From Nitrospira sp. (GTDB lineage: Bacteria > Nitrospirota > Nitrospiria > Nitrospirales > Nitrospiraceae): 64,000 nt of DNA. The translations under genes were made by a program, and so were the position numbers. Below the pieces are notes generated by a model. It ran no database searches and was not told the origin of the DNA. It worked only from the letters and a program-made list of their open reading frames with translations. The stretch lies in assembly GCA_024998565.1 (NCBI GenBank), contig JACOEM010000003.1:62001-126000 (forward strand), given 5' to 3'. Shown piece after piece: positions 1-64,000 of this stretch (position 1 is the first letter of the stretch; every line of letters begins with the position of its first letter).

Positions 1-1272
1 CGGGTCGGCGAAACCTGCGCCGATGGCGGCCGGAACCGCGAATCCCATCGACGTGTAGTAGGCGGGGGAGAGAAATTCGAAGCGTCGGTGCACGTGGAGA
101 TCGACGGAAGCGAAGAGGGATTCACCCACGTCGGCAATGACGAGGGTTTTCTCATGGAGCACGGTATCGAGGTGACGAAACACTCCCTGCAGACTGACGG
201 ACGCCTGCGCCGGCGGCATGGGATCTTCGGGCTTGTATGGCGCCGGTAATTGCGGGGTTGGAAACGAAGGCAGTGAGGCCGCGGCCAGTCCCTTCACGAA
301 ATCCTCGAACAGAATCGAGTCATACCGGTGATGCTTAATGGCGACACGATCGGCCGTGGCGTGGATGGTATGGCCGTCGGAAAAGAGGGCGCTGTGCGCA
401 TCCAGGTCTTCCACGTCGGATAGGATGGAGCCCAGGATGAGCAGGCAATCGGTCTGATTGACGAATTCCTTCACTTCATCGCGTGCGACGAGTCCGCTGT
501 AGACGCCGACATACAGCGGATGGTCTTCGCGGATGATGGACTTGCCGAGGAGCGTCGAGGCGATCGGCACATTCAGGCGCTCGACCAGGCTCGTCAATTC
601 GTCATGGAGTCCGAAGCGGCCCACCTCGGCGCCCGCTAGAATCACCGGACGCTTGGCCGACTCCAACATGCTGCGGACCTCATTCAGCGCTTCGCTCAGC
701 GCTGCCCGATCGGTCGGTTCGCCCTGGGTCTGAGGCTTATGAGACGTCTGGGCCAACGGCACGTGCACCATGTCGCGCGGAATTTCGAGATAGATCGGGC
801 GGCGATACCGCAACAGGGCCGCGAAGGCGCGATCCATCTCACGTTCGGCGGTGACGGGGTCTTCCAGGCTCACGGCCGCCACGGTCATTTTTTCGAACAC
901 TTCCCGCTGCGTCGAAAACTCGCGCACCATGTGGTGCAGGTAGGGGTTACGGGCGCGCTCCGACAATCCGGGTGAACCGGTCAACAGCACGACGGGAGAC
1001 CGCTCCGCGTAGGCGCAGGCGATGGCGTTGACGGTATTGAGTCCGCCGACACAGTAGGTGACGCAGAGAGCGCCGATGCCGTTGATGCGCGCATAGGCGT
1101 CGGCCGCAAACCCCGCGCAGTCTTCCCGCGTGGTGGCCACGTGCTGGATAGGCGAAGATTCCATCAATTTATAAAGGCCGAGGACATAGTCGCCGGGGAT
1201 GCCGAACATGTGCCGGACTCCGAGCCGGTGGAGCCGGTCCAGGACTGCTGTTCCGATCGTCTGTGTGGTCAT
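1..1272 (-). CDS. TPP-dependent 2-oxoacid decarboxylase (pyruvate/indolepyruvate decarboxylase type), 3' end outside the window
   Basis: This gene runs off the left edge; 424 codons are visible and the family is usually 540-570 residues. It should decarboxylate a 2-oxoacid non-oxidatively to an aldehyde using thiamine diphosphate. The N-terminal pyrimidine-binding domain shows a catalytic-type Glu at residue 50 (TTRED) and a His-His pair at 113-114 (YLHHMV). The His pair is typical of pyruvate and indolepyruvate decarboxylases and absent from acetolactate synthases. A central domain (about 190-330) and the start of the cofactor-binding domain (ADVGESLFA) follow; the GDG...N magnesium motif is off the window. 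The start is ATG at 1272. Substrate cannot be read from the sequence; pyruvate, indolepyruvate and phenylpyruvate are all possible. Confidence 0.85.
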   Translation of the reverse strand, partial: MTTQTIGTAVLDRLHRLGVRHMFGIPGDYVLGLYKLMESSPIQHVATTREDCAGFAADAYARINGIGALCVTYCVGGLNTVNAIACAYAERSPVVLLTGSPGLSERARNPYLHHMVREFSTQREVFEKMTVAAVSLEDPVTAEREMDRAFAALLRYRRPIYLEIPRDMVHVPLAQTSHKPQTQGEPTDRAALSEALNEVRSMLESAKRPVILAGAEVGRFGLHDELTSLVERLNVPIASTLLGKSIIREDHPLYVGVYSGLVARDEVKEFVNQTDCLLILGSILSDVEDLDAHSALFSDGHTIHATADRVAIKHHRYDSILFEDFVKGLAAASLPSFPTPQLPAPYKPEDPMPPAQASVSLQGVFRHLDTVLHEKTLVIADVGESLFASVDLHVHRRFEFLSPAYYTSMGFAVPAAIGAGFADP

Positions 1273-1494
1273 GGTGCCTCGGCTGTCGAGTGAGAGGTCG
1301 TGAATCTGCGTATGGTCCGCCCGTCTTCCTGCAGCAAACCATAGGTGGTAGCGAAGGTCAAGCACAGGAGCGATCGTCACATCGGCATGCTGCCCGCCCA
1401 CTGTCCGGTTGCTTCGCGGGATGATTTCAGGCACCCTCGTGAGCCATTTCATCACCGTCGAATCAAACCGCTTATACGGGACGTAACCATTACC

Positions 1495-2691
1495 ATGACA
1501 CAGCTTGTGACCGGTTCTACTGCGAAAGTCCGACTGACCGCCGAACGTGAAGGGCCGCGTTACTACGGGCACCTGTGGGTGTTCGACAGCAATGTGGCCG
1601 ACGTGCTGGGTACACCGGCTGCCGGGGATCTCGTCGATGTGTACACCCATCAAAACCGGTTTTTCGGCCGCGGCCTCTTCAACCCCCATTCCAAGATCCG
1701 CATCCGCATGATCACGTTTCAGGAGGAGCCGATCGACGACGAGTTTTTTGCCGCGCGCCTCCGTGCTGCAGCGGCCCTTCGCCGGACGGTCGCGCCCCAT
1801 GCCACGGCCTGCCGCCTCGTGCACGGCGAGAGCGATCTGTTGCCGGGCCTGGTCGTGGACCGGTTTGCGGATGTGGCAGTGATGCAGACACTGGGGTATG
1901 GCATGGATCTGCGGAAGGAACTGTTGGGCGAGTTGCTGGTGCAGGAAGCGGGGGTCAAGACGGTGTATCTCCGCAATGATGCCAAGAGCCGGACGCTGGA
2001 AGGACTGCCGTTGTCGAAAGGGTATCTGCGCGGTGAGGGGGCCACGACGGTGAACATTCACGAGGGGAAGGCTCAGTTTACGGTGGATTTTGCGGAGGGG
2101 CAGAAGACCGGCTGGTTCTGCGATCAACGCGAAAACCGGATCGCCGCCGCTCTCTTCGCAAAAGGGAAAACGGTGTTGGAAGCCTTTTGTCACACCGGTG
2201 GGTTCGGCATACAGGCTGCGCTGGCCGGAGCGCAGTCGGTGGAGGGGTTGGATGTGAGCGCGGCGGCCGTAGCGTTGGCACAGGCGCATGCGGAGCAGAA
2301 CCAGGTGGCGGCTCGTTGTCGCTATCGCCAGGCCGATGCGTTTGAGGAACTTCGGCTGTTGGAACGCAACGGCCAACGGTACGACCTGGTCATTCTCGAC
2401 CCGCCGGCCTTTGCCCGTAGCAAGAAGGCGGTGCCGCATGCCATCGCCGGGTACAAGGAAGTGAATTTGCGCGGCCTTCGTCTGCTTCAGCCGGGGGGCG
2501 TGCTGGTGACCTGTTCTTGCTCGCAGCCGATCACGGACGAGGACTTCTGGAAGATGCTGCAGGCGGCCGCTCGGGATGCCCGCCGGCAGATCAGGCTCCT
2601 TGAACAACGTGGACAGGGTCCGGACCATCCGGTGCTCGCCGGCATGCCGGAAACGCGCTATCTCAAATGCTACCTCGTGCAGGTGTTCTGA
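1495..2691 (+). CDS. Class I SAM-dependent rRNA methyltransferase, RlmI-like (COG1092)
   Basis: A 398-residue cytosolic protein, matching the length of RlmI, which makes 5-methylcytosine in 23S rRNA. An N-terminal PUA-like RNA-binding domain (about 8-80) precedes a Rossmann methyltransferase domain. SAM motif I is VLEAFCHTGGFG near residue 226 and motif IV is DPPAFARSKK near 302; a CSCSQ segment near 340 is also typical. The frame stays open upstream to 1345, but that leader (HRSDRHIG...) looks non-coding, so the ATG at 1495 is preferred; no strong ribosome-binding site is seen. The stop codon is next to the ribosome-binding site of the OPT transporter gene downstream, suggesting co-transcription. 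The exact target nucleotide is not certain. Confidence 0.85.
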   Translation: MTQLVTGSTAKVRLTAEREGPRYYGHLWVFDSNVADVLGTPAAGDLVDVYTHQNRFFGRGLFNPHSKIRIRMITFQEEPIDDEFFAARLRAAAALRRTVAPHATACRLVHGESDLLPGLVVDRFADVAVMQTLGYGMDLRKELLGELLVQEAGVKTVYLRNDAKSRTLEGLPLSKGYLRGEGATTVNIHEGKAQFTVDFAEGQKTGWFCDQRENRIAAALFAKGKTVLEAFCHTGGFGIQAALAGAQSVEGLDVSAAAVALAQAHAEQNQVAARCRYRQADAFEELRLLERNGQRYDLVILDPPAFARSKKAVPHAIAGYKEVNLRGLRLLQPGGVLVTCSCSQPITDEDFWKMLQAAARDARRQIRLLEQRGQGPDHPVLAGMPETRYLKCYLVQVF

Positions 2692-2695
2692 GGGG

Positions 2696-4684
2696 ATGAT
2701 GCGCGAGCAGGATGCGCCAACGGAGCCGGTAGACGCGCCGCTCGTTCCCGCCTCGGTCACGCTGCCGGAAATCACACTGAAAGCGGTCGTCTTGTCGATT
2801 CTGCTGGCCGCCGTGCTGGCCGGAGCCAACGCCTATCTGGGCCTGTTTGCCGGCATGACGGTGTCCGCGTCTATTCCAGCCGCCGTCGTCTCCATGGCGG
2901 TGCTGCGTCTCTTCCGTCAGTCGAATATTCTCGAAAACAATATCGTGCAAACCGCCGCCTCCTCAGGCGAAGCGTTGGCGGCCGGGGTGATCTTTACCAT
3001 TCCGGGGCTGGTCCTGATCGGCTATTGGACCACCTTCGACTATTGGCAGACGTTCACGGTGTCGCTCGTCGGCGGGGTGCTGGGGGTGTTGTTCACCATT
3101 CCCCTGCGCCGCGTCCTGATCATTCACGCCAGGCTGCGATTTCCGGAAGGGGTCGCGACGGCAGAGGTGCTGAAGGTCGGGGCCTCGTCGGACGCCGGGA
3201 CCGGTGGCCGGGTTCGTCTGCTCTTGGGCGCTGCGGCGCTGGGCGGCGGCTTCAAGTTTGCCGAGGGAGGGTTGAAGCTCTGGAGCGAGTCGCTCGAAGG
3301 GGCGTTCCAACTGGGGCGTTCGACCTTCTACGGAGGGCTGAACCTGTCACCGGCCTTGGTGGCAGTCGGATACATCATCGGTCTCAACACCGCAGTGGTC
3401 GTCTTTTTCGGGGGGGCGATCGGCTGGCTGGTGCTACTGCCGCTGTACCAGGCGATCATCGGTTCGCCGGAGGGATTAATCGGCGTGGCGGCGGCGAAAG
3501 CGACGTGGAGCGGGCAGATTCGCTACATCGGCATCGGGGCTATGCTGGTGGGTGGAGTCTGGACCCTGTTTCAGGTACGCGGCCCGATTTGGCAGAGTCT
3601 GCGTCAACTCCTGGCGCTGTACGGCGCTCGCAACCAATCTGATGGGCAATCGGAACTTCTGCGCACGGAGCGGGACGCAGGAGTGGTCTGGCTGATCGGG
3701 CTGACGGTGGCCGCGCTGGTTCCCATGGTGCTGTTGTATCAAGGCCTGTTGAATCACAATCTGTGGGGCGGCGTCGGATTGACTCTGCTCATGGTTGTGA
3801 CGGCGTTTCTGTTCTCGGCTGTGGCCGGATACATGGCCGGCCTCGTCGGCAGCTCAAGCAATCCAGTGTCCGGTGTGACGATCGCCACCATCATGCTCGC
3901 GTCATTGCTTCTGCTGGGGATTTTCGGGAAGGGCAATCCGGCCGGTCCGGCTGCGGCCCTGCTGGTGGGGGCGGTCGTCTGCTGCGCCGCGGCGATGGGC
4001 GGCGACAATCTTCAGGATCTGAAAACCGGGCACGTCGTCGGTGCGACCCCGTGGAAGCAACAGGTAATGCAGGTCATTGGGGTGGCAACGGGGGCGGTCG
4101 TGATTGTGCCGGTGTTGTCGCTGCTGCAGGCCAAATATGGGATCGGTGAAGTGACGGCCGCCCATCCCCATCCCCTCACGGCGCCGCAGGCCACGCTGAT
4201 GGCTAATCTTGCCAATGGAGTGTTCGGCGGTTCTTTACCCTGGCACCTGTTGGGCGTGGGGATGGTGCTGGGGATGATGGTGATCGGTCTCGATATGCGG
4301 CAGGCACGACGGAACGCGGCCCTTCGTTTTCCTGTCCTGGCGGTGGCGCTTGGTATGTATCTGCCGCTCAAGCTGTCGGCCACGATTTTGTTCGGGGGCC
4401 TGCTGGCTGAGTATGTACGGGTTGCCGGGAAATCTTCCGATGTTATGACGGAAGATCGAGGTCTGCTGTGCGCCGCTGGTTTAGTCACAGGTGAAGCGCT
4501 GGTCGGGATCCTGCTGGCGCTTCCCATTGCCCTCAGTTCGATCTGGCCGTCACTCTCGGGAGATCCGTTTCAATTGGTTGCCGAGCCTCCGCTGGGTGGA
4601 TGGCCGGGGCTTGCGGCACTGATTGTGGTGGGGTTCCGGTTGGTGCACGCGGCGCGGTCGGCTGCATCCGCTCAAAAGGAGTGA
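2696..4684 (+). CDS. OPT family oligopeptide/metal-chelate transporter
   Basis: A 662-residue inner-membrane protein with roughly 14-16 hydrophobic segments starting near residue 28. Bacterial OPT proteins import small peptides or metal chelates with protons. Signature stretches include SSGEALAAGVIFTIPG near residue 85 and GLVGSSSNPVSGVT near 383; NPVSG is a family hallmark. The start is ATG at 2696 (a second ATG follows at 2699). A GAGGGG ribosome-binding site overlaps the stop codon of the preceding methyltransferase. The open frame extends back to 2576 inside that methyltransferase, but this extension is a shadow. The substrate cannot be inferred. Confidence 0.88.
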   Translation: MMREQDAPTEPVDAPLVPASVTLPEITLKAVVLSILLAAVLAGANAYLGLFAGMTVSASIPAAVVSMAVLRLFRQSNILENNIVQTAASSGEALAAGVIFTIPGLVLIGYWTTFDYWQTFTVSLVGGVLGVLFTIPLRRVLIIHARLRFPEGVATAEVLKVGASSDAGTGGRVRLLLGAAALGGGFKFAEGGLKLWSESLEGAFQLGRSTFYGGLNLSPALVAVGYIIGLNTAVVVFFGGAIGWLVLLPLYQAIIGSPEGLIGVAAAKATWSGQIRYIGIGAMLVGGVWTLFQVRGPIWQSLRQLLALYGARNQSDGQSELLRTERDAGVVWLIGLTVAALVPMVLLYQGLLNHNLWGGVGLTLLMVVTAFLFSAVAGYMAGLVGSSSNPVSGVTIATIMLASLLLLGIFGKGNPAGPAAALLVGAVVCCAAAMGGDNLQDLKTGHVVGATPWKQQVMQVIGVATGAVVIVPVLSLLQAKYGIGEVTAAHPHPLTAPQATLMANLANGVFGGSLPWHLLGVGMVLGMMVIGLDMRQARRNAALRFPVLAVALGMYLPLKLSATILFGGLLAEYVRVAGKSSDVMTEDRGLLCAAGLVTGEALVGILLALPIALSSIWPSLSGDPFQLVAEPPLGGWPGLAALIVVGFRLVHAARSAASAQKE

Positions 4685-4744
4685 GCGACTGTTCATCGAC
4701 ACTGATGGTGTGGGACGGTGTAGCGGTAGTCGCCGATGGGGGCG

Positions 4745-5215
4745 CTAATCGCTGGGTGGTTCGAAATGTCCTGGTGGCCGTGATTGCCAGGGTACCGTCG
4801 CCTGCTTGGATTGTTTCACAAGGCTTCGCAGGCTCACCTCTGCGGCGCGCAGGAGTTTGGGGTCGCCGCTTTGCATGAGCGCCGTCAGGAGGACGTAGAG
4901 CGACCGGTCATGTCCGGCTGCCACGAGAATTCGCTCCAGGACGGGGTCGGCTCCGGTTAATGTGGACAGGGGGGCCGGTTCATCGTCATCGTCTTTACAC
5001 AGCAGGTCTAAATCCGTGGGGTGGATAAAGAGCCAGGGAAGGGGAATCTTGAGTGCGCCGGCCAACGCTTCCAGGGTGGAGGCCTGAGGATCGGCCTGTT
5101 CCGATTCCAGCGTTTCCAGTACCGAGGCTGCGATTCCGGCTCGTTCTGCAAGCGCCTGCTCGGAGCACTTTTGCGAGATCCGCCAGGCGCGAATAAGAGT
5201 TCCGACGTTCGGCAT
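4745..5215 (-). CDS. XRE-family helix-turn-helix regulator
   Basis: A 156-residue protein with an N-terminal Cro/CI-type DNA-binding domain (about residues 5-60; the helix-turn-helix runs through QALAERAGIAASVLETLE). An acidic linker (CKDDDDEP, about 74-81) leads to a C-terminal helical region that may serve for dimerisation or sensing. It is likely a transcriptional repressor or activator. It is divergent from the small coiled-coil gene at 5391, and an inverted repeat at 5286-5303 lies between the two and could be its operator. No ligand or target is apparent. Confidence 0.8.
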   Translation of the reverse strand: MPNVGTLIRAWRISQKCSEQALAERAGIAASVLETLESEQADPQASTLEALAGALKIPLPWLFIHPTDLDLLCKDDDDEPAPLSTLTGADPVLERILVAAGHDRSLYVLLTALMQSGDPKLLRAAEVSLRSLVKQSKQATVPWQSRPPGHFEPPSD

Positions 5216-5285
5216 GGACGGATCTTACTGCATCCCTTTCCGGGTCTGCAACGGCCCATTTTCGAGGCCGATCTAATACTTGCTT

Positions 5286-5303
5286 GTAACATCAATGCGT
5301 TAC
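5286..5303. promoter_or_regulatory. Inverted repeat in the divergent intergenic region, possible XRE operator
   Basis: GTAAC and GTTAC half-sites are separated by eight bases. They lie between the XRE regulator gene (start 5215, minus) and the gene at 5391 (plus). A TAGAAT hexamer at 5344-5349 could be the -10 element for the plus-strand gene. The position fits an autoregulatory operator, but no protein-DNA evidence is visible. Confidence 0.35.
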
Positions 5304-5390
5304 GATCCATTCTCCTAGGTAGAACAAAGCCGCTCAAATCGGGTAGAATGAGGCGTTCTAATTGTTGTCTCGAGCGAGGAGGATCAGCCG

Positions 5391-5732
5391 ATGTTAGGAA
5401 CCGACATTCGCGGCATTATGGCCGAAGAGGAAGAAGTCCAGCGGCGGCAGGAAGCCTTGCAGTCATTGATGTCGATGCGCGAGAAGCTACTGCGTGAATC
5501 GTTGGAAGCTCGAATCAAGCGGGCGCGTGGAACGGGAGACTGGACGAACCTGTCACCTGCTGAATGTGCCAATATTTACAAGGAAGAGCGCGTGCACCTG
5601 CGTGCCCAGCTGGAGCGATTGAAGGCCGAGCGGGACCGGACCCGTGGCAAGCTGTCGGCGCTCAAGCGAGCGAAGGTTCGTGCGCAACGCATTCGCGCGG
5701 CGGAAGCGGCTTCCGGCAAAAAACGCAAATAG
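5391..5732 (+). CDS. Small coiled-coil protein of unknown function
   Basis: A 113-residue charged protein, mostly helical. Residues 12-45 and 62-105 are rich in Glu, Arg, Lys and Leu and are likely coiled coils; the tail is basic and ends in GKKRK. There is no signal peptide or membrane segment. The start ATG at 5391 has a strong GAGGAGG ribosome-binding site eight bases upstream. It is divergent from the XRE regulator and followed by a strong hairpin, so it is probably monocistronic. I do not recognise the family; the basic coiled coil could suit nucleic-acid or protein binding, which is only inference. Confidence 0.75.
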   Translation: MLGTDIRGIMAEEEEVQRRQEALQSLMSMREKLLRESLEARIKRARGTGDWTNLSPAECANIYKEERVHLRAQLERLKAERDRTRGKLSALKRAKVRAQRIRAAEAASGKKRK

Positions 5733-5740
5733 GTCGATGT

Positions 5741-5775
5741 CGGGGAGGCCTTGCTGAGTCAGTCAGGCCTCCCCG
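5741..5775 (+). terminator. Perfect 11-bp hairpin after the coiled-coil gene
   Basis: CGGGGAGGCCT at 5741-5751 pairs perfectly with 5765-5775 across a 13-base loop that itself contains a short palindrome (CTGAGTCAG). It begins nine bases after the stop codon of the upstream gene and ends before the SpoU gene at 5801. No T-tract follows, so it may be a weak or Rho-assisted terminator or an mRNA-stabilising structure. Confidence 0.55.
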
Positions 5776-5800
5776 CAGTGTCGCCGACCCTGGGTAACTG

Positions 5801-6619
5801 TTGACCTTCTCACCTCGCACCGTTTCCCGCAACTTTCTCTCCCACATACGGGATGTCGTCAAGACGAAGCGTACGCGTGACCGCGAACGGGTCTTCGTGC
5901 TTGAGGGCACCAAGCCGATCCTTGAATTGTTGCAGTCGGCTCCTCAACACATCGTCTGCCTTGTCGTCACCCCCACGTTTCTGGAGCGGCAGCCGCCGGA
6001 CATCGCGCAGCAGATTGTCAGCAGCGGATGTACTGTTCACAGCTGTCCGGAGCACCAGCTGACCCAATTGTCCGATGTCGAAACCTCCAGCGGCGTGCTG
6101 GCCATCGTTCATCAGCCGACCTGGAACCAATCGGCCATACTGGCGCAACCGAAAATCTTCGGCCTCTACGGGGACATGCTCCAGGACCCGACGAATATGG
6201 GGACGATCATTCGAACTGCGGCGGGACTCAATGTGAGTGCCTTGTGGCTGGCACCCCACTCCGTCGATGTGTTCAATCCAAAAGTCGTGCGGGCGACCGC
6301 CGGCGCGTTGTTTCAGCTGCCGATCTTTCCCCATACCAGTCTAGAAGAATTGCAGAACCTGGATTGCGTGATCATGGCCGCCGACGCCGGAACCAGTGAG
6401 GGCTGCGTGCCCATCCGGGCGATTCGGAGTATTCCTGCGCGAACGGTGCTGGCGATCGGGAGCGAGAGTCGGGGCCTGTCTGAACCGGTTCTGGACGCCG
6501 CCACCGTTCGATTTACCATCCCGTTGAAACCGGGGGTGGAATCCCTCAATGCCGCGGCGGCTACAGCCATCGCACTCTTCCAATTGTCAGGATTGCCGGT
6601 TGAGGGCGGGAAAGCCTGA
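5801..6619 (+). CDS. TrmH/SpoU family RNA 2'-O-methyltransferase
   Basis: A 272-residue RNA ribose methyltransferase of the SPOUT class. The N-terminal substrate-binding domain (about 1-110) begins with the usual basic segment (VVKTKRTRDRERVFVLEG). The C-terminal knot has motif 1 DPTNMGTIIRTA near 129, motif 2 AIGSESRGLS near 218 and motif 3 ESLNAAAATAI near 247. The likely start is TTG at 5801, since no ATG lies in frame before the conserved N-terminus. RlmB/TsnR-like enzymes act on 23S rRNA, but the target here is not resolved. Confidence 0.85.
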   Translation: MTFSPRTVSRNFLSHIRDVVKTKRTRDRERVFVLEGTKPILELLQSAPQHIVCLVVTPTFLERQPPDIAQQIVSSGCTVHSCPEHQLTQLSDVETSSGVLAIVHQPTWNQSAILAQPKIFGLYGDMLQDPTNMGTIIRTAAGLNVSALWLAPHSVDVFNPKVVRATAGALFQLPIFPHTSLEELQNLDCVIMAADAGTSEGCVPIRAIRSIPARTVLAIGSESRGLSEPVLDAATVRFTIPLKPGVESLNAAAATAIALFQLSGLPVEGGKA

Positions 6620-6846
6620 CGCCGAACGATCTGTGTGCCGAGCTTCTGTTTCATCCCGGTATTCCTCCTGGTCTTCCCTTTCATCCTCTTGCTGCTTCCA
6701 ATTGATTGCTGCGCTGATAGACGTAGGATTTCACCAGCACTTCATGCGGATCTCCCCATTCATGCGCCCATCGCCTCCTTCCTTTTTCTCTGCTGTTTCA
6801 TTTACGATGCCTTGAGATCTGTGACCTTGAGGTGGAGCGAATAGGG

Positions 6847-8208
6847 ATGAAGGCGAAGACGACATTTCATTGCCAGGCCTGCGGTCATCAGGCGCTGCGA
6901 TGGCTTGGGCGCTGCCCCGATTGTGGAGGCTGGAATACGCTCAAGGAAGAGCGATTGCCGGCCGCCCCGAAAGGTCGCCAGGGTATGCCCAAAACAGCCA
7001 TGGCCGTGGCGACGCCGATCTCCGATATCGAAATCGTGGGGGAGCCAAGACACAGCACGGGCATGGGGGAGTTTGACCGCGTGTTGGGTGGTGGTGTGGT
7101 CCCCGGTTCCGTGATGCTGATCGGCGGCGATCCCGGCATCGGCAAGACGACCTTACTGTTGCAGGCCTTGCCGCTGCTGGCCGCGCCGGGCGAGCAGGTT
7201 CTGTACGTCTCCGGGGAGGAGTCTCCCCGGCAGATCAAGATGCGGGGGCAACGTCTGGGCATCGATGGCAAACATCTGCTGATTCTCGGGGAGACCAGTC
7301 TCGAACAGATCCTCAAAGCCATCCAGGAAATCCAGCCGGCGGCTGTGGTGGTGGATTCGATTCAGACGGTCTACACCGAGCAGCTCACCTCGGCGCCGGG
7401 CAGCATCAGCCAGGTGCAGGAAGTGGCCGGGCAGCTGATGTGGTTTGCCAAGCGCAGCAACGTGCCGGTGTTCATCATCGGGCATGTCACGAAGGAAGGC
7501 GCCATCGCCGGACCGCGCTTGCTGGAACACATCGTCGATACGGTACTGTATTTCGAAGGGGATAAGAGCCACAGTTTCCGGATTCTGCGAGCGGTAAAAA
7601 ATCGCTTCGGATCGACGAACGAGATCGGCGTCTTTGAAATGAAGGATGGCGGCTTGGAGGAAGTCAGTAACCCCTCCGAATTGTTTCTCGCCGAGCGGCC
7701 GCAACGCAGCACCGGCTCGGTGGTGGTGTCCAGCCTGGAAGGGACGCGGCCGATCCTGGTGGAACTGCAGGCGTTGGTCTCGGGGACCAATTATCCCATG
7801 CCCAAGCGCATGGCCAATGGTGTGGAGCCGAATCGCCTGTCGTTGCTGTTGGCCGTGATGGAGAAACGATTGGGCATGCACCTTTCGGGGCAGGACGTGT
7901 ATGTGAATGTGGTCGGCGGGATCCACATCGACGAACCGGCCATTGATCTGGGCATTGTCGCCGCCGTCACGTCGAGTTTGCGGGAGAGTCCAATCGATTT
8001 CACGACGCTGGTGATGGGCGAAGTCGGACTGGGTGGTGAAGTCCGGGCGATCAGCCAGGCCGAGTTGCGGATTCGCGAAGCCGCCAAAATGGGATTCAAA
8101 CGCTGTCTTTTACCGGAGCGAAACGTCGCCAAGCTGGAACCGGTCGAAGGCATTGAGTTGATCGGCATTCATGAAGTCGGAGACGCGTTGGATGCAGTAC
8201 TGGCGTGA
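6847..8208 (+). CDS. radA: DNA repair protein RadA (Sms)
   Basis: A 453-residue RecA-like helicase-type ATPase that processes recombination intermediates. It has an N-terminal zinc finger (Cys 9, 12, 23, 26), a Walker A motif GGDPGIGKTT at 93-102, the RadA-specific KNRFG motif at 251-255 and a C-terminal Lon-protease-like domain (about 280-453). The ATG at 6847 is chosen: a GAGGTGG ribosome-binding site precedes it. A GTG at 6832 would add five residues. The 227 bases upstream contain no gene that I can support. Confidence 0.95.
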   Translation: MKAKTTFHCQACGHQALRWLGRCPDCGGWNTLKEERLPAAPKGRQGMPKTAMAVATPISDIEIVGEPRHSTGMGEFDRVLGGGVVPGSVMLIGGDPGIGKTTLLLQALPLLAAPGEQVLYVSGEESPRQIKMRGQRLGIDGKHLLILGETSLEQILKAIQEIQPAAVVVDSIQTVYTEQLTSAPGSISQVQEVAGQLMWFAKRSNVPVFIIGHVTKEGAIAGPRLLEHIVDTVLYFEGDKSHSFRILRAVKNRFGSTNEIGVFEMKDGGLEEVSNPSELFLAERPQRSTGSVVVSSLEGTRPILVELQALVSGTNYPMPKRMANGVEPNRLSLLLAVMEKRLGMHLSGQDVYVNVVGGIHIDEPAIDLGIVAAVTSSLRESPIDFTTLVMGEVGLGGEVRAISQAELRIREAAKMGFKRCLLPERNVAKLEPVEGIELIGIHEVGDALDAVLA

Positions 8209-8230
8209 AGCAAAAGGTGAAACGGTAGAG

Positions 8231-9076
8231 GTGAAACGCAAGACTGCCTCGCTCGGTACGGTTGTCGTGCTGTTGTGTCTCTCGGTACTCTCCGGCTGCG
8301 CGCTCTTCGGTCCGTCTGAGACCATCCAGCTCAAACAGGCGACGGCGGAGCAGTTGACGGCACTCCTGCAGGAACAGGCAGGCGAGGTTCGGACAATCAA
8401 GGGGCTCTTCAGCGCAAAGATTACCGGCGGCATCCTGCCGATCGGCCAGCGTGTGCAAGGTACGGTGTTCTATCAACGTCCCGACGCCATCCGGTTGCGC
8501 GGCTTCTCTGCGGTGGGCAGCGAAATTTTCGAGTTTGTGCAGATAGACGATCAATTCAAGCTCCGGCTACCGACCATGGGACGTGAGGTGATCGGCCGTC
8601 CCTCTGAGGCGGATCAACTCGGCCAACTGACGCGCCCCTTTCAACTGAGCGTCTGGGCGATGAGCGGGATCATCGGGACCCAGGTGGTGGGGCCTGACGA
8701 GTCGGTACGATTGACGGAAGACGGCAGCCGGTATCGACTCGATGTGATGACCGCGCCGGGCCTGAATGGCACGGCTCCGTTCATGGCCAGGCGGATCTGG
8801 TTCGATCGTCGGAATCTGCTGGTCGTGCAGGAAGAGCGTCTGTCGCCGTCCGGTGACGTCGAAGCGACGATGCAATTCGACGACTACCGCGTGGTCGGCG
8901 GTGGGGTCGAGGCCGTATCGGCGGTGAACGGCCAGGCGCCTACAGCCGACAAACGCATCATGCGTCCATTCGCGATTCGGATGACCGATGGGCAAGGGTC
9001 GGGAAGCTTGCAGGTCACGTTTCATGAATTGGTGCCGAACGAACCGATCAAGCCAGGCGAGCTTGGGCGGGTATGA
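8231..9076 (+). CDS. Outer-membrane-type lipoprotein, LolB/DUF4292-like
   Basis: A 281-residue predicted lipoprotein: basic n-region KRK, a hydrophobic stretch and lipobox LSGC with the lipidated Cys at 23. The mature part is a beta-rich domain (GTVFYQRPDAIRLRGF, about 90-105) resembling LolB/DUF4292 folds used in lipoprotein or outer-membrane biogenesis; that fold assignment is inference. The frame is open from 8171, overlapping radA, but the GTG at 8231 gives a normal signal peptide. The stop overlaps the tsaB start by four bases, so the two are translationally coupled. Confidence 0.75.
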   Translation: MKRKTASLGTVVVLLCLSVLSGCALFGPSETIQLKQATAEQLTALLQEQAGEVRTIKGLFSAKITGGILPIGQRVQGTVFYQRPDAIRLRGFSAVGSEIFEFVQIDDQFKLRLPTMGREVIGRPSEADQLGQLTRPFQLSVWAMSGIIGTQVVGPDESVRLTEDGSRYRLDVMTAPGLNGTAPFMARRIWFDRRNLLVVQEERLSPSGDVEATMQFDDYRVVGGGVEAVSAVNGQAPTADKRIMRPFAIRMTDGQGSGSLQVTFHELVPNEPIKPGELGRV

Positions 9077-9897
9077 AGACGAAACCGGCCCGGCATGTGC
9101 TGGCGATCGATACGGCCACGGCTTGGCAAAGTGTCGCGCTGCTTCGGGATGAGCAGGTGCTGGCCCTGCTCGAACAGGATGCCGACGGATCGCACGCGCG
9201 TTCGTTGATGGGCGCGATTGATCGTCTGTTACGCGGGGCCGGACTGTCGTTGAAGGATCTCCAAGGGTTGGCCGTGTCGATCGGGCCCGGTTCGTTCACT
9301 GGCCTGCGTGTGGGGCTTGCCACCATGTTGGGATTTCGTGCCGTGTTGGGCACTCCCATCGTAACGGTCCCGACTTTGGAAGCGATGGCTTGGAATTTGC
9401 GCGATGTGAAGGGCTTGTTGGTGCCGGTCCTGAAGAGTCGGCACAATGAAGTGTACTGGGCTGCCTACGAGTGGCGGCCGGGAACGGGTCTGCACACTCA
9501 TATCGCCGAGCAGGTGGGCCCTCCTGCTTCGGTGGCCCGGGCGTTACAAGGGGCCAAAGCTTGTACGTTGTTCGGCGACGGCTGGCAAGCCTATGAGAAA
9601 GGCATCCGGGCGGCGGTTGAAGCGGTCGGCGGGCGAGTGCAGGAAGTCAGGCCGGAGCAACAGCGTCCTTCGGCCGTGAGTGTCGGTCTCGCGGGGAGAC
9701 AGTGCCTGGAGGCAGGACAGGTTGCCGGGCCGGAGCTGGTTCCCCGCTATGTTCAACGCACCGAAGCGGAAGTAAAATTCGACGAACAGCAGGGGGTGTC
9801 GGCGCTCGAACGGCGTCGGCAGCGGGTTGCCGGCAAGCTGGCGCAGGGCCGCCGGAAACGTGCTCAAAATGATGCCGATCCGCGGGCGCAGAAGTAG
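9073..9897 (+). CDS. tsaB: tRNA threonylcarbamoyladenosine biosynthesis protein TsaB
   Basis: A 274-residue ASKHA-fold protein that partners TsaD and TsaE in making the t6A37 modification of ANN-decoding tRNAs. The N-terminus LAIDTATAWQSVALL and the motif SIGPGSFTGLRVGLA near residue 74 are diagnostic. Residues from about 240 on form a basic, Arg/Gln-rich tail (RRRQRVAGK...GRRKR) that lengthens the protein beyond the usual 220-240 residues. It starts within the four-base ATGA overlap with the lipoprotein gene and is followed by rimI, a common pairing. Confidence 0.93.
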   Translation: MKTKPARHVLAIDTATAWQSVALLRDEQVLALLEQDADGSHARSLMGAIDRLLRGAGLSLKDLQGLAVSIGPGSFTGLRVGLATMLGFRAVLGTPIVTVPTLEAMAWNLRDVKGLLVPVLKSRHNEVYWAAYEWRPGTGLHTHIAEQVGPPASVARALQGAKACTLFGDGWQAYEKGIRAAVEAVGGRVQEVRPEQQRPSAVSVGLAGRQCLEAGQVAGPELVPRYVQRTEAEVKFDEQQGVSALERRRQRVAGKLAQGRRKRAQNDADPRAQK

Positions 9898-9912
9898 GCA
9901 AAGGAATTGGGA

Positions 9913-10425
9913 ATGGGATCGGACATGGCGTCAGATTCCGTGTTGATTGAACCGGCGACCGCTGAGGTCCTCGACGAGGTCTTCGCCATCGAACAGGCTT
10001 GCTTCTCTGCCCCCTGGACGCGCAAAATGTTGGCAGCCGAGTTGTCCGGTAATCAATTTGCGCAGTTCCTCATCGCGAAGTGTCCTGACCCCCGGGCTGG
10101 AACCTCCGTGATTGCCGGGTATTTTTGTTTTTGGATCGTGTTCGAGGAATTGCGGTTGATGAATCTGGCGGTGCTCGCCCCGTTTCGACGTCAGGGTGTG
10201 GCGAGTCGGTTGGTTTGTACGGCCTTGCGGGCCGGGTTGGAGCGTGGTGCCAGCCGGGCGATGCTGGAGGTGCGGGCCTCGAATCAGGAGGCGTTGACCC
10301 TCTATCATCGGTTGGGGTTTCGGCAGACCGCCAGGCGAGCGCGGTACTATGTGAACCCTGACGAAGATGCGCTGCTGATGGAACTGGCACCGCTCCAGTT
10401 AGGCCCCTTGTGCGAGCGGGTGTAG
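9913..10425 (+). CDS. rimI: Ribosomal protein S18-alanine N-acetyltransferase (RimI)
   Basis: A 170-residue GNAT acetyltransferase. The acetyl-CoA loop is FRRQGVASRL near residue 94, preceded by LMNLAVLAPFRR, and the C-terminal strand has EVRASNQEALTLYHRLGF. RimI enzymes acetylate the N-terminal alanine of ribosomal protein S18. An AAGGA ribosome-binding site at 9901 fits the ATG at 9913; another ATG lies at 9925. The location just after tsaB supports RimI rather than a generic GNAT. Confidence 0.88.
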   Translation: MGSDMASDSVLIEPATAEVLDEVFAIEQACFSAPWTRKMLAAELSGNQFAQFLIAKCPDPRAGTSVIAGYFCFWIVFEELRLMNLAVLAPFRRQGVASRLVCTALRAGLERGASRAMLEVRASNQEALTLYHRLGFRQTARRARYYVNPDEDALLMELAPLQLGPLCERV

Positions 10426-10492
10426 GGCGATTCCGGGAGCCGGGCACAGGACAGTCATCCACGAACGTATGTAGTCAACCAGGAGGTGCGAC

Positions 10493-10708
10493 ATGCAGAC
10501 GGAGACGGCGATCACTGAACGGTTGCGGCAATCCAACACAGAATTCCGTGCGCTTGAAGAATCTCACCATCGCCTCGATGCTGAATTAGCCGATTTACAG
10601 AAGCGGCATGTGCTCACGCCGGCGGAAGAAGTGCTGAAGAAGCAGTTGCAAAAAGAGAAGCTGGCCACCAAAGACAAAATAGCCGAATTCATTCGATCGT
10701 CGCGTTAG
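10493..10708 (+). CDS. DUF465 (YdcH-type) small helical protein
   Basis: A 71-residue, highly charged helical hairpin with the family pattern FRALEESHHRLDAEL and LTPAEEVLKKQLQKEKLATKDKI. DUF465 proteins are small, widespread and of unknown function. A strong AGGAGG ribosome-binding site precedes the ATG at 10493. It lies between rimI and tatC on the same strand. Confidence 0.85.
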   Translation: MQTETAITERLRQSNTEFRALEESHHRLDAELADLQKRHVLTPAEEVLKKQLQKEKLATKDKIAEFIRSSR

Positions 10709-10811
10709 CGAAGATCCCCGTTTTCCGTCCCGGTCGCACCCGCCGCTGCTTGCATCGAGCCGGTGTGTGAGCCGAACGCACGGAGGGACGGGTCGTTGAT
10801 TCAGACAGGCA

Positions 10812-11582
10812 ATGCTCGCACCACTGGCCGCCCATATTCAGTCGCTCAAGAAGCGGCTGCTGATCATCGTGGTGACCTTGGCGGTCGCGTTCGCCACGGC
10901 GTTTGCCTACTCCTCCGAGATGGTCGCCTGGCTCAATCGCCCGTTTCCCAATCAACTGGTGTTTTACGGGCCGACGGAAGCGCTGTTTGCGTCCATCAAA
11001 GTGTCGTTTCTGGCGGGCATCATCCTCAGCCTGCCCATGGTGTTTTACCAGTGCTGGAGGTTTATCGAACCGGCGTTGCTCCCCAAGGAGCAACGCTGGG
11101 CGATTCCCTTGTTCCTGCTGGCGGCGTTTCTGTTTGCGCTCGGCCTGGTCTTTTGTAACCTCGTCATTCTGCCGCTCGTCATCGACTTCTTCGTCAGCTT
11201 CGGTATGGATCGCGACATCACCCCCGCGCTCGGTGTAGGGACCTATATCGACTTCAACGTCAAATTTCTTCTGATCTTCGGCTGCGCTTTTGAATTGCCG
11301 CTGGTGTTGACCCTGTTGTCCCGAGTGGGGGTCGTCTCGGCCGCGGTGCTGGCGCACTATCGCAAACATGCCATCATGGCGGCATTGATCATTTCGGCCA
11401 TCGTGACCCCGGACGCCACGCTGTTTACCATGTTGCTGATGGCGGTCCCGCTCATGGTACTCTATGAGATCGGGATCATCGGGGCCAAGATCTTCGGGCG
11501 GGCCGCAGGGCCGGCTCCCGACATGAATCTGCCGCTCGATCCTGATATACCCATCGGCACGGCCGGTCATCGCGTCCGGTAA
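10812..11582 (+). CDS. tatC: Sec-independent protein translocase TatC
   Basis: A 256-residue polytopic membrane protein with six predicted helices, the signal-peptide receptor of the twin-arginine export pathway. Typical stretches are TEALFASIKVSFLAG (about 55-69), YQCWRFIEPALLPKEQR (about 79-95, holding the conserved Glu at 93) and a late ALIISAIVTPD. The N-terminal cytoplasmic motif, usually HLxELRxR, reads HIQSLKKRL here, so the conserved Glu and first Arg are Ser 11 and Lys 13. No tatA or tatB is seen nearby. The start is ATG at 10812. Confidence 0.93.
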   Translation: MLAPLAAHIQSLKKRLLIIVVTLAVAFATAFAYSSEMVAWLNRPFPNQLVFYGPTEALFASIKVSFLAGIILSLPMVFYQCWRFIEPALLPKEQRWAIPLFLLAAFLFALGLVFCNLVILPLVIDFFVSFGMDRDITPALGVGTYIDFNVKFLLIFGCAFELPLVLTLLSRVGVVSAAVLAHYRKHAIMAALIISAIVTPDATLFTMLLMAVPLMVLYEIGIIGAKIFGRAAGPAPDMNLPLDPDIPIGTAGHRVR

Positions 11583-11617
11583 TCCGGCGCTCACACTTTT
11601 GGAAGGATGATCATTCT

Positions 11618-12694
11618 ATGCTGCGTCATATGCTGGTGTTGACGGTGGTTACACTCGGCGGTCTGCAAGGGGTTGCGCAAGCGGCATCCTTTCCGGGCGG
11701 GAGCGAGGGCGGGGCTCCGTTGAATCTGGAGCAGGGGCATCCGGGACAGGACCCGGGCGCCTCCGCCGATATCGGCAATACGAGTATTCAGGCCCTTGCA
11801 GCCGGCTCCGGAGGAGTCATTTATGCCGGTTCCTTCGGCATGGGCATTTTTCGCAGCGCCGATCGTGGCGGGTCCTGGACCTCGGCCAACCAGGGACTGA
11901 CCGATCCGTTCGTGCTCTGTCTCACCACCGGCAAGGACGGCGCGATTTACGCAGGGACGTTTCGTGGCGGCGTCTTCCGGTCGCGTGACGGAGGCAAGAG
12001 CTGGCAGCCGGTCAACAAGGGCCTCAAGCGTCTGGAGATCAAAGCCCTGATGATGGATGCCAAGGGGCTCTACGCCGGCACCGGCGACGGCGTCTATCTG
12101 TTGAATGCCGCGCAGGATCACTGGAAGGTCGTGTCCACCGGTTTGGATGAGATTCTGGTGCACGCGCTGGCCCGGACCGACGACGGGACCCTCTACGCCG
12201 GCACATCCGGCAAGGGCGTGCATAGTTTGAAAGAGCGGACGCCGGGATGGACACGTCTCCGGCAGGGACTCAAGGATCATGAAGGGCTCGTGGAGAATTT
12301 TATCCGGGTGCTGGCCGTGGATAAGGAACAGGGCGTCTATGCCGGCACGTTCGACGGCGGGGTCTTTCGCAGCAGCGATGCGGGCAAGACCTGGTTGCCG
12401 ATCAGCCGTGCCCTGCCGAACGATTCGATCCGCGGACTGATCAGCAACGAGCGCGGCGTGTATGTCGCCACAGGTCGGGGAATCTTCAAGACCGTCGACA
12501 AGGGGCGGCAATGGGTTCCCTTGAACAAGGGGCTCAGCAATCTGTCGGTGCAGGTGTTGATCGAAGGTGAAAAAGGGGGCTTCTACGCCGGCACCAGTTC
12601 GGGGGTCTTTCGCAGCGATGACGATGGCGTCACCTGGACGGCGGTCAGCCAGGGATTGGAAGGGGAAAGTGTAGCACCCTTCAAGTTTAACTGA
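11618..12694 (+). CDS. Secreted BNR/sialidase-type beta-propeller protein
   Basis: A 358-residue protein with an N-terminal signal peptide (about 1-23, ending AQA). About seven repeats of roughly 40 residues follow, each of the form YAGT..GGVFRS.DGGKSW. These Asp-box/Ycf48-like repeats build a propeller. No sialidase catalytic residues are recognisable, so a structural or binding role in the periplasm is more likely. The GGATGATC-like segment upstream gives a modest ribosome-binding site for the ATG at 11618. It lies between tatC and a cyclophilin; a second propeller gene of this type is at 49907. Confidence 0.8.
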   Translation: MLRHMLVLTVVTLGGLQGVAQAASFPGGSEGGAPLNLEQGHPGQDPGASADIGNTSIQALAAGSGGVIYAGSFGMGIFRSADRGGSWTSANQGLTDPFVLCLTTGKDGAIYAGTFRGGVFRSRDGGKSWQPVNKGLKRLEIKALMMDAKGLYAGTGDGVYLLNAAQDHWKVVSTGLDEILVHALARTDDGTLYAGTSGKGVHSLKERTPGWTRLRQGLKDHEGLVENFIRVLAVDKEQGVYAGTFDGGVFRSSDAGKTWLPISRALPNDSIRGLISNERGVYVATGRGIFKTVDKGRQWVPLNKGLSNLSVQVLIEGEKGGFYAGTSSGVFRSDDDGVTWTAVSQGLEGESVAPFKFN

Positions 12695-12711
12695 GTAGGA
12701 AAGGATACGAG

Positions 12712-13221
12712 ATGACGGCACAAGCAGGTTCACCGGTCGCGACCATTTCTGTCACATCCAAGAACGAACCATGGGGCGAGATCGTGTTGCGTCTCTTCCC
12801 CGACGTGGCGCCCAATCACGTGAAGAACTTCGTGGATCTGGCGAAAAAGGGCTTCTACAACGGCACGACGTTTCACCGGGTGATCCCCGGGTTCATGATT
12901 CAGGGCGGCGATCCCAACAGCAAGAATCCGGACCGGGCATCGCATGGAATGGGTGGTCCAGGCCACAACGTGAAAGCGGAGTTCAACAGCAAGCCGCACA
13001 AGCGGGGCACCCTGTCCATGGCGCGCGCCAACGATCCGGACAGCGCGGGCTCGCAGTTTTTTATCTGCGTCAACGATGCCAACTTTCTGGACTGGCAGTA
13101 TACGGTCTTCGGTGAAGTGCAGAGCGGACTGGACGTGGTCGACAAAGTGGTCGGCTCCAAGCGCGACGGGCGGGATAATCCGCTGGAGCGCGTCGAAATG
13201 ACCGTCACTATTACCGAGTGA
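12712..13221 (+). CDS. Peptidyl-prolyl cis-trans isomerase, cyclophilin type
   Basis: A 169-residue cyclophilin that speeds proline isomerisation during folding. The active-site segments FHRVIPGFMIQGGD (about 57-70) and GSQFFICV (about 114-121) are intact, as is the late FGEVQSGLDVVDKV. There is no signal peptide, so it is cytosolic (PpiB-like). An AAAGGA ribosome-binding site precedes the ATG at 12712. It is 17 bases after the propeller gene and probably in the same transcript. Confidence 0.92.
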   Translation: MTAQAGSPVATISVTSKNEPWGEIVLRLFPDVAPNHVKNFVDLAKKGFYNGTTFHRVIPGFMIQGGDPNSKNPDRASHGMGGPGHNVKAEFNSKPHKRGTLSMARANDPDSAGSQFFICVNDANFLDWQYTVFGEVQSGLDVVDKVVGSKRDGRDNPLERVEMTVTITE

Positions 13222-13254
13222 TGGTCGCGAAACGTAAAAAGTAACACGTACAAC

Positions 13255-13977
13255 GTGAAGAGGGGAAACTCAAAGAGAGAGGGGCGGGTCGGCCGGCGGT
13301 TCGCGTTTCACGTTTCACGGATGACGGTGTTTGCCGCAGCGGCCTTGGCCGCTGCGGGGTGCGCCATCCCCCAGGTCCCCTCGCGGACCGTCTACGAAGA
13401 TCCCGTCAATTTTGTCCGCTTGGAGTTGGATGCCAATGTGCTTCCGGAATGGCCGCCTGGTCATTTCACACATCCGGCCCAGTTCTCTCACGACCAGGTG
13501 CGTCGCGTGCTGATGGGTCTTACGGTGCAGGAGCACCGGGCTTCGATCCAGCGCTGGATTTCCGGGGACTCGATCCGGTTGCCGATGTTTCGGGACGGGG
13601 AGATCGCGATTCTGGTCCCGCAGTTGGTCGAAGCATTACGCCTGGCGCGGGAGAATGAACGGGTCACCTACTATCTGAGTCAGCCGCAGACGTCGGTCAA
13701 GCGGATCATCACGTCAGGCGGGCTCTACGTGAGGGGGACTGAACTACATTTTATTTTGGGGAATTGGCAGACCGTCTACGGTATTCCGGCCTACGGCATG
13801 ATTTACGATCGACGCTATCCGATGAACCCCATCGTCTCCAAAGGCTTCGACCTGTTTTTTGATCTCGACCAGGCCATGGTAATCCAGAGTACCAGCATCT
13901 GGGACTGGCTTCTTGCCAACTCCAAGGACGAACTGGTGATCGACCTCGCTCGAGTCTTCCCCGGCCAACCGGTGTAA
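13255..13977 (+). CDS. Predicted lipoprotein of unknown function
   Basis: A protein of 240 residues from GTG 13255, or 218 from ATG 13321. A hydrophobic stretch ends in lipobox AAAGC, placing the lipidated Cys at residue 36 of the long form. The long form has the basic n-region that a signal peptide needs, but its leader is encoded by a 7-bp tandem repeat (13304-13317), which suggests non-coding DNA; the start is unresolved. The mature part is globular, with segments such as DLFFDLDQAMVIQSTSIWDW. I do not recognise a family. It converges on the tolC-like gene. Confidence 0.65.
   Translation: MKRGNSKREGRVGRRFAFHVSRMTVFAAAALAAAGCAIPQVPSRTVYEDPVNFVRLELDANVLPEWPPGHFTHPAQFSHDQVRRVLMGLTVQEHRASIQRWISGDSIRLPMFRDGEIAILVPQLVEALRLARENERVTYYLSQPQTSVKRIITSGGLYVRGTELHFILGNWQTVYGIPAYGMIYDRRYPMNPIVSKGFDLFFDLDQAMVIQSTSIWDWLLANSKDELVIDLARVFPGQPV
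13304..13319. repeat. Period-7 tandem repeat (CGTTTCA)
   Basis: Two perfect copies of CGTTTCA (13304-13310, 13311-13317) plus the start of a third lie just before the ATG at 13321. Related short pieces in the opposite sense (GCGAAACGT, AACGTGAAG) occur at 13227-13261. The arrangement looks like an intergenic repeat inserted before the lipoprotein gene. Confidence 0.5.
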
Positions 13978-13986
13978 ACTGAAACC

Positions 13987-14004
13987 CGCGTCGTTCGTGA
14001 CGCG
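13987..14004. terminator. Short GC-rich hairpin between convergent genes
   Basis: CGCGTC (13987-13992) pairs with GACGCG (13999-14004) across a six-base loop, followed by TCTCTC. It lies ten bases after the lipoprotein stop and before the end of the tolC-like gene. The stem is short and there is no clean T-tract, so terminator function is tentative. Confidence 0.35.
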
Positions 14005-14099
14005 TCTCTCGTCCATTGTTTCAAACGAGTCGATCGCCGGCGACACGAGATACGAACGGCGCTTCACGAACGGCGAGCATGCTTCGGTCGGAGCGCCTG

Positions 14100-15518
14100 C
14101 TAATTGGCCGGGTGCGGGCCCACTGCATCCGGTGAAGGGGGGCTGGCGCGACTCAATAAAAGCGCGCGCCCGGTGTCGTCGCCCTGAGACGTGTAGGCCA
14201 GCGTGACTTCCGCGATCTTGTAGTCGAATTGGGTTTCTGCCAACCGGGTTTGCGCCGCGGTCACCGCCACTTCCGATTGTGTCACTTCCACCACCGTGCC
14301 CAACCCCAGTTTGTAGCGCTGTTTCGAAAGCTGCAACGCCTCTTGCGCGGTTTTCACCTGTTCTTCCGCCAGGGTGATCTGTTGGGCGAAGGTCAGGGTG
14401 TCGAGATAGGCGTTGGTCACCTGTTGCGTCAGCGCCTGTTCGATATTGCTGGTGGCGGCGGAGGCGGCCTGACGATTGGCGTTCGCCTCCACGACTTGAT
14501 TTTCGATCAAAAATCCGGTGAACAGAGGCATCGACACCATCGCGCCGGCCATCCACCAGCCGCCGGTCTGCTGGTTCTGGCGGGCATCGAAGGGATCGAA
14601 GGTCCCGCCGCTGGCGATCGCCGAGACCGTCGGCAGGTACTGGCGTTTGGTCGCGGTGAGTCGCGCATCGGCTGACGCGGTTTGCTCCTTCGCGCGTTTC
14701 ACTTCCGGATGCGACAGGCTTTCGTTGATCAGGCTTTCCAGCGTCTTCTGCGGACGCACCTCCACGGAAATGTCTTCGAGGACGTAGTCGTCGGCTCCGG
14801 CAATGCCCATGGTCCGGTTCAAGTCGGCAAAGCTGGCTTTCAAATCGTTGCGGCTGCGCACCAGGAGCGATTGCGCATTGACCAGCTCCACATGCGCCAG
14901 ATCGAAGTCGAGCTTCGATTTCAGTTGTTGGCGGTAGAGGGTCTCGATCTGCCCGGCGATGATCCCGCGTTCCCGGACGGTTTCTTCCGCAATCTGGACC
15001 AGTCGCCGCCGCTTGAGACTATTCAGATAGGCCCGTTGCACATACAGCAACACCAGGGCACGGCGGGCACTGACATCCTGTCCCTGCGCGCGTTCGGCCA
15101 GTTTGCTCGACTCCACCAGATTGCTCGTGTAGCCGAAGTCGTAGATGCGTTGATTGGCGATGACGCCACCGGTGAAGGTGGTCTGGTTTTCTCGAAGTAA
15201 TCCACCGCCGACCAGGAAACGCGGGTTGCTCACCCCGGCGCCCGCCACCGTGTTGGCGTTCGCATAGACCTGCGGGTAGTAGAGGGAGCGGGCCTGTTCG
15301 GTGCGGGCCTCCGAGGCTTTCAAGTTCGCCGCGCCTTCGAGCAGCATGGGGTGGTTTTTTACTGCTATATCGACGGCGCGCTGTACGCCCAGAAAACTGC
15401 CGTGAGGCAGCGTCAGGGGCTGCTCTGGGTCCGCGGCGCGCGAGGCGGAGACCAACAGCGCGGTCAATGCCAACGTCGCCAGCGTCAGGAGGGTGGTATG
15501 GGGCAACAAGCGACTCAT
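14100..15518 (-). CDS. TolC-family outer-membrane efflux protein
   Basis: A 472-residue outer-membrane channel component of an RND pump. It has a signal peptide (about 1-28, ending SRA) and two OEP repeats (about 45-240 and 260-455) dominated by long helices, for example YRQQLKSKLDFDLAHVELV and KQRYKLGLGTVVEVTQSE, the latter a typical OEP-repeat element. Its start overlaps the stop of the adaptor gene by four bases, so it is the last gene of the pump operon. The C-terminal tail after about residue 455 is Pro/Ser-rich. Confidence 0.88.
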   Translation of the reverse strand: MSRLLPHTTLLTLATLALTALLVSASRAADPEQPLTLPHGSFLGVQRAVDIAVKNHPMLLEGAANLKASEARTEQARSLYYPQVYANANTVAGAGVSNPRFLVGGGLLRENQTTFTGGVIANQRIYDFGYTSNLVESSKLAERAQGQDVSARRALVLLYVQRAYLNSLKRRRLVQIAEETVRERGIIAGQIETLYRQQLKSKLDFDLAHVELVNAQSLLVRSRNDLKASFADLNRTMGIAGADDYVLEDISVEVRPQKTLESLINESLSHPEVKRAKEQTASADARLTATKRQYLPTVSAIASGGTFDPFDARQNQQTGGWWMAGAMVSMPLFTGFLIENQVVEANANRQAASAATSNIEQALTQQVTNAYLDTLTFAQQITLAEEQVKTAQEALQLSKQRYKLGLGTVVEVTQSEVAVTAAQTRLAETQFDYKIAEVTLAYTSQGDDTGRALLLSRASPPSPDAVGPHPAN

Positions 15519-16813
15519 GGGCGTTCTCCCTGTTTCTGCGAGGCCCCGTTCGGTGCGGAGGTCGGCGGCGGGGGAGTGCCACCGGGAACGCGACGCTCGA
15601 ATTTCTGTTGGGACGGTTTGGCTTCAGGCAGATTGAACGGCGAAGCCTGGACCGGCATGCCGTCCAGCAGGCGGCGTTTTCCGACCGCGACGACTTCTTC
15701 GTGGCCCTGCAAACCGGAGGTGATTTCGATCCAGCGGCCGTCGCTGATGCCGGTCTGCACGGGGACCGATTTGGCCTTGCTCTCTTCGATGATGAAGACC
15801 GACTTGCCTTTGGGTGTGCTGATGACCGCCTGCGGCGGAACGACGAGAGCCTGCGGGATTTCCCGCAACCCGAGCGCCACTTCGGCAAAGGTGCCGGGCC
15901 GGAGCGCATGGTCTGTGTTGGGCAAATCGATCTCGACGAGCAGGCTTCGCGTCGCGGGATCAAGCGCCAGGGTGGAGCGGGTGACGACACCGCTGAACGA
16001 CCGGTTGGGCAGCTCCGTGACCTTCACGGTTGCGCTGGTTTTGCCGGGCACGACCCAGGGGCTGTCGTCTTGCGGGACGTTCGCATAGACGCGGACGGTG
16101 CTGAGGTCCATGATCGTAAACAGCGGAATCGCGCTGGTGGCTGAGGAGGTGGCGATCTGAATTAAGGAGCCGGGATCGGCGAAGCGCGCGGTGACGATGC
16201 CGTTGTAGGGTGCGCGGACTTTGGTGTAGTCCCGCATAACGACCCGCTGCTCCATCAGGTGTCGGGCGCCTTGGTACGCGGCCTCGGCCACGTCCACGTC
16301 CTGTTTGGCGATCACGTCCGGCGATTCCTTCCAGACCTTGGCCAGCCGCTCGTAGGTCAGCTTCTTGATTTTGTAATCCGACACGGCCTGCTGATACTGC
16401 TCTTCCACCTCCGGCGCATCGATCACGGCGACCACTTCGTTCTTCTTCACCGCGTCGCCCTTGTCCGGGCCGATCCATTTCAGATAGCCGGCGACTTTGG
16501 CGTAGAGCGTGGTTTGATAAAGCGGCGACACATTGGCCGGTAGTTTCACCGTATAGACCAGGTCTCGTCGGGTCGGCTTGGTGACCTGCACATCGACCGG
16601 TGTGGAGTCCAGTTCCGAAGGCGTCGGGCCGGAGGGCGGTTCCGATTGCGCCGTCGCAGCCGGTCTTGCTGTAGCCGAGGGGGTAGCCGGTTCGTCTCCC
16701 TGCCAATAGAGATAGCCGCCGATCGTCAGGATGAGCAGCACGGCCGTTCCAATCCAGAGCGGCGTACGGTTGGGGCGTTTGACGAGCGGGGGCGGGACTA
16801 CCTGTTCGGTCAT
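15515..16813 (-). CDS. RND efflux periplasmic adaptor (membrane fusion protein)
   Basis: A 432-residue adaptor linking the inner-membrane RND pump to the TolC channel. It has a cytosolic N-terminus, one membrane anchor (about 20-37), and a Pro/Ala/Thr linker. A split lipoyl/barrel-sandwich domain follows (KVAGYLKWIGPDKGDAVKKN near 106), then a helical hairpin (about 135-190) and beta-barrel domains (DLSTVRVYANVP near 241). The tail (about 395-432) is Pro-rich. It overlaps the pump gene by one base and tolC by four. Substrate is unknown. Confidence 0.9.
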   Translation of the reverse strand: MTEQVVPPPLVKRPNRTPLWIGTAVLLILTIGGYLYWQGDEPATPSATARPAATAQSEPPSGPTPSELDSTPVDVQVTKPTRRDLVYTVKLPANVSPLYQTTLYAKVAGYLKWIGPDKGDAVKKNEVVAVIDAPEVEEQYQQAVSDYKIKKLTYERLAKVWKESPDVIAKQDVDVAEAAYQGARHLMEQRVVMRDYTKVRAPYNGIVTARFADPGSLIQIATSSATSAIPLFTIMDLSTVRVYANVPQDDSPWVVPGKTSATVKVTELPNRSFSGVVTRSTLALDPATRSLLVEIDLPNTDHALRPGTFAEVALGLREIPQALVVPPQAVISTPKGKSVFIIEESKAKSVPVQTGISDGRWIEITSGLQGHEEVVAVGKRRLLDGMPVQASPFNLPEAKPSQQKFERRVPGGTPPPPTSAPNGASQKQGERP

Positions 16814-19800
16814 CAGATTTCCTCCAGAGTCGCGGGCGCGGTCGAAGACACAGGGGGACGTTCCCGGCGGATAAGTACGAGTGAGTGCATGATGGGGACC
16901 ACCAACAACGTCATGATCGTGCTGACCGCCAACCCGCCGACCACCGCGCGAGCCAGGGGCACCATGGTTTCATTGCCTTCGCCGAAGCCGAGGGCCAGCG
17001 GCAGCAGGCCGAGAATCGTCGCAAGGGCCGTCATGAGGATCGGACGAATGCGTCGCCGTCCCGCCTCGAGCACGGCATGTTCGGCCGTGGCTCCATGACG
17101 GACCATACGATTGGCAAAGTCGACCAGCAGAATACTGTTCGACACCACGATGCCCATCATCATCAGCGTTCCGATCATCGACTCGACGTTCACGGACGTG
17201 TTGGTGAGATGCAACGTCAAGACCGTGCCGATCCATCCCAGCGGAACCGCCACCAGGATGATGAGGGGATCGATGAACGACCGGAACAACGCCACCATGA
17301 CCAGATAGATCAGCACCACGGCGAGGGGCAGGGCCAGCGCGAAGTTTTGGATTGCGCCGCGCATGTTGGCCACTTCGCCGCGCAGTTGTACCGTCACGTC
17401 CTTGGGCAGGGGCACGCCGGCCAGGGCCGTTTCAATGTCTTTGGCCACATGGCCGAGATCGTTTCCGACCGGTGTCACCAACACGTTGATCAAGCGCGAG
17501 AGATCATAGTGGTCCACTGAATCCGGGCCGGTTTTGAATTTCAGGGATGCCACATCCCGCAACATGACCGGCGGTCCGCGCCGGTCGTCTCCCGTGGCGT
17601 AATACCCGCTGGCCATGTCCATTTGCCGTCCGGCAAACGGCGTATTCTGCAGCGCCAGCGTGGAGCCTTGCATACCGCCGCCAGTGAGGCTGGCCGTCGG
17701 CAGCAGCGGTGTGCGCGCGCCGATGATGGGAATGTTCAACAGATCTTCCGTCGTCGTGAGCGATTGCTCCGGATACTGGGCCAGCAGGAAATAGCCGTTT
17801 GCGGTCTTGGGATCCAGCCAGTAGTTGGGGGAGAGGGCCAGGTTGGAGCTGATGCCGGTGATGACATCGACGACCACGCGATTCTGGTTGATGCCGTAGT
17901 ACGCGGCTTTGGTGCGATCCACATCGATATGCAGCTCGGGATAACTCTTGCCCTGCTTGATTCGCACATCGACCGTGTTAGGCACTTGCGCGATCCGTTG
18001 CTGGATCTGCTCCGCGACCGGCCGGATGACCTCGAGACTGGGGCCTTTGACCTGGATGTCGATCGGAGCCTTGAGGCCGAAGTTCAACACATCGCTGATG
18101 ATACCGCCGGTTTGAAAGGCGATCTCGACACCGGGCAGCGAAGACTTGAACTTCTTGCGAAGGTCCGCGATGTAGTCTTCCGTGTGACCCTGATGTCCGG
18201 TCACCAGGTTTACCAGCACGAAGGCCGTATGGTTTCCGGTGTTCGGAGCGAAGCGCGCCGCATCGCCGAAGTAAAGACCCGTGTTCGAGATCACTTCTTC
18301 CAGATCGCCCTTGGGAATCGTATCGTGCACGAGTTGCTCGATTTGACCCACGATGGCCGTGGTCTTTTCGATCCGTGATCCTTCCGGCGCCATCACCAGC
18401 ATGGTGAAATTGCCCGCATCGACCTTGGGGAAGAACTCGGTGTGGAGACGGGGCAGCAGGAAGACCGCGGTCGCGACCAGGGCGAGTGCAGCCAAGCCGA
18501 TCACGACGGGCTTGAACCGTACACCGGCGGTGAGCAGCGGTTCGTAGATCGCAAGCACATACCGGAACCACCCCTCGTCGGCCGACGCCTCATGTTCGGA
18601 AGACTTGGCGTGCCCCGCCTGGTAGAGCCAGGCCAACACGACCGGCGTCACCGACATGGAGACGACATAGTCGGCCAACATGGCGAAGGCGACGGTCATC
18701 GCCAGCGGCACGAAGAGATACTTCACGATGCCGGTAAAAAACATGATCGGCAGGTAGACGATGAGGATGCAGATCGTGGCCACCAGGATCGGCAGCGTCA
18801 GCTCCATGGCGCTGTCCTCGGCTGCCGAACGTCCGTCCTTGCCCATTTCCAAATGCCGATGCAGGTTCTCCTGCACCACGATGTTGTTGTCCAGCAGGGT
18901 GCCGATGACCAGGGCGAGTCCGCCCAGCGTCATCAAGTTCACGCTTTGGCCGGTCAGGTAGAGCGCGACCAGCGCGGCGGTCAGAGAGAGGGGAATGGCC
19001 AGTCCGACCACGAGCGCTGCCTTCACGCTGGCCAGGAAAATGAAAATCATGAGGCCGGCCAGTCCGGCGCCCAGGAGTCCCTCTTTTTGGAGATTCGCGA
19101 TGGCCTGGCGGATGTACAGCGACTGGTCGTAGAGAAACTTGACGGTCGTGCCCGCTGGAATCTCCGTGAGCTTCGACAGTTTCGCGCGAATGCCGTCGGT
19201 GACTTCCAGCGTGTTGGCGCCTTCCTGCCTGGTGATCGGAATATAGGTCGCCTCGCGGCCGTTCACCCGCACGATCGAGGTCTGCACCGCGGCGCTGTCG
19301 GCGGCGGTGCCGATGTCGCGGATCAACACCGGCGTGCCGTTCACGATCTTGATGGGGATGTCGTTGATCTTGTCCACCACGTCCACGAGACTGTTGGAGT
19401 AGACGTAGTAGTCGAGGTCCCCGATCTTGATGTCGCCGGCGGGAATAATGGCGCTCTGCGCATTCAGTGCATTCACCACCTCGGAGGGAGAGACGCCGCG
19501 CGCGAGTAGCCGTTGCTGGTCGAGGAACACGGTGATCTGTCGGACCTTGCCGCCCAACGGCGGGCCGAAGGAAATGCCCGGGATGGTGGCGATCTGCTGG
19601 CGCACGTTGAAGTAGGCCAGGTCGCGGATTTCCTTGGGGCCGAGCGTGTCGCTGGAGATGGAGAGGTAGCCCACCGGCAGACTCGACACACCGAACTTAT
19701 AGACGGAGGGCGGATAGACGCCGGGCGGCAGCAGGCGAATGATGCTGTAGGCCAGGCTGGTCAGTTCCGACTGGGCCGAATCGATCCCGTAGTCCGGCTG

Positions 19801-20082
19801 AAAGAAGACTTTGATGTAACTCATCCCCGAGAGCGATTGGGATTCGATGTGCTCGACGTAACTCGCCTCGACGAAGCGCTGCTCCATCTTGAGCGTGATC
19901 GCTCCCTCCATTTCGCTGGGGCTCAAGCCGCGATAGAAGGTGGTGACGAGAATCGACGGCAGCTTGATCTCGGGAAAGATGTCCACGCGCATTTTCTGAT
20001 AGGACACGGCGCCCAGGATCAGCGCGATCATGCAGATCGCAAAGACGGCGTAGGGATTTTTGAGGGCGGCGCGCGTCAGCAT
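16813..20082 (-). CDS. RND efflux permease, HAE1/AcrB type
   Basis: A 1089-residue inner-membrane pump with the duplicated RND layout: TM1 (about 10-30), a large periplasmic domain, TM2-6 (about 330-500), a second periplasmic domain, and TM8-12 (about 905-1070). In the TM4 segment the usual Asp-Asp pair is Asp 398-Asn 399. In TM10 the position of the AcrB relay Lys is Ser 981 (VVSNSILLVDF). The relay therefore differs from AcrB, although the family identity is clear. It overlaps the receiver gene by seven bases and the adaptor gene by one. Export of drugs, lipophiles or metabolites is possible; no metal-binding signature was noted. Confidence 0.92.
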   Translation of the reverse strand: MLTRAALKNPYAVFAICMIALILGAVSYQKMRVDIFPEIKLPSILVTTFYRGLSPSEMEGAITLKMEQRFVEASYVEHIESQSLSGMSYIKVFFQPDYGIDSAQSELTSLAYSIIRLLPPGVYPPSVYKFGVSSLPVGYLSISSDTLGPKEIRDLAYFNVRQQIATIPGISFGPPLGGKVRQITVFLDQQRLLARGVSPSEVVNALNAQSAIIPAGDIKIGDLDYYVYSNSLVDVVDKINDIPIKIVNGTPVLIRDIGTAADSAAVQTSIVRVNGREATYIPITRQEGANTLEVTDGIRAKLSKLTEIPAGTTVKFLYDQSLYIRQAIANLQKEGLLGAGLAGLMIFIFLASVKAALVVGLAIPLSLTAALVALYLTGQSVNLMTLGGLALVIGTLLDNNIVVQENLHRHLEMGKDGRSAAEDSAMELTLPILVATICILIVYLPIMFFTGIVKYLFVPLAMTVAFAMLADYVVSMSVTPVVLAWLYQAGHAKSSEHEASADEGWFRYVLAIYEPLLTAGVRFKPVVIGLAALALVATAVFLLPRLHTEFFPKVDAGNFTMLVMAPEGSRIEKTTAIVGQIEQLVHDTIPKGDLEEVISNTGLYFGDAARFAPNTGNHTAFVLVNLVTGHQGHTEDYIADLRKKFKSSLPGVEIAFQTGGIISDVLNFGLKAPIDIQVKGPSLEVIRPVAEQIQQRIAQVPNTVDVRIKQGKSYPELHIDVDRTKAAYYGINQNRVVVDVITGISSNLALSPNYWLDPKTANGYFLLAQYPEQSLTTTEDLLNIPIIGARTPLLPTASLTGGGMQGSTLALQNTPFAGRQMDMASGYYATGDDRRGPPVMLRDVASLKFKTGPDSVDHYDLSRLINVLVTPVGNDLGHVAKDIETALAGVPLPKDVTVQLRGEVANMRGAIQNFALALPLAVVLIYLVMVALFRSFIDPLIILVAVPLGWIGTVLTLHLTNTSVNVESMIGTLMMMGIVVSNSILLVDFANRMVRHGATAEHAVLEAGRRRIRPILMTALATILGLLPLALGFGEGNETMVPLARAVVGGLAVSTIMTLLVVPIMHSLVLIRRERPPVSSTAPATLEEI

Positions 20083-20504
20083 GAGGTGGCCATCCGTCTT
20101 GTACAGTTGTGTTCCAGCCAGAATTTCCAGAGGTGCAGGGAGAGGCTCACCAGATCATCGAATTGTCCCGGCTTGACCACGTAGCCGTTGGCTCCGGCCT
20201 GGTAGCAGGCCCGCACATCCATGGCGTCGTCGGAGCTGGTGAGAATCACCACTGGAATGGGCGCCAATCGCGCATCCTGCTTCAGGCGTTTCAGCACATC
20301 CACCCCGCGTTCTCCCTGTAATTTGAGGTCGAGCAGGATCAAGCCCGGTTCATCGCTGGGTACGTGATCGTTGAGATAGGTCATTGCCGCACGGCTGCCA
20401 TCGGTGATCTCCAAGCGACCCTTGTATCCGGACTGCGTCAGGGCCTGGCGAAAGAGTTCACATTCGCCGGGGCTGTCGTCGATGAGCAGGATAGATGAGG
20501 GCAT
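20076..20504 (-). CDS. Receiver-only response regulator
   Basis: A 142-residue CheY-like receiver domain with no output domain. The acidic pocket is Asp 9-Asp 10, the phosphoacceptor is Asp 59 (LILLDLKL), the switch Thr is 89 (ILTSSDD) and the conserved Lys is 111 (YVVKP). This resembles the Rcp1-like subgroup that works in phosphorelays with hybrid kinases. Its 3' end overlaps the RND pump start by seven bases, so it is translationally coupled as first gene of the efflux operon. No histidine kinase lies in the window, so its partner is unknown. Confidence 0.85.
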   Translation of the reverse strand: MPSSILLIDDSPGECELFRQALTQSGYKGRLEITDGSRAAMTYLNDHVPSDEPGLILLDLKLQGERGVDVLKRLKQDARLAPIPVVILTSSDDAMDVRACYQAGANGYVVKPGQFDDLVSLSLHLWKFWLEHNCTRRMATSC

Positions 20505-20665
20505 CGCGTATACATCCGGTTACTTCTGAAGCAGCACAGAGCAGGAGCCGTGCCGGAGCAACTCTCTATGCAGTCATTTCAGAAAGTGTGTGAGAAAACG
20601 ACGGCTTAGTCCTGCGCGTCCGGGTCTGAAGGGGAGGAGGGGGCCTTGTCGGCCGGCGCGGAGGC

Positions 20666-20700
20666 TGGAGAAACTCCATAGAGTCTAGGGAGTTTCTCCA
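20666..20700 (-). terminator. Perfect 12-bp hairpin downstream of the CZB gene
   Basis: TGGAGAAACTCC (20666-20677) pairs perfectly with 20689-20700 across an 11-base loop. It lies 18 bases beyond the stop of the CZB gene, in the direction of that gene's transcription and upstream of the receiver gene. There is no T-tract, but the stem is strong. It probably separates the CZB transcript from the efflux operon. Confidence 0.5.
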
Positions 20701-20718
20701 GAGCATGGCCGCGCTCGA

Positions 20719-21093
20719 TTAGGCTGCCTTCGTGGCTGTCTTCTTCCACTCCATCATCTTGGCCGTCAACTTGGACGAGGCCGCCGTGTACTCACCCTTA
20801 AAGCCGATCGACGCTTCCGCGCCGGGTTTATCTCCCGATTGCACCTTGGTGACGACCGTCGCCGCGACCTTGTGGAAGGCCTTGTGCAGTTCGAGGATCT
20901 CTTTGTAATAGGGGTCTGTGGCGGCGGGGGTACCGGCCAGACTATACAGCCACTTGCCGAATTCGCAGCGGTTGTCCACACCGACTTCTGCCGGGACCAG
21001 TGCCAGCGTGCCGTCGATGTTCTGCCGCAGTTTCACCTTCCACGCGCCATGCGCACCGATTGCCTTGTCGATTTGTTCGATGATGTTGGACAT
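20719..21093 (-). CDS. Stand-alone CZB (chemoreceptor zinc-binding) domain protein
   Basis: A 124-residue cytosolic helical bundle made only of a CZB domain. The zinc ligands His 15, Cys 43 (in NRCEFGKWLY), His 70 and His 74 (LHKAFHKV) are all present. In chemoreceptors and diguanylate cyclases, CZB senses zinc or hypochlorous acid; here there is no effector domain, so it would have to signal through a partner. A GGGAGG ribosome-binding site precedes the ATG at 21093. It lies upstream of the receiver/efflux operon on the same strand, separated by a hairpin. Confidence 0.82.
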   Translation of the reverse strand: MSNIIEQIDKAIGAHGAWKVKLRQNIDGTLALVPAEVGVDNRCEFGKWLYSLAGTPAATDPYYKEILELHKAFHKVAATVVTKVQSGDKPGAEASIGFKGEYTAASSKLTAKMMEWKKTATKAA

Positions 21094-21443
21094 GCGACCT
21101 CCCGGGAAATAAAGAAAAGGGTTTCCTGTTCCTGTATCGGAGGGAGGGGGGGAAGGCTTGAGGGGGGAGGAGCGTGGCCTGGTCGTCCTCTTGCTTGCGG
21201 AACGTGCGGTCTATGAAGGCCCTCGTTGGATACGCACAGTTGCACGATGCCCCGAGGCCAGCTCACTGGACAAAATCGTGATGCCTGCCAGGCATTTGTC
21301 GATCTGCCTCCAGGGCTTTTCCTAGCCTCCCCGGCTGGCAGAAATGAGTAGCATGGTTCAGGACGACTTGGCCGTAGGTACGAGAGATAGCAGAGGTGTG
21401 GCTGCGACCACAGTGCTTCGGTCAGTCCAGGAGGAACGCGATC
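21094..21443. other. Intergenic region between the divergent CZB and MFS genes
   Basis: These 350 bases hold the 5' regions of two divergent genes. I see the ribosome-binding site of the CZB gene at the left end and that of the MFS gene (AGGAGGA at 21429-21435) at the right end. No convincing gene, tRNA or strong promoter is visible. Confidence 0.5.
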
Positions 21444-22705
21444 ATGTCAGAGGATGGTTCAGTCTCGATTCCAAGCCGCGGGTGGCGTCTCATTCAAACC
21501 AGAGATTTCGGGCTGCTGTGGTGGGGGCAGACCACCTCTCAGATCGGAGAGGGCTTAAACAAGGTTGCGCTTCTCTGGTTCGTCTATGAACTGACCGGCT
21601 CGGTCATGAAGATGACCATGGTCGGACTTCTCCAGACCATTCCCCCGCTTTTGTTCGGTCCGCTGATCGGCGTATACCTGGACCGGCTGCCGAAAAAAGC
21701 CGTCATGATCTGGGTCGATCTGCTTCGCGCACTGCTCACCGTTCTCATCCCGGCGCTATATGCCATGGACATGCTGTCGATCGAGGGACTCTATGGACTG
21801 ATTTTTCTGACATCGGTGGTCTCCACCGTATTCGGTCCCGCGCTGGTGTCGGCCGTGCCGTTATTGGTTCGACCTTCGGAGCTGATGTCGGCGAATGCGC
21901 TCATTCAAGGCACGAACAATATCGGCATGTTGCTCGGGCCGGCGATCAGCGGCGTGATGATTGCACTCATCAACGCGGAGAATGTGTTGTTCGTCAACTC
22001 CGCCACCTTCCTTCTTTCGGCCCTGTGCCTGATGCCGATTCGCTTCAGCATCCCTCATGTTGCAGCGAGGAATGCTTCCTCCTCCGTGTGGGACGAGCTC
22101 AAGGTCGGATTTCGTTTCGTGTTCGGGCAGCACCCATGGTATTGACCCTGGTGATCATTTCATCGCTCTACAATCTGGGTGTGAGCGCCTTCGTCTTCAT
22201 CTTGCCGGTCTATGCCAAGGAGTTTCTCCAAGTCGGGCCCGTGCAACTGGGTTGGTTGTGGTCCGCGCTGGGTGTGGGGATGTTGGCGGCCTCGACCTGG
22301 CTGGCGTGGAAAAAACAGAGTGACATGCAGGGGCGCTTACGTATCGTCGTCAGCGGCATGACCATCGGCGGCCTTGCGGTCTGTAGGGTGAGCCTGCTGG
22401 AGACGCCTCTGGTCGCGGCGGCGATCGTCATCATCGTGGGCGGCAGTACGGCGGTGCTCAATCCCATCGTGTGGGCGGTGCTTCAGGAAGTGACACCGGA
22501 ACATTTGATCGGCCGCGTGCTCACGACGTTTAGTGTTGGCTCCATGGCCTCCGCCATGGCGGGGATGACGGGATTCGGGTGGGTGGCCGACGCGCTCGGT
22601 CCCGCTACGAGCCTGATGGGGCTGGGGCTTGTGCTCCTGCTCACCGCAGCCGTGGCGGTGTCATGTGTTCGCAGAGCCCGTCCCGTTCTTGTCGCGCAGG
22701 CATGA
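21444..22705 (+). pseudogene. MFS exporter (EntS-like), broken by a one-base frameshift
   Basis: Two overlapping frames together encode one 12-helix major facilitator related to the enterobactin-exporter group. The first frame (ATG 21444, good AGGAGGA site) ends with a stop at 22143-22145 just after GQHPWY. The second frame continues from about 22139 with VLTLVIISSLYNLG, aligning without gap to the intact paralogue at 22867 (RTLLILIVLASVYTFG). The full span of 1262 bases is one short of 421 codons, so a single-base deletion near 22134-22142 explains it. Either it is a recent pseudogene or an assembly error. Confidence 0.85.
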
Positions 22706-22866
22706 TGATCCTCACAGGTGGCGAACACCTGACTGTCTGCATGGAACGAACGCGATGATATGTGGCAAGCGAGCCCTCGTGAGCGGAAGGACCATGCGTG
22801 AGACATTTCTCAGCGCCACCCATTCCTACTGATTCCACTCCTGCGGTAAACGTTTATACTGGCGGT

Positions 22867-24114
22867 ATGGCCCAAGCCCATCGGTGGCTGCTCACACGCG
22901 ATTTCAGTCTCATGTGGTGGAGCCAGGTACTGTCCCAGGTTGCTGAAGGCATCAGCAAGCTGGCCTTGCTCTGGTTCGTCTATGCGGTGACCGGCTCGCC
23001 GCTCAAGACGACCGTCATCGGGCTTCTACAGACGCTCCCGCCGATTCTCTTCGGGCCGTTCATCGGTGTGATCGTCGATCGCTTCCCCAAGAAAACCATC
23101 CTCATCGGGAGCGATGTCGCCAGAGGAGTACTCATCGGACTCATCCCCTGCCTGGTCTCGGTGGAAAACTTTACCGTCGGGTCGCTCTACCTTCTTACCT
23201 TTCTCTACGGTGTCGCCACGGCTGTATTTGTGCCCACGCTCTCATCCGCCGTTCCCTTCATGGTCACTCGCCCTCAATTCACGGCGGCGAATGCGCTCCT
23301 CCAGAGCACGACCAGTCTGGGTATCATCATCGGGCCGGCGGTCAGCGGACTCGGTATTGCGTTTGTCGGTTCACAAGACGTGCTCTGCCTGAACGCTATG
23401 ACCTATTTTGCATCAGCGGCTTGTCTGCTGCCGATCCGGCTGCGAGTGACAGAGACCGTGCAGATTAACGGCGGGGGATGGAGACCATTCATCCGGCATC
23501 TGTTCGAAGGGATACGATATGCCTTTGTCACCCACCGCACGTTGCTGATCCTGATTGTCCTCGCGTCGGTCTATACGTTCGGCAGCGGCGCGTTCACGAC
23601 ACTGTTCCCTGTCTTTGGTCGCCATCTGCTCGGGCTCGGGCCGGTCGAGGTCGGGTATCTCTGGTCCTGGCTTGGAGTGGGGTTGCTGCTCTCTTCAATC
23701 GGGCTGATCCGGATGAGCGGGTGGGACCTTTCGCAGCGCCTCGCAGTGATCACGCTCTCCTGCGCCCTCGCGGGGTTGGCCTTGTTGGGCCTGACGTGGA
23801 CGGATGATTTGCGCCTGGCGGCCGTACTCGTGGGCTGCATCGGCATCGGCTTCGGCGCGTGGACCCCCATCGCCTGGGGCATTATTCAGGAAGTGGCTCC
23901 GGCGGGAATGGTCGGCCGCGTGATGGCGGTCTATACGGCGAGTGCCACCGCGACATCCATGCTCGGCATGAGTGCATTCGGCTGGGTGGCGGAGTCGTTC
24001 GGCTCTGTCGCCAGCCTCATTGGGATCGGCGGAGTGATGTGTGTCTTGGCAGGGGGGAGTGCCTGGTTTGGGAAGAAGATTGGTGTGGCCAAAATCGAGA
24101 AAGCAGATGTGTGA
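22867..24114 (+). CDS. MFS transporter, EntS-like exporter family
   Basis: A 415-residue inner-membrane protein with 12 predicted helices. The motif-A-like loop is VDRFPKKT after TM2. It is paralogous to the broken gene just upstream, with alignable segments throughout (LLTRDFSLMWWSQVLSQVAEG against LIQTRDFGLLWWGQTTSQIGEG). The ATG at 22867 matches the paralogue's N-terminus. A TATACT hexamer six bases upstream could give a leaderless mRNA. An alternative GTG at 22798 has a ribosome-binding site and would add 23 residues. Relatives export siderophores or drugs; the substrate here is unknown. Confidence 0.85.
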   Translation: MAQAHRWLLTRDFSLMWWSQVLSQVAEGISKLALLWFVYAVTGSPLKTTVIGLLQTLPPILFGPFIGVIVDRFPKKTILIGSDVARGVLIGLIPCLVSVENFTVGSLYLLTFLYGVATAVFVPTLSSAVPFMVTRPQFTAANALLQSTTSLGIIIGPAVSGLGIAFVGSQDVLCLNAMTYFASAACLLPIRLRVTETVQINGGGWRPFIRHLFEGIRYAFVTHRTLLILIVLASVYTFGSGAFTTLFPVFGRHLLGLGPVEVGYLWSWLGVGLLLSSIGLIRMSGWDLSQRLAVITLSCALAGLALLGLTWTDDLRLAAVLVGCIGIGFGAWTPIAWGIIQEVAPAGMVGRVMAVYTASATATSMLGMSAFGWVAESFGSVASLIGIGGVMCVLAGGSAWFGKKIGVAKIEKADV

Positions 24115-24164
24115 CGTGCAGTTGCCGGCTTGTCTCATGCGCGAAAAAAAGCGACAATGCGTCG

Positions 24165-24704
24165 ATGCAACGCCTACGAGGTCGATCGAGCCGTACTCCT
24201 CGATGTATTGTGATTGCCGGGCCGAACGGCGCGGGGAAAACCACATTCGCTCGAGAGTTTCTTCCACGTGAGGGCGGAGTCATCCATTTCGTGAATGCCG
24301 ATCTCATTGCGAGCGGGCTGTCGCCACTCAAGCCGGAATTGGCAGCCAGGCAGGGAGGGCGCCTGTTGCTGATGGAGTTGAATCGATTGGCTGGTGCTCG
24401 GGCAAACTTTGCTTTTGAGACGACTTTGAGCGGGCGGACCTATCTCAAGCTGTTAGCACAGTGGAAGGCGGATGGATATCGAATTGAAATCGTATTCCTC
24501 TCCTTGCCTTCCGTTGCCCTGGCCCTCCAGCGGATTGCCGTGCGGGTGCGTCAGGGAGGGCATGATGTACCACGGGCCGATGTCGTGCGTCGATTTCGTC
24601 GGAGCCTGAAGAATTTTCATATGCTATGCCGGGATCTGGCAGACAAGTGGTCCATCTATGATAATTCAGGGGCGGTGCCGAGACTGGTGGAGGGGAAGTC
24701 ATGA
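24165..24704 (+). CDS. Zeta-toxin-like P-loop kinase
   Basis: A 179-residue ATPase with Walker A AGPNGAGKTT (18-27), NADLIASGLSP (44-54, Asp 46 is a likely catalytic base), FAFETTLSG (82-90) and a basic lid RVRQGG. These match the zeta toxin/UDP-GlcNAc-kinase-like family. Zeta toxins phosphorylate the cell-wall precursor UDP-N-acetylglucosamine, but short chromosomal members like this are functionally unproven. The frame is open far upstream into the MFS gene; the ATG at 24165 is the first sensible start. Its stop overlaps the next gene by four bases. No epsilon antitoxin is recognised. Confidence 0.8.
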   Translation: MQRLRGRSSRTPRCIVIAGPNGAGKTTFAREFLPREGGVIHFVNADLIASGLSPLKPELAARQGGRLLLMELNRLAGARANFAFETTLSGRTYLKLLAQWKADGYRIEIVFLSLPSVALALQRIAVRVRQGGHDVPRADVVRRFRRSLKNFHMLCRDLADKWSIYDNSGAVPRLVEGKS

Positions 24705-24859
24705 AACCGCCAGGCGGAAAAGCCAAGGCTAGCGAATTTTCTAAGCAGGTCGGCGCCGCGCTGCGCCGAGCGGCGAAGGTTGCGCGGAAGACCGCACGCA
24801 TGTACGGCACACCCATCTATGTGTGGGAGAACGGCAAGGTGGTGGCGAAGAAACCGTGA
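24701..24859 (+). CDS. 52-residue basic protein paired with the zeta-like kinase
   Basis: This short gene starts with the ATG in the ATGA overlap at the end of the zeta-like gene. It encodes 52 residues: a Lys/Arg/Ala-rich helix (about 10-33) followed by TPIYVWENGKVVAKKP. The coupling makes co-translation with the kinase almost certain. It may be an antitoxin or accessory peptide, but it is unlike epsilon, so the role is inference. Confidence 0.75.
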   Translation: MKPPGGKAKASEFSKQVGAALRRAAKVARKTARMYGTPIYVWENGKVVAKKP

Positions 24860-25037
24860 CGCCTGTTCCGAGCGAGATGCGAAGACCAACCCGCTAACCG
24901 ATTTCCACGCTCACCTAACATTGCACTTCCTCTTGGAGGCCGTCGGACAGCCGGCAGGGGCCTCGTATTGCCTCATCAGCTTGTCCAAACGTTGATCGCA
25001 TTAGCCACTGCATATTGATCCTCAACGATTGTCGTGC

Positions 25038-25229
25038 TTATTGTCCGGCAAGGCATTCCTCAGCTACCTCGGACTCAACAGCCATAGCCATCAGTCGCTT
25101 TTCCATGGCTTCCGTGATTCCTGCATACACGGTAGCAGCAGCGGCAGACCAAGCCGGGTTGAAGGGCTCGCCCTTGAACGCCGCTTCGGCCGCCTTCGTT
25201 TCGTCATAGGTGAGGGTGCGTTCTCGCAT
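25038..25229 (-). CDS. Small conserved-looking protein of unknown function
   Basis: A 63-residue protein with an excellent AAGGAGG ribosome-binding site before the ATG at 25229. It has a charged N-terminus (RERTLTYDETKAAEAAFKG), a Pro-Trp turn and an Ala-rich helix ending in an acidic segment. There is no signal peptide. The frame stays open upstream to 25286, but the ribosome-binding site fixes the start at 25229. I do not recognise a family. Confidence 0.65.
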   Translation of the reverse strand: MRERTLTYDETKAAEAAFKGEPFNPAWSAAAATVYAGITEAMEKRLMAMAVESEVAEECLAGQ

Positions 25230-25736
25230 GGTGTCCTCCTTGGGTGATTCGACCTTTTGATACTCGCTACTCGAATAAGTGAGCAAACTTAGTGCCAGGT
25301 CAGGTCTTCTGCCCTCTGTGTCACGAAGGTTTCTGCGGCGGAATGCTCAACTGAGAATTCAGGGCTCATGATTCATCCTACCATGAACATATTTTCATAC
25401 AGTTAGCGCGGGGATGTGGCTCGCCATGACCCTAGGAACGGCATCTTTCTACCCTGGTGATTTACTGGGGCAGCCGGCGCGAATTGACCCTGCTGAGTGG
25501 TTCGCATGACGGAAATTGCGTGGATATGACAGTCGGATACATCTGGACATCGGCAAAATGAGATGGGCTGTATCTCTTTCGATGCGGTTGTAGTGAGTGA
25601 ACGGGATGCGATTGTCTCGCTCCGGTCGAGTCACCCTTGTTGCTGGCGGGGTATCGCGTGTGACTTTGGGGTGCAACCTCACGGTTGGACAATATGCTTC
25701 AGTTTCTTCCTTCCTAGTACGTAGTGATTCTTGCCT

Positions 25737-25752
25737 CTAGTAGAGATACTAG
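25737..25752. promoter_or_regulatory. Inverted repeat upstream of the lipoprotein operon
   Basis: CTAGTA and TACTAG flank a GAGA loop, with partial pairing extending outward (CC...GG). It lies about 210 bases before the first operon gene. It could be an operator or RNA hairpin; function is inferred from position only. Confidence 0.3.
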
Positions 25753-25818
25753 GGCGAATTCGTTTCCCAATATCTCCCGTCGGAATGGTTGCATTTCATT
25801 CTCGATAGGGCCATTTGC

Positions 25819-25835
25819 ACGTATTGCGCATACGT
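25819..25835. promoter_or_regulatory. Palindrome upstream of the lipoprotein operon
   Basis: ACGTAT and ATACGT are separated by TGCGC, a perfect 6-5-6 palindrome about 120 bases before the ATG at 25959. Symmetry and position suit a dimeric regulator site. No cognate regulator lies next to it. Confidence 0.35.
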
Positions 25836-25958
25836 AGTAGTTCGTCTACAACCAGCCGCCTGAGATGAGGGGGATGCGTTTTGATGCCTTGCCCAAAATG
25901 GTTAGACGGAGCTGCCCATCGGAACGCTGAGACAAATACTTCCAGAGGGATCAACCCA

Positions 25959-27164
25959 ATGAAACACCGACTATGCCCCATTCCACTGATCGGCCTGGCA
26001 GTTATGGCCATATCCGGCTGCGCGAGTTGGGGCGATGTGCCTGCGGCTCTCCGCGTGGACTCCGGTCTAGAGCCGCAGCACATCGATGACCAAGTCCGGT
26101 TCCGTACCACGTACTACTTTCGTGTGTTGAGTGGATGCCGGATCGACACAACCCCAGAGGATGAGCGTTCAGCGGATTCGTCGCCATTTATGAAGCGCGT
26201 CCGAGGCGAGTTCAAACCACTCAGGGACTCCCTTTATCGTTTTCGTATGACCGGTCAGGCCGCGGCCTTGTATAGTCAGGTGCACTTCGAGTCCGGCGTA
26301 CTCAAGAAAAGTCAGATCGACTCCTTCGGCAGCGCGATCCGCTACAACGAACAGAGCAATTCATTTATCCCTGTCTCTGCCGATGATCTGCAAGCAGACG
26401 CCAAACGTCAGATTGCACGAGGAGAGGTCCGGGACTTGCGGGCGCTTTATCAAGAAATTAAGGACGATAAGTCCCTCGAATTGACAACCAAGGAAACCCT
26501 GCTAGCGAAGGTAGTGTTAATCATCGAGGAACGTCTAGAGCAATTGAATCAGTTGCGTGCAGTCAGCGTACCTCTGCGAGTAGCGACAGACGAGCCTAAA
26601 GAATCTGCAAAAGTGGGCGACACACCTTCTGTGCAGCCAGATCCCAAGATTGGTGAGCAGGCGACAGAGTTGCAGGCGAAGTTGAGCGAGGCCAACGATG
26701 CTCTGGCGAGTCAGAAGACAAAAGAAACGGCCAGCCTGAAAGATCTCTCGAAAACCATCGAAGGCCGTCTCAAGGAGCTGGAAGGGGCCAAGAGTAGGGA
26801 CGATGCTGAAAGGAGTTTTTCCTGCGAGGGAAAGCCATCGGAAACGAAATACTATCTTCTCGGGCCAGAGGGTACGAAAGAACTTGACCCGAATGATCGC
26901 CTGTTGCTTGCCCTTTCCATCGACAGCAAGCCGCTGATCAGTGCGCTTCAGCAGCTGTCCGAACCTAAATTCCAAACTGCGGGCAGAGAATTGAAGACCA
27001 TGGAACATCTACTGGAAGAGCGTGGAAGAATTTTGGACGCACAGAAAACCTTGCTGAGGGCGATGGGCGATCTACAACGTGAAGTCGCGCCTACTGATCG
27101 GTCGAAGCTGGAGACTTTGCTAGACACACTTCGCATGCCGTTCGCAACCACCGGTAGCAAGTAA
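25959..27164 (+). CDS. Lipoprotein of unknown function, first gene of the patatin-linked operon
   Basis: A 401-residue predicted lipoprotein: signal peptide with lipobox ISGC and lipidated Cys 21. Residues about 195-300 are Gln/Glu/Lys-rich and probably a coiled coil (ELQAKLSEANDALASQKTKE), and a second helical part lies near 330-390. Start ATG 25959 has an AGAGGGA site. No enzymatic motif is recognised. It is 15 bases upstream of a second lipoprotein on the same strand. Codon use is visibly more AT-tolerant than in the flanking core genes, which suggests transfer. Confidence 0.75.
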   Translation: MKHRLCPIPLIGLAVMAISGCASWGDVPAALRVDSGLEPQHIDDQVRFRTTYYFRVLSGCRIDTTPEDERSADSSPFMKRVRGEFKPLRDSLYRFRMTGQAAALYSQVHFESGVLKKSQIDSFGSAIRYNEQSNSFIPVSADDLQADAKRQIARGEVRDLRALYQEIKDDKSLELTTKETLLAKVVLIIEERLEQLNQLRAVSVPLRVATDEPKESAKVGDTPSVQPDPKIGEQATELQAKLSEANDALASQKTKETASLKDLSKTIEGRLKELEGAKSRDDAERSFSCEGKPSETKYYLLGPEGTKELDPNDRLLLALSIDSKPLISALQQLSEPKFQTAGRELKTMEHLLEERGRILDAQKTLLRAMGDLQREVAPTDRSKLETLLDTLRMPFATTGSK

Positions 27165-27179
27165 GGGAGCCCCACGACC

Positions 27180-28805
27180 ATGACCAAGCTTAGCGCAACT
27201 CGTATCTCCCTCCTGGCCACAGTACTGCTGGTATCCTGCCTGCCTGGCTGCTATGTCTTCAACGACTCAGCTGCTATGCGTATCGAGGTGGAGGTCTACA
27301 AGGGCCCGCTGTCGCTCGAACCAGAAATTCAACTTGGAGAGCTATATGGCTATCTAATCGAGGCTCAGAATGGATTGATCAGAGTGCGGGACGTTTTGGA
27401 AACCGTTGGCGAGATTGGGGAACTGGGCGAATCTCCTCCCAATAACGGCGCTGACCCGAACAATGAGAATTCTGTCAAAACCTGGTGTGAGAATATTGGT
27501 CCAAGAGGTTTGGCTCAAAAGGATATTGATCCAACAGGATGGTTTAGTCGGATCGATTATTTCCACTGCCGCTTGCTTAAATCGTTGGATGATGATGCTG
27601 ATAGCCTATCCCGCAAACTGATTCTCCCTATTTGTGCGCTGCATAGCACTGGTGCTTGCTCTGCATCCATTCACGCTGCAACAGAGATATCCGTTAAGAA
27701 GTTTCAGAAACAGATTAGCTCGGAGAAGTGGTCAAGTCAGGTTGATTCGATAGCACCGCATTCGGGCGCTGACGCGCTTGCGCGCTATAACTTGGCGTTG
27801 CGCGCAGCGAGCGAGACTGCTGCGGCTATGCAAGCTGCAGCCTTTCGATATGCTACTGCCAGCACAGCAGGTCGCCCGACAAAATTCAAAGTTCGCGTCG
27901 CCATGGTGCATTTTATCGCTGCCGCTTCCGAATACGGCAATCAAATTCAAGCTCGAGCCGATGCCTTACTGAAGCAGCTTGGGCCTGAGGGGAGAGATAG
28001 ACGAGAACTTCCGCTGAGCGTCCATCTTCGGGGAGCGGAACCTACTGACTTCGTTCATCTATATGAATGGTCTGGTGCGCACACCCCTCAATTTTTGGAT
28101 TACTTGCTCTTTGGGTCCACGACCCCCATTGGAGAAAAAATCAAGATCATCGACCGACTCTACGCCGACCATTTTTGGTCGAAGATCAACACGGTCTATG
28201 CCAGTGGCCGTGGCAAGGCTCAGATGGCATTCATCAAGGATGAAACTGGCAACTGGAATCTCAAGAGTTTCGATAATGACCCCACTGAATTGCTGGATGC
28301 CTATACCAAGGTTACAAAATCAGCTCTCGAAGGTGTCGTCGAAATCGCCGGTGAGATTGCCAGCGGCGGCGCCGATGCCGGGTTCAAGAAGGCTGCGGAT
28401 GAGCTCCTTGCAATTGCCCGTCAAACTGACCCTGATAAACCCCTGCAGGCCACACTGTCTGGCGGTGCCTTGTCGTTGAATCATCTCCGCGCCCGTATCG
28501 ACGGACAACTGAACGCCAAGCATGTACGAACTGACCTGAACAAAGATAAAGAGCTAATGGATAAAGTCAAAACAGCGAAAGAAGCCAGCGATGAAGTCAA
28601 AGCCTCGCTTGAAAAGGCCAAACAAGATTCGACGTTAAGCACGCAGATCCTGGCTGAGGAGGAAAAGACTACCGGGACCGCGCTTGAGAACGCACAGAAG
28701 GACCTGGCCGCTCACCGAAAAACTGTCATCGAGAAATGGGCTGCACTCATCGATGACCATAGCCAGTTGGTCGATCTGCTCAGTTCGACGGTCACAAAGC
28801 AATGA
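27180..28805 (+). CDS. Large lipoprotein of unknown function, second gene of the operon
   Basis: A 541-residue predicted lipoprotein. The signal peptide ends in overlapping lipobox candidates, LVSC (Cys 20) and LPGC (Cys 24). The central part (about 195-250) has Ala-rich helices, and the C-terminal 110 residues form a charged coiled coil (KTAKEASDEVKASLEKAKQD). Several Cys residues (in KTWCENIG, HCRLL, PICALHSTGACSA) could form disulphides, consistent with a periplasmic position. I recognise no family. Its stop overlaps the next gene's start by four bases, so the two are translationally coupled. Confidence 0.75.
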   Translation: MTKLSATRISLLATVLLVSCLPGCYVFNDSAAMRIEVEVYKGPLSLEPEIQLGELYGYLIEAQNGLIRVRDVLETVGEIGELGESPPNNGADPNNENSVKTWCENIGPRGLAQKDIDPTGWFSRIDYFHCRLLKSLDDDADSLSRKLILPICALHSTGACSASIHAATEISVKKFQKQISSEKWSSQVDSIAPHSGADALARYNLALRAASETAAAMQAAAFRYATASTAGRPTKFKVRVAMVHFIAAASEYGNQIQARADALLKQLGPEGRDRRELPLSVHLRGAEPTDFVHLYEWSGAHTPQFLDYLLFGSTTPIGEKIKIIDRLYADHFWSKINTVYASGRGKAQMAFIKDETGNWNLKSFDNDPTELLDAYTKVTKSALEGVVEIAGEIASGGADAGFKKAADELLAIARQTDPDKPLQATLSGGALSLNHLRARIDGQLNAKHVRTDLNKDKELMDKVKTAKEASDEVKASLEKAKQDSTLSTQILAEEEKTTGTALENAQKDLAAHRKTVIEKWAALIDDHSQLVDLLSSTVTKQ

Positions 28806-30025
28806 GTAGCGTCACAACGGTCGAAAGGTGGTTGACAATGGTTCTAAGCTGCGGCACCACACCGTTGCCCTATACGCCAGACGGCCAAGCGGTGGAGCAG
28901 ATCCTTGGCAAGATTGATGTGATGCTCGCGCAGCTCGACGCCACGTCCACCCATACTGTTCGACTGGAGCGGATCAAGCGGTCTCTGACCGAGTTGAAAA
29001 GTGCCAAGGTTGGACAGGCCGTTGCGGAGCTTCCAATGAAGGATGGTGCGCTAGACCGCGTTGGTTGGGATGCGAAACCTGAAGCCGACCGACGAGCGGT
29101 CTGGGAGAAGGTCTCTGCCATCCATGATGAACTGCGTTCCCTAAATGCCGCCTCGCTTGTCAGTGGAAGGCGGTATTTTGCGCTGTTCTCCATACTGTTC
29201 CTTCTGGTCGTCTCGGGCTATCTGTGTGTGCATCGACAAGCCGTCAGGGATTGGGTGCAACCACCACTTACTTCACACCTCAGCCTCGCGATATTGCATA
29301 AAGCCCGCCTCATTGAACTACGACTCGCCTCTCTCAAAGAGTCGCAGAATCAAAAGAAAAAAGAAATTACGCCTCCTGCGCCGCCTGTATTAAGCGGACA
29401 AGCTCAGGCTCCCAAGGCTGTAGAACCTCCTCCCATGCCTGCGGTCTCATCTCCAGGGCAGCTTCTAGTTCCAGGGCTAAAGCCTGATTGTAACGAGCCA
29501 CAACCTGCGTGTCTCTTGAAGGATCTTAAATCGGTGCTGTATCCATTGCCGCTTCCCTATGAAACTATACGCTTGCTCGGCATGGCTTCAGCAGAGCTTG
29601 AAGCCGGTGACATCACCGTTCATGTCACATATCAGAATTTCTTAACGCATCTACAGACCGACCTTGAAAGCCTGAGTACGTCATATTTTTGGACCAGTCA
29701 TCCCTGGCGCTGGCTTGAACTCTCGCTGTGGGCGAGCATGGGTTGCCTGGTCGGCCTGCTGTTCTATATCGCCGGTCTTCTTGGGAAGGGAGTGTTTCGG
29801 CCTGAGGAAGGGACGATGTTCATGGCCGAACTACTTATGGCTCCCGTAGTCGTCCCAGTGATTTTCTTTCTCTTCACATTGAGCGGGATCTCGGAGTTCA
29901 TTCCCAGCCAATCTTCAATCACGATGAACATTGGGATAGCATTTATTTTTGGCTTCGCCATTCGTCGTACCATCGGCATTCTCGACATCATTAAAAAGCG
30001 GTTCTTTCCTGATCCTACGCCGTGA
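28802..30025 (+). CDS. Membrane protein with four predicted helices, third gene of the operon
   Basis: A 407-residue protein with predicted helices at about 125-144, 305-328, 342-365 and 373-390. The first 120 residues are probably cytosolic and helical. Between helices 1 and 2 lies a region of about 160 residues, probably periplasmic, with a Pro-rich stretch (PPAPP, EPPPMP) and two Cys (230, 237). The tail is basic (KKRFF). The start at 28802 overlaps the preceding stop by four bases; an internal ATG at 28838 is possible. No transporter or enzyme family is recognised; it could anchor the lipoproteins to the inner membrane. Confidence 0.75.
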   Translation: MSSVTTVERWLTMVLSCGTTPLPYTPDGQAVEQILGKIDVMLAQLDATSTHTVRLERIKRSLTELKSAKVGQAVAELPMKDGALDRVGWDAKPEADRRAVWEKVSAIHDELRSLNAASLVSGRRYFALFSILFLLVVSGYLCVHRQAVRDWVQPPLTSHLSLAILHKARLIELRLASLKESQNQKKKEITPPAPPVLSGQAQAPKAVEPPPMPAVSSPGQLLVPGLKPDCNEPQPACLLKDLKSVLYPLPLPYETIRLLGMASAELEAGDITVHVTYQNFLTHLQTDLESLSTSYFWTSHPWRWLELSLWASMGCLVGLLFYIAGLLGKGVFRPEEGTMFMAELLMAPVVVPVIFFLFTLSGISEFIPSQSSITMNIGIAFIFGFAIRRTIGILDIIKKRFFPDPTP

Positions 30026-30210
30026 GGGTGAGCGACATCTTCTGATAAGACAAGTTGCCGTGTCGTAGGGTTTGGAAAGGTCGGGATGATGGTACGCCGT
30101 AAGTTCGTGTCACTCTCGACAATCCCGAACCGATAGCTATGTAAGTGTGGGAAGACTTTGAGAGCTACAGCCACCATTGGTAAGCCAAGAACGTGCACTC
30201 GGAGCAGAGG

Positions 30211-32409
30211 ATGAGATTTGCACTGATCTTTCTTGCAATGTTGTTAGCGGGATGTGCATCAACATCACTGCCTGGTGCCATTCATAGTAGATCTTATTAT
30301 GAACAGGGGGTTGAAGCACGAACCCGCAGCAAAGGAATCGGCCCTCAGCTAGGCCTCGCGTTAGCGGGCGGAGGCATCAAAGCTGCGAACTTTTCGGTCG
30401 GAGTGCTTCAGGGATTGACGGAAGCAGGAGTGATGGAGCGTGTCGATGCAGTCTCAACCGTGTCCGGAGGCGGGTACGCTGCCCTCTGGTATTTTTCACG
30501 GTTGTTGAATCCGGAAGGTAACCTGCAGGATGCAGGTGCGCCGCGTACTTCAAGGGCTGTGGCCGGTAAATTCTTCCGAGATTGTCTTCCTATCAAGTAC
30601 GTCGATTATTTTGGTGACTCTTCTAGTGATGGCTCAGTAACAAGCAGGGACGCTCACTTATCTAGAGATGCTACTTTAGAGAGGTGCCCTCAGTCCATTA
30701 CGAACTATGATGCGAATTCCACCTCCTTCTTTCACGATGATCCGGTTCGCTATCAGAATCACCTTCGTGGATACCAGGATCTTTTCGGGTGGAACGCGCC
30801 ATTCCGGTATAACGAGACGACTAAGCACAAGTTACAAGTCAATTTGGAGTATGTAGGACTGAGTCTGTTGACGTTAGGAGCGACGGCGTTCAATGTGGTG
30901 CCGAATCTTGTTTTCGACTGGGAAATTAAACTTTCCCCCTCTCGATGGCGATACGAGGTAGGAATAGTCCGAACATTTGGAGCCACACCACACAATTGCA
31001 AGAAGCCTTCTGTTGCCTGCGACAAAGATACTCGACCGCTTGGTGAGGAAGAGTGGGTGAGAAATGATCTCACGTTTGGTCTGTTGCGACAAGAGTATGA
31101 AAAGGGTACCGTGCCCCTGTGGATCATCAATGCCACAGCAGGAGAAAATCGAAGCTGGCTCTACTTAGATGGCACTCCAGAACAAAAGCGCTTCCAACTT
31201 ACAGCGTTTGAGTTTTCTCCCTACGGATCAGGTTCCGGTCTGTTCGATTACTCGACAAAACAATTGAGCAATTTGCGCCCCTGGGAGGCTGCAATCTCGT
31301 CCGCAGCATTTCTCGACTCCCAGCAAAAGGTTCTGCGAAAGTGGCTCGCGCTAGCTAACCCTGCTTTGAAGCTGACTACGCTTGATTGGGGGAGAAGTGT
31401 TCCAAATCCGCACGTTTCTCTGGCTGAAAACATCTTGCACAAGCTACTCCCGTTTCCCCTGTATCTCCTCCATGGTCGAGCTGGAGATTCTGCAGGCGAT
31501 TTTGTGAATATCCGCCTTTCCGATGGTGGCCAGTCGGAGAATCTGGGTGCATACGCGCTCATCCAGCGAAAGTTGGAAGACATTATCGTCTCAGATCACT
31601 CTGCAGATAGAAGTGGATCAATGGCTGATATCTGCCGATTGAAGTACGGTCTATTGAGAGACCAGGCGCAGGACCCCTTGTATCTCTATCTTCCTGGCCT
31701 AGCGAACCTTGACCAGGTTTGTAACCAGGACTTGGAGTTAGGGTACGATATTTTCAGGTGGGAGCATCCAATTGTGCTGGGTTGTATTACATCCAACCCA
31801 CGAGATGTTACCTGCTCTGGTGAAGCGAAATCGGAGCGTCACTTTCAACGACTGTATCTCATCAAGCCTGCGCTGCCCAGCTCACAAAGTCACGATGCGC
31901 TTGGGAGTGTGTTGGCTGCCGTCGGACGAGAATGCCGAAGCGGCACGAACACAGCGTCTTGCAAAGCTGCAGTTGCAGGACATTGTGATAGCTTTCAGCC
32001 AAGAAGTGGTCATTTACGGCCCACTGCTGGAGGGGCGCGCCGGTCTCAGCCCTGGTCTTTTAAGAACGATGCGAGTTGTGAGTTGATCGGTTTTATGATG
32101 ATCAATGCGTTCAATAAGGGTGGATTCAACGACGACGATCTCTGCCCGTATGTTCCTCAGAACGGTACTGCCGCGGTCACAGCAGATTCATCACCGTTTC
32201 TGTTTGGCGCCTATCGAGAACTAGGGTACTACTACGCAAAACGACTCGGTTGGTTCTTCGGTCAGGATATCGATCGGCCTAGGGTCGATGCCGTGACTAG
32301 ACAAGCTCGATATCGTGCAGTTATCGAAGACCAGATGCAACATTCCCTCATTCCTGTGACGCGGTTTGTTGATGGCAAGGCAGGACCGATAGCGGTCTGC
32401 CTCAGGTGA
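30211..32409 (+). CDS. Patatin-like phospholipase lipoprotein, fourth gene of the operon
   Basis: A 732-residue lipoprotein: signal peptide with lipobox LAGC (Cys 15), then an alpha/beta-hydrolase-like patatin domain. The oxyanion loop is GGGIKA (53-58). The nucleophile is Ser 85 in STVSGGGYA, a variant of GXSXG in which Thr replaces the first Gly. The catalytic Asp is 438 in LSDGGQSENLGA. The roughly 350 residues between nucleophile and Asp are a large insertion for a patatin. Start ATG 30211 has a GGAG site; GTG 30193 is possible. It lies 185 bases after the membrane protein gene. Patatins hydrolyse acyl chains from lipids, so an envelope phospholipid substrate is likely. Confidence 0.85.
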   Translation: MRFALIFLAMLLAGCASTSLPGAIHSRSYYEQGVEARTRSKGIGPQLGLALAGGGIKAANFSVGVLQGLTEAGVMERVDAVSTVSGGGYAALWYFSRLLNPEGNLQDAGAPRTSRAVAGKFFRDCLPIKYVDYFGDSSSDGSVTSRDAHLSRDATLERCPQSITNYDANSTSFFHDDPVRYQNHLRGYQDLFGWNAPFRYNETTKHKLQVNLEYVGLSLLTLGATAFNVVPNLVFDWEIKLSPSRWRYEVGIVRTFGATPHNCKKPSVACDKDTRPLGEEEWVRNDLTFGLLRQEYEKGTVPLWIINATAGENRSWLYLDGTPEQKRFQLTAFEFSPYGSGSGLFDYSTKQLSNLRPWEAAISSAAFLDSQQKVLRKWLALANPALKLTTLDWGRSVPNPHVSLAENILHKLLPFPLYLLHGRAGDSAGDFVNIRLSDGGQSENLGAYALIQRKLEDIIVSDHSADRSGSMADICRLKYGLLRDQAQDPLYLYLPGLANLDQVCNQDLELGYDIFRWEHPIVLGCITSNPRDVTCSGEAKSERHFQRLYLIKPALPSSQSHDALGSVLAAVGRECRSGTNTASCKAAVAGHCDSFQPRSGHLRPTAGGARRSQPWSFKNDASCELIGFMMINAFNKGGFNDDDLCPYVPQNGTAAVTADSSPFLFGAYRELGYYYAKRLGWFFGQDIDRPRVDAVTRQARYRAVIEDQMQHSLIPVTRFVDGKAGPIAVCLR

Positions 32410-32661
32410 CCCGATCGTTAGGACTGAGGAGCACAGGTTTGACCATGCTTCCGTATGTACCTCGGTCAACGGGTGATGGGTCGAAATAGTCAGCCATTCC
32501 GAGCCAGCTTGAACAGTTTTGCTCCTACCGCTATGCGCGGCCGGGTTAGTGAGGGCGCGAAACAATTAAGGGTGGTTCCGCCTGGATAGATGCATATGTG
32601 TTCTGTGTATCAGCATGGGTAGTGGTAGGAGAATGCCCGATTGGTAAGGGAGGAAGCGCAA

Positions 32662-32895
32662 ATGAAGCCCATACTATGGCAGACAATCGATCAGCAACAG
32701 CAAACGACAGGGCCGGCTCCGGGCCTCATTTCGATGCTACGTACGGATCGTGCAGAAATTCCCGGTGGGTGGCTGGTCAGGACTCTGGTTCTGCATCGAG
32801 AACAAACGACGCCTCCTGGCGGAGCACCGGATATTGAAGCCAGTGCGGCATGTGGAGTGACGTTCGTTCCTGACCATACGCACGCATGGAGATAA
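32662..32895 (+). CDS. 77-residue protein of unknown function
   Basis: The ATG at 32662 follows a good AGGGAGGA ribosome-binding site. The product ends in segments that look like a real folded protein (EIPGGWLVRTLVL, then GVTFVPDHTHAW). There is no signal peptide or membrane helix. The pattern of a GGWLV strand followed by TFVPD...HxW recalls small uncharacterised bacterial and phage proteins, but I cannot name the family. It lies between the patatin and DUF1353 genes. Confidence 0.6.
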   Translation: MKPILWQTIDQQQQTTGPAPGLISMLRTDRAEIPGGWLVRTLVLHREQTTPPGGAPDIEASAACGVTFVPDHTHAWR

Positions 32896-33082
32896 CAGCA
32901 CGACCATTATCCACCAGCGCCTTCTATGGCAAGGAGGGGCTGCTTATTTTCAACGTCAATGTGGCAACTTGTGCTTGGTAGGGATGAGGTCGTGGCAAAC
33001 TTTTGCCATTTTGTATCAGCTGACCGCGTCGCCCTGGAGCCGCCTATTGGTACTATCATGCAGTTGCGGGAGATGCCAATAA

Positions 33083-33646
33083 ATGGGCACAAACATTGAA
33101 TTCTGGGGAGTGTTTACTATTCTTTTCTTAAGCGCAATCGCATATTTGATCAAGCCAAGGCACGTAGGAATTCGATTTTCGCGGACGCCACCGGTTATCG
33201 CTCGGGTCAACGCTCCGTCGAAGGGCGCCACCGATGAGCAACGAGTGATCAGTCTTCCGACCGGAGACCTATACCAAATCCCTGCCTGTGTCCGCGGTCA
33301 CTTCGTGATGGTGTTTGATTGGAATGTGCCCATCGTGATTGACGGCGTGACGCACGAATTGATCATCCCCAAACTAGGTACTACGGACTTTGCAAGTATC
33401 CCACGGATTTTGCACTCACTCATTTCTCCCCTGAACAACACGATTTATGCTGCGATTTTGCATGATTGCCTTTACAGGAATCCTATAGATGAATTCGCAC
33501 GGAGCCTACCACGCGAAACTGTGGATCGAGTTTTTTACTGGGGCATGCGTGCTCGTGGCGTGTGGCGATTGACGGCCGGATTTATGTATCTAGGTGTTCG
33601 CAGCGGGGGATGGATCAGCTACAAACGGATGCCGAAATCAGGGTAA
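33083..33646 (+). CDS. DUF1353 family protein with an N-terminal membrane segment
   Basis: A 187-residue protein. Residues about 6-23 form a membrane helix, and the DUF1353 domain follows with the typical TDFASIPRIL (about 100-109), AAILHDCLYRNP (about 122-133) and late Arg/Trp-rich part. DUF1353 proteins are common in phages and prophages and their function is unknown. The conserved His-Asp suggests a hydrolase-like or metal site, which is inference. GGGAG precedes the ATG at 33083. Its phage association supports the idea that this stretch was acquired. Confidence 0.75.
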   Translation: MGTNIEFWGVFTILFLSAIAYLIKPRHVGIRFSRTPPVIARVNAPSKGATDEQRVISLPTGDLYQIPACVRGHFVMVFDWNVPIVIDGVTHELIIPKLGTTDFASIPRILHSLISPLNNTIYAAILHDCLYRNPIDEFARSLPRETVDRVFYWGMRARGVWRLTAGFMYLGVRSGGWISYKRMPKSG

Positions 33647-34105
33647 TGTTTTTCTGATATGTGAGAAAATCGAACATGATCTGTATGTCCACTTGCTCCC
33701 TTCACTTCTGAATTCTACTCTGACTCTCATTGGCCATAAGCGGGGGACAATGTGGCAACCTAACTCTGGGCAGGTGTTGCATTGAGTATGTTTCGGTGCG
33801 TGGCGGTGTACGATTCATCTGGCCAACGGCTTTCTACAGCACGCTTGCGGAGCCACACGTATGTCCGCTCTTTGGCCATGAGACTCTGTCTTATCGCTAC
33901 GTACGGTGATTACCATCAGCCGATGGCGCAGACTCGCTTCGTCTCCAAGCTCGTCGCCTAAAGTGTCTTCTTCTTGCACGACCGCGCCTAAGTTCCGACT
34001 GCCCAGCTTCCACCGCCTGCCCCTCTCCCCATATTGACTCGCCTATGAAACCCCGCTAGCCTCTAGCGCCCTCAGACAATCACCCGGTTACCAGGAGGTT
34101 AGGCC
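33647..34105. other. Intergenic region at the right edge of the low-GC island
   Basis: These 459 bases contain no frame with a credible start. A 12-base word (CAATGTGGCAAC) at 33748-33759 repeats one at 32957-32968 on the other side of the DUF1353 gene. The right end carries the GGAGG site of the DUF4412 gene. Nothing else is recognised. Confidence 0.5.
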
Positions 34106-34855
34106 ATGACGCTGTGTCGATCTGTCGCAATGTTGGTCTCGTTGGTCCTTGTGCCTCTGACGGTCGCGGCTGCGCCGCCGCCGGAGCCGACGGTGGAGTA
34201 TTCGGCGGACAGCACGATGGAAACCGAGGGTGGGATGACGATGAAGTCCCGCGTCTATCACACGCCCACGAAGCAGCGGATGGAAATGGGCGGGGCGGAC
34301 GGTAGCGTCACTATTATCCGCAAGGACAAGAAGGTCGTTTGGCAGGTGATGGGCGATATGTATATGGAGATGCCGCTGGATCAATCGAACGCGCCCGACA
34401 TGGGTGGCTTCGACATTCAGGAACAGACCGAGGTCGGTGAAGAGACGGTCAACGGCTTGAAGACCACGAAAACGAAGATCATCGCGACCAAGCCGGACGG
34501 GTCGAAGTTCGGCGGTTTCTTTTGGACCACCAAAGAGGGTGTCACGGTGAAAATGGATTTGCTGTCGAAGGACGGCGATAAGAAGATGCGTATGGCCAGC
34601 GAGTTGACGAATGTGAAGATCGAGAAGCAGAACCCTGCGCTGTTTGAAGTCCCCGCAGGCGCGACGAAGAACGATATGGGCGCCATGATGGGGCAGGGCG
34701 GCATGCCGAACATGGAAGAGATGATGAAGAACGCCGGGCAGGAGCGGGCGAAGGAGAAACGCTCGTCCAGGAGCAACAGCGGGAGCAAGAGCCAGGAGAG
34801 CGAGACGCCTGCTGCCGAAGTGAACAAAATGCTCAAAGGCCTCTTCGGTCGATAG
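34106..34855 (+). CDS. Secreted DUF4412-domain protein
   Basis: A 249-residue periplasmic protein: signal peptide (about 1-22, ending VAA), then a beta-rich DUF4412 domain (about 28-195) with repeated Met (GGMTMKSRVY, MGDMYMEMP). The tail (about 195-249) is Met/Asn-rich and then basic (KEKRSSRSNSGSKSQ). DUF4412 function is unknown; the fold resembles outer-membrane lipoprotein carriers. GGAGG precedes the ATG at 34106. It is 12 bases upstream of another secreted-protein gene, so the two are probably one operon. Confidence 0.78.
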   Translation: MTLCRSVAMLVSLVLVPLTVAAAPPPEPTVEYSADSTMETEGGMTMKSRVYHTPTKQRMEMGGADGSVTIIRKDKKVVWQVMGDMYMEMPLDQSNAPDMGGFDIQEQTEVGEETVNGLKTTKTKIIATKPDGSKFGGFFWTTKEGVTVKMDLLSKDGDKKMRMASELTNVKIEKQNPALFEVPAGATKNDMGAMMGQGGMPNMEEMMKNAGQERAKEKRSSRSNSGSKSQESETPAAEVNKMLKGLFGR

Positions 34856-34867
34856 GGGAGGTGCGCG

Positions 34868-35845
34868 ATGCGTACGGTCAGAATCCTGAGTTGTGCCCTG
34901 CTCTTGCTTGCCGTGACGGTGTCCCCGGTTCGCGCCGACGATCCCTGTTTAGGAGATGAGGAAGAGAAGAGCGCCAAGGCGGCGGTCGCTGCTCTGACGA
35001 AGGCCGAACAGGCCGGTCGGCAGGCTGAGTTGTTCATGGCCTATCGATCCATCCTCGGCAACGAGTGTCTCGATCGTTACGACAAGACCGCCTTGTCCCG
35101 CGCCAAAACCGGTGTGCCGAAACTGGGCCGGGATTTGGCCAAGGCGGCTGAGGCGAAGGGCCTGTTGTATTCTGCCGATCCGGTGCGGGCCGACGGGCAG
35201 ACCTCGGCGTTTCGCTATTTCGAAGCCATCGGAGACTATGCCGATGCGAATCGTGTGATGATGAAAGCGCTGCAGGCGAAACCGGAGGATCTGGCGCTCT
35301 TCACGACGGCCTGGGGTGTGGATGAAGGTCGTTGGGTGGTGCCGGATCCGAAAACGGGAGAGCGTCAGCCCTATGTCTCGCCGCAGGCCTATCGTCAGGA
35401 GTTGCAGAAGATAGCCTCCTCCACGGCCGATCGCCTGATGAAAGCGGAAGAGCAGGCTGCGAAGGGGCTTTCCGGCAGTGCGATCCAAGTGGCTGCGGCC
35501 ACCACCATGTCTCTTGAGAAGCTCAGAACCGCAGCCGGGTGGATGAAGTTCCTGTCGGCCGGCGACAAGGCGGCGCGGGAGCGGGCCGAGCAGCGAGGCG
35601 ATACGATCACGGCGCGTTCGGATTCGACGTTCACCCAGGCGAATGCCGTGATGTATTACGAATTTGCCGGCTCGCCGAAGGCGAAAGACAAACTGACGCA
35701 AGTGAAGAAGAAGATGGAAGAGTCCAATCGTGCGTTGGAGAAGTCCGGTGAGAAAGTGAAGGGAGCCTTCGCGGAGCAGAGTCAGGCGGAGCAGAAGAAG
35801 TTCGACAAAAAGAAAGCGGATCTCGAAAAAGAACTCGGATTCTAG
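34868..35845 (+). CDS. Secreted helical protein of unknown function
   Basis: A 325-residue protein with a signal peptide (about 1-23, ending VRA). The mature part is largely alpha-helical: TPR-like helix pairs (about 35-150), a segment with DEGRWVVPDPKTGERQP, and a very charged C-terminal coiled coil (about 260-325, KKKMEESNRALEKSGEK). There are no catalytic motifs. GGGGAGG precedes the ATG at 34868. Co-transcription with the DUF4412 gene upstream is likely. Confidence 0.72.
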   Translation: MRTVRILSCALLLLAVTVSPVRADDPCLGDEEEKSAKAAVAALTKAEQAGRQAELFMAYRSILGNECLDRYDKTALSRAKTGVPKLGRDLAKAAEAKGLLYSADPVRADGQTSAFRYFEAIGDYADANRVMMKALQAKPEDLALFTTAWGVDEGRWVVPDPKTGERQPYVSPQAYRQELQKIASSTADRLMKAEEQAAKGLSGSAIQVAAATTMSLEKLRTAAGWMKFLSAGDKAARERAEQRGDTITARSDSTFTQANAVMYYEFAGSPKAKDKLTQVKKKMEESNRALEKSGEKVKGAFAEQSQAEQKKFDKKKADLEKELGF

Positions 35846-36264
35846 CCATGGACCCGGGCTTTCCTCGCCGTTCATTGTCGCCTGAACGGAGGGTTCACCC
35901 TGGCTATCCCGTCTTCGGTACGATGGAAATCATGCCGTTCGGTTCAAGGATGGCATACTTGATTTCAGCCATCCGTTCCAAACCATGCTTTTTCCGCGCG
36001 GCCGCGAGGATATTCTGTTTATCCACGCGCCCGGTGCATGAGTTCCTTCAAAGGCCGGCTTGATCGACCAGGATCGACGGCAGCCCATCCAGGCATCGCT
36101 CCATAGCAGAAGACCGCACTCATCACGCATCCGGCTCTTCTTTTCTCTGAACTTCCGCCAGGGCTCCTCCTAGTCCTTCAATATGCAGAAAACGGCTATT
36201 CTCTACTCTACTGAGTATGTCGTAGGGAGATCTTACAGACGACTCGCTAACGGGAGGGTAGGAT
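35846..36264. other. Intergenic region without recognisable genes
   Basis: These 419 bases hold short frames on both strands without ribosome-binding sites or family resemblance. The right end has a GGGAGGGTAGG-like ribosome-binding site for the gene at 36265. No hairpin or promoter stands out. Confidence 0.5.
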
Positions 36265-36777
36265 ATGTCGAAATTGTTCACCTATATAGGCATGGTAGTG
36301 GCTGTGGTCGGAATGATGAGTCTGGCGGTGAGGGCCGACGACGGCTCCCACACAGGCTCCCCCAATAGTCACCACCAGGAGCTGCAAGGGGTGGTGGTGG
36401 AGAAGGGCGGCGCGCTTGCGGTGAAGGTTCCCAACGGCGCAACGTATCAGCTCAATGAGAACCGCGCCGAGCGTCATGGTCATGCATTGCCGAAAGCCGG
36501 CGACGAAGTCACTCTGGTGATCGACGAGAACAACATGGTGCTGGAAGTGCATCCCAAGGGCACGGAAGGCAAACATCGGTTTGTCACGGGTGAAGTCGTG
36601 TCAATCGGCACGATGCAAAATGAGATCACATTAAAGACTGCAAAGGGCGAGCAGAAGTTTCCGCTGGAGAAACAAGTGCTCTCAGCCTCCATCAAGGATG
36701 GCGCGCGGGTACGGGCGGAGTTGAACGAAGCCGGCCACATCATCGATGTGCATCCGGAAAAATCCGGCGCTCATTGA
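36265..36777 (+). CDS. Secreted beta-rich protein of unknown function
   Basis: A 170-residue protein with a signal peptide (about 1-24, ending VRA) and a His-rich start of the mature part (SHTGSPNSHHQE). Two similar beta modules follow (about 40-95 and 103-165), each ending in an EVHPKG or DVHPEK element, so it looks like an internal duplication. It could bind metal through the His residues, which is inference. A strong ribosome-binding site precedes the ATG, and a terminator hairpin lies 32 bases after the stop. Confidence 0.7.
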   Translation: MSKLFTYIGMVVAVVGMMSLAVRADDGSHTGSPNSHHQELQGVVVEKGGALAVKVPNGATYQLNENRAERHGHALPKAGDEVTLVIDENNMVLEVHPKGTEGKHRFVTGEVVSIGTMQNEITLKTAKGEQKFPLEKQVLSASIKDGARVRAELNEAGHIIDVHPEKSGAH

Positions 36778-36808
36778 TGCAGGAGTGACAGAATTCGTGA
36801 AGTGGAAA

Positions 36809-36840
36809 CCGGGCTGCGGACGGCCGTAGCCCGGATTTTC
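36809..36840 (+). terminator. Rho-independent terminator
   Basis: CCGGGCTGCGG (36809-36819) pairs with 36824-36834 over a four-base loop, with one G-T wobble, and is followed by ATTTTC. It terminates the secreted-protein gene ending at 36777. The minus strand also has a short T-run after the stem, so it may serve the convergent lipoprotein gene as well. Confidence 0.8.
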
Positions 36841-36852
36841 TGTGGAAACTGC

Positions 36853-37356
36853 TCAATGGGTGGCGACACTCTGCCGCTCTTCAAATGTGCCCGTCCCGCA
36901 GCCCAATCCTCCGTACATCATCCCGAAGAAGCCGCAGTAGGCACCGGCTTTGAACGCCCAATCGGCGCGTGTAACGTTCTCGATCCGGCCGTCATGGATG
37001 AGGAACGATACGTATTGTGAACCGACCGGAAGCATGGCGGGGAGGGGAACAATGACGACATAGAGAACGAGTCCGGACCATCGCAAGCCATCGGTCTTAT
37101 AGATCCATTCTTCCTTGCCGCCTTCAAGCGACTCCACCCGATCGGGTTCGCCCCAGTGTGCGCGGAGCTCGGCTACGCTCTTCTGTGTCCCTTCGGGTTC
37201 GCCGTTCCGCATGTCGAGCACACCTCTCGTTCCATCAATTTTAGGGTGGTCGCTGGATTCTGTGCGACTACCCAGCGTCCAGGCCCCGACACCGACGCAC
37301 CCTTGCAGCAGCAAAGCCCCGGCCATCCACATCACAACCTGTCGATACCTCCGCAT
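36853..37356 (-). CDS. Predicted lipoprotein, SmpA/OmlA-like C-terminal part possible
   Basis: A 167-residue protein. The signal peptide starts MRRYRQ and ends in lipobox LQGC (Cys 20). The mature part contains a stretch reminiscent of BamE/SmpA-type modules (SVAELRAHWGEPDRVESLEGGKEEWIYKT as a helix, turn and strand, about 63-90). It then has a hydrophobic segment (VLYVVIVPLPAMLP) and a Gly-rich end. The frame is open from 37440, but the ATG at 37356 yields a normal lipoprotein signal. It converges on the gene to its left, with the shared terminator between. Confidence 0.7.
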   Translation of the reverse strand: MRRYRQVVMWMAGALLLQGCVGVGAWTLGSRTESSDHPKIDGTRGVLDMRNGEPEGTQKSVAELRAHWGEPDRVESLEGGKEEWIYKTDGLRWSGLVLYVVIVPLPAMLPVGSQYVSFLIHDGRIENVTRADWAFKAGAYCGFFGMMYGGLGCGTGTFEERQSVATH

Positions 37357-37535
37357 GCAGCCCTTTCTTTCTCGATAGAACCTCGGGGGTCGCAGTTTCA
37401 TGTTCCGCCGCAGCCTACTCAGATCTCGCCGGCAAAACAAGGAGACTCACGGATCGAATTGTCGTCTCACCCTCCCAAGGTAGGATATCGGTTGCAGGGC
37501 CGGCCTGAGTACCATCCGCCCACAGGGAGGATGTG

Positions 37536-37916
37536 ATGGCACCTCGTCGGTACGTTCGAACCTACTACCGGTTTCCCCTCAACTATCCGGTCATTTTCGG
37601 CGGGGCGCCCTTCGTTGGAGAAGGTGTCCTGACAAATCTGTCGCTGAAGGGCTGTTCCGTCATGTGTGACAGAGAAGTGCTCTGCGGCAGTGACGTGCGC
37701 GTGAGTGTGCTCCTCGACCATCAGCCGCCGGCACTCCCCATCGACCTCGGCACGATCAAATGGGTGAAGGGGCATCACTTTGGTGTGGAGTTTGTCCGTC
37801 TTCCCTTTGAATCCCAACAACGCCTCAATCGCACGCTCCGGACTGAACTCATCGAATGGTTGAAGAGCCGCCAGAGCAGCAGTGACCTGCCGGAAACGTC
37901 CAATCCGGACAATTGA
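37536..37916 (+). CDS. PilZ-domain protein
   Basis: A 126-residue single-domain PilZ protein. The c-di-GMP-binding signatures are RTYYR near residue 8 (RxxxR) and NLSLKGC near 34 (usually D/NxSxxG), both intact. It probably binds cyclic di-GMP and acts through a partner. GGGAGG at 37525-37530 fits the ATG at 37536; a GTG at 37533 is equivalent. No diguanylate cyclase lies in the window. Confidence 0.82.
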   Translation: MAPRRYVRTYYRFPLNYPVIFGGAPFVGEGVLTNLSLKGCSVMCDREVLCGSDVRVSVLLDHQPPALPIDLGTIKWVKGHHFGVEFVRLPFESQQRLNRTLRTELIEWLKSRQSSSDLPETSNPDN

Positions 37917-38131
37917 CCTGCGATCGGTTCCAATCTTCTCGCGGCGCCCCTAGTTTCTCGTCAACGAAATCATGCAGTCTTGCCCCTGGGCAGCGGCCTT
38001 GCGCTGATGGCCGCTCCTACTCCGCCAGCCAAACGGCTCTTGGGTTTCCATTCTGATCGACCCATTGCTTCAAGTTATCAGACGGATACACCGATGTAAG
38101 AAATGGACTGGCGGCGTCGTTCGACACGGAT

Positions 38132-39211
38132 ATGAACATCCTTCACCTCGGCAATCCATTCTTTGTGCAGGACTTCAGGCACCTCGGCCATGATGTCAAA
38201 TGGGCGGCGTTCGATCGCACAGCCGATTTCGTCCTGAGCCCGTACGTAGAAAGCATGCATAGTCTTTCGGCGCAGTTTCCGGCGCGATGGTTTCCCGACT
38301 TGGTTGTGGTGGGAGACGACAGTGGGACCCCGAAGCTGTTAGGGCTGGAGGCGCTCGACGTGCCGTTGGTCTGGTATGCGATCGACTCCCATCTCCATGC
38401 AAGTTGGCATCAACAGTATGCGGCGGCGTTCGACGTCATCTGTGTGGCGCAGCGAGACTGGGTTTCCCGGTATCGGGTCGATCCTGAACGGCAAATTGTC
38501 TCGTGGCAGCCCCTGTTCTGTCATGTGCCCGACGATGGTGATTCGGGTGGCTTACGGGATACGCCACTCTCGTTCGTCGGAACACTCAACCGGCAGTGGA
38601 ATCCGGAGCGTGTCGCGCTGATCGAAGGCCTGCAACGAGGCTATTCCATTGCGGTGGGGAGCGGCGGGTACCGCGAACTCTTCAACCGTTCCCTGATGGT
38701 GCTGAATCAATCGGCCGCCAATGACGTGAATTTCCGCACCTTCCAGGCCATGGCTTGCGGGGCGCTCATGATCGGCGAGCGGATCGGAAACGGTTTTGAC
38801 GACTTGTTCCAGGATCGGACCCATTGTGCCCTCTATGAGAAGGGCAATGTCGAGCAGGTGATCGAGATCGTCGAGCACTACTGCGGCCGCCCGGCCGAGC
38901 GGGATGCGGTGGCAAGGCAGGGATACGAGGCGGTGATGGCTTCCCACACCAGTTTGCACCGGGCGCAGGCCATCCTTCAGGTAGTGGCGACGGCGCCGCT
39001 TCACGGCCAGATCCGGGTTCGTCGTTCGCGACAACTCCAGATTCAATCGTCGCTCGTCCTGGTATACGAAAGCGCCGAACGCACGCACCTCCAGGCAGCC
39101 GAACGGACGCCGGAAGGATCCAGGAAGCAGTATCTGCTCACTGTTGCCGGGCAGTATCGGTTTCTCGCCACGACCATTCGCACGCAACTCGGCCTCCAGG
39201 TCGCCTGCTAG
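38132..39211 (+). CDS. Glycosyltransferase family protein, CgeB-like
   Basis: A 359-residue protein with a GT-B-like layout. The N-terminal Rossmann domain (about 1-150) contains DLVVVGDDSG and PLVWYAIDSHLH. The C-terminal domain has SFVGTLNRQWNPERV near 150 and the donor-site type stretch NFRTFQAMACGALMIGERIGNGFDDLF (acidic-rich, about 196-223). Such proteins transfer sugars in surface or spore-coat glycan assembly. There is no signal peptide. It stands alone between the PilZ and recA genes; donor and acceptor are unknown. Confidence 0.75.
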   Translation: MNILHLGNPFFVQDFRHLGHDVKWAAFDRTADFVLSPYVESMHSLSAQFPARWFPDLVVVGDDSGTPKLLGLEALDVPLVWYAIDSHLHASWHQQYAAAFDVICVAQRDWVSRYRVDPERQIVSWQPLFCHVPDDGDSGGLRDTPLSFVGTLNRQWNPERVALIEGLQRGYSIAVGSGGYRELFNRSLMVLNQSAANDVNFRTFQAMACGALMIGERIGNGFDDLFQDRTHCALYEKGNVEQVIEIVEHYCGRPAERDAVARQGYEAVMASHTSLHRAQAILQVVATAPLHGQIRVRRSRQLQIQSSLVLVYESAERTHLQAAERTPEGSRKQYLLTVAGQYRFLATTIRTQLGLQVAC

Positions 39212-39717
39212 CCCGGACTATTCATGCGTGCCTATTACGTTGTCCGATCCTCTCACCCGGCGGGGGTGGTCTCGTCCGGCCTCCTCGACGGACTGCTAGT
39301 ACGCCTGCGTCGGCCTTACGCGCGAGAAGGCCCGGCAGGCTTCGGCCTCGAACGACTCACGACGGCATTCATGAATAATCCTGGCTGGAGGCGCTTGAAT
39401 CCTCCCGCTACTGATCGCTCTCGTCTAGCGCAGGGATGCATCATGAGGCGTGGTACAGGGTACGTTCACCTGTGGTTTGGTGTGGCAACGCCGCCGCGGC
39501 CTGCCATTTCCGACCGATCAGGCCCGACCGTCATGGCGGCTCCGGCGGGCTAGGTTTCTCCCTTCTAACTCCGGTATAATCCGCAATTCATTCCGTTCTA
39601 AGAGACTGGCCCCGGTCCAGTTCACGTTCGGTCAACTCAGCGCCGGCTGGTGCGTTGTCTCCCACGGCGTTCGATACAAGAAACGCTTCAGAGTCACGCT
39701 TCGATAAGGAGTTTGGA
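39212..39717. other. Intergenic region upstream of recA
   Basis: These 506 bases contain only short frames with no ribosome-binding site or family signal. The right part holds a TATAAT -10 hexamer (39575-39580) and an imperfect palindrome (39605-39621), probably the recA control region. Confidence 0.5.
39575..39621 (+). promoter_or_regulatory. Candidate recA promoter with adjacent palindrome
   Basis: A perfect TATAAT -10 hexamer is at 39575-39580; the -35 region (39552-39557) is poor. ACTGG and CCAGT flank seven bases at 39605-39621, just after the expected start of transcription. That is a plausible repressor site, although it is not a classical LexA box (neither CTGT-N8-ACAG nor GAAC-N4-GTTC). 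Confidence 0.45.
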
Positions 39718-40830
39718 ATGACTGAAAAAGACGAGAAAAAGCGCGCATTGGACCTGGCCCTGGCCCAGATTGAAAAGCAGTACGGGAAAGGTGCGGTGAT
39801 GAAGCTCGGCGCCGACGACCGTCCCGCCGATGTCCCGGCGATTTCCAGTGGTTCATTGGGGTTGGATATTGCCCTCGGTGTGGGTGGTTTCCCTCGCGGG
39901 CGGGTCATCGAAATCTTCGGTCCGGAGTCTTCGGGCAAAACGACATTGACCCTTCATGCCATTGCCGAGGCGCAAAAGGCGGGCGGTGTGGCGGCGTTCA
40001 TCGATGCGGAACATGCGCTGGATCTGACCTACGCCAAGAAGCTCGGCGTGCAGACCGACGATCTCCTTGTCTCGCAGCCCGATACCGGCGAGCAGGCGCT
40101 CGAAATTGCGGAAACCCTGGTGCGCAGCGGCGCGATCGATGTCATTGTGGTCGATTCCGTGGCGGCCCTGGTGCCGCGCGCGGAAATCGAAGGTGAAATG
40201 GGCGATTCCCATATGGGATTGCAGGCACGACTGATGTCGCAGGCGCTGCGTAAACTGACGGCGGCGATCTCCAAGTCGCAGACCACCCTGATTTTCATCA
40301 ACCAGATTCGTATGAAGATCGGCGTGATGTTCGGCAATCCCGAAACCACGACCGGCGGCAACGCGCTGAAGTTTTATTCCTCGGTCCGCCTCGACATCCG
40401 CCGCATTGAATCGATCAAAGATGGTCAGGATGTGACCGGCAGCCGCGTGCGAGTCAAGGTGGTCAAGAACAAAATGGCGCCGCCGTTCCGGCAGGCGGAG
40501 TTCGATATCATGTTTGCCGAAGGGATTTCGAAATCCGGCGAGCTCGTCGATATCGGCGTGGAGAAGCGTGTGGTGGAGAAAGCGGGTGCCTGGTACTCCT
40601 ATAAAGGTGAACGTTTAGGGCAGGGGCGTGAAGCCGTCCGCGACTTTCTCAAGACGAATCCCGCCATTGCGAAAGAGATCGAGGGCAAGGTGCGCGATCT
40701 CGCCGGACTGCCTTCCCGCGGCACTGAGAAGAAGGTTGAGGCGAAGGAAGCCAAGGACGAAAAGCCCGAACGCAAGCCCGAGGGACGCCAGGACGACAAA
40801 CGCGGTCACAGTGCCAGAGTCACGACCTAG
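39718..40830 (+). CDS. recA: Recombinase RecA
   Basis: A 370-residue strand-exchange ATPase that also triggers the SOS response. Walker [10 protein letters not shown] is near 67-75, Walker B is [10 protein letters not shown] near 141, and the L1/L2 region includes [16 protein letters not shown] and [22 protein letters not shown]. The C-terminus is longer and more Lys/Glu/Arg-rich (about 330-370) than in Escherichia coli. An AAGGAG site precedes the ATG at 39718. The frame is open upstream to 39655, but this has no ribosome-binding site. recX follows with no gap. Confidence 0.98.
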
Positions 40831-41328
40831 GTGGTGGCAGTGCGGACAGCCCGTAGCACAGGGCGGCGTACGAAACCGGCGCCGGATTATCTGGCGCTGG
40901 CGATCAGGTATCTCGCGCGAACCGATCGGACCGTGGCCCAGGTCGAGCGGTATGTTGAGGAGAAAGGCGCGAACCGGGCGCAGGGGCGTCTGGTCGTGCG
41001 TGAACTGGAGCGCAGAGGTTATCTGAACGATCAGGCCTATGCGAGCCGATGGGCGGAAACGAGACTGTCGCGACACCCGATGGGCCGTGAACGGCTCAAG
41101 GCGGAACTGCTCAGCCGTGGCTTTGAAGACACTGTCGTCGAACGGGCATTGCGGCAGGCCTACCGTACGATTTCCGAGCAGGAGTTAGCCTGCCAGGCGC
41201 TCGAAGGGCGTGCGAGCCGTACGCGTCCGGTGCAGTGGGTGCGGTTTCTGCGGCAACGCGGGTTCGATGACGACACGATTCAGCAAGTCACTCAAGTAGA
41301 TTTGGAGACGGGGTTGGACGAGCTATGA
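40831..41328 (+). CDS. recX: Regulatory protein RecX
   Basis: A 165-residue helical protein that inhibits RecA filaments. It has three-helix repeats with the typical LVVRELERRGYLNDQAYASRWAE and QWVRFLRQRGFDDDTI patterns. The GTG start at 40831 directly abuts the recA stop; GTG codons at 40834 and 40840 are alternatives. It overlaps the alaS start by four bases. recA-recX-alaS order is common in bacteria. Confidence 0.92.
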   Translation: MVAVRTARSTGRRTKPAPDYLALAIRYLARTDRTVAQVERYVEEKGANRAQGRLVVRELERRGYLNDQAYASRWAETRLSRHPMGRERLKAELLSRGFEDTVVERALRQAYRTISEQELACQALEGRASRTRPVQWVRFLRQRGFDDDTIQQVTQVDLETGLDEL

Positions 41329-43955
41329 GCCACAGTGTAAACGATCTGCGACGAGCCTTCATCCAGTACTTCGAACAGCAGGGGCATCGGGCGGTTCCGA
41401 GCGCTCCCTTGATTCCTCAGGCAGACCCGACGCTGCTGTTTACGAACGCCGGCATGAATCAATTCAAGCGGGTGTTCCTGGGCGAGGAGACGCGTGCGTA
41501 CAACCGGGCGGTGACCGTGCAGAAGTGCCTGCGCGCCGGCGGCAAGCACAACGATCTCGAAAACGTCGGGTACACGAGGCGGCACCACACCTTTTTCGAA
41601 ATGCTCGGCAACTTCTCCTTCGGCGACTATTTCAAGGAAGAGGCCATCCGGTTCGGCTGGGAGTTTCTGACCTCCGTCGTCGGGCTCTCGAAGGACCGGA
41701 TGTGGATCACGATCTTCCGCGAGGACGACGAAGCCGACCGTCTCTGGAGAAAGATCGGCGTCTCCCCGAGTCGGATTGTACGTTGCGGCGAGAAGGATAA
41801 TTTCTGGCAGATGGCGGATACGGGCCCTTGCGGTCCCTGTTCCGAGCTCCATTTCGATCAGGGGCCTTCCGTGCCGGGCGATGCGACGCCGAACGGTGAA
41901 GGCGACCGGGTCATCGAGATCTGGAACCTGGTGTTCATGCAGTTCAATCGCGACAGTGCGGGCACCCTGAATCCGCTTCCGAAACCGAGCATCGATACCG
42001 GTATGGGGTTGGAACGGTTGACGGCGGTGGCGCAGGGGCGGCTCAGCAACTACGACAGTGATTTATTTGCACCCTTGTTGGCGGCGATCGGAACCAGGGC
42101 GGGAGCGCAGTACGGTGCGGCGGAACAAGCGGATCGTTCCATGCGTGTCATCGCCGATCACTTGCGGGCGATCACGTTCCTCATGGCCGACGGCGTCTTA
42201 CCGTCGAACGAGGGACGGGGCTATGTGCTTCGCCGGATTCTGCGCCGCGCGGCTCGTCATGGCCGGTTGCTGGGTATTACCGAACCGTTCTTGCATGAAC
42301 TGACGGCGACGGTGGTGGAACAGATGGGCGAGGCCTATCACGAGTTGCGCCCGGCAGCCGGCACGGTGGCCGAGGCGACACGGGGTGAGGAAGAACGGTT
42401 TATCGCCACGCTCGATCAGGGCTTGCCGATTCTCAACGACATGCTGACCAAGGTGCGCGCCTCCGGTCAAAACATGCTCTCGGGTACCGAAATTTTTAAG
42501 TTGTATGACACCTATGGGTTTCCGATGGACCTCATTGCGGAAGCCTGCCGTGAGCAGGACATCCGGCTGGATGAAACCGGATTCGAAGCGGCCATCGAAG
42601 AGCAGCGCACGCGCGCCAGGAAAACGGGGGGCTTCGAGAATGAGACGGCCCGCCCCGCCTTGAGTGAAGTGGCCGCTCGTGTCGGCACCACGGCATTCGT
42701 CGGCTACGAACACCTGAATTCGGAAGGTGTCGTGCAGGCGTTGCTCAAGGGCGATCGGCTGGTCAAAGAAGCGAGTGAAGGTGACGAGATCGAAGTCGTG
42801 CTGGATGTCACGCCGTTCTACGCGGAGGGCGGCGGACAGGCAGGCGATCAGGGGCTCCTGACCGGCCCCGATGGCCGTGTGGAGATTCGTGAAACCACCA
42901 GGCCGGTGCCGACTTTGATTGTGCACAAGGGCGTAGTTACCTCCGGTTCGATCCGTGAAGGAGAGCGGTTGCAGCTCGCTGTGAATCGTCGCACTCGGCA
43001 CGATGCGGCCCGCAATCATACGGCGACCCATTTGGTGCATGCCGCCTTGCGGGATCTGCTGGGGCCGCATGTGAAACAGTACGGGTCGCTGGTGGCGCCG
43101 AATCGGTTGCGGTTCGACTTCGCGCATTTCCGTCCATTGGCCTCACGCGACATCGACGAGATCGAATCGATCGTCAATGAGCAGGTGCGCCAGGATCAGC
43201 CGGTGCAAACCGATGTGATGGGAGTGCAGGAAGCCGTGGCCGGCGGAGCGCTGGCGTTTTTCGGCGACAAGTATGGCGATCAGGTGCGAGTGGTTCACAT
43301 CGATACCTTCAGCAAGGAATTGTGCGGCGGCACTCATTGCCGGCGGACGGGCGAAATCGGCCTCTTCCGGATCGTGTCCGAATCGGGGGTGGCCGCCGGT
43401 GTGCGCCGCATCGAATGTCTCACCGGCAGCGGCGCATTGGATTCGCTCAAGCGATTGGAAGCGGATGTTCGTGAGTTGTCCGACCTCCTGAAAGTGGCGC
43501 CGGGTGAAGTCGTCGCCCGTACCCGCAAGTTGAGCGAGCAACTGAAAGAAAAGGAACGGGAACTCGCGGAGGTTAAGCTCAAGATGGCGAGCACCTCGTC
43601 CGGCGACGCGCAGGCGCGCGAGATCAAGGGTGTGCAGGTCCACGCGCAACGCACGGACGGCCTCGATGTGAATGGCATGCGGGCGCTGGCCGATCAATTG
43701 CGTGACAAACTGCGCAGCGGCGTCGTGGCGCTCGGGGCGGCGAATGACGGCAAAGTGTCGCTGCTCGTCGTGGTGACGAAGGATCTGGTGGGCCGTCTGA
43801 AAGCGGGCGAACTTATTAAGGAGATGGCAACGGAAGTGGGCGGGACCGGGGGAGGGCGTCCTGAGATGGCGCAGGCCGGAGGAAAAAATCCCGAAGGGCT
43901 CGGCACCGCGTTGGAAAAAGTTTTTGGGTTGGTCCAGAAGGCCCTCGAAGGGTAA
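41325..43955 (+). CDS. alaS: Alanyl-tRNA synthetase
   Basis: An 876-residue class II synthetase that charges tRNA-Ala. The N-terminal catalytic core has the class II motifs (DPTLLFTNAGMNQFK near 29, GRGYVLRRILRRA). The editing domain carries the zinc motif HTATH near 564 and CGGTHC near 666. The C-terminal coiled coil (about 710-765) and oligomerisation domain end in the usual Gly-rich segment (GGTGGGRPEMAQAGG). The ATG at 41325 overlaps recX by four bases. Confidence 0.98.
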   Translation: MSHSVNDLRRAFIQYFEQQGHRAVPSAPLIPQADPTLLFTNAGMNQFKRVFLGEETRAYNRAVTVQKCLRAGGKHNDLENVGYTRRHHTFFEMLGNFSFGDYFKEEAIRFGWEFLTSVVGLSKDRMWITIFREDDEADRLWRKIGVSPSRIVRCGEKDNFWQMADTGPCGPCSELHFDQGPSVPGDATPNGEGDRVIEIWNLVFMQFNRDSAGTLNPLPKPSIDTGMGLERLTAVAQGRLSNYDSDLFAPLLAAIGTRAGAQYGAAEQADRSMRVIADHLRAITFLMADGVLPSNEGRGYVLRRILRRAARHGRLLGITEPFLHELTATVVEQMGEAYHELRPAAGTVAEATRGEEERFIATLDQGLPILNDMLTKVRASGQNMLSGTEIFKLYDTYGFPMDLIAEACREQDIRLDETGFEAAIEEQRTRARKTGGFENETARPALSEVAARVGTTAFVGYEHLNSEGVVQALLKGDRLVKEASEGDEIEVVLDVTPFYAEGGGQAGDQGLLTGPDGRVEIRETTRPVPTLIVHKGVVTSGSIREGERLQLAVNRRTRHDAARNHTATHLVHAALRDLLGPHVKQYGSLVAPNRLRFDFAHFRPLASRDIDEIESIVNEQVRQDQPVQTDVMGVQEAVAGGALAFFGDKYGDQVRVVHIDTFSKELCGGTHCRRTGEIGLFRIVSESGVAAGVRRIECLTGSGALDSLKRLEADVRELSDLLKVAPGEVVARTRKLSEQLKEKERELAEVKLKMASTSSGDAQAREIKGVQVHAQRTDGLDVNGMRALADQLRDKLRSGVVALGAANDGKVSLLVVVTKDLVGRLKAGELIKEMATEVGGTGGGRPEMAQAGGKNPEGLGTALEKVFGLVQKALEG

Positions 43956-43959
43956 ACTG

Positions 43960-44571
43960 ATGAAAGGCCAACGGATTCTCGCCATCGATCACGGCTCCAA
44001 GCGGATCGGGTTTGCCCTGAGTGATGAACTCGGGTGGACGGCTCAGCCGCTGGAAACCTTTTACCGGCGAAATCCCGATGCCGACATCCGGCATATCCAG
44101 GACCTGGTTCGTGAACACGAAGTCGGGCAGGTGCTGGTCGGCATGCCGTTGCGGCTGGATGGCGAGATCGGTCCCGCGGCCAAAGTCGTCGCGGAGTTCA
44201 TCCAGTTACTGGAGCCGGCACTGTCTGTCCCAGTGATCACCTGGGATGAACGGATGACCACCTGCGCGGCGGAGGACCTATTGATTGCGGCTGACGTCGG
44301 CCGCCGGAAGCGGAAGGGGATCGTCGACCGTATTGCCGCGGCGATTCTCCTGCAGAGTTATCTGGCGAGTTTGGAACAGCCGGCCACCAGCCAGGCGAAC
44401 GATCTGAACGCACCCGTGGAGAACGATCCCTGGGTTTTTGACGAACCCCGAGTCGATGATGCAGAAGAAAGCGATCATGGGTCTGGCCCTGGCGGCAGTG
44501 ATGTTCGCGGCTCTCGCGGGATATCTGGTGCTGCGTTGGGCTCAAAGCCCCGTCGCGAGCGGACCTCCTAA
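43960..44571 (+). CDS. ruvX: RuvX/YqgF Holliday-junction resolvase-like protein
   Basis: A 203-residue RNase H-fold protein, homologous to YqgF, which processes 16S rRNA ends and is proposed to resolve Holliday junctions. Motifs: AIDHGSKRIGFALSD near 7, VGMPLRLDGEIGPAA near 62, WDERMTT near 94 and DRIAAAILLQSYL near 122. The core ends near residue 140. The rest is a low-complexity tail (Asp/Glu-rich, then Gly/Ser/Arg) whose last 38 codons overlap mltG in another frame. The start ATG at 43960 is four bases after alaS. Confidence 0.88.
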   Translation: MKGQRILAIDHGSKRIGFALSDELGWTAQPLETFYRRNPDADIRHIQDLVREHEVGQVLVGMPLRLDGEIGPAAKVVAEFIQLLEPALSVPVITWDERMTTCAAEDLLIAADVGRRKRKGIVDRIAAAILLQSYLASLEQPATSQANDLNAPVENDPWVFDEPRVDDAEESDHGSGPGGSDVRGSRGISGAALGSKPRRERTS

Positions 44572-45508
44572 ACCTCCCTCCCACATTGTTCTCATTCCTG
44601 AAGGCAGCACCTTTCAGCAGGTCGCCGCTCTTCTCAAAAACGAACAGTTGATCCGCAGCCGGTCGGCTTTTTTATTGCTGGGCAAGACGCGGGACATCGA
44701 TCGAAAGATCCGCCCCGGTGAGTATGAGTTGGATGCCAGTATGTCGCCGCAGGACATTCTGACGAAGCTACTGGCCGGTCGGGTGGTGTTGCATCCCGTT
44801 ACGATTCCGGAAGGGTACAGTCTGACACAGATTGCCGAGGTGCTGGCGGCGCAGCAGGTGACGGATACGAAAGAGTTCACGAAGCTGGTGCGCGATCGTA
44901 CGTTTATTTCGACCCTCGGCATCGAGGCCGATTCCCTCGAAGGGTATCTCTTTCCCGAAACCTATTCCTTTGCGAAGGGTACGAAGGCGCGGGAGGTGAT
45001 TAAGGCGATGGTCGATGGTCTCCATCGTGTCTGGGGTACCGAGTTGCAGGAGCAGGCGGCCCGCATGAAAATGTCCCTGCATCAGGTGCTGACCCTCGCC
45101 TCTGTCATCGAAAAGGAAACGGGAGCGAAGGAGGAGCGGGAACTGATCGCGGCGGTGTTTCATAACCGGTTGCGGAAAAAGATCCCGCTGCAGAGCGACC
45201 CGACGGTGATCTACGGGTTACCGGCGTTCGACGGGAACATTCACAAGCGCGATCTCTCCGTCATGAGCCCCTACAATACCTATCGTGTGCAGGGTCTCCC
45301 GCCGGGACCGATCGCCAGCCCCGGGGCCCATTCATTGCGTGCGGCGCTGTTTCCCGCCCAGGCGTCGTATTTGTATTTCGTGTCGCGGAACGACGGGACC
45401 CATCAATTTTCTTCCACGTTGGCCGAGCACAATCAAGCGGTGGAGAAATATCAGAAACAGTACTTCCGCAAACGTGCCAGGGGCAACCTTGTCGCCCACG
45501 GTGCGTGA
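44456..45508 (+). CDS. mltG: Endolytic transglycosylase MltG (YceG-like)
   Basis: A 350-residue inner-membrane lytic transglycosylase that cuts nascent glycan strands and limits their length. It has one N-terminal membrane segment (about 8-26), a LysM-like part (PEGSTFQQVAALL near 45) and a catalytic domain with the Glu in ASVIEKETGAKEE. Further along are SDPTVIYGL, SPYNTY and LPPGPIASPG, all typical. The ATG at 44456 lies inside ruvX, and the reading frames overlap by 116 bases. Confidence 0.93.
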   Translation: MMQKKAIMGLALAAVMFAALAGYLVLRWAQSPVASGPPKPPSHIVLIPEGSTFQQVAALLKNEQLIRSRSAFLLLGKTRDIDRKIRPGEYELDASMSPQDILTKLLAGRVVLHPVTIPEGYSLTQIAEVLAAQQVTDTKEFTKLVRDRTFISTLGIEADSLEGYLFPETYSFAKGTKAREVIKAMVDGLHRVWGTELQEQAARMKMSLHQVLTLASVIEKETGAKEERELIAAVFHNRLRKKIPLQSDPTVIYGLPAFDGNIHKRDLSVMSPYNTYRVQGLPPGPIASPGAHSLRAALFPAQASYLYFVSRNDGTHQFSSTLAEHNQAVEKYQKQYFRKRARGNLVAHGA

Positions 45509-45582
45509 TCGTATTGAGAACCGGTCACGACACGTCCTGTCTAATTTCCTCATCGATCGTAGAATGTGAAAGGGACATTCGT

Positions 45583-46272
45583 ATGAGTGTGAAGTCGTGG
45601 AATGAATCGTTGCCGCGTTACCTGGACCATACGGTGCTGCGTCCGGAGGCTACTAAGGCCGATGTGTTACGCCTCTGCGCGGAAGCCAGGGAGCAGGGGT
45701 TCGTCGTGATTTTTGTGCCTCCCTGTTATGTGGATGAGGCGGTGGCCGCGGTTGCAGGGACCGATGTCCAGGTGGGCATCCCCATCGGGTTTCCGCTCGG
45801 TGGGCATTCGACTCACGCTAAGGTAACGGAGGCCATGGAGGCGGTGGCGCATGGCGCGCGGGTGCTCGATATGGTCATCAACATCAGCCGGTTGAAATCC
45901 GGCGACTACGATCTGGTACGGAACGATATGGCCGCCGTTGTTCAGGCGACGCCCGGTGTGAATCATAAGGTGATTCTGGAAACCTGCCTCCTGACGCGAG
46001 AAGAAAAGATCACTGCCTGCCGGCTGGCCGTCGAGGCCGGGATGGATTATGTGAAGACCTCGACCGGATTCAATCAGGCCGGAGCGACAGTGGAAGACGT
46101 TCGGCTGATGAAAGAAGCCGTGGCCGGACGGGCCAAGGTGAAGGCGTCCGGTGGCATCAGAGATTGGAAGACCACGCGGGAGTTGCTGGAGGCCGGGGCC
46201 GACCGGATCGGCACCAGCGCGAGTTTGAAGATTCTGAATGAATGGCGCGCCTCGCTGGTTGAGGTGCGGTGA
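45583..46272 (+). CDS. deoC: Deoxyribose-phosphate aldolase
   Basis: A 229-residue TIM-barrel aldolase that splits 2-deoxyribose 5-phosphate into glyceraldehyde 3-phosphate and acetaldehyde. The Schiff-base Lys is in YVKTSTGF near 149 and the proton-relay Lys in KASGGIRD near 177; DMVINIS near 88 holds the conserved Asp. GAAAGGGA upstream supports the ATG at 45583; a TAGAAT at 45560-45565 is a possible -10. The open frame back to 45505 is not needed. deoB follows on the same strand. Confidence 0.94.
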   Translation: MSVKSWNESLPRYLDHTVLRPEATKADVLRLCAEAREQGFVVIFVPPCYVDEAVAAVAGTDVQVGIPIGFPLGGHSTHAKVTEAMEAVAHGARVLDMVINISRLKSGDYDLVRNDMAAVVQATPGVNHKVILETCLLTREEKITACRLAVEAGMDYVKTSTGFNQAGATVEDVRLMKEAVAGRAKVKASGGIRDWKTTRELLEAGADRIGTSASLKILNEWRASLVEVR

Positions 46273-46316
46273 ACCGCCATGCGATGTGAAAGCCTTGCTC
46301 GTTCCGGTGGATTTGA

Positions 46317-46329
46317 TATAGTGCGCCCA
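46317..46329 (+). promoter_or_regulatory. Candidate -10 element placing the deoB start at or near the mRNA 5' end
   Basis: TATAGT (46317-46322) with a weak TTGCTC -35 (46295-46300, 16-base spacer) lies six bases before the deoB ATG. If used, the transcript would be leaderless or nearly so. The same spacing of -10 to ATG occurs before the MFS gene at 22867. Confidence 0.4.
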
Positions 46330-47483
46330 TGATGACTCGAATCGTATTGCTGGTGCTCGATGGTTTCGGCATCGGCGCCTTGCCCGATGCCGACCTGTAT
46401 GGCGATGCCGGCTGCAACACCCTGCAGCGGCTGGCCGCCATTTCCAAGGGGCTCGCCCTGCCGAATTTTGAGCAACTCGGTCTCGGGCATCTGGGCCAGT
46501 TTCAAGGTATTCGTCCGATGGTGCAGCCGGAAGGCTGCTACGGGGCTCTCGGGTTTTCGACCAAGGGAAAAAATTCTCTCTCCGGGCATTGGGAAATCGC
46601 CGGATACGTGATCGAAGAAGGCGAGCGCCCCTGTGAAACTTTCACGACCGAGCTGGCGAATGCGCTCGAGGCCGCATTGGGACAGAAGACCCTGGGCAAT
46701 TGCCGTGCGGTCACGCAGGAGCCGATCGCCGAGTTCGGCGGACAGCATCAGAAATCGGGAATGCCCATCGCCTGGATCGATACGGCAGGGACTATTTTTC
46801 TGGCGGCGCACGAGCAGGTGGTGCCGCCTGAAGAACTCTATCGCCTGGCCCGTGAAGCCCGAAAGTTGCTCAAGGGCATGGTGCCGATTGTGCGTGTGGT
46901 CGCCTGCCCCTTCGTCGGGCAATCAGGCAAGTTTACTGCGACGGAGCGGCGGCGTGATTTTGCCGTGGAGCCACCGGGGCTGACGTTACTGGATCACTTG
47001 AGCCGGGCCAGCCAGCTTGTGATCGGGGTAGGAAAGGTCGGCGACCTGTTCAGCGGGCGCGGGGTGACGAGATCGGTGCCGCTGTTCCAGGCGGAAGCCG
47101 TCATGGATGAAGTGGTGGGCATGTTCAGCAAGGTGCCGCGTGGTCTGATTTACGCAAGCCTCCCGGTCATCAATCCCGATCTTCAGACCACAGTGTCTAC
47201 ATTGCAGCAGATCGATCGTCGGCTGCGGGATTTGCAGGAATCCCTCAAGGTCGGAGACGTGTTGATCATCACCGGCGATCACGGCTTCGACTGTGCGAGG
47301 CCGAATCCCGGTCATTCACGCGAATATGTGCCCTGTCTCGTGACCGGTCCGCGTCTCGCGCGCGGTGTGAACCTCGGAACCAGATCGACCGCGGCGGACC
47401 TTGGCCAAACCATCGGTGAAGCGTTGGGCGCGACCAGGCTGCCCTGGGGCGACAGTTTCCTGGATGCATTGCAGTCCCGCTAG
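46329..47483 (+). CDS. deoB: Phosphopentomutase
   Basis: A 384-residue alkaline-phosphatase-superfamily mutase that interconverts (deoxy)ribose 1- and 5-phosphates. Metal-binding segments: VLDGFGIGALPDA (7-19), DTAGTIFLA, and the C-terminal GDHGFD...HSREYVP. The catalytic loop reads KGKNSLSGHWEIAG (about 79-92); many homologues have GKDTxTGHWE or GKDTxSGHWE, so the phosphoacceptor is probably the Ser before GHWE. It lies 56 bases after deoC, so the two act together in deoxynucleoside breakdown. Confidence 0.93.
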   Translation: MMTRIVLLVLDGFGIGALPDADLYGDAGCNTLQRLAAISKGLALPNFEQLGLGHLGQFQGIRPMVQPEGCYGALGFSTKGKNSLSGHWEIAGYVIEEGERPCETFTTELANALEAALGQKTLGNCRAVTQEPIAEFGGQHQKSGMPIAWIDTAGTIFLAAHEQVVPPEELYRLAREARKLLKGMVPIVRVVACPFVGQSGKFTATERRRDFAVEPPGLTLLDHLSRASQLVIGVGKVGDLFSGRGVTRSVPLFQAEAVMDEVVGMFSKVPRGLIYASLPVINPDLQTTVSTLQQIDRRLRDLQESLKVGDVLIITGDHGFDCARPNPGHSREYVPCLVTGPRLARGVNLGTRSTAADLGQTIGEALGATRLPWGDSFLDALQSR

Positions 47484-47528
47484 CGGATGCGTCTTCATCA
47501 GTAGCAGCGACGAGTGAAAGGATTACCT

Positions 47529-47990
47529 GTGTCGATCGATGCGACGTTGAAATCTCTCGAGATCGAATTGCCCGCTCCTCCGAAACCGGTCGCGAGTTAC
47601 GTGCCTGCGGTGCTGGCGGGTGATCTGCTCTTTCTGAGCGGCATGTTGCCGTTTCGTGACGGGCAGGTCGCAATCACGGGCAAGCTGGGGCAGGACGTGA
47701 CGGTTGAGCGCGGGGCCGAAGCGGCCAGGCTGGCGCTGCTGAATGCCTTGGCGGTCGTGAAGCAGGAGCTCGGTTCATTGGATCGTGTGCGGCGTATCGT
47801 GCGTGTCGTGGGGCATGTGGCATCTGCCTCAGGGTTTGTGCAGCAGCCGGCTGTCATCAACGGCGCCTCCGATCTGTTGGTGCAGGTGTTCGGCGAGGCC
47901 GGACGCCATGCTCGCGTGGCGCTGGGTGCGGCAGAGTTGCCCTTGCACGCCGCAATCGAACTCGAATTACTGGTCCAGGTTCGACCATAA
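47529..47990 (+). CDS. RidA family (YjgF/Rid) protein
   Basis: A 153-residue member of the Rid family, whose archetype hydrolyses reactive enamine/imine intermediates. Family elements are GDLLFLSGMLPFRDGQ near 34, VVKQELGSLDRVRRIVRV near 81 and the late GRHARVALGAAELPLHAAIELEL, which contains the characteristic Arg in HARVALG. The GTG at 47529 has an AAAGGA site; a GTG at 47514 is upstream. It belongs to a Rid subgroup other than RidA itself, so the substrate is uncertain. Confidence 0.85.
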   Translation: MSIDATLKSLEIELPAPPKPVASYVPAVLAGDLLFLSGMLPFRDGQVAITGKLGQDVTVERGAEAARLALLNALAVVKQELGSLDRVRRIVRVVGHVASASGFVQQPAVINGASDLLVQVFGEAGRHARVALGAAELPLHAAIELELLVQVRP

Positions 47991-48034
47991 AACACTTTCC
48001 TCCGTTTGTTCCCTTCCCGTCGCGCCCGCTTGCC

Positions 48035-48063
48035 TTGACATCAAAAAAATCCGCTTGTTATAG
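48035..48063 (+). promoter_or_regulatory. Strong sigma70-type promoter
   Basis: TTGACA at 48035-48040 matches the -35 consensus exactly; a 17-base spacer leads to TTATAG at 48058-48063. It drives the IPT-repeat gene at 48234 and leaves a leader of about 165 bases, long enough to hold control elements. Confidence 0.75.
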
Positions 48064-48233
48064 TCCGTGAGCCCCTTCGTTCATTGCCGTACCCCCCATC
48101 CGGCCTCGCTGCCTCAGTTGCGTGGGGTTTCCGTGCCACGTGCGGGGCGTTCGTCTGATGTGTCATCATTTCAGCCTCGCCCGAGCCTGCTGGTCAGGCC
48201 TGCCCCGAGGCTTTCGGTAGGGAGTGTCATCCC

Positions 48234-49907
48234 ATGCAATACATCGCTCGTCTCGTGCTCGGTGTCGCGCTGTTCGTAGGCCCGGTCGTTTCCGGAGAAG
48301 TCCGGGCAGAGGGGCCGGTTCTTCATCCCAATGCTGCCGTGCCGGGATCGACCCTTTCGATCACCGGGAAGGGGTTCGGCCCCTATAAATCGACGAAGTT
48401 TAATCAGGTCACCTTCCAGGGCGTGCCGGCCTTGATCCAACGCTGGGAGGCCGATCTCATCGAAGTGCGCGTGCCCTCGCAGGCGACCAATGGGCCGGTC
48501 GACGTGATCATCGGGAAGAAGCACGTAAAGGCTGGATCGTTTACGCGATTGCAGCCCGCCATTCATTCGTTGTCGCCGGCTGAGGCCGAACCGGGAACGA
48601 TTCTGGAGATCACGGGTGAACATTTCGGCAACACGGCCGGGCCGCGTGATCCAAACACCATTTTCGGCGTGAACAGCGTAGCCGTGGGCGACGTGACCGT
48701 TCGCGTGCGCAAATGGCGTGACGACAAGATCGAAGTGGAGTTGCCGGGCAACGTGCAGTCGGGTGATGTTGTGGTACGTATGGCCTCGTCCGATCCGTTG
48801 CCGGACGGATCCTGTTGCGCGCCGGTCAAGCAAGTCGTGAGCAATTCGATGGCGGTGAAGGTGCTCGCGTCGGTGCGGGTCGATCCCACGAGTGGGCCGG
48901 TCGGGACGAAGGTGGTGTTGTTCGGCAAGGGATTCGGGGCGACGAGAAACCCCGAGGATGGCGTGCTGTTCGGAGGGCATCTGGCGACGGTGTCGCAGTG
49001 GACGGATACGACCGTTGTGGTCCACGTGCCGCTCGATGCCCAAACCGGCCCTGTCGTGATGAAGCGCAATGGGCAGGAACGTGCCATCGGGACGTACACG
49101 GTTCAGACACCTCAGGCGACCGGTCTGACCCCGACTGAGGCGCCCATCGGCACCTTGCTGAAAATCACGGGAGAGAATTTTGGGTTCTATTCCGAAGCCG
49201 GGTCTACGCCATTTAACTATATCGATTTTTCCCTGAGCGAGAACACCGTCGAAATCGGCGGGGTGCAGGCGATCGTGTATCGTTGGGGCCACGACCGCAT
49301 TGATGTCTGGGTACCCTTCAGCGCGAAAAGTGGTCCGGTGGTGGTCAAACGCGCTGCCAATGCTCCCAAGCCGGATGGCACGTGCTGCGCCGATAAGAAG
49401 GTGCTTGAAACGCAGGTCGGCAATTTTACGCTCGTGACGCCGAAGATCGATTCCTACAGTCCGAACACCGGGGGATTGGATGAGGTGGTGACGATCAAGG
49501 GGAGTGGGTTCGGGAAGTTTCTCAAGACGGCCGAACCCAGCAAGGTTATTACGGATAGTGTCTATGCCAGGGTTGCTCCCGAGTTGGGAGAGAACGTCTC
49601 GCGTACCGAAGTGTTATTCAACGGGGTCGGTGCGATCGTGCAGTCGTGGACGGACACGGAAATCAAAGTCAAGATTCCTCATCGCCACTCCTATGGCGTG
49701 GGCAAACTCGGTGAGTTCAATCCGGATCTGACGTCGGGGCCGCTCGTGGTCCGCCGTGGGTCGTGGGATCTCCTGCCGGACGGATCCTGCTGCACGCCGA
49801 AGAAGTGGGTCACGCTCGAAGCCGGTACGTTTACCATCCAACCCACGGGATTGCCGGATGCCAGTTACTGGCGGAATCCTAATCCGGATAACAGCCACTT
49901 TCATTAA
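48234..49907 (+). CDS. Secreted TIG/IPT-repeat protein with repeated Cys-Cys cassettes
   Basis: A 557-residue secreted protein with a signal peptide (about 1-26, ending VRA). It contains about five TIG/IPT beta-sandwich repeats (near 28, 110, 215, 300 and 405), each starting with P..G..GT.L.ITG.GFG. Three carry the insertion PDGSCC or PDGTCC followed by a Lys-containing stretch (near residues 189, 379 and 514). The paired Cys suggest disulphides or metal/haem attachment, though no CxxCH is present. A strong promoter lies at 48035. It overlaps the Ycf48-like gene by one base. Function is unknown; TIG repeats usually build rod-like surface proteins. Confidence 0.8.
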   Translation: MQYIARLVLGVALFVGPVVSGEVRAEGPVLHPNAAVPGSTLSITGKGFGPYKSTKFNQVTFQGVPALIQRWEADLIEVRVPSQATNGPVDVIIGKKHVKAGSFTRLQPAIHSLSPAEAEPGTILEITGEHFGNTAGPRDPNTIFGVNSVAVGDVTVRVRKWRDDKIEVELPGNVQSGDVVVRMASSDPLPDGSCCAPVKQVVSNSMAVKVLASVRVDPTSGPVGTKVVLFGKGFGATRNPEDGVLFGGHLATVSQWTDTTVVVHVPLDAQTGPVVMKRNGQERAIGTYTVQTPQATGLTPTEAPIGTLLKITGENFGFYSEAGSTPFNYIDFSLSENTVEIGGVQAIVYRWGHDRIDVWVPFSAKSGPVVVKRAANAPKPDGTCCADKKVLETQVGNFTLVTPKIDSYSPNTGGLDEVVTIKGSGFGKFLKTAEPSKVITDSVYARVAPELGENVSRTEVLFNGVGAIVQSWTDTEIKVKIPHRHSYGVGKLGEFNPDLTSGPLVVRRGSWDLLPDGSCCTPKKWVTLEAGTFTIQPTGLPDASYWRNPNPDNSHFH

Positions 49908-50890
49908 TGAGGCGTCGTACCTTGCACATTCTGGCCGTTGCATCGTGGTTGTTCATCGCCCTCCTGTGCGCAGGCACAGCCGAGGCGGCTTCCCCGGAAA
50001 TCAGGGCTACTGTGGCCATGCAGAAGAGTGGATCTGAAGCCACGCTGCTGGGCATGTTCTTTCACGATCCTCAACTCGGCTGGGCGGTGGGGTCCGGCGG
50101 AACGATCCTCAAGACGACCGACGGCGGACGCAAGTGGAAAAAGGTATCGAGCGGCACCACGTCGCTGCTGACGGCCGTGTATTTCCAGGATGCGCGTCGT
50201 GGATGGGTCGTGGGCGCCAACGGCACCGTGCGGACCAGCCGGGATGGTGGAGAAACCTGGAGCGTTGTGTTTGTGTCCACGCAGGCCCCGCTCTATGGGA
50301 TCGCGTTCGTGACGCCCCAGAAGGGTTGGTTGGTCGGCGGCAATGGTACGATTCTGCAGACGACCGACGGCGGAGAGAATTGGACGGATCAAGCCAGCGG
50401 CACCAGCGCCGCGCTGCACTCCATCGTGTTGACGAACCAGCAGCACGGAGCCATCGTCGGCGCGTTGGGCACGATTCTCACGACCTCCGACGGCGGTGCG
50501 AGCTGGACGCCCCAGGTCAGCCAGAGTTCGGCCACGTTTTTCGATGTGGCCTTCGCGGATGAGGTGAACGGCTGGGCGGTCGGCAATGCCGGGGCGTTGT
50601 TTCAAACGACCGACGGGGGCACCCATTGGATTGATCGAACCTTACCCTGCGGCCGGACTTGTAACAAGCTGACCGACCTGATTCGGGTCCGTTTTACCGA
50701 TGCCCAACAAGGCTGGATCGTGGGAGAGCATGGTCAGATCCTGCGAACCACCGATGCAGGGTTTAACTGGGTGGAAGAAGCCAGCCCGGTGAAGCGCTCG
50801 CTGATGGCCTTGAGTTTTCCTCACACCACTGTCGGGTGGGCGGCAGGCGAGGGGGGCACCATTATTTCGATCAGTCCCGGACGCCGGTAG
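49907..50890 (+). CDS. Secreted Ycf48-like beta-propeller protein
   Basis: A 327-residue protein with a signal peptide (about 1-27, ending AEA). About seven repeats follow, each with GWAVG..GTILKTTDGG..W, the pattern of Ycf48/HCF136, the photosystem II assembly factor; non-photosynthetic members are uncharacterised. The start overlaps the stop of the IPT-repeat gene by one base, so the two are co-translated and likely work together. A CGRTC element near 247 could form a disulphide. It converges on rsmE with only 25 bases between. Confidence 0.82.
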   Translation: MRRRTLHILAVASWLFIALLCAGTAEAASPEIRATVAMQKSGSEATLLGMFFHDPQLGWAVGSGGTILKTTDGGRKWKKVSSGTTSLLTAVYFQDARRGWVVGANGTVRTSRDGGETWSVVFVSTQAPLYGIAFVTPQKGWLVGGNGTILQTTDGGENWTDQASGTSAALHSIVLTNQQHGAIVGALGTILTTSDGGASWTPQVSQSSATFFDVAFADEVNGWAVGNAGALFQTTDGGTHWIDRTLPCGRTCNKLTDLIRVRFTDAQQGWIVGEHGQILRTTDAGFNWVEEASPVKRSLMALSFPHTTVGWAAGEGGTIISISPGRR

Positions 50891-50915
50891 CGCTAGGCCA
50901 ATCCCCAGCCCGATC

Positions 50916-51653
50916 CTACCCCAATCGGCCCAATCGACTCTGCACAATACTCAGCGCCGTGACTGCCGCGGTGTCCGCACGGAGAATACACTCGCCGAGA
51001 CTCACGGCTTGGCAGCGCTCCGCGAGAGCCAGTGCGATCTCTTCTTCTGCCCATCCCCCTTCGGGTCCGATGATGACGCAAATCTGTTCCGAGGGGAGGC
51101 TCGGCAGCGGCACTCTGGCCAATGCGAGAGCCTCAAGGCGTTCTGCCAGGAGCAACGAACAGGTCGCGTTGTGAGTGGAAAAGAACCGGCGTGACTCCAG
51201 CGGTTCCAATACTTGCGGTGGCTGCCACTGCTCCGATTGTTGCGCCGCTTCGGTGGCGATGCGCTGCCAGCGGGCCACTTGAGCAGCGATCCGGTCGGTC
51301 TGTGGTCGTACGATCCCATGGCGTGAGATCAGGGGAAGGATCGTCCGTACACCCAACTCACTCGCCTTTTGCACCACCCAATCCATATGGTCGCCTTTGA
51401 GCAGGGCCTGTGCGAGCAGCAGGGGTGGGCCGGTCTCGACGGGTCCCTGTCGTTGTTCGAGAATCTCCGCCGTGATCGCCTGCTGGGCCACTTGCATCAC
51501 CCGCACGCGATACCGCCGCCGTCGCTCATCGGTGAACCACAGATCTTCGCCCGGCTTGACGCGCAGGCTGGCTCGCAGATGATGGCAGAGATCACCGGTG
51601 AGGGTGATCTGGGTTTCACGAATATCTGATGAGGAGACGAAGAAAGCCGGCAT
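50916..51653 (-). CDS. rsmE: 16S rRNA (uracil-1498-N3)-methyltransferase RsmE
   Basis: A 245-residue SPOUT methyltransferase that methylates U1498 in the decoding region of 16S rRNA. It has an N-terminal PUA-like domain (about 1-70), then a knot domain with ALLKGDHMDWVVQKASELGV, IGPEGGWAEEEI near 194 and LGECILRADTAAVTALS near 218, where the usual RxETA reads RADTA. It lies 36 bases after dnaJ on the same strand, a common dnaJ-rsmE order. Confidence 0.92.
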   Translation of the reverse strand: MPAFFVSSSDIRETQITLTGDLCHHLRASLRVKPGEDLWFTDERRRRYRVRVMQVAQQAITAEILEQRQGPVETGPPLLLAQALLKGDHMDWVVQKASELGVRTILPLISRHGIVRPQTDRIAAQVARWQRIATEAAQQSEQWQPPQVLEPLESRRFFSTHNATCSLLLAERLEALALARVPLPSLPSEQICVIIGPEGGWAEEEIALALAERCQAVSLGECILRADTAAVTALSIVQSRLGRLG

Positions 51654-51689
51654 GGTGGTCGGCAGATCAGGCGGAGGGCAGTGATCGGT

Positions 51690-52802
51690 CTATTCGAAGA
51701 ATGTTTTCATCTTGTCGAGAAAGCCTTCACCCTCGGTGTCTTTCGTGTAGCCGCTTTCTTTAGCGAATTCCTCGAGCAGCTCTTTTTGCTTTGAATTGAG
51801 CTTCGTCGGAATCTCGACTTTGACGTGGAACAGCTGATCGCCGGTATGGCCCCCTTTGAGATTCGGGAAGCCGAGCCCTTTGAGACGAAGGATCTTGTCC
51901 GGCTGTGTGCCGGCAGGAATTTTCATGAAGGTGTTGCCCTTGAGCGTCGGCACTTCCACGCGGCCGCCCAGAATCGCAGTGACGAGATTCACGGGGAGGT
52001 CGGAGACGATATCTTGACCCTCGCGGCGGAAGTGAGGATGGGGCTTTACCGTGATGGCGACATAGAGATCTCCCTGCGGACCGCCCTGGACGCCATGTTC
52101 ACCCTCGTTCGCAAGTCGCAGGCGCATGCCGGTTTCGATCCCGCCTGGAATCTGGACGGAGAGCATGCGTTCCTTGCGGATACGTTGCCGTCCGCTGCAG
52201 GCCTGGCAGGGTTCGGTGATGATCTGTCCGACCCCTTCGCATTGACCGCAGGGTCGACTGACGCTGAAAAATCCCTGTTGGAAACGGAGTTGGCCCTGTC
52301 CTTTGCAAGCCGGGCACATCTTAATGGCCGTGGCTGAGCGCGCGCCGGTGCCTTTGCAATCGGCGCAGGTTTCCCACCGGGGAATTTTAAGTTTCGCTTC
52401 CTTTCCGAAAACCGACTCCTCGAACGTCACCTCAAGGTTGTATTGCAGGTCGTTGCCGCGCTCGGCGCGGGCGCGCCCGCGAGGCTGGCCGAAGAAGTCC
52501 TCGAAAATATCGTTGAAGATGTCGCCGAATCCGCCCTGTCCACCGAAATCGAATCCCTCCGCCCCCTGCGGTCCACCGGCATGGCCGAAGGCATCGTACC
52601 GCCGCCGTTTTTCCTGGTCGCTGATGACCTCGTAGGCCTCGTTCAGCTCTTTGAATTTTTCTTCCGCGGCTTTTTTCTGTTCGGGGGATGTGTGGAGATC
52701 TGGATGGTGCTGGCGGGCCAGTTTCCGGAATGCCTTCTTGATCTCGTCGTCGGACGCGGTTCGCTCAATGCCGAGAGTTTCGTAGTAGTCGCGCTTAGCC
52801 AC
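51690..52802 (-). CDS. dnaJ: Chaperone DnaJ
   Basis: A 370-residue type I Hsp40 that delivers substrates to DnaK and stimulates its ATPase. It has a J domain with HPD at 33-35, a Gly/Phe-rich linker (about 73-108), and a zinc domain with four CxxC pairs (146/149, 163/166, 185/188, 199/202). The fourth repeat reads CQACSGRQ and lacks the last Gly of CxxCxGxG. The start is GTG at 52802 with no strong ribosome-binding site. A stable hairpin lies between dnaK and dnaJ. Confidence 0.96.
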   Translation of the reverse strand: MAKRDYYETLGIERTASDDEIKKAFRKLARQHHPDLHTSPEQKKAAEEKFKELNEAYEVISDQEKRRRYDAFGHAGGPQGAEGFDFGGQGGFGDIFNDIFEDFFGQPRGRARAERGNDLQYNLEVTFEESVFGKEAKLKIPRWETCADCKGTGARSATAIKMCPACKGQGQLRFQQGFFSVSRPCGQCEGVGQIITEPCQACSGRQRIRKERMLSVQIPGGIETGMRLRLANEGEHGVQGGPQGDLYVAITVKPHPHFRREGQDIVSDLPVNLVTAILGGRVEVPTLKGNTFMKIPAGTQPDKILRLKGLGFPNLKGGHTGDQLFHVKVEIPTKLNSKQKELLEEFAKESGYTKDTEGEGFLDKMKTFFE

Positions 52803-52831
52803 GGAAGATTTTTACCCGGTTAAATGTGCAA

Positions 52832-52868
52832 CACGACCGAGCTTCACGCATGGTGAAACCCGGTCGTG
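52832..52868 (-). terminator. 16-bp hairpin between dnaK and dnaJ
   Basis: Bases 52832-52847 pair with 52853-52868 across a five-base loop, with only two G-T wobbles. It begins 15 bases beyond the dnaK stop and ends before the dnaJ start region. No clean T-tract follows, so it may be an attenuator or mRNA processing/stability element that sets dnaJ expression below dnaK. Confidence 0.65.
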
Positions 52869-52883
52869 CAATCGGTGAGGGGC

Positions 52884-54815
52884 TTACTTCTTGTCCTTAT
52901 CGACTTCTTCGAACTCCGCATCCACGACCTTTTCATCGGTCTTGGCCTGCGCGCCGCCGTCTCCGGAGGAAGCGGTCGCATCAGCCCCGGCGCCGGCACC
53001 CGCTGCCGCAGAGGCTTTCTTATACATCTCTTCAGCCAGCTTATGGGAGGCCGTGGTCAGCGTTTGCGTGGCCGTTTCGATGGCGGCGGGATCGTCGCCT
53101 TCCATCGCCTTACGGAGTCCGGCAATGGCTTCGGTAATCTTGGTCTTATCGTCTTCGCCGATCTTGTCGCCATGCTCGCTCAGGTTCTTTTCGGTGCTGT
53201 ACAGCAACGAGTCGGCCTGGTTTCGAGCCTCGGCCACCCGGCGACGTTTCTTGTCGTCTTCGGTGTGGGACTGGGCGTCCTTGACGAGCTTGTCGACTTC
53301 TTCTTTGCTGAGTCCGCTCGAGGCCGTGATCTTGATGGACTGTTCCTTCTGCGTGGCCAGGTCTTTGGCTGCCACGTGCACGATGCCGTTGGCATCGATG
53401 TCGAAGGAAACTTCGACCTGCGGCATCCCGCGCGGAGCGGGAGGAATGCCGACGAGATCGAATTGTCCCAATAACTTGTTGTCGTTCGCCATTTCACGTT
53501 CGCCCTGGAACACGCGAATGGTGACGGCGGTTTGGTTGTCGGCAGCGGTCGAGAACACCTGGCTCTTCTTCGTCGGAATCGTGGTGTTGCGTTCGATCAA
53601 CTTCGTGAAGACGCCGCCGAGGGTCTCAATGCCCAGTGACAACGGCGTGACATCCAGCAGCAACACGTCCTTCACTTCGCCCTTGAGCACACCACCTTGG
53701 ACACCGGCTCCGATGGCGACGACTTCGTCGGGGTTTACGCCGCGATGCGGTTCTTTGCCGAAGAAGTCCTTCACGACCTGAATGACTTTCGGCATGCGGG
53801 TCATGCCGCCGACCAGGACGACTTCCTGGATGTCCTTCGCGCTCACACCGGCATCCGCCAGGGCTTTCCGGCAGGGCTCGATGGTCCGCTGGATGAGGTC
53901 GCCGACAAGTTGCTCCAGCTTCGCGCGGGTCAACTTCGTGACCATGTGCTTCGGCCCGCTGGCGTCCGCCGTAATGAACGGCAGGTTGATCTCGCTTTCC
54001 TGTGACGAGGAGAGTTCGATCTTCGCCCGTTCCGCCGCTTCCTTGAGGCGTTGCAGCGCCATCCGGTCTTTGCGCAGGTCGATGCCTTGATCTTTCTTAA
54101 ACTCCTCGACGAGCCAGTCCATGACACGCTCATCGAAGTCATCGCCGCCGAGGTACGTATCGCCGTTCGTCGACTTGACCTCGAACACGCCGTCGCCGAT
54201 TTCGAGGACGGACACGTCGAAGGTACCGCCGCCGAGATCGTACACGGCAATGCGCTCGTCTTTTTTCTTGTCGAGACCGTAGGCCAGTGAGGCTGCCGTG
54301 GGTTCGTTGATGATGCGTAGGACGTTCAATCCGGCAATCTGCCCCGCATCCTTAGTGGCCTGGCGCTGGCTGTCGTCGAAATAGGCCGGGACCGTCACTA
54401 CTGCTTCAGTGACCTTCTCGCCCAGGTAATCTTCGGCGGTCTGCCGCATCTTCTGCAGGATCATGGCAGAGACTTCCGGCGGGCTATAACGCTTCCCGCG
54501 CAGCTCGACGTGCGCATCGCCGTTGTCTGCCTCCACCACCTTGTAGGGGAGCCGCTTCATGGCTTCCTGTACTTCTTTGCTGCGGAACTTGCGTCCCATC
54601 AGGCGCTTGACGGAGAAGATGGTGTTTTCCGGATTGGTGATCGCCTGCCGCTTGGCGATTTGTCCCACCAGGCGCTCGTTCTTGTCCGTGATGCCCACCA
54701 CCGACGGAGTTGTGCGACTTCCTTCCGCATTGGCGATGACGACCGGGTCTCCACCGCTCATGATGGCGACGCAGGAGTTCGTCGTGCCGAGGTCGATTCC
54801 AATAACTTTGCCCAT
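52884..54815 (-). CDS. dnaK: Chaperone DnaK (Hsp70)
   Basis: A 643-residue Hsp70. The nucleotide-binding domain starts [10 protein letters not shown] and includes [10 protein letters not shown]; the linker [13 protein letters not shown] precedes the substrate-binding domain, and the tail ends EEVDKDKK. The start is the ATG at 54815 with an AAGGAG site; six extra codons to 54833 are not needed. It follows grpE and precedes dnaJ on the minus strand. Confidence 0.98.
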
Positions 54816-54904
54816 GGGTTGGCTCCTTCGCAAAAAATATCAATACGTGAACGATCGTGTCAGCTCTGCTTGTGAAACCTGTTCTTCATACCGATGATTC
54901 GGTC

Positions 54905-55459
54905 CTAGTTTGCGGCTCCGGTCGACACGGTCACCATGGCGGCGCGGAGGATGCGATCCTGAAGGAGGTATCCCTTTTGATACTCTTCCACCACATGGTT
55001 TTCCGGGATCGTATTTGACGAAACCTGAGCGACTGCCTGTTGTGTGGCAGGATCAAAGGCCAGGCCGACGCTGTCCACGGCTTTGACACCGAATTTCGTC
55101 AGCGCCCCCACGAGTTGCTTCAGCGTCAATTCAACGCCCTCTGTCAGGGCATCAACGGACCCGCTTCCCTTCGACGACTTAATGGCGCGCTCAAGATTGT
55201 CGACCACGGGTAGCAGTTCCTTGAGGATCTGTTCGTTTCCGAACTTGATTTGCTCACGTTGATCGCGTTGAGCCAGCCTCTTGTAGTTGTCGAACTCTGC
55301 TGCGAGCCGCAAATACTTTTCGTTGAGGGCTTTGCATTCGTCGGACTTGGCATCCAGCACCTGCTGGAGTTCATTGACACCCTCCATCGTGCCGGAAGAT
55401 GCCTCGCTGGAACCGTCTAAGTTGTCGATACTGTGAATATTCTTGTCGTCTTCAGACAT
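54905..55459 (-). CDS. grpE: Nucleotide exchange factor GrpE
   Basis: A 184-residue protein with an acidic N-terminus, a long coiled coil (about 28-75, LQQVLDAKSDECKALNEKYL) and a C-terminal beta domain (NTIPENHVVEEYQKGYLLQDRILRAAMVTVS). It is the thermosensor that drives ADP release from DnaK. The start is ATG at 55459. It is the first gene of the chaperone cluster; hrcA is not in front of it. Confidence 0.95.
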   Translation of the reverse strand: MSEDDKNIHSIDNLDGSSEASSGTMEGVNELQQVLDAKSDECKALNEKYLRLAAEFDNYKRLAQRDQREQIKFGNEQILKELLPVVDNLERAIKSSKGSGSVDALTEGVELTLKQLVGALTKFGVKAVDSVGLAFDPATQQAVAQVSSNTIPENHVVEEYQKGYLLQDRILRAAMVTVSTGAAN

Positions 55460-55482
55460 TGATTACACCTTTGCTGGGGAGT

Positions 55483-55510
55483 GAGATAGCCACCGGGGAA
55501 CGGAAGTCAA
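55483..55510 (-). promoter_or_regulatory. Candidate promoter for the grpE-dnaK-dnaJ cluster
   Basis: On the minus strand, TTGACT (55505-55510) is followed after 16 bases by TATCTC (55483-55488), about 24 bases before the grpE ATG. The -35 is good and the -10 is weak. No CIRCE inverted repeat (TTAGCACTC...) was seen here, so heat control would have to use another route. Confidence 0.4.
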
Positions 55511-55593
55511 CGGGGAATAGAAAGAAATCATCGTTTTTTCAGCTCTCTAAGGGTTTGAGGCGAGGGGTAACGTCAGTCTGCGGTGAGCCAGGC

Positions 55594-56364
55594 CTAGGTC
55601 AGGCGGTTTCGATGATACAGGAGTTCCAAGCCTTCAAGCGTCAGGAAGGGGCGGACTTCTTGGATCGTTTCGGTCTCCTGGGCGATGACCGTCGCGAGCC
55701 CTCCGGTGGCGATGACGGTCGATGTCCGTCCGAGTTCTCGCTCCATGCGTCGGACGATACCGTCCACCAGCCCAACATAGCCGAACAGCAGGCCGCTTTG
55801 AATGCCGCCGATCGTATCGGTGCCGATGACGGTCTTGGGCCGGATGATTTCCACCTTCGGCAGCTTGGCGGTACGGGAAAACAGAGCGTCGGCTGAAATT
55901 CCGAGGCCCGGTGCGATGACACCGCCGAGATACTCGGCGGATTTGGTCACGGCGCAGAAGGTGGTGGCGGTGCCGAAGTCGACGATAATGAGATCGGACC
56001 GGTACCGTGCATAGGCCGCGGCGGCGTTGACGATACGGTCACTGCCGATTTCCTTCGGGTTGGCATACCGCAAGGTGAGCCCGGAATCGGTATCGGGTCC
56101 CACGATCACCGGTGTTCGGTGAAAGTAGGTCTGCACCAAGGAGTCGAAGGTGCCGGTCAGCGCGGGCACGACGCTCGAGAGAATGCAGCCCGTAATCTGC
56201 TCCGGGGTGAAGCCGGCGTTGTGGAGCAGATTGAGCAACAGAATGCCGTATTCATTGTCGGTTCGCCGTGATTCGGTGGCGAGGCGCCAATGCCCGCGCA
56301 GGGTGGAATCTTCGAACAGGCCCCACACCACGTTGGTATTCCCGATGTCGATGGTCAGCAGCAT
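55594..56364 (-). CDS. coaX: Type III pantothenate kinase
   Basis: A 256-residue ASKHA-fold kinase for the first step of coenzyme A synthesis. Motifs: LTIDIGNTNVVWG (3-15), the pantothenate site IGSDRIVNAAAAYAR near 106 and DFGTATTFCAV near 126. Members of this class are not inhibited by CoA and usually need a monovalent cation. It follows birA on the minus strand with a short gap. Confidence 0.95.
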   Translation of the reverse strand: MLLTIDIGNTNVVWGLFEDSTLRGHWRLATESRRTDNEYGILLLNLLHNAGFTPEQITGCILSSVVPALTGTFDSLVQTYFHRTPVIVGPDTDSGLTLRYANPKEIGSDRIVNAAAAYARYRSDLIIVDFGTATTFCAVTKSAEYLGGVIAPGLGISADALFSRTAKLPKVEIIRPKTVIGTDTIGGIQSGLLFGYVGLVDGIVRRMERELGRTSTVIATGGLATVIAQETETIQEVRPFLTLEGLELLYHRNRLT

Positions 56365-56399
56365 CGTGTCTCCACTCTAACCCAACAGCTCGTCCGATT

Positions 56400-57272
56400 T
56401 CACCCCCGCAGGTGGATGACTTCCGCACTTCGGACTTCCAGCAGCCGGTGAGGCGGAGCAGGGGAGGCGTCGGAGGTGACACGGAGACAGAGGCATCCAT
56501 CGGGGCCGATCGATTCCGCAATTCCCTGCACGATCCCGTTCTCTTCCAAGGCCACACGGACGGTCTTGCCGAGTGTGGAGCAGCGCCGTGTGAATTCATC
56601 GATCATGCCGGATGGCCCGTCGTGGAACAAACAATTCATGCGTTGTTCGAGGCGGAGCAAGAGATCTGCCAGGATCGTCACGCGGTCGAACCGACGGCCG
56701 GCCTCGGCAGCCAGGGTGGTTGCGCCGGGTCGGAGTTCCTCCGGGAAACTGTTGGGCTCAGCGTTGATGTTCAACCCGATGCCGATGACGATCGCCGGAG
56801 TTCGGTCGGCGGTGGTGGTCTGCTCGCAGAGGATGCCGCCGATTTTCTTGTCGCCGATCAGCAGATCGTTCGGCCATTTCACCGAGACGGCAAGCCCCGT
56901 GCAGCTGACCAGGCAGTCGGCTACCGCAAGGGCGGAAAACAACGGAATCCAGGAGAGCCAGGGCCCCATACGTTTGGTGCCGGGATCGGGCACCACAATC
57001 ACGGACAGGTAGATGTTGCCCTGGGCCGGAGAGTGCCAGGTGCGCCCGCGGCGTCCCCGGCCGGCGGTTTGGCAGTCCGCCAGGATCACGGCTCCATGGG
57101 GAGTCGTCGGGCCGGTCAGTTGTTGGAGGTATGCCAACGCGTCGGCATTGGTTGAGGCGGTAGAAGGGGCATACCGGAGAACCTTTCCGAAGGCGTGAGT
57201 CTGCAGGCCGGCTTGAAGGCGGTCAATGTCCAGCGCATCGGCTGGAGGCGGATCGTTAGCTGGTCCGCCCAC
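56400..57272 (-). CDS. birA: Biotin-[acetyl-CoA-carboxylase] ligase (class I BirA)
   Basis: A 290-residue ligase that makes biotinyl-AMP and biotinylates the carrier protein of acetyl-CoA carboxylase. The biotin/ATP loop is GRGRRGRTWHSP near 73 and the catalytic Lys is in VKWPNDLLI near 128, with KKIGGIL following. There is no N-terminal helix-turn-helix, so it is mono-functional and does not repress biotin genes. It overlaps nadC by 17 bases. Confidence 0.93.
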   Translation of the reverse strand: MGGPANDPPPADALDIDRLQAGLQTHAFGKVLRYAPSTASTNADALAYLQQLTGPTTPHGAVILADCQTAGRGRRGRTWHSPAQGNIYLSVIVVPDPGTKRMGPWLSWIPLFSALAVADCLVSCTGLAVSVKWPNDLLIGDKKIGGILCEQTTTADRTPAIVIGIGLNINAEPNSFPEELRPGATTLAAEAGRRFDRVTILADLLLRLEQRMNCLFHDGPSGMIDEFTRRCSTLGKTVRVALEENGIVQGIAESIGPDGCLCLRVTSDASPAPPHRLLEVRSAEVIHLRG

Positions 57273-58152
57273 GGCTCCCTCGATAACCGGTGAGGTCCAG
57301 GCTGAGGTCGGCTGCGGGTGCGGAGTGGGTCAGGGCGCCGACGGAAATGAAGTCCACACCAGCCTGGGCCATATCGGCGACGGTCTGCAGGGTGATGCCG
57401 CCTGAGACTTCGACCAGGGCGCGTTTCTTGATCAGGGCCACCGCTTGTTGCACGAGGGCCGGAGACATATTGTCGAGCAGGATGATGTCGGCGTGACCAG
57501 CCAACGCTTCCTTCACTTCTTGCAAACTCTTGGCTTCTACCTCGATGCGAAGGCCATGCGGCGCTCCGGCGCGTGCTAAGCGGCAGGCTCCGGCCACATC
57601 GACGCCGGTTGAGCGCAAGACCGCGAGATGGTTGTCCTTGATCAGCACGCCGTCACCCAGTGAAAAGCGATGGTTTTTCCCACCGCCCAGATGCACCGCC
57701 CATTTTTCGAGGGCTCGCAGGCCCGGTGTGGTCTTGCGTGTATCGAGAATGGCGGTCGCCGTATTCCGGATTGCGGCACAGAATTTTGCGGTCAACGTGG
57801 CGATGCCGGAGAGGCGTTGAAGGAAATTGACGGCGACGCGTTCCGCCATCAACAACGACCGCACATCGCCTCGGACAACGATGACCTCCGTGCCGGGCTT
57901 GACGGTGGCTCCGTCGTTGATGCTCTTGACGATGCGCAAGGAGGGGTCCACGGCGAGGAAGACTTCCCACGCGACGGCCACGCCGGCTACAGTCATGGGC
58001 TGGTGGGCCACAATGGCGGCCTTGGCCTGAATGGCACGGGGAAACAGCGCACTCGTGGTGACGTCGCCGTGGTCCAGGTCTTCGTCGAGGGCCAGCTGGA
58101 CCGCTTTGCGGATGGTCTGAAGGCTAGGAGCTTTGATGTTGTTTCTGCTCAC
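57256..58152 (-). CDS. nadC: Nicotinate-nucleotide pyrophosphorylase (QPRTase)
   Basis: A 298-residue enzyme that converts quinolinate and PRPP to nicotinate mononucleotide in NAD synthesis. Motifs: LDEDLDHGDVTT near 22, FLQRLSGIATLT near 110, DTRKTTPGLR near 135 and HLGGGKNHRFSLGDGVLIKDNHL near 152. The frame is open to a TTG at 58179; the GTG at 58152 fits the family N-terminus. It overlaps valS by about 29 bases and birA by 17, so the three are co-transcribed. Confidence 0.93.
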   Translation of the reverse strand: MSRNNIKAPSLQTIRKAVQLALDEDLDHGDVTTSALFPRAIQAKAAIVAHQPMTVAGVAVAWEVFLAVDPSLRIVKSINDGATVKPGTEVIVVRGDVRSLLMAERVAVNFLQRLSGIATLTAKFCAAIRNTATAILDTRKTTPGLRALEKWAVHLGGGKNHRFSLGDGVLIKDNHLAVLRSTGVDVAGACRLARAGAPHGLRIEVEAKSLQEVKEALAGHADIILLDNMSPALVQQAVALIKKRALVEVSGGITLQTVADMAQAGVDFISVGALTHSAPAADLSLDLTGYRGSRGRTS

Positions 58153-60883
58153 TGATGATCTGTTGCAGCGCCTGTTCAAATAATTGGATCATGCGGGATT
58201 CACGCGCCAGGCGATCATGGTGATCGGTCAGGACTTCCGGCGGCGCTTTGGCGACGAAGTCTGGATTGCCCAGTTTCTGCTGGGTGCGTGCCACTTCCTT
58301 TTGAAGCAGCGCGATCTGTTTGAGCACATTGTCCTTGGCCTTCTGGAGGTCGGCGCCCTCCATCGATGTGCCGACCTCGGCTGAGCCGCTCGTGAGGGTC
58401 AATAGGTGAGAGGCCGTGACGTCCGAAGTGCTCCCGACAAACAGATCCTCCACGTTCTCCATGTACTCGATCAGCTCTCGATGCTTCTGGAAGGCCGCAG
58501 CGGCCTGGTTCGTCTTCCCGTGCACTTTGAAATGGAGACGCTTGCCGGCGGCATAATTCAGGATCGCGCGCTCCTGATTCATCAGGCCCCGGCACTCCTC
58601 CAGCAGCGCGAATTCCTGCTCGGCTTCCTGTGAATCCCAGTCGGCTCGGACAGTCGGGTAGGGTTTCCGGACAATGCTGGCGCCTTCGTGGGGCAGGGTT
58701 TGCCAGATCTCTTCCGAAATAAACGGCATGAAGGGATGCAGCAGCCGCATCATGGTCTCGAAGGTCTCGGCGAGGGTCTGCCGCGTCGATTTAGCCTGTG
58801 CCGATGCCTGATCCTTGAGCGCGGGCTTGATCATCTCAATGTACTTGTCGCAGTACTCATGCCAGATGAATTGGTAGATCGCGCTCGACGCGCGGTCGAA
58901 GCGATACTGTTCCAACTCGTGCGTGACCGTGGCGATGGTGGCATTCAGGCGGCTCAGAATCCAACGGTCGGGGAACGACCGCTGCGCGGCGGGCATCTCA
59001 ACCCGTTCGCCGTCCAGATGCATCAGGAGAAACCGGGCGGCGTTCCAGATTTTGTTCGTAAAGTTGCGGTAGCCTTCGATTCGTTCTTCGGCCAGCTTGA
59101 CGTCGCGGCCCGGTGAAGCCATCGCGGCCATGGTGAAACGCAGGGCGTCGGTTCCGAACTGCTCCATCACATGCAAGGGATCGATGACGTTTCCCTTAGA
59201 CTTGCTCATCTTCTGGCCTTCGGCATCGCGGACCAGGGCATGGATATACACGTCGCGGAAGGGGACCTCGCCCATGAACTTGAGGCCCATCATGATCATG
59301 CGCGCGACCCAGAAAAACAGAATGTCGAGCCCGGTGACCAGTGTGGATGTCGGGTAGAAGGTCTTCAACTCCGGCGTCTGCTTCGGCCAGCCCAGGGTGG
59401 AAAATGGCCAGAGGGCGGAAGAGAACCAGGTATCCAGCACGTCGGGGTCCTGCACCAGCGCATCTGAATGACCCTTGGGACAGGTAGCCGGTTTGGTTTT
59501 CGCCACGATGACGGCTGCGTCGGATGGAATCAGCGGTGCCCCGTCTGAGGAGCGGCGCAGAAACGGGCTGCCGTAACAGGTTTCGCAGTACCAGGCAGGG
59601 ATCTGATGGCCCCACCAGATTTGCCGGGAGACGCACCAGTCTTTGATGTCGCGCATCCAGCCGAGATAGTTGTTCTTCCAGGCTTCGGGGATGATTCGCA
59701 CGCGCCCGTCTTCTACCGCTTGAATCGCCGGGTCGGCCAGTGGCTTGATCTTCACGAACCACTGATCGGACAGGAACGGTTCGACCACCGTCTTGCAGCG
59801 ATAGCATTTGCCGAGCGCCATCTTGTGGGGGGCAACTTCTTGGAGATAGTCGGATAGAAGCTCCTCAACTTTAGTCCTAGCCTTTTGCACCGGCAGACCA
59901 CCCAAGACTGCAGCTACCTCAGGATTGGCTTTCGTAGCGAGGCGGAATTGAGCTTCAGGCACCATGTGCGCGTGTAGGTCTAAAATCTTGATCCGGTTTA
60001 GTCGGTTCCGCTCACCCGCCTCGAAGTCGTTAAAATCGTGGGCAGGCGTAATCTTGACGGCGCCGGTGCCGAATTCACGATCGACGAGTATTGAGTCGCC
60101 GACGATCGGGATCGTGCGGCTAGTGAGTGGTAACAGGACTCGTTTGCCGATGAGATGCCGGAAGCGCTCATCTTCCGGGTGCACCGCCACTGCCGTGTCT
60201 CCGAACAGCGTCTCGGGTCGCGTAGTCGCAACCAGCAGCACCTGCGCGGGATCGTCGGCCAGGGCATAACGAATGGTGTACAGTTTTCCGGTAATCTCTT
60301 CATGTTCGACTTCGATGTCGGACAAGGCAGTGAGGCAGCGCGGGCACCAATTGATCAATCGCTCGCCCCGATAGAGCAACCCGTCTTCATGCAAGCGAAC
60401 GAAGACTTCGCGGACGGCTTCCGAAAGTCCCTCGTCCATGGTGAAGCGTTCACGCTCCCAGTCGCAGGAGGCGCCGAGCCGTTTCAGCTGAGAGATAATC
60501 GTGCCGCCGGACTTTTCTTTCCACTGCCACACGCGCTTGAGAAACTCTTCCCGTCCGAGTGCTTCCCGCGTGGTGCCTTCGGCTTGAAGCTGCCGTTCCA
60601 CCACGTTTTGGGTCGCGATACCGGCGTGGTCCGTGCCGGGCATCCAGAGCACATTGCGGCCTTGCATGCGGCGCCACCGGATCAGAATGTCTTGCAGGGT
60701 ATTGTTCAGCGCATGGCCGACGTGAAGCGATCCCGTGACGTTCGGGGGAGGAATCACCATCGAGTAGGGCTGCCCGGAATGGGCCGTGTCGGCATGAAAC
60801 AGCCCGGCGTCGATCCAGCGCTGGTACCAGCGGTCTTCGACGTCGTGAGGGCTGTAGGTCTTGTCGAGTTGCGGTGTGGACAT
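58124..60883 (-). CDS. valS: Valyl-tRNA synthetase
   Basis: A 919-residue class I synthetase. The HIGH signature is HVGH (54-57, after PPPNVTGSL) and the KMSKS signature is KMSKSKGN near 558. Between them lies the CP1 editing domain (about 190-335) that removes mischarged threonine. A tRNA-binding domain (about 650-790) and a C-terminal coiled coil (about 855-910) follow. The start ATG at 60883 lies eight bases from a palindromic repeat element. Confidence 0.98.
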   Translation of the reverse strand: MSTPQLDKTYSPHDVEDRWYQRWIDAGLFHADTAHSGQPYSMVIPPPNVTGSLHVGHALNNTLQDILIRWRRMQGRNVLWMPGTDHAGIATQNVVERQLQAEGTTREALGREEFLKRVWQWKEKSGGTIISQLKRLGASCDWERERFTMDEGLSEAVREVFVRLHEDGLLYRGERLINWCPRCLTALSDIEVEHEEITGKLYTIRYALADDPAQVLLVATTRPETLFGDTAVAVHPEDERFRHLIGKRVLLPLTSRTIPIVGDSILVDREFGTGAVKITPAHDFNDFEAGERNRLNRIKILDLHAHMVPEAQFRLATKANPEVAAVLGGLPVQKARTKVEELLSDYLQEVAPHKMALGKCYRCKTVVEPFLSDQWFVKIKPLADPAIQAVEDGRVRIIPEAWKNNYLGWMRDIKDWCVSRQIWWGHQIPAWYCETCYGSPFLRRSSDGAPLIPSDAAVIVAKTKPATCPKGHSDALVQDPDVLDTWFSSALWPFSTLGWPKQTPELKTFYPTSTLVTGLDILFFWVARMIMMGLKFMGEVPFRDVYIHALVRDAEGQKMSKSKGNVIDPLHVMEQFGTDALRFTMAAMASPGRDVKLAEERIEGYRNFTNKIWNAARFLLMHLDGERVEMPAAQRSFPDRWILSRLNATIATVTHELEQYRFDRASSAIYQFIWHEYCDKYIEMIKPALKDQASAQAKSTRQTLAETFETMMRLLHPFMPFISEEIWQTLPHEGASIVRKPYPTVRADWDSQEAEQEFALLEECRGLMNQERAILNYAAGKRLHFKVHGKTNQAAAAFQKHRELIEYMENVEDLFVGSTSDVTASHLLTLTSGSAEVGTSMEGADLQKAKDNVLKQIALLQKEVARTQQKLGNPDFVAKAPPEVLTDHHDRLARESRMIQLFEQALQQIISEQKQHQSS

Positions 60884-60891
60884 GGTGTTAA

Positions 60892-61014
60892 CAGGATGCT
60901 GAAAAAGCCCGCCGGCCTCGTTCTCGCGTCGCTCCGACGCTCAACGTACAGAAAAAGTACGTGTCGCCTCTTCGCTAGCTGCGGCCTTGCTGGACGGCCA
61001 TTTTGAACATCCTG
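60892..61014. repeat. Palindromic intergenic repeat element (REP/MITE-like)
   Basis: The ends form an imperfect inverted repeat: CAGGATGCTGAAAAAG at the left and, on the opposite strand at the right, CAGGATGTTCAAAATG. The inner part is GC-rich with short complementary pieces. It occupies the gap between valS (minus) and the small basic protein gene. From memory of Nitrospira genomes, elements of this shape recur many times, but this window holds only one clear copy. Confidence 0.6.
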
Positions 61015-61231
61015 CGGGAATGTTCTGCTTGGTTCCAGCTGTTTCAATACGGCGGGGGCGCAACGCGGGCGCATCTTAACATGCGCCGTGTGGGCTCACA
61101 AGGTAATGGGCGCCGGTCCGTGATCGTGCTAAAGGTTGTAGCGGACTCAAGCCCTGTGATATACATCCGGCGGTTCAGCTGGTTGTTCGAGATTGCCGGC
61201 TTGAGAGCCCATCACCGTTGAAGGAGAGATT

Positions 61232-61351
61232 ATGCCGAGGGGACGAGAGAAGGATCGCAAGACTCGCAAGAAGCATCGGAAGAACGTGGCGCGTGTGAAG
61301 GGGCTGGTCAAGGCCCGCCGTGCGGCGGCCAAGAAGGTCAAGCGAGGGTAG
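61232..61351 (+). CDS. 39-residue highly basic protein
   Basis: A short gene with an ideal AAGGAG ribosome-binding site seven bases before the ATG at 61232. The product is about half Lys/Arg, with only one acidic pair (REKDRK) near the N-terminus and an Ala-rich middle. The beginning (RGREKDRKTRKK) weakly recalls small basic ribosome-associated proteins of the bTHX type. RNA or nucleoid binding is the natural inference. There is no membrane segment. Confidence 0.7.
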   Translation: MPRGREKDRKTRKKHRKNVARVKGLVKARRAAAKKVKRG

Positions 61352-61363
61352 GCGAACGGGACG

Positions 61364-62530
61364 TTAGTCGGGCGAGCTCAGTCGTTTGATCTCCGCCCGG
61401 ATCTGAGTTTCTGCCACGTCTGGAACGATCCGTTGCACTGCCTCCCGGATCGGATCTTTTGCCATTTCGTGCACAATCTCATCGGCCGCCTGTCGCGCGC
61501 AGTTCGCGGCCACCTGCTCGACTTCCCTTTTCACCAGCTGGTCGATCGTTCCAAGGTGTGTCTTCAACGCTTCCGGTAGGTGTTGCTTCACGCCGGTGTC
61601 CGTGAGGTCACCCAACCGTTTCTCTGTGGACTGCTCCACCAAGGCAGGGGCCAGCTCGGTCACGGTCTGGCGAACAGTCGCCTCGAGGCCGCCAAGCTGG
61701 GTCTGAGCCTGTTGCTTCAATTCCGCTTGAATCAGTGCTCGCATCACGGTCTGCAATCGTTCCGGTGCGAGCGCGTCTGCCAGTTGCTTTGCCACTTCCG
61801 CTTGAACCGCCTTCCCCACGGCTAGATTCACCTGTCCGGCCAAGTCTTTGGCAATGGCCGCTGGGAGCAGTTCGTTGATCTTCCGGTCGGCCTGGACTGT
61901 GACTGAATGCAACAAGTGCTCGAGGAGCCCCTTCATCAAGGCCTCCCCGGTCGGGTCGTTCGAGGCGGGCGCGGATGCGGCCGGGGCGGCGGCACGGCTC
62001 AGTGATGGGGACATGGGGCTGTGCTCCTTCTCCAGCTCGTGGTGGGCGGCATCGTCAATGGATGCATCGCTTGCGGATTCGTCGTCTTCATCGTCCGTTC
62101 CCGTGGAGACCGGGGGCCACGTCCGTATTTTGGCTGGTTTCCCGCTGGGTGGATTTCCCGCGGCGCCGTTGAGGATGCCTTTGATCGTGTCGAGCAGTTG
62201 TTCCCGGTGCAGCGGTTTCTTCAGAAAGGCCCGGACCCCGAGCGAACGCAATTTACTTTCGTCCAGGCGATCGGAACCGTCCACCATGGAGACGATCAGC
62301 GTTTCGGCCAGATTGTCCTGGCGGCTGATCTCTTTGCAGAATCCCGAGAAGGTGATCTTGTCGAGGTGATAGTCCGCGATGACCAGCGCCGGACTCAGTT
62401 TGCGGGCAGCGTCGAGGGCCGAGGGGCCGTCGGAAAATCCCATGACCTTGTGGCCTTCCGGCGCAGAAATCTGTTCCACCATGCGGTGCACGGCAGGGCT
62501 ACTGTCGATCACAAAGATGGTCGATCCCAT
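61364..62530 (-). CDS. Response-regulator receiver protein with long helical C-terminal region
   Basis: A 388-residue protein. The N-terminal receiver domain (1-120) has Asp 9, a phosphoacceptor Asp in LVIADYHLDK near 52, a switch Ser in LIVSMVDGS near 80 and Lys in FLKKPLHRE near 103. An acidic linker (DDEDDESASDAS, about 142-153) and a Pro/Ala stretch follow. From about residue 195 on there are Ala/Gln/Val-rich amphipathic helices with repeated LxxxVxQ patterns, probably an oligomerising coiled coil. A GAGAGG site precedes the ATG at 62530. There is no DNA-binding output domain, so it probably acts by protein contact. Confidence 0.78.
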   Translation of the reverse strand: MGSTIFVIDSSPAVHRMVEQISAPEGHKVMGFSDGPSALDAARKLSPALVIADYHLDKITFSGFCKEISRQDNLAETLIVSMVDGSDRLDESKLRSLGVRAFLKKPLHREQLLDTIKGILNGAAGNPPSGKPAKIRTWPPVSTGTDDEDDESASDASIDDAAHHELEKEHSPMSPSLSRAAAPAASAPASNDPTGEALMKGLLEHLLHSVTVQADRKINELLPAAIAKDLAGQVNLAVGKAVQAEVAKQLADALAPERLQTVMRALIQAELKQQAQTQLGGLEATVRQTVTELAPALVEQSTEKRLGDLTDTGVKQHLPEALKTHLGTIDQLVKREVEQVAANCARQAADEIVHEMAKDPIREAVQRIVPDVAETQIRAEIKRLSSPD

Positions 62531-62750
62531 CTCGCTCACCTCTCCATACCACTCAGCCGAAGCTAACAAAGGCCCCTTAAACTGTCAAAGAAAAGGCCGA
62601 AAGCAGCGGTTTGACGAGGCGTCTGCCCACGCGTCGCGAAAGGCGAACTGAATGCTGGCGGAGCTGGCGACCATCCTGTAAAATCCGGCGGTCTTACCGG
62701 CCGGCCTATCGGCTATCGTGCATGGCGAGTATGAGGAGTCACCCCACAGC

Positions 62751-63476
62751 ATGACGCAGAGTCGCATTCAAGTCGTTTTCTTCGATGCCGCCGACACCCT
62801 GTTCCATATTCACGGGTCAGTGGCCGAGATTTACCTGCAGCATGCGGAGAAACATGGGTTCCGGAAAACCCCCGAATCGTTAGCCGCGATCAAATCCGCC
62901 TTTGCCCGTTCGTTCCGTGATGCGCCGCCGCCGGTGTTTGCTGCGACCGAGCCTGCCGCGATCAAGCAGTCTGAACGGTTGTGGTGGTTCGACATCGTGC
63001 ACAACGTGTTCTACCGCGTCGGTATGTTCGAGGCCTTCGACGAGTTTTTCGAGGAGGTATTTGCACGGTTCGAGCAATCGGAGTCCTGGCGGCTCTTTCC
63101 TGAGACGGTCGATGTACTCAAGACTCTGAAAGGGCAGGGATTCGAGTTGGGCATCATTTCCAACTTCGACTCGCGGTTGTTTTCCGTACTGCGTGGTTTG
63201 GGGATCGCCGATCTGTTCGATACGGTCACGATTTCCAGTTTGGCCCATGCCGCCAAACCCTCCGCGCGCATCTTCCACCAGGCGCTGGAGAAACATGCGG
63301 TCGATCCGGACGAGGCGCTGCATGTCGGCGACAGCGAGCGTGACGATGTGAAAGGAGCGCAGGGCGTCGGACTGACCGGGGTGTTGCTCGCGAGAGGGGA
63401 GGGGGCGCGTCCTTCAGGCGGGACGACGATCACCAACCTCAACGAATTACTGCCGCTGCTGTCACGCCTGCAATAA
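62751..63476 (+). CDS. HAD-superfamily hydrolase
   Basis: A 241-residue phosphatase-type HAD protein. Motif I is FFDAADTLF near 10 (nucleophile Asp 12 and DTL), motif II is IISNFDSR, motif III is the Lys in AAKPSARIF, and motif IV is HVGDSERDDV. The cap domain (about 20-110) is helical. In motif I the usual DxDxT reads DAADT, a common variant of subfamily IA. Substrate unknown; a small phospho-metabolite is likely. It overlaps the convergent sirtuin gene at the 3' end by 15 bases. Confidence 0.85.
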   Translation: MTQSRIQVVFFDAADTLFHIHGSVAEIYLQHAEKHGFRKTPESLAAIKSAFARSFRDAPPPVFAATEPAAIKQSERLWWFDIVHNVFYRVGMFEAFDEFFEEVFARFEQSESWRLFPETVDVLKTLKGQGFELGIISNFDSRLFSVLRGLGIADLFDTVTISSLAHAAKPSARIFHQALEKHAVDPDEALHVGDSERDDVKGAQGVGLTGVLLARGEGARPSGGTTITNLNELLPLLSRLQ

Positions 63477-64000
63477 CAACGGAACGATGTCCTTCGCGCG
63501 CCCTTGAAGCGCCGCATCGACGATGCCTGACTGTGCGGTGGCATCGAGATTGATTTCCACGACAAACGCGCCTGCTTGTTTCGCGATCGAACCAAAACCA
63601 GCCGCAGGATAGACCAGACCGGAGGTGCCGATAATCAGGCACAGGTCGCTGGATTGAAGGGCGGCTGCGCTGGTTTCAAGGTCCTCCTCCGCCAGCGATT
63701 CTCCGAACCAGACGATGTGCGGACGGAGGAGCCCGCTGCAGTGGCCGCAGAGAGGCAGGATTGCAATCGGCACGTCGCGATTTTCAGTGACCCGCCGGCA
63801 TTGCGTGCAGCGCACCAGCCAGATGTTGCCGTGAATTTCTGAGAGTTTCCGGGAGCCCGCGTCACGGTGCAGTCCGTCCACATTCTGCGTGATGAGCCAG
63901 AAACGCTCAAACCGTTGCTCCATGTGCGCCACGGCCTCGTGGGCCGGGTTGGGGCGTTTGGTCGCAATGAGTTCTCGCCGCCAGCTGTACCATTCCCACA
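63462..64000 (-). CDS. Sir2-family NAD-dependent deacylase, 5' end outside the window
   Basis: The last 179 codons of a sirtuin are visible; the family has about 230-250. Visible parts: YSWRRELIATKRPNPAHEA, ITQNVDGLHRDAG, a zinc module with two CxxC pairs (CTQC and CGHC), FGESLAEEDLE and a C-terminal Rossmann segment with IIGTSGLVYPAA. It should remove acyl groups from lysine using NAD. The N-terminal GAGxS motif lies beyond the window. It converges with the HAD gene. Confidence 0.88.
   Translation of the reverse strand, partial: WEWYSWRRELIATKRPNPAHEAVAHMEQRFERFWLITQNVDGLHRDAGSRKLSEIHGNIWLVRCTQCRRVTENRDVPIAILPLCGHCSGLLRPHIVWFGESLAEEDLETSAAALQSSDLCLIIGTSGLVYPAAGFGSIAKQAGAFVVEINLDATAQSGIVDAALQGRAKDIVPLLLQA

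Follow-up and report, generated by a model that had tools for sequence, protein, structure and literature searches.

The window analysed here, a stretch of 64,000 nucleotides from a Nitrospira genome of 4.13 Mb, carries a cluster of four same-strand genes, P1 to P4, that encode three predicted lipoproteins and a membrane protein and are followed by a gene for a DUF1353 protein, P5 (Table 1). An earlier note on this DNA had described the four reading frames, and both their lengths and their spacings are confirmed: P1 and P2 are separated by 15 bases, P2 and P3 overlap by 4, and P4 starts 185 bases beyond P3. P1 to P3 are closely packed, and P4 may belong to a separate transcript; promoter and terminator scans of the cluster returned matches at chance level only. 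Two of the genes have alternative starts, namely an upstream TTG allowed by the ORF tool for P1 and an upstream GTG at 30193 for P4, which would yield a protein of 738 aa and from which the P4 residues given below are counted. Between P4 and P5, a short unannotated reading frame of ~77 codons (32662-32896) can be seen by eye.

Table 1. Genes of the cluster, the flanks of its insertion site and the inserted block, in window coordinates.
Feature	Coordinates	Strand	Description
MFS transporter	22798-24114	+	left flank of insertion site 1
Inserted low-GC unit	25590-34015		~8.4 kb, carries P1-P5
P1	25959-27164	+	401-aa lipoprotein from ATG; no family match; first half of the constant lipoprotein pair
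P2	27180-28805	+	541-aa lipoprotein; no family match; second half of the constant pair
P3	28802-30025	+	407-aa inner-membrane protein; predicted periplasmic loop ~143-304, replaced between species
P4	30211-32409	+	732-aa patatin-like lipoprotein; PF01734 match
P5	33083-33646	+	187-aa DUF1353 protein; PF07087, E 2.6e-17; predicted N-terminal hydrophobic helix
DUF4412 gene	34106-34855	+	right flank of insertion site 1

Protein features and insertion of the cluster

P1, P2 and P4 each have an N-terminal hydrophobic stretch before a lipobox cysteine (ISGC, LPGC and LAGC, respectively), and this cysteine is invariant in the homologue alignments of all three, as is characteristic of bacterial lipoproteins. 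P3 contains hydrophobic helices at residues 119-137, 305-323, 340-358 and 379-397, a layout in which one helix near residue 119 is followed by a loop of ~160 residues and then by three helices. The lipobox and helix scan thus agrees with the lipoprotein nature and the four helices that had been proposed for these proteins. Because the 324-340 loop and the C-terminus of P3 are positively charged, both probably lie in the cytoplasm, which would place the long loop in the periplasm.

Searches of Pfam, NCBIfam, PADLOC and PHROGs returned nothing significant for P1, P2 and P3, which therefore fall outside every curated family searched, in line with the earlier claim that the first three proteins are unrecognised. 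Profiles of P1 and P2 found nothing among PDB sequences, and the P4 profile gave a chance match only. P1 and P2 have conserved stretches of their own: P1 contains the motifs YRFRMTGQA...FESG...IDPFG and GPEGxxEL...RLLMAMS, and P2 has a conserved N-terminus (first ~80 residues) and a KDdvGNW core, both in common with giant relatives of 1340-1435 aa, to which hhalign relates it with a probability of 96.9% (E 1.6e-10). AlphaFold2 models built on alignments of the window and L001 sequences only had a mean pLDDT of 46.5 for P1 and 38.9 for P2, and at such low pLDDT no contacts among cassette proteins are discernible.

The match of P4 to PF01734 is a marginal pass (E 3e-6, 28.0 bits vs. a cut-off of 27.7) and covers the N-terminal motif only. 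The patatin motifs are present, with a GGGxK oxyanion loop (G59-61), Ser91 in STVSGGG and Asp444 in LSDGG; the GGG loop, Ser91 and Asp444 are invariant in the P4 alignment and also occur in further relatives. In the nucleophile motif TVSGG, threonine occupies the first glycine position of a GxSxG-like motif. Judged by these residues, P4 is a patatin-type lipoprotein and a predicted acyl hydrolase. P5 additionally matched a PHROG of phage-tail type (phrog_1158, E 8.7e-22), and its HDCLY motif might recall the HDxxY of phospholipase A2. Elsewhere in the same genome (L035, 6874-10938), a 1354-aa protein combines a patatin motif with numerous hydrophobic segments and a GNAT acetyltransferase domain at the C-terminus.

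The orthologous site is empty in three relatives (L096, L097 and L098 in genomes G024, G161 and G140), which share the flanking genes; the alignment skips from window positions 25589-25591 to ~34001-34030, with ~80-910 bases in between. Since the flanks are joined there without the block, we delimited the inserted unit as given in Table 1. At 52.1% GC, compared to 60.1% elsewhere in the window, the unit coincides with the window's GC minimum, and GC3 is 0.50-0.59 in the cassette genes vs. 0.72-0.80 in three genes of the flanks. The block is a genuine insertion. GC content and GC3 therefore agree with the low-GC island that had been proposed, but the island reaches further than supposed and takes in the DUF1353 gene. 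An integrase, a tRNA or an obvious target duplication marking the insertion was not found. A zeta-toxin/AAA-type kinase domain (PF06414, E 9e-11) is encoded at 24100-24704, immediately to the left of the site of insertion, and overlaps the end of the MFS reading frame in another frame.

A lipoprotein pair with changing partners

We mapped 27 loci, which were collected mainly via P2 searches, so that the sample is not neutral. At 25 of them P1 directly precedes P2 or its giant form; of the remaining two, one is a contig end and the other a copy damaged by an IS. Of 197 genomes of the order, 24 contain relatives of P2, and across the phylum the P2 profile has hits in 21 of 396 genomes, which belong to two genera; P1 and giant P2 are also found in another family of the order (L093). 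Among the 175 genomes of the family, P3 is limited to three, the window genome (G000), G040 and G118, which carry the cassette of the window, here called cassette A, and in all three P5 accompanies it. Several cassette copies are broken, two of them containing transposase genes. The spread outside Nitrospirota was covered by plasmids, phages and viral contigs: giant P2 was absent from the plasmids and phages searched, short P1 and P4 were absent from the plasmids searched, and the profiles of P1 and P2 yielded nothing in IMG/VR. The earlier note had made its case dependent on the genes occurring together elsewhere and on P1 to P3 lying outside known families, and both are the case. However, the four-gene set is not a conserved unit, as judged by P3; what is conserved as a core is the P1-P2 pair, and its lipase and membrane-protein partners can be swapped.

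Downstream of the pair, hydrolases of unrelated families follow in the same direction at 14 of the 27 loci, and the remaining 13, some of which are cut by contig ends, have no adjacent hydrolase. The partner is a P4-type patatin in the window, L037, L039 and L092, in the last of which it adjoins a P2-type giant. A second patatin without lipoprotein signal comes with its own small membrane protein in L040, L052 and L090. The third type, cassette D, comprises a TM protein, a DUF900 hydrolase, a dienelactone-hydrolase (DLH) lipoprotein and a 750-aa hydrolase, in most cases together with a small TM protein (L050, L051, L054, L087, L088 and L089, as well as L099, where the 750-aa hydrolase is missing). 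The membrane proteins of the compared cassettes are mutually unrelated (hhalign probability <1%). Hence, the proposed tie between novel envelope lipoproteins and a lipase recurs independently in other loci.

Relatives of P4 also lie directly downstream of other lipoproteins. In L124 there are three of these, each of ~195 aa, and in L125 the preceding lipoprotein is a Calx-beta protein of 880 aa. L126 has one of 432 aa, and DLH and DUF900 hydrolases follow there as well. In L124 (9467-13555) and L126 (5117-12185), the uncharacterised lipoproteins before the P4-type patatins show 'GYxR' and 'FATGxAA' patterns and possibly represent a further lipase-linked lipoprotein family; a kinship of P1 with them, suspected from 'FATGxAA', was not supported by hhalign. 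Rhizobial plasmids, among others, encode the second patatin, and in one annotated neighbourhood (Tistrella) no comparable lipoproteins were found beside it.

Clustering of the flanking genes revealed four genomic sites that each hold different cassettes. Site 1, which extends from the MFS genes to the DUF4412 gene, is empty in 3 genomes, holds cassette A in 3 and a DUF900/DLH cassette in 5 (L050, L051, L087, L088 and L099), the common flank in the latter being the MFS side. At site 2, beside putative Pup-proteasome genes, C165-P1-P2 is present in four genomes and P1-giant in L053; the neighbours of L038, L042, L043, L044 and L053 were read by eye as a Pup-proteasome locus and thus as a recurring insertion neighbourhood. 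Site 3 is occupied by P1-P2-patatin-TM in L040, P1-P2 in L048, a lipoprotein and P4 with DLH and DUF900 in L126, and giant-P4 in L092, and site 4 by giant-patatin-TM in L052 and L090 and by C165-P1-giant alone in L091. An empty orthologous site thus exists together with differing contents at one and the same site, as is typical of exchangeable hot-spot cassettes. In view of the differing contents at shared sites and the broken copies, the cassettes are accessory and exchanged.

The three genomes with cassette A allow a comparison of its copies. Whereas the two genes to the right of the insertion mostly differ by 1-23% at the DNA level, segments of 98-100% identity within cassette A abut segments with a DNA identity of 37-50%. 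Near-identity in all three genomes extends over the final 200 residues of P2 and residues 1-147 of P3. P2 residues ~61-220 have diverged between the window and G040, and the P3 loop at ~147-240, which falls in the predicted periplasmic loop, between the window and both other genomes; in P4 the divergence peaks at ~100-200 and 590-620. There is no covariation between the variable segments of P3 and P4 across the three genomes, so that a simple matched-pair specificity is unsupported.

Possible functions of the cassettes

We read the locus as an accessory cassette, exchanged laterally, whose products form an envelope-spanning module of lipoproteins and a lipid hydrolase, with P1 and P2 as its constant part and conflict as its most likely purpose, and assign this reading a probability of roughly 0.45. 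P1 and P2 form the constant lipoprotein pair, with a predicted location at the outer membrane, and a cassette-specific inner-membrane protein, here P3, would extend its variable loop into the periplasm and link the lipoproteins to the inner membrane. The hydrolase, here P4, would cut membrane phospholipid. Other cassettes retain P1 together with P2 or giant P2 and exchange membrane proteins and hydrolases for unrelated ones. P1, P2 and P3 might keep the lipase silent or in position as long as the envelope is undisturbed; once phage entry, an attacking competitor or contact perturbs the envelope, the lipase would harm the cell's own membrane or that of the attacker. The architecture, comprising insertion, modular exchange, hydrolase coupling, conserved catalytic residues and mosaic divergence, is well supported; localisation, complex formation, regulation and the role in conflict are what we infer. 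Since the cassettes occur sporadically, share sites, decay and diverge as mosaics, much as conflict modules do, we favour defence or antagonism with moderate confidence and regard these features as a better match to conflict than to housekeeping.

The same set of proteins could alternatively maintain the envelope, with the cassette remodelling or recycling phospholipids in outer-membrane lipid homeostasis or stress repair and P1 to P3 acting as scaffold and lipase partners. A coupling of lipid hydrolases to envelope lipoproteins and membrane proteins would suit this role, but a cassette found in so few genomes of the phylum (21/396), cleanly missing in close relatives and often broken is hardly what one expects of it, and interchangeable hydrolases are unusual for housekeeping; we consider it rather unlikely. 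We see even less probability in lipid or ester scavenging, where surface lipoproteins would bind lipidic nutrients and the hydrolases would free fatty acids for uptake. In its favour, the exchange of esterase and lipase types suits changing substrates, and cassette D encodes DLH and DUF900 hydrolases, neither of which is a typical phospholipase. Against it, the scanned neighbours of the mapped cassettes included no recognised uptake gene, and giant P2 has no recognised binding domain. In addition, Nitrospira are mainly chemolithoautotrophs.

The cluster might also encode a T6SS effector of the Tle type, so that P4 would be delivered into rivals and the lipoproteins would be periplasmic immunity proteins. 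Tle families include patatin-like lipases, and the immunity proteins of these families are often periplasmic or lipoproteins; the mosaic divergence of cassette A would agree with this. However, among the 11 genomes tested, a single one gave a match above the cut-off to VipA (PF05591), the T6SS sheath protein, and none was found in the three cassette A genomes; this lack of the sheath gene in the window genome and nearly all others tested weakens the proposal. Furthermore, P4 has its own lipoprotein signal, which is unusual for T6SS cargo, and a constant P1-P2 pair with a changing hydrolase is the opposite of specific immunity, which leaves a T6SS effector quite improbable. We judge it equally improbable that the block is a chance neighbourhood, that is, a low-GC island of unrelated accessory genes that happens to include a patatin. 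The 185 bases that separate P4 and the occurrence of P4-type patatins beside other genes would fit coincidence, but in L092 P4 once more adjoins a giant of P2 type, and at ten additional loci the pair precedes other hydrolases. Cassette genomes have 2-6 patatin matches each, and any one locus would have an estimated probability of <1% of lying within four genes of a patatin, a rough figure that assumes ~4000 genes per genome and involves no formal test; because four independent site-and-patatin combinations were observed, coincidence is unlikely.

If the conflict reading is taken further, the cassettes would constitute a Nitrospirota-centred system in which P1 and P2 or giant P2, combined with interchangeable membrane proteins and lipid hydrolases and mobile among a few chromosomal sites, protect the cell via envelope-triggered lipid hydrolysis, a tentative and somewhat doubtful proposal. 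Literature searches, whose coverage left out most subscription journals, found no description of such a cluster; the exchangeable lipoprotein-lipase cassette seems to be undescribed so far, and a categorically new system is possible. If our reading holds, the ecologically central nitrite-oxidising bacteria would carry unnoticed envelope modules that pair new lipoprotein families with varied lipid hydrolases, and a periplasmic, lipase-based class would join a field dominated by cytoplasmic defence systems. Several unannotated protein families would gain a concrete, testable role, and the P1-P2 pair can be used as a search handle for further cassettes.

Comparison with known systems

P4 has the oxyanion GGG, the nucleophile serine and the DGG motif in common with bacterial patatin-like phospholipases (PF01734; ExoU, PlpD and CapV types), but differs from them as a 732-aa lipoprotein with an N-terminal Pfam match only. 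In contrast to PlpD, which has a beta-barrel domain, P4 showed no match to such a domain, and unlike CapV, which adjoins a cyclic-nucleotide signalling gene, it has no gene of this kind beside it. With T6SS Tle/Tli pairs the cluster shares a lipase adjoining lipoproteins; it differs in the missing VipA of the window genome, the lipase's own export signal and the lipoprotein pair as the constant element.

With polymorphic toxin systems (PMC3482391) the cassettes share a conserved scaffold, enzymatic parts that can be exchanged and patches of recombination. However, whole genes rather than C-terminal toxin domains are exchanged here, and neither an immunity gene nor a domain for secretion or processing was recognised in the cassettes. 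A search against PADLOC families gave nothing significant for P1 to P5 or the proteins of other cassettes; a DrmC match in L092 was rejected, as it sits in a transposase-like tail. Compared with hot-spot anti-phage defence cassettes, the parts described here are predicted envelope lipoproteins and not cytoplasmic sensors, but they resemble such cassettes in their sporadic occurrence, their swapping at shared sites, their decayed copies and the combination of an effector-like enzyme with partner proteins.
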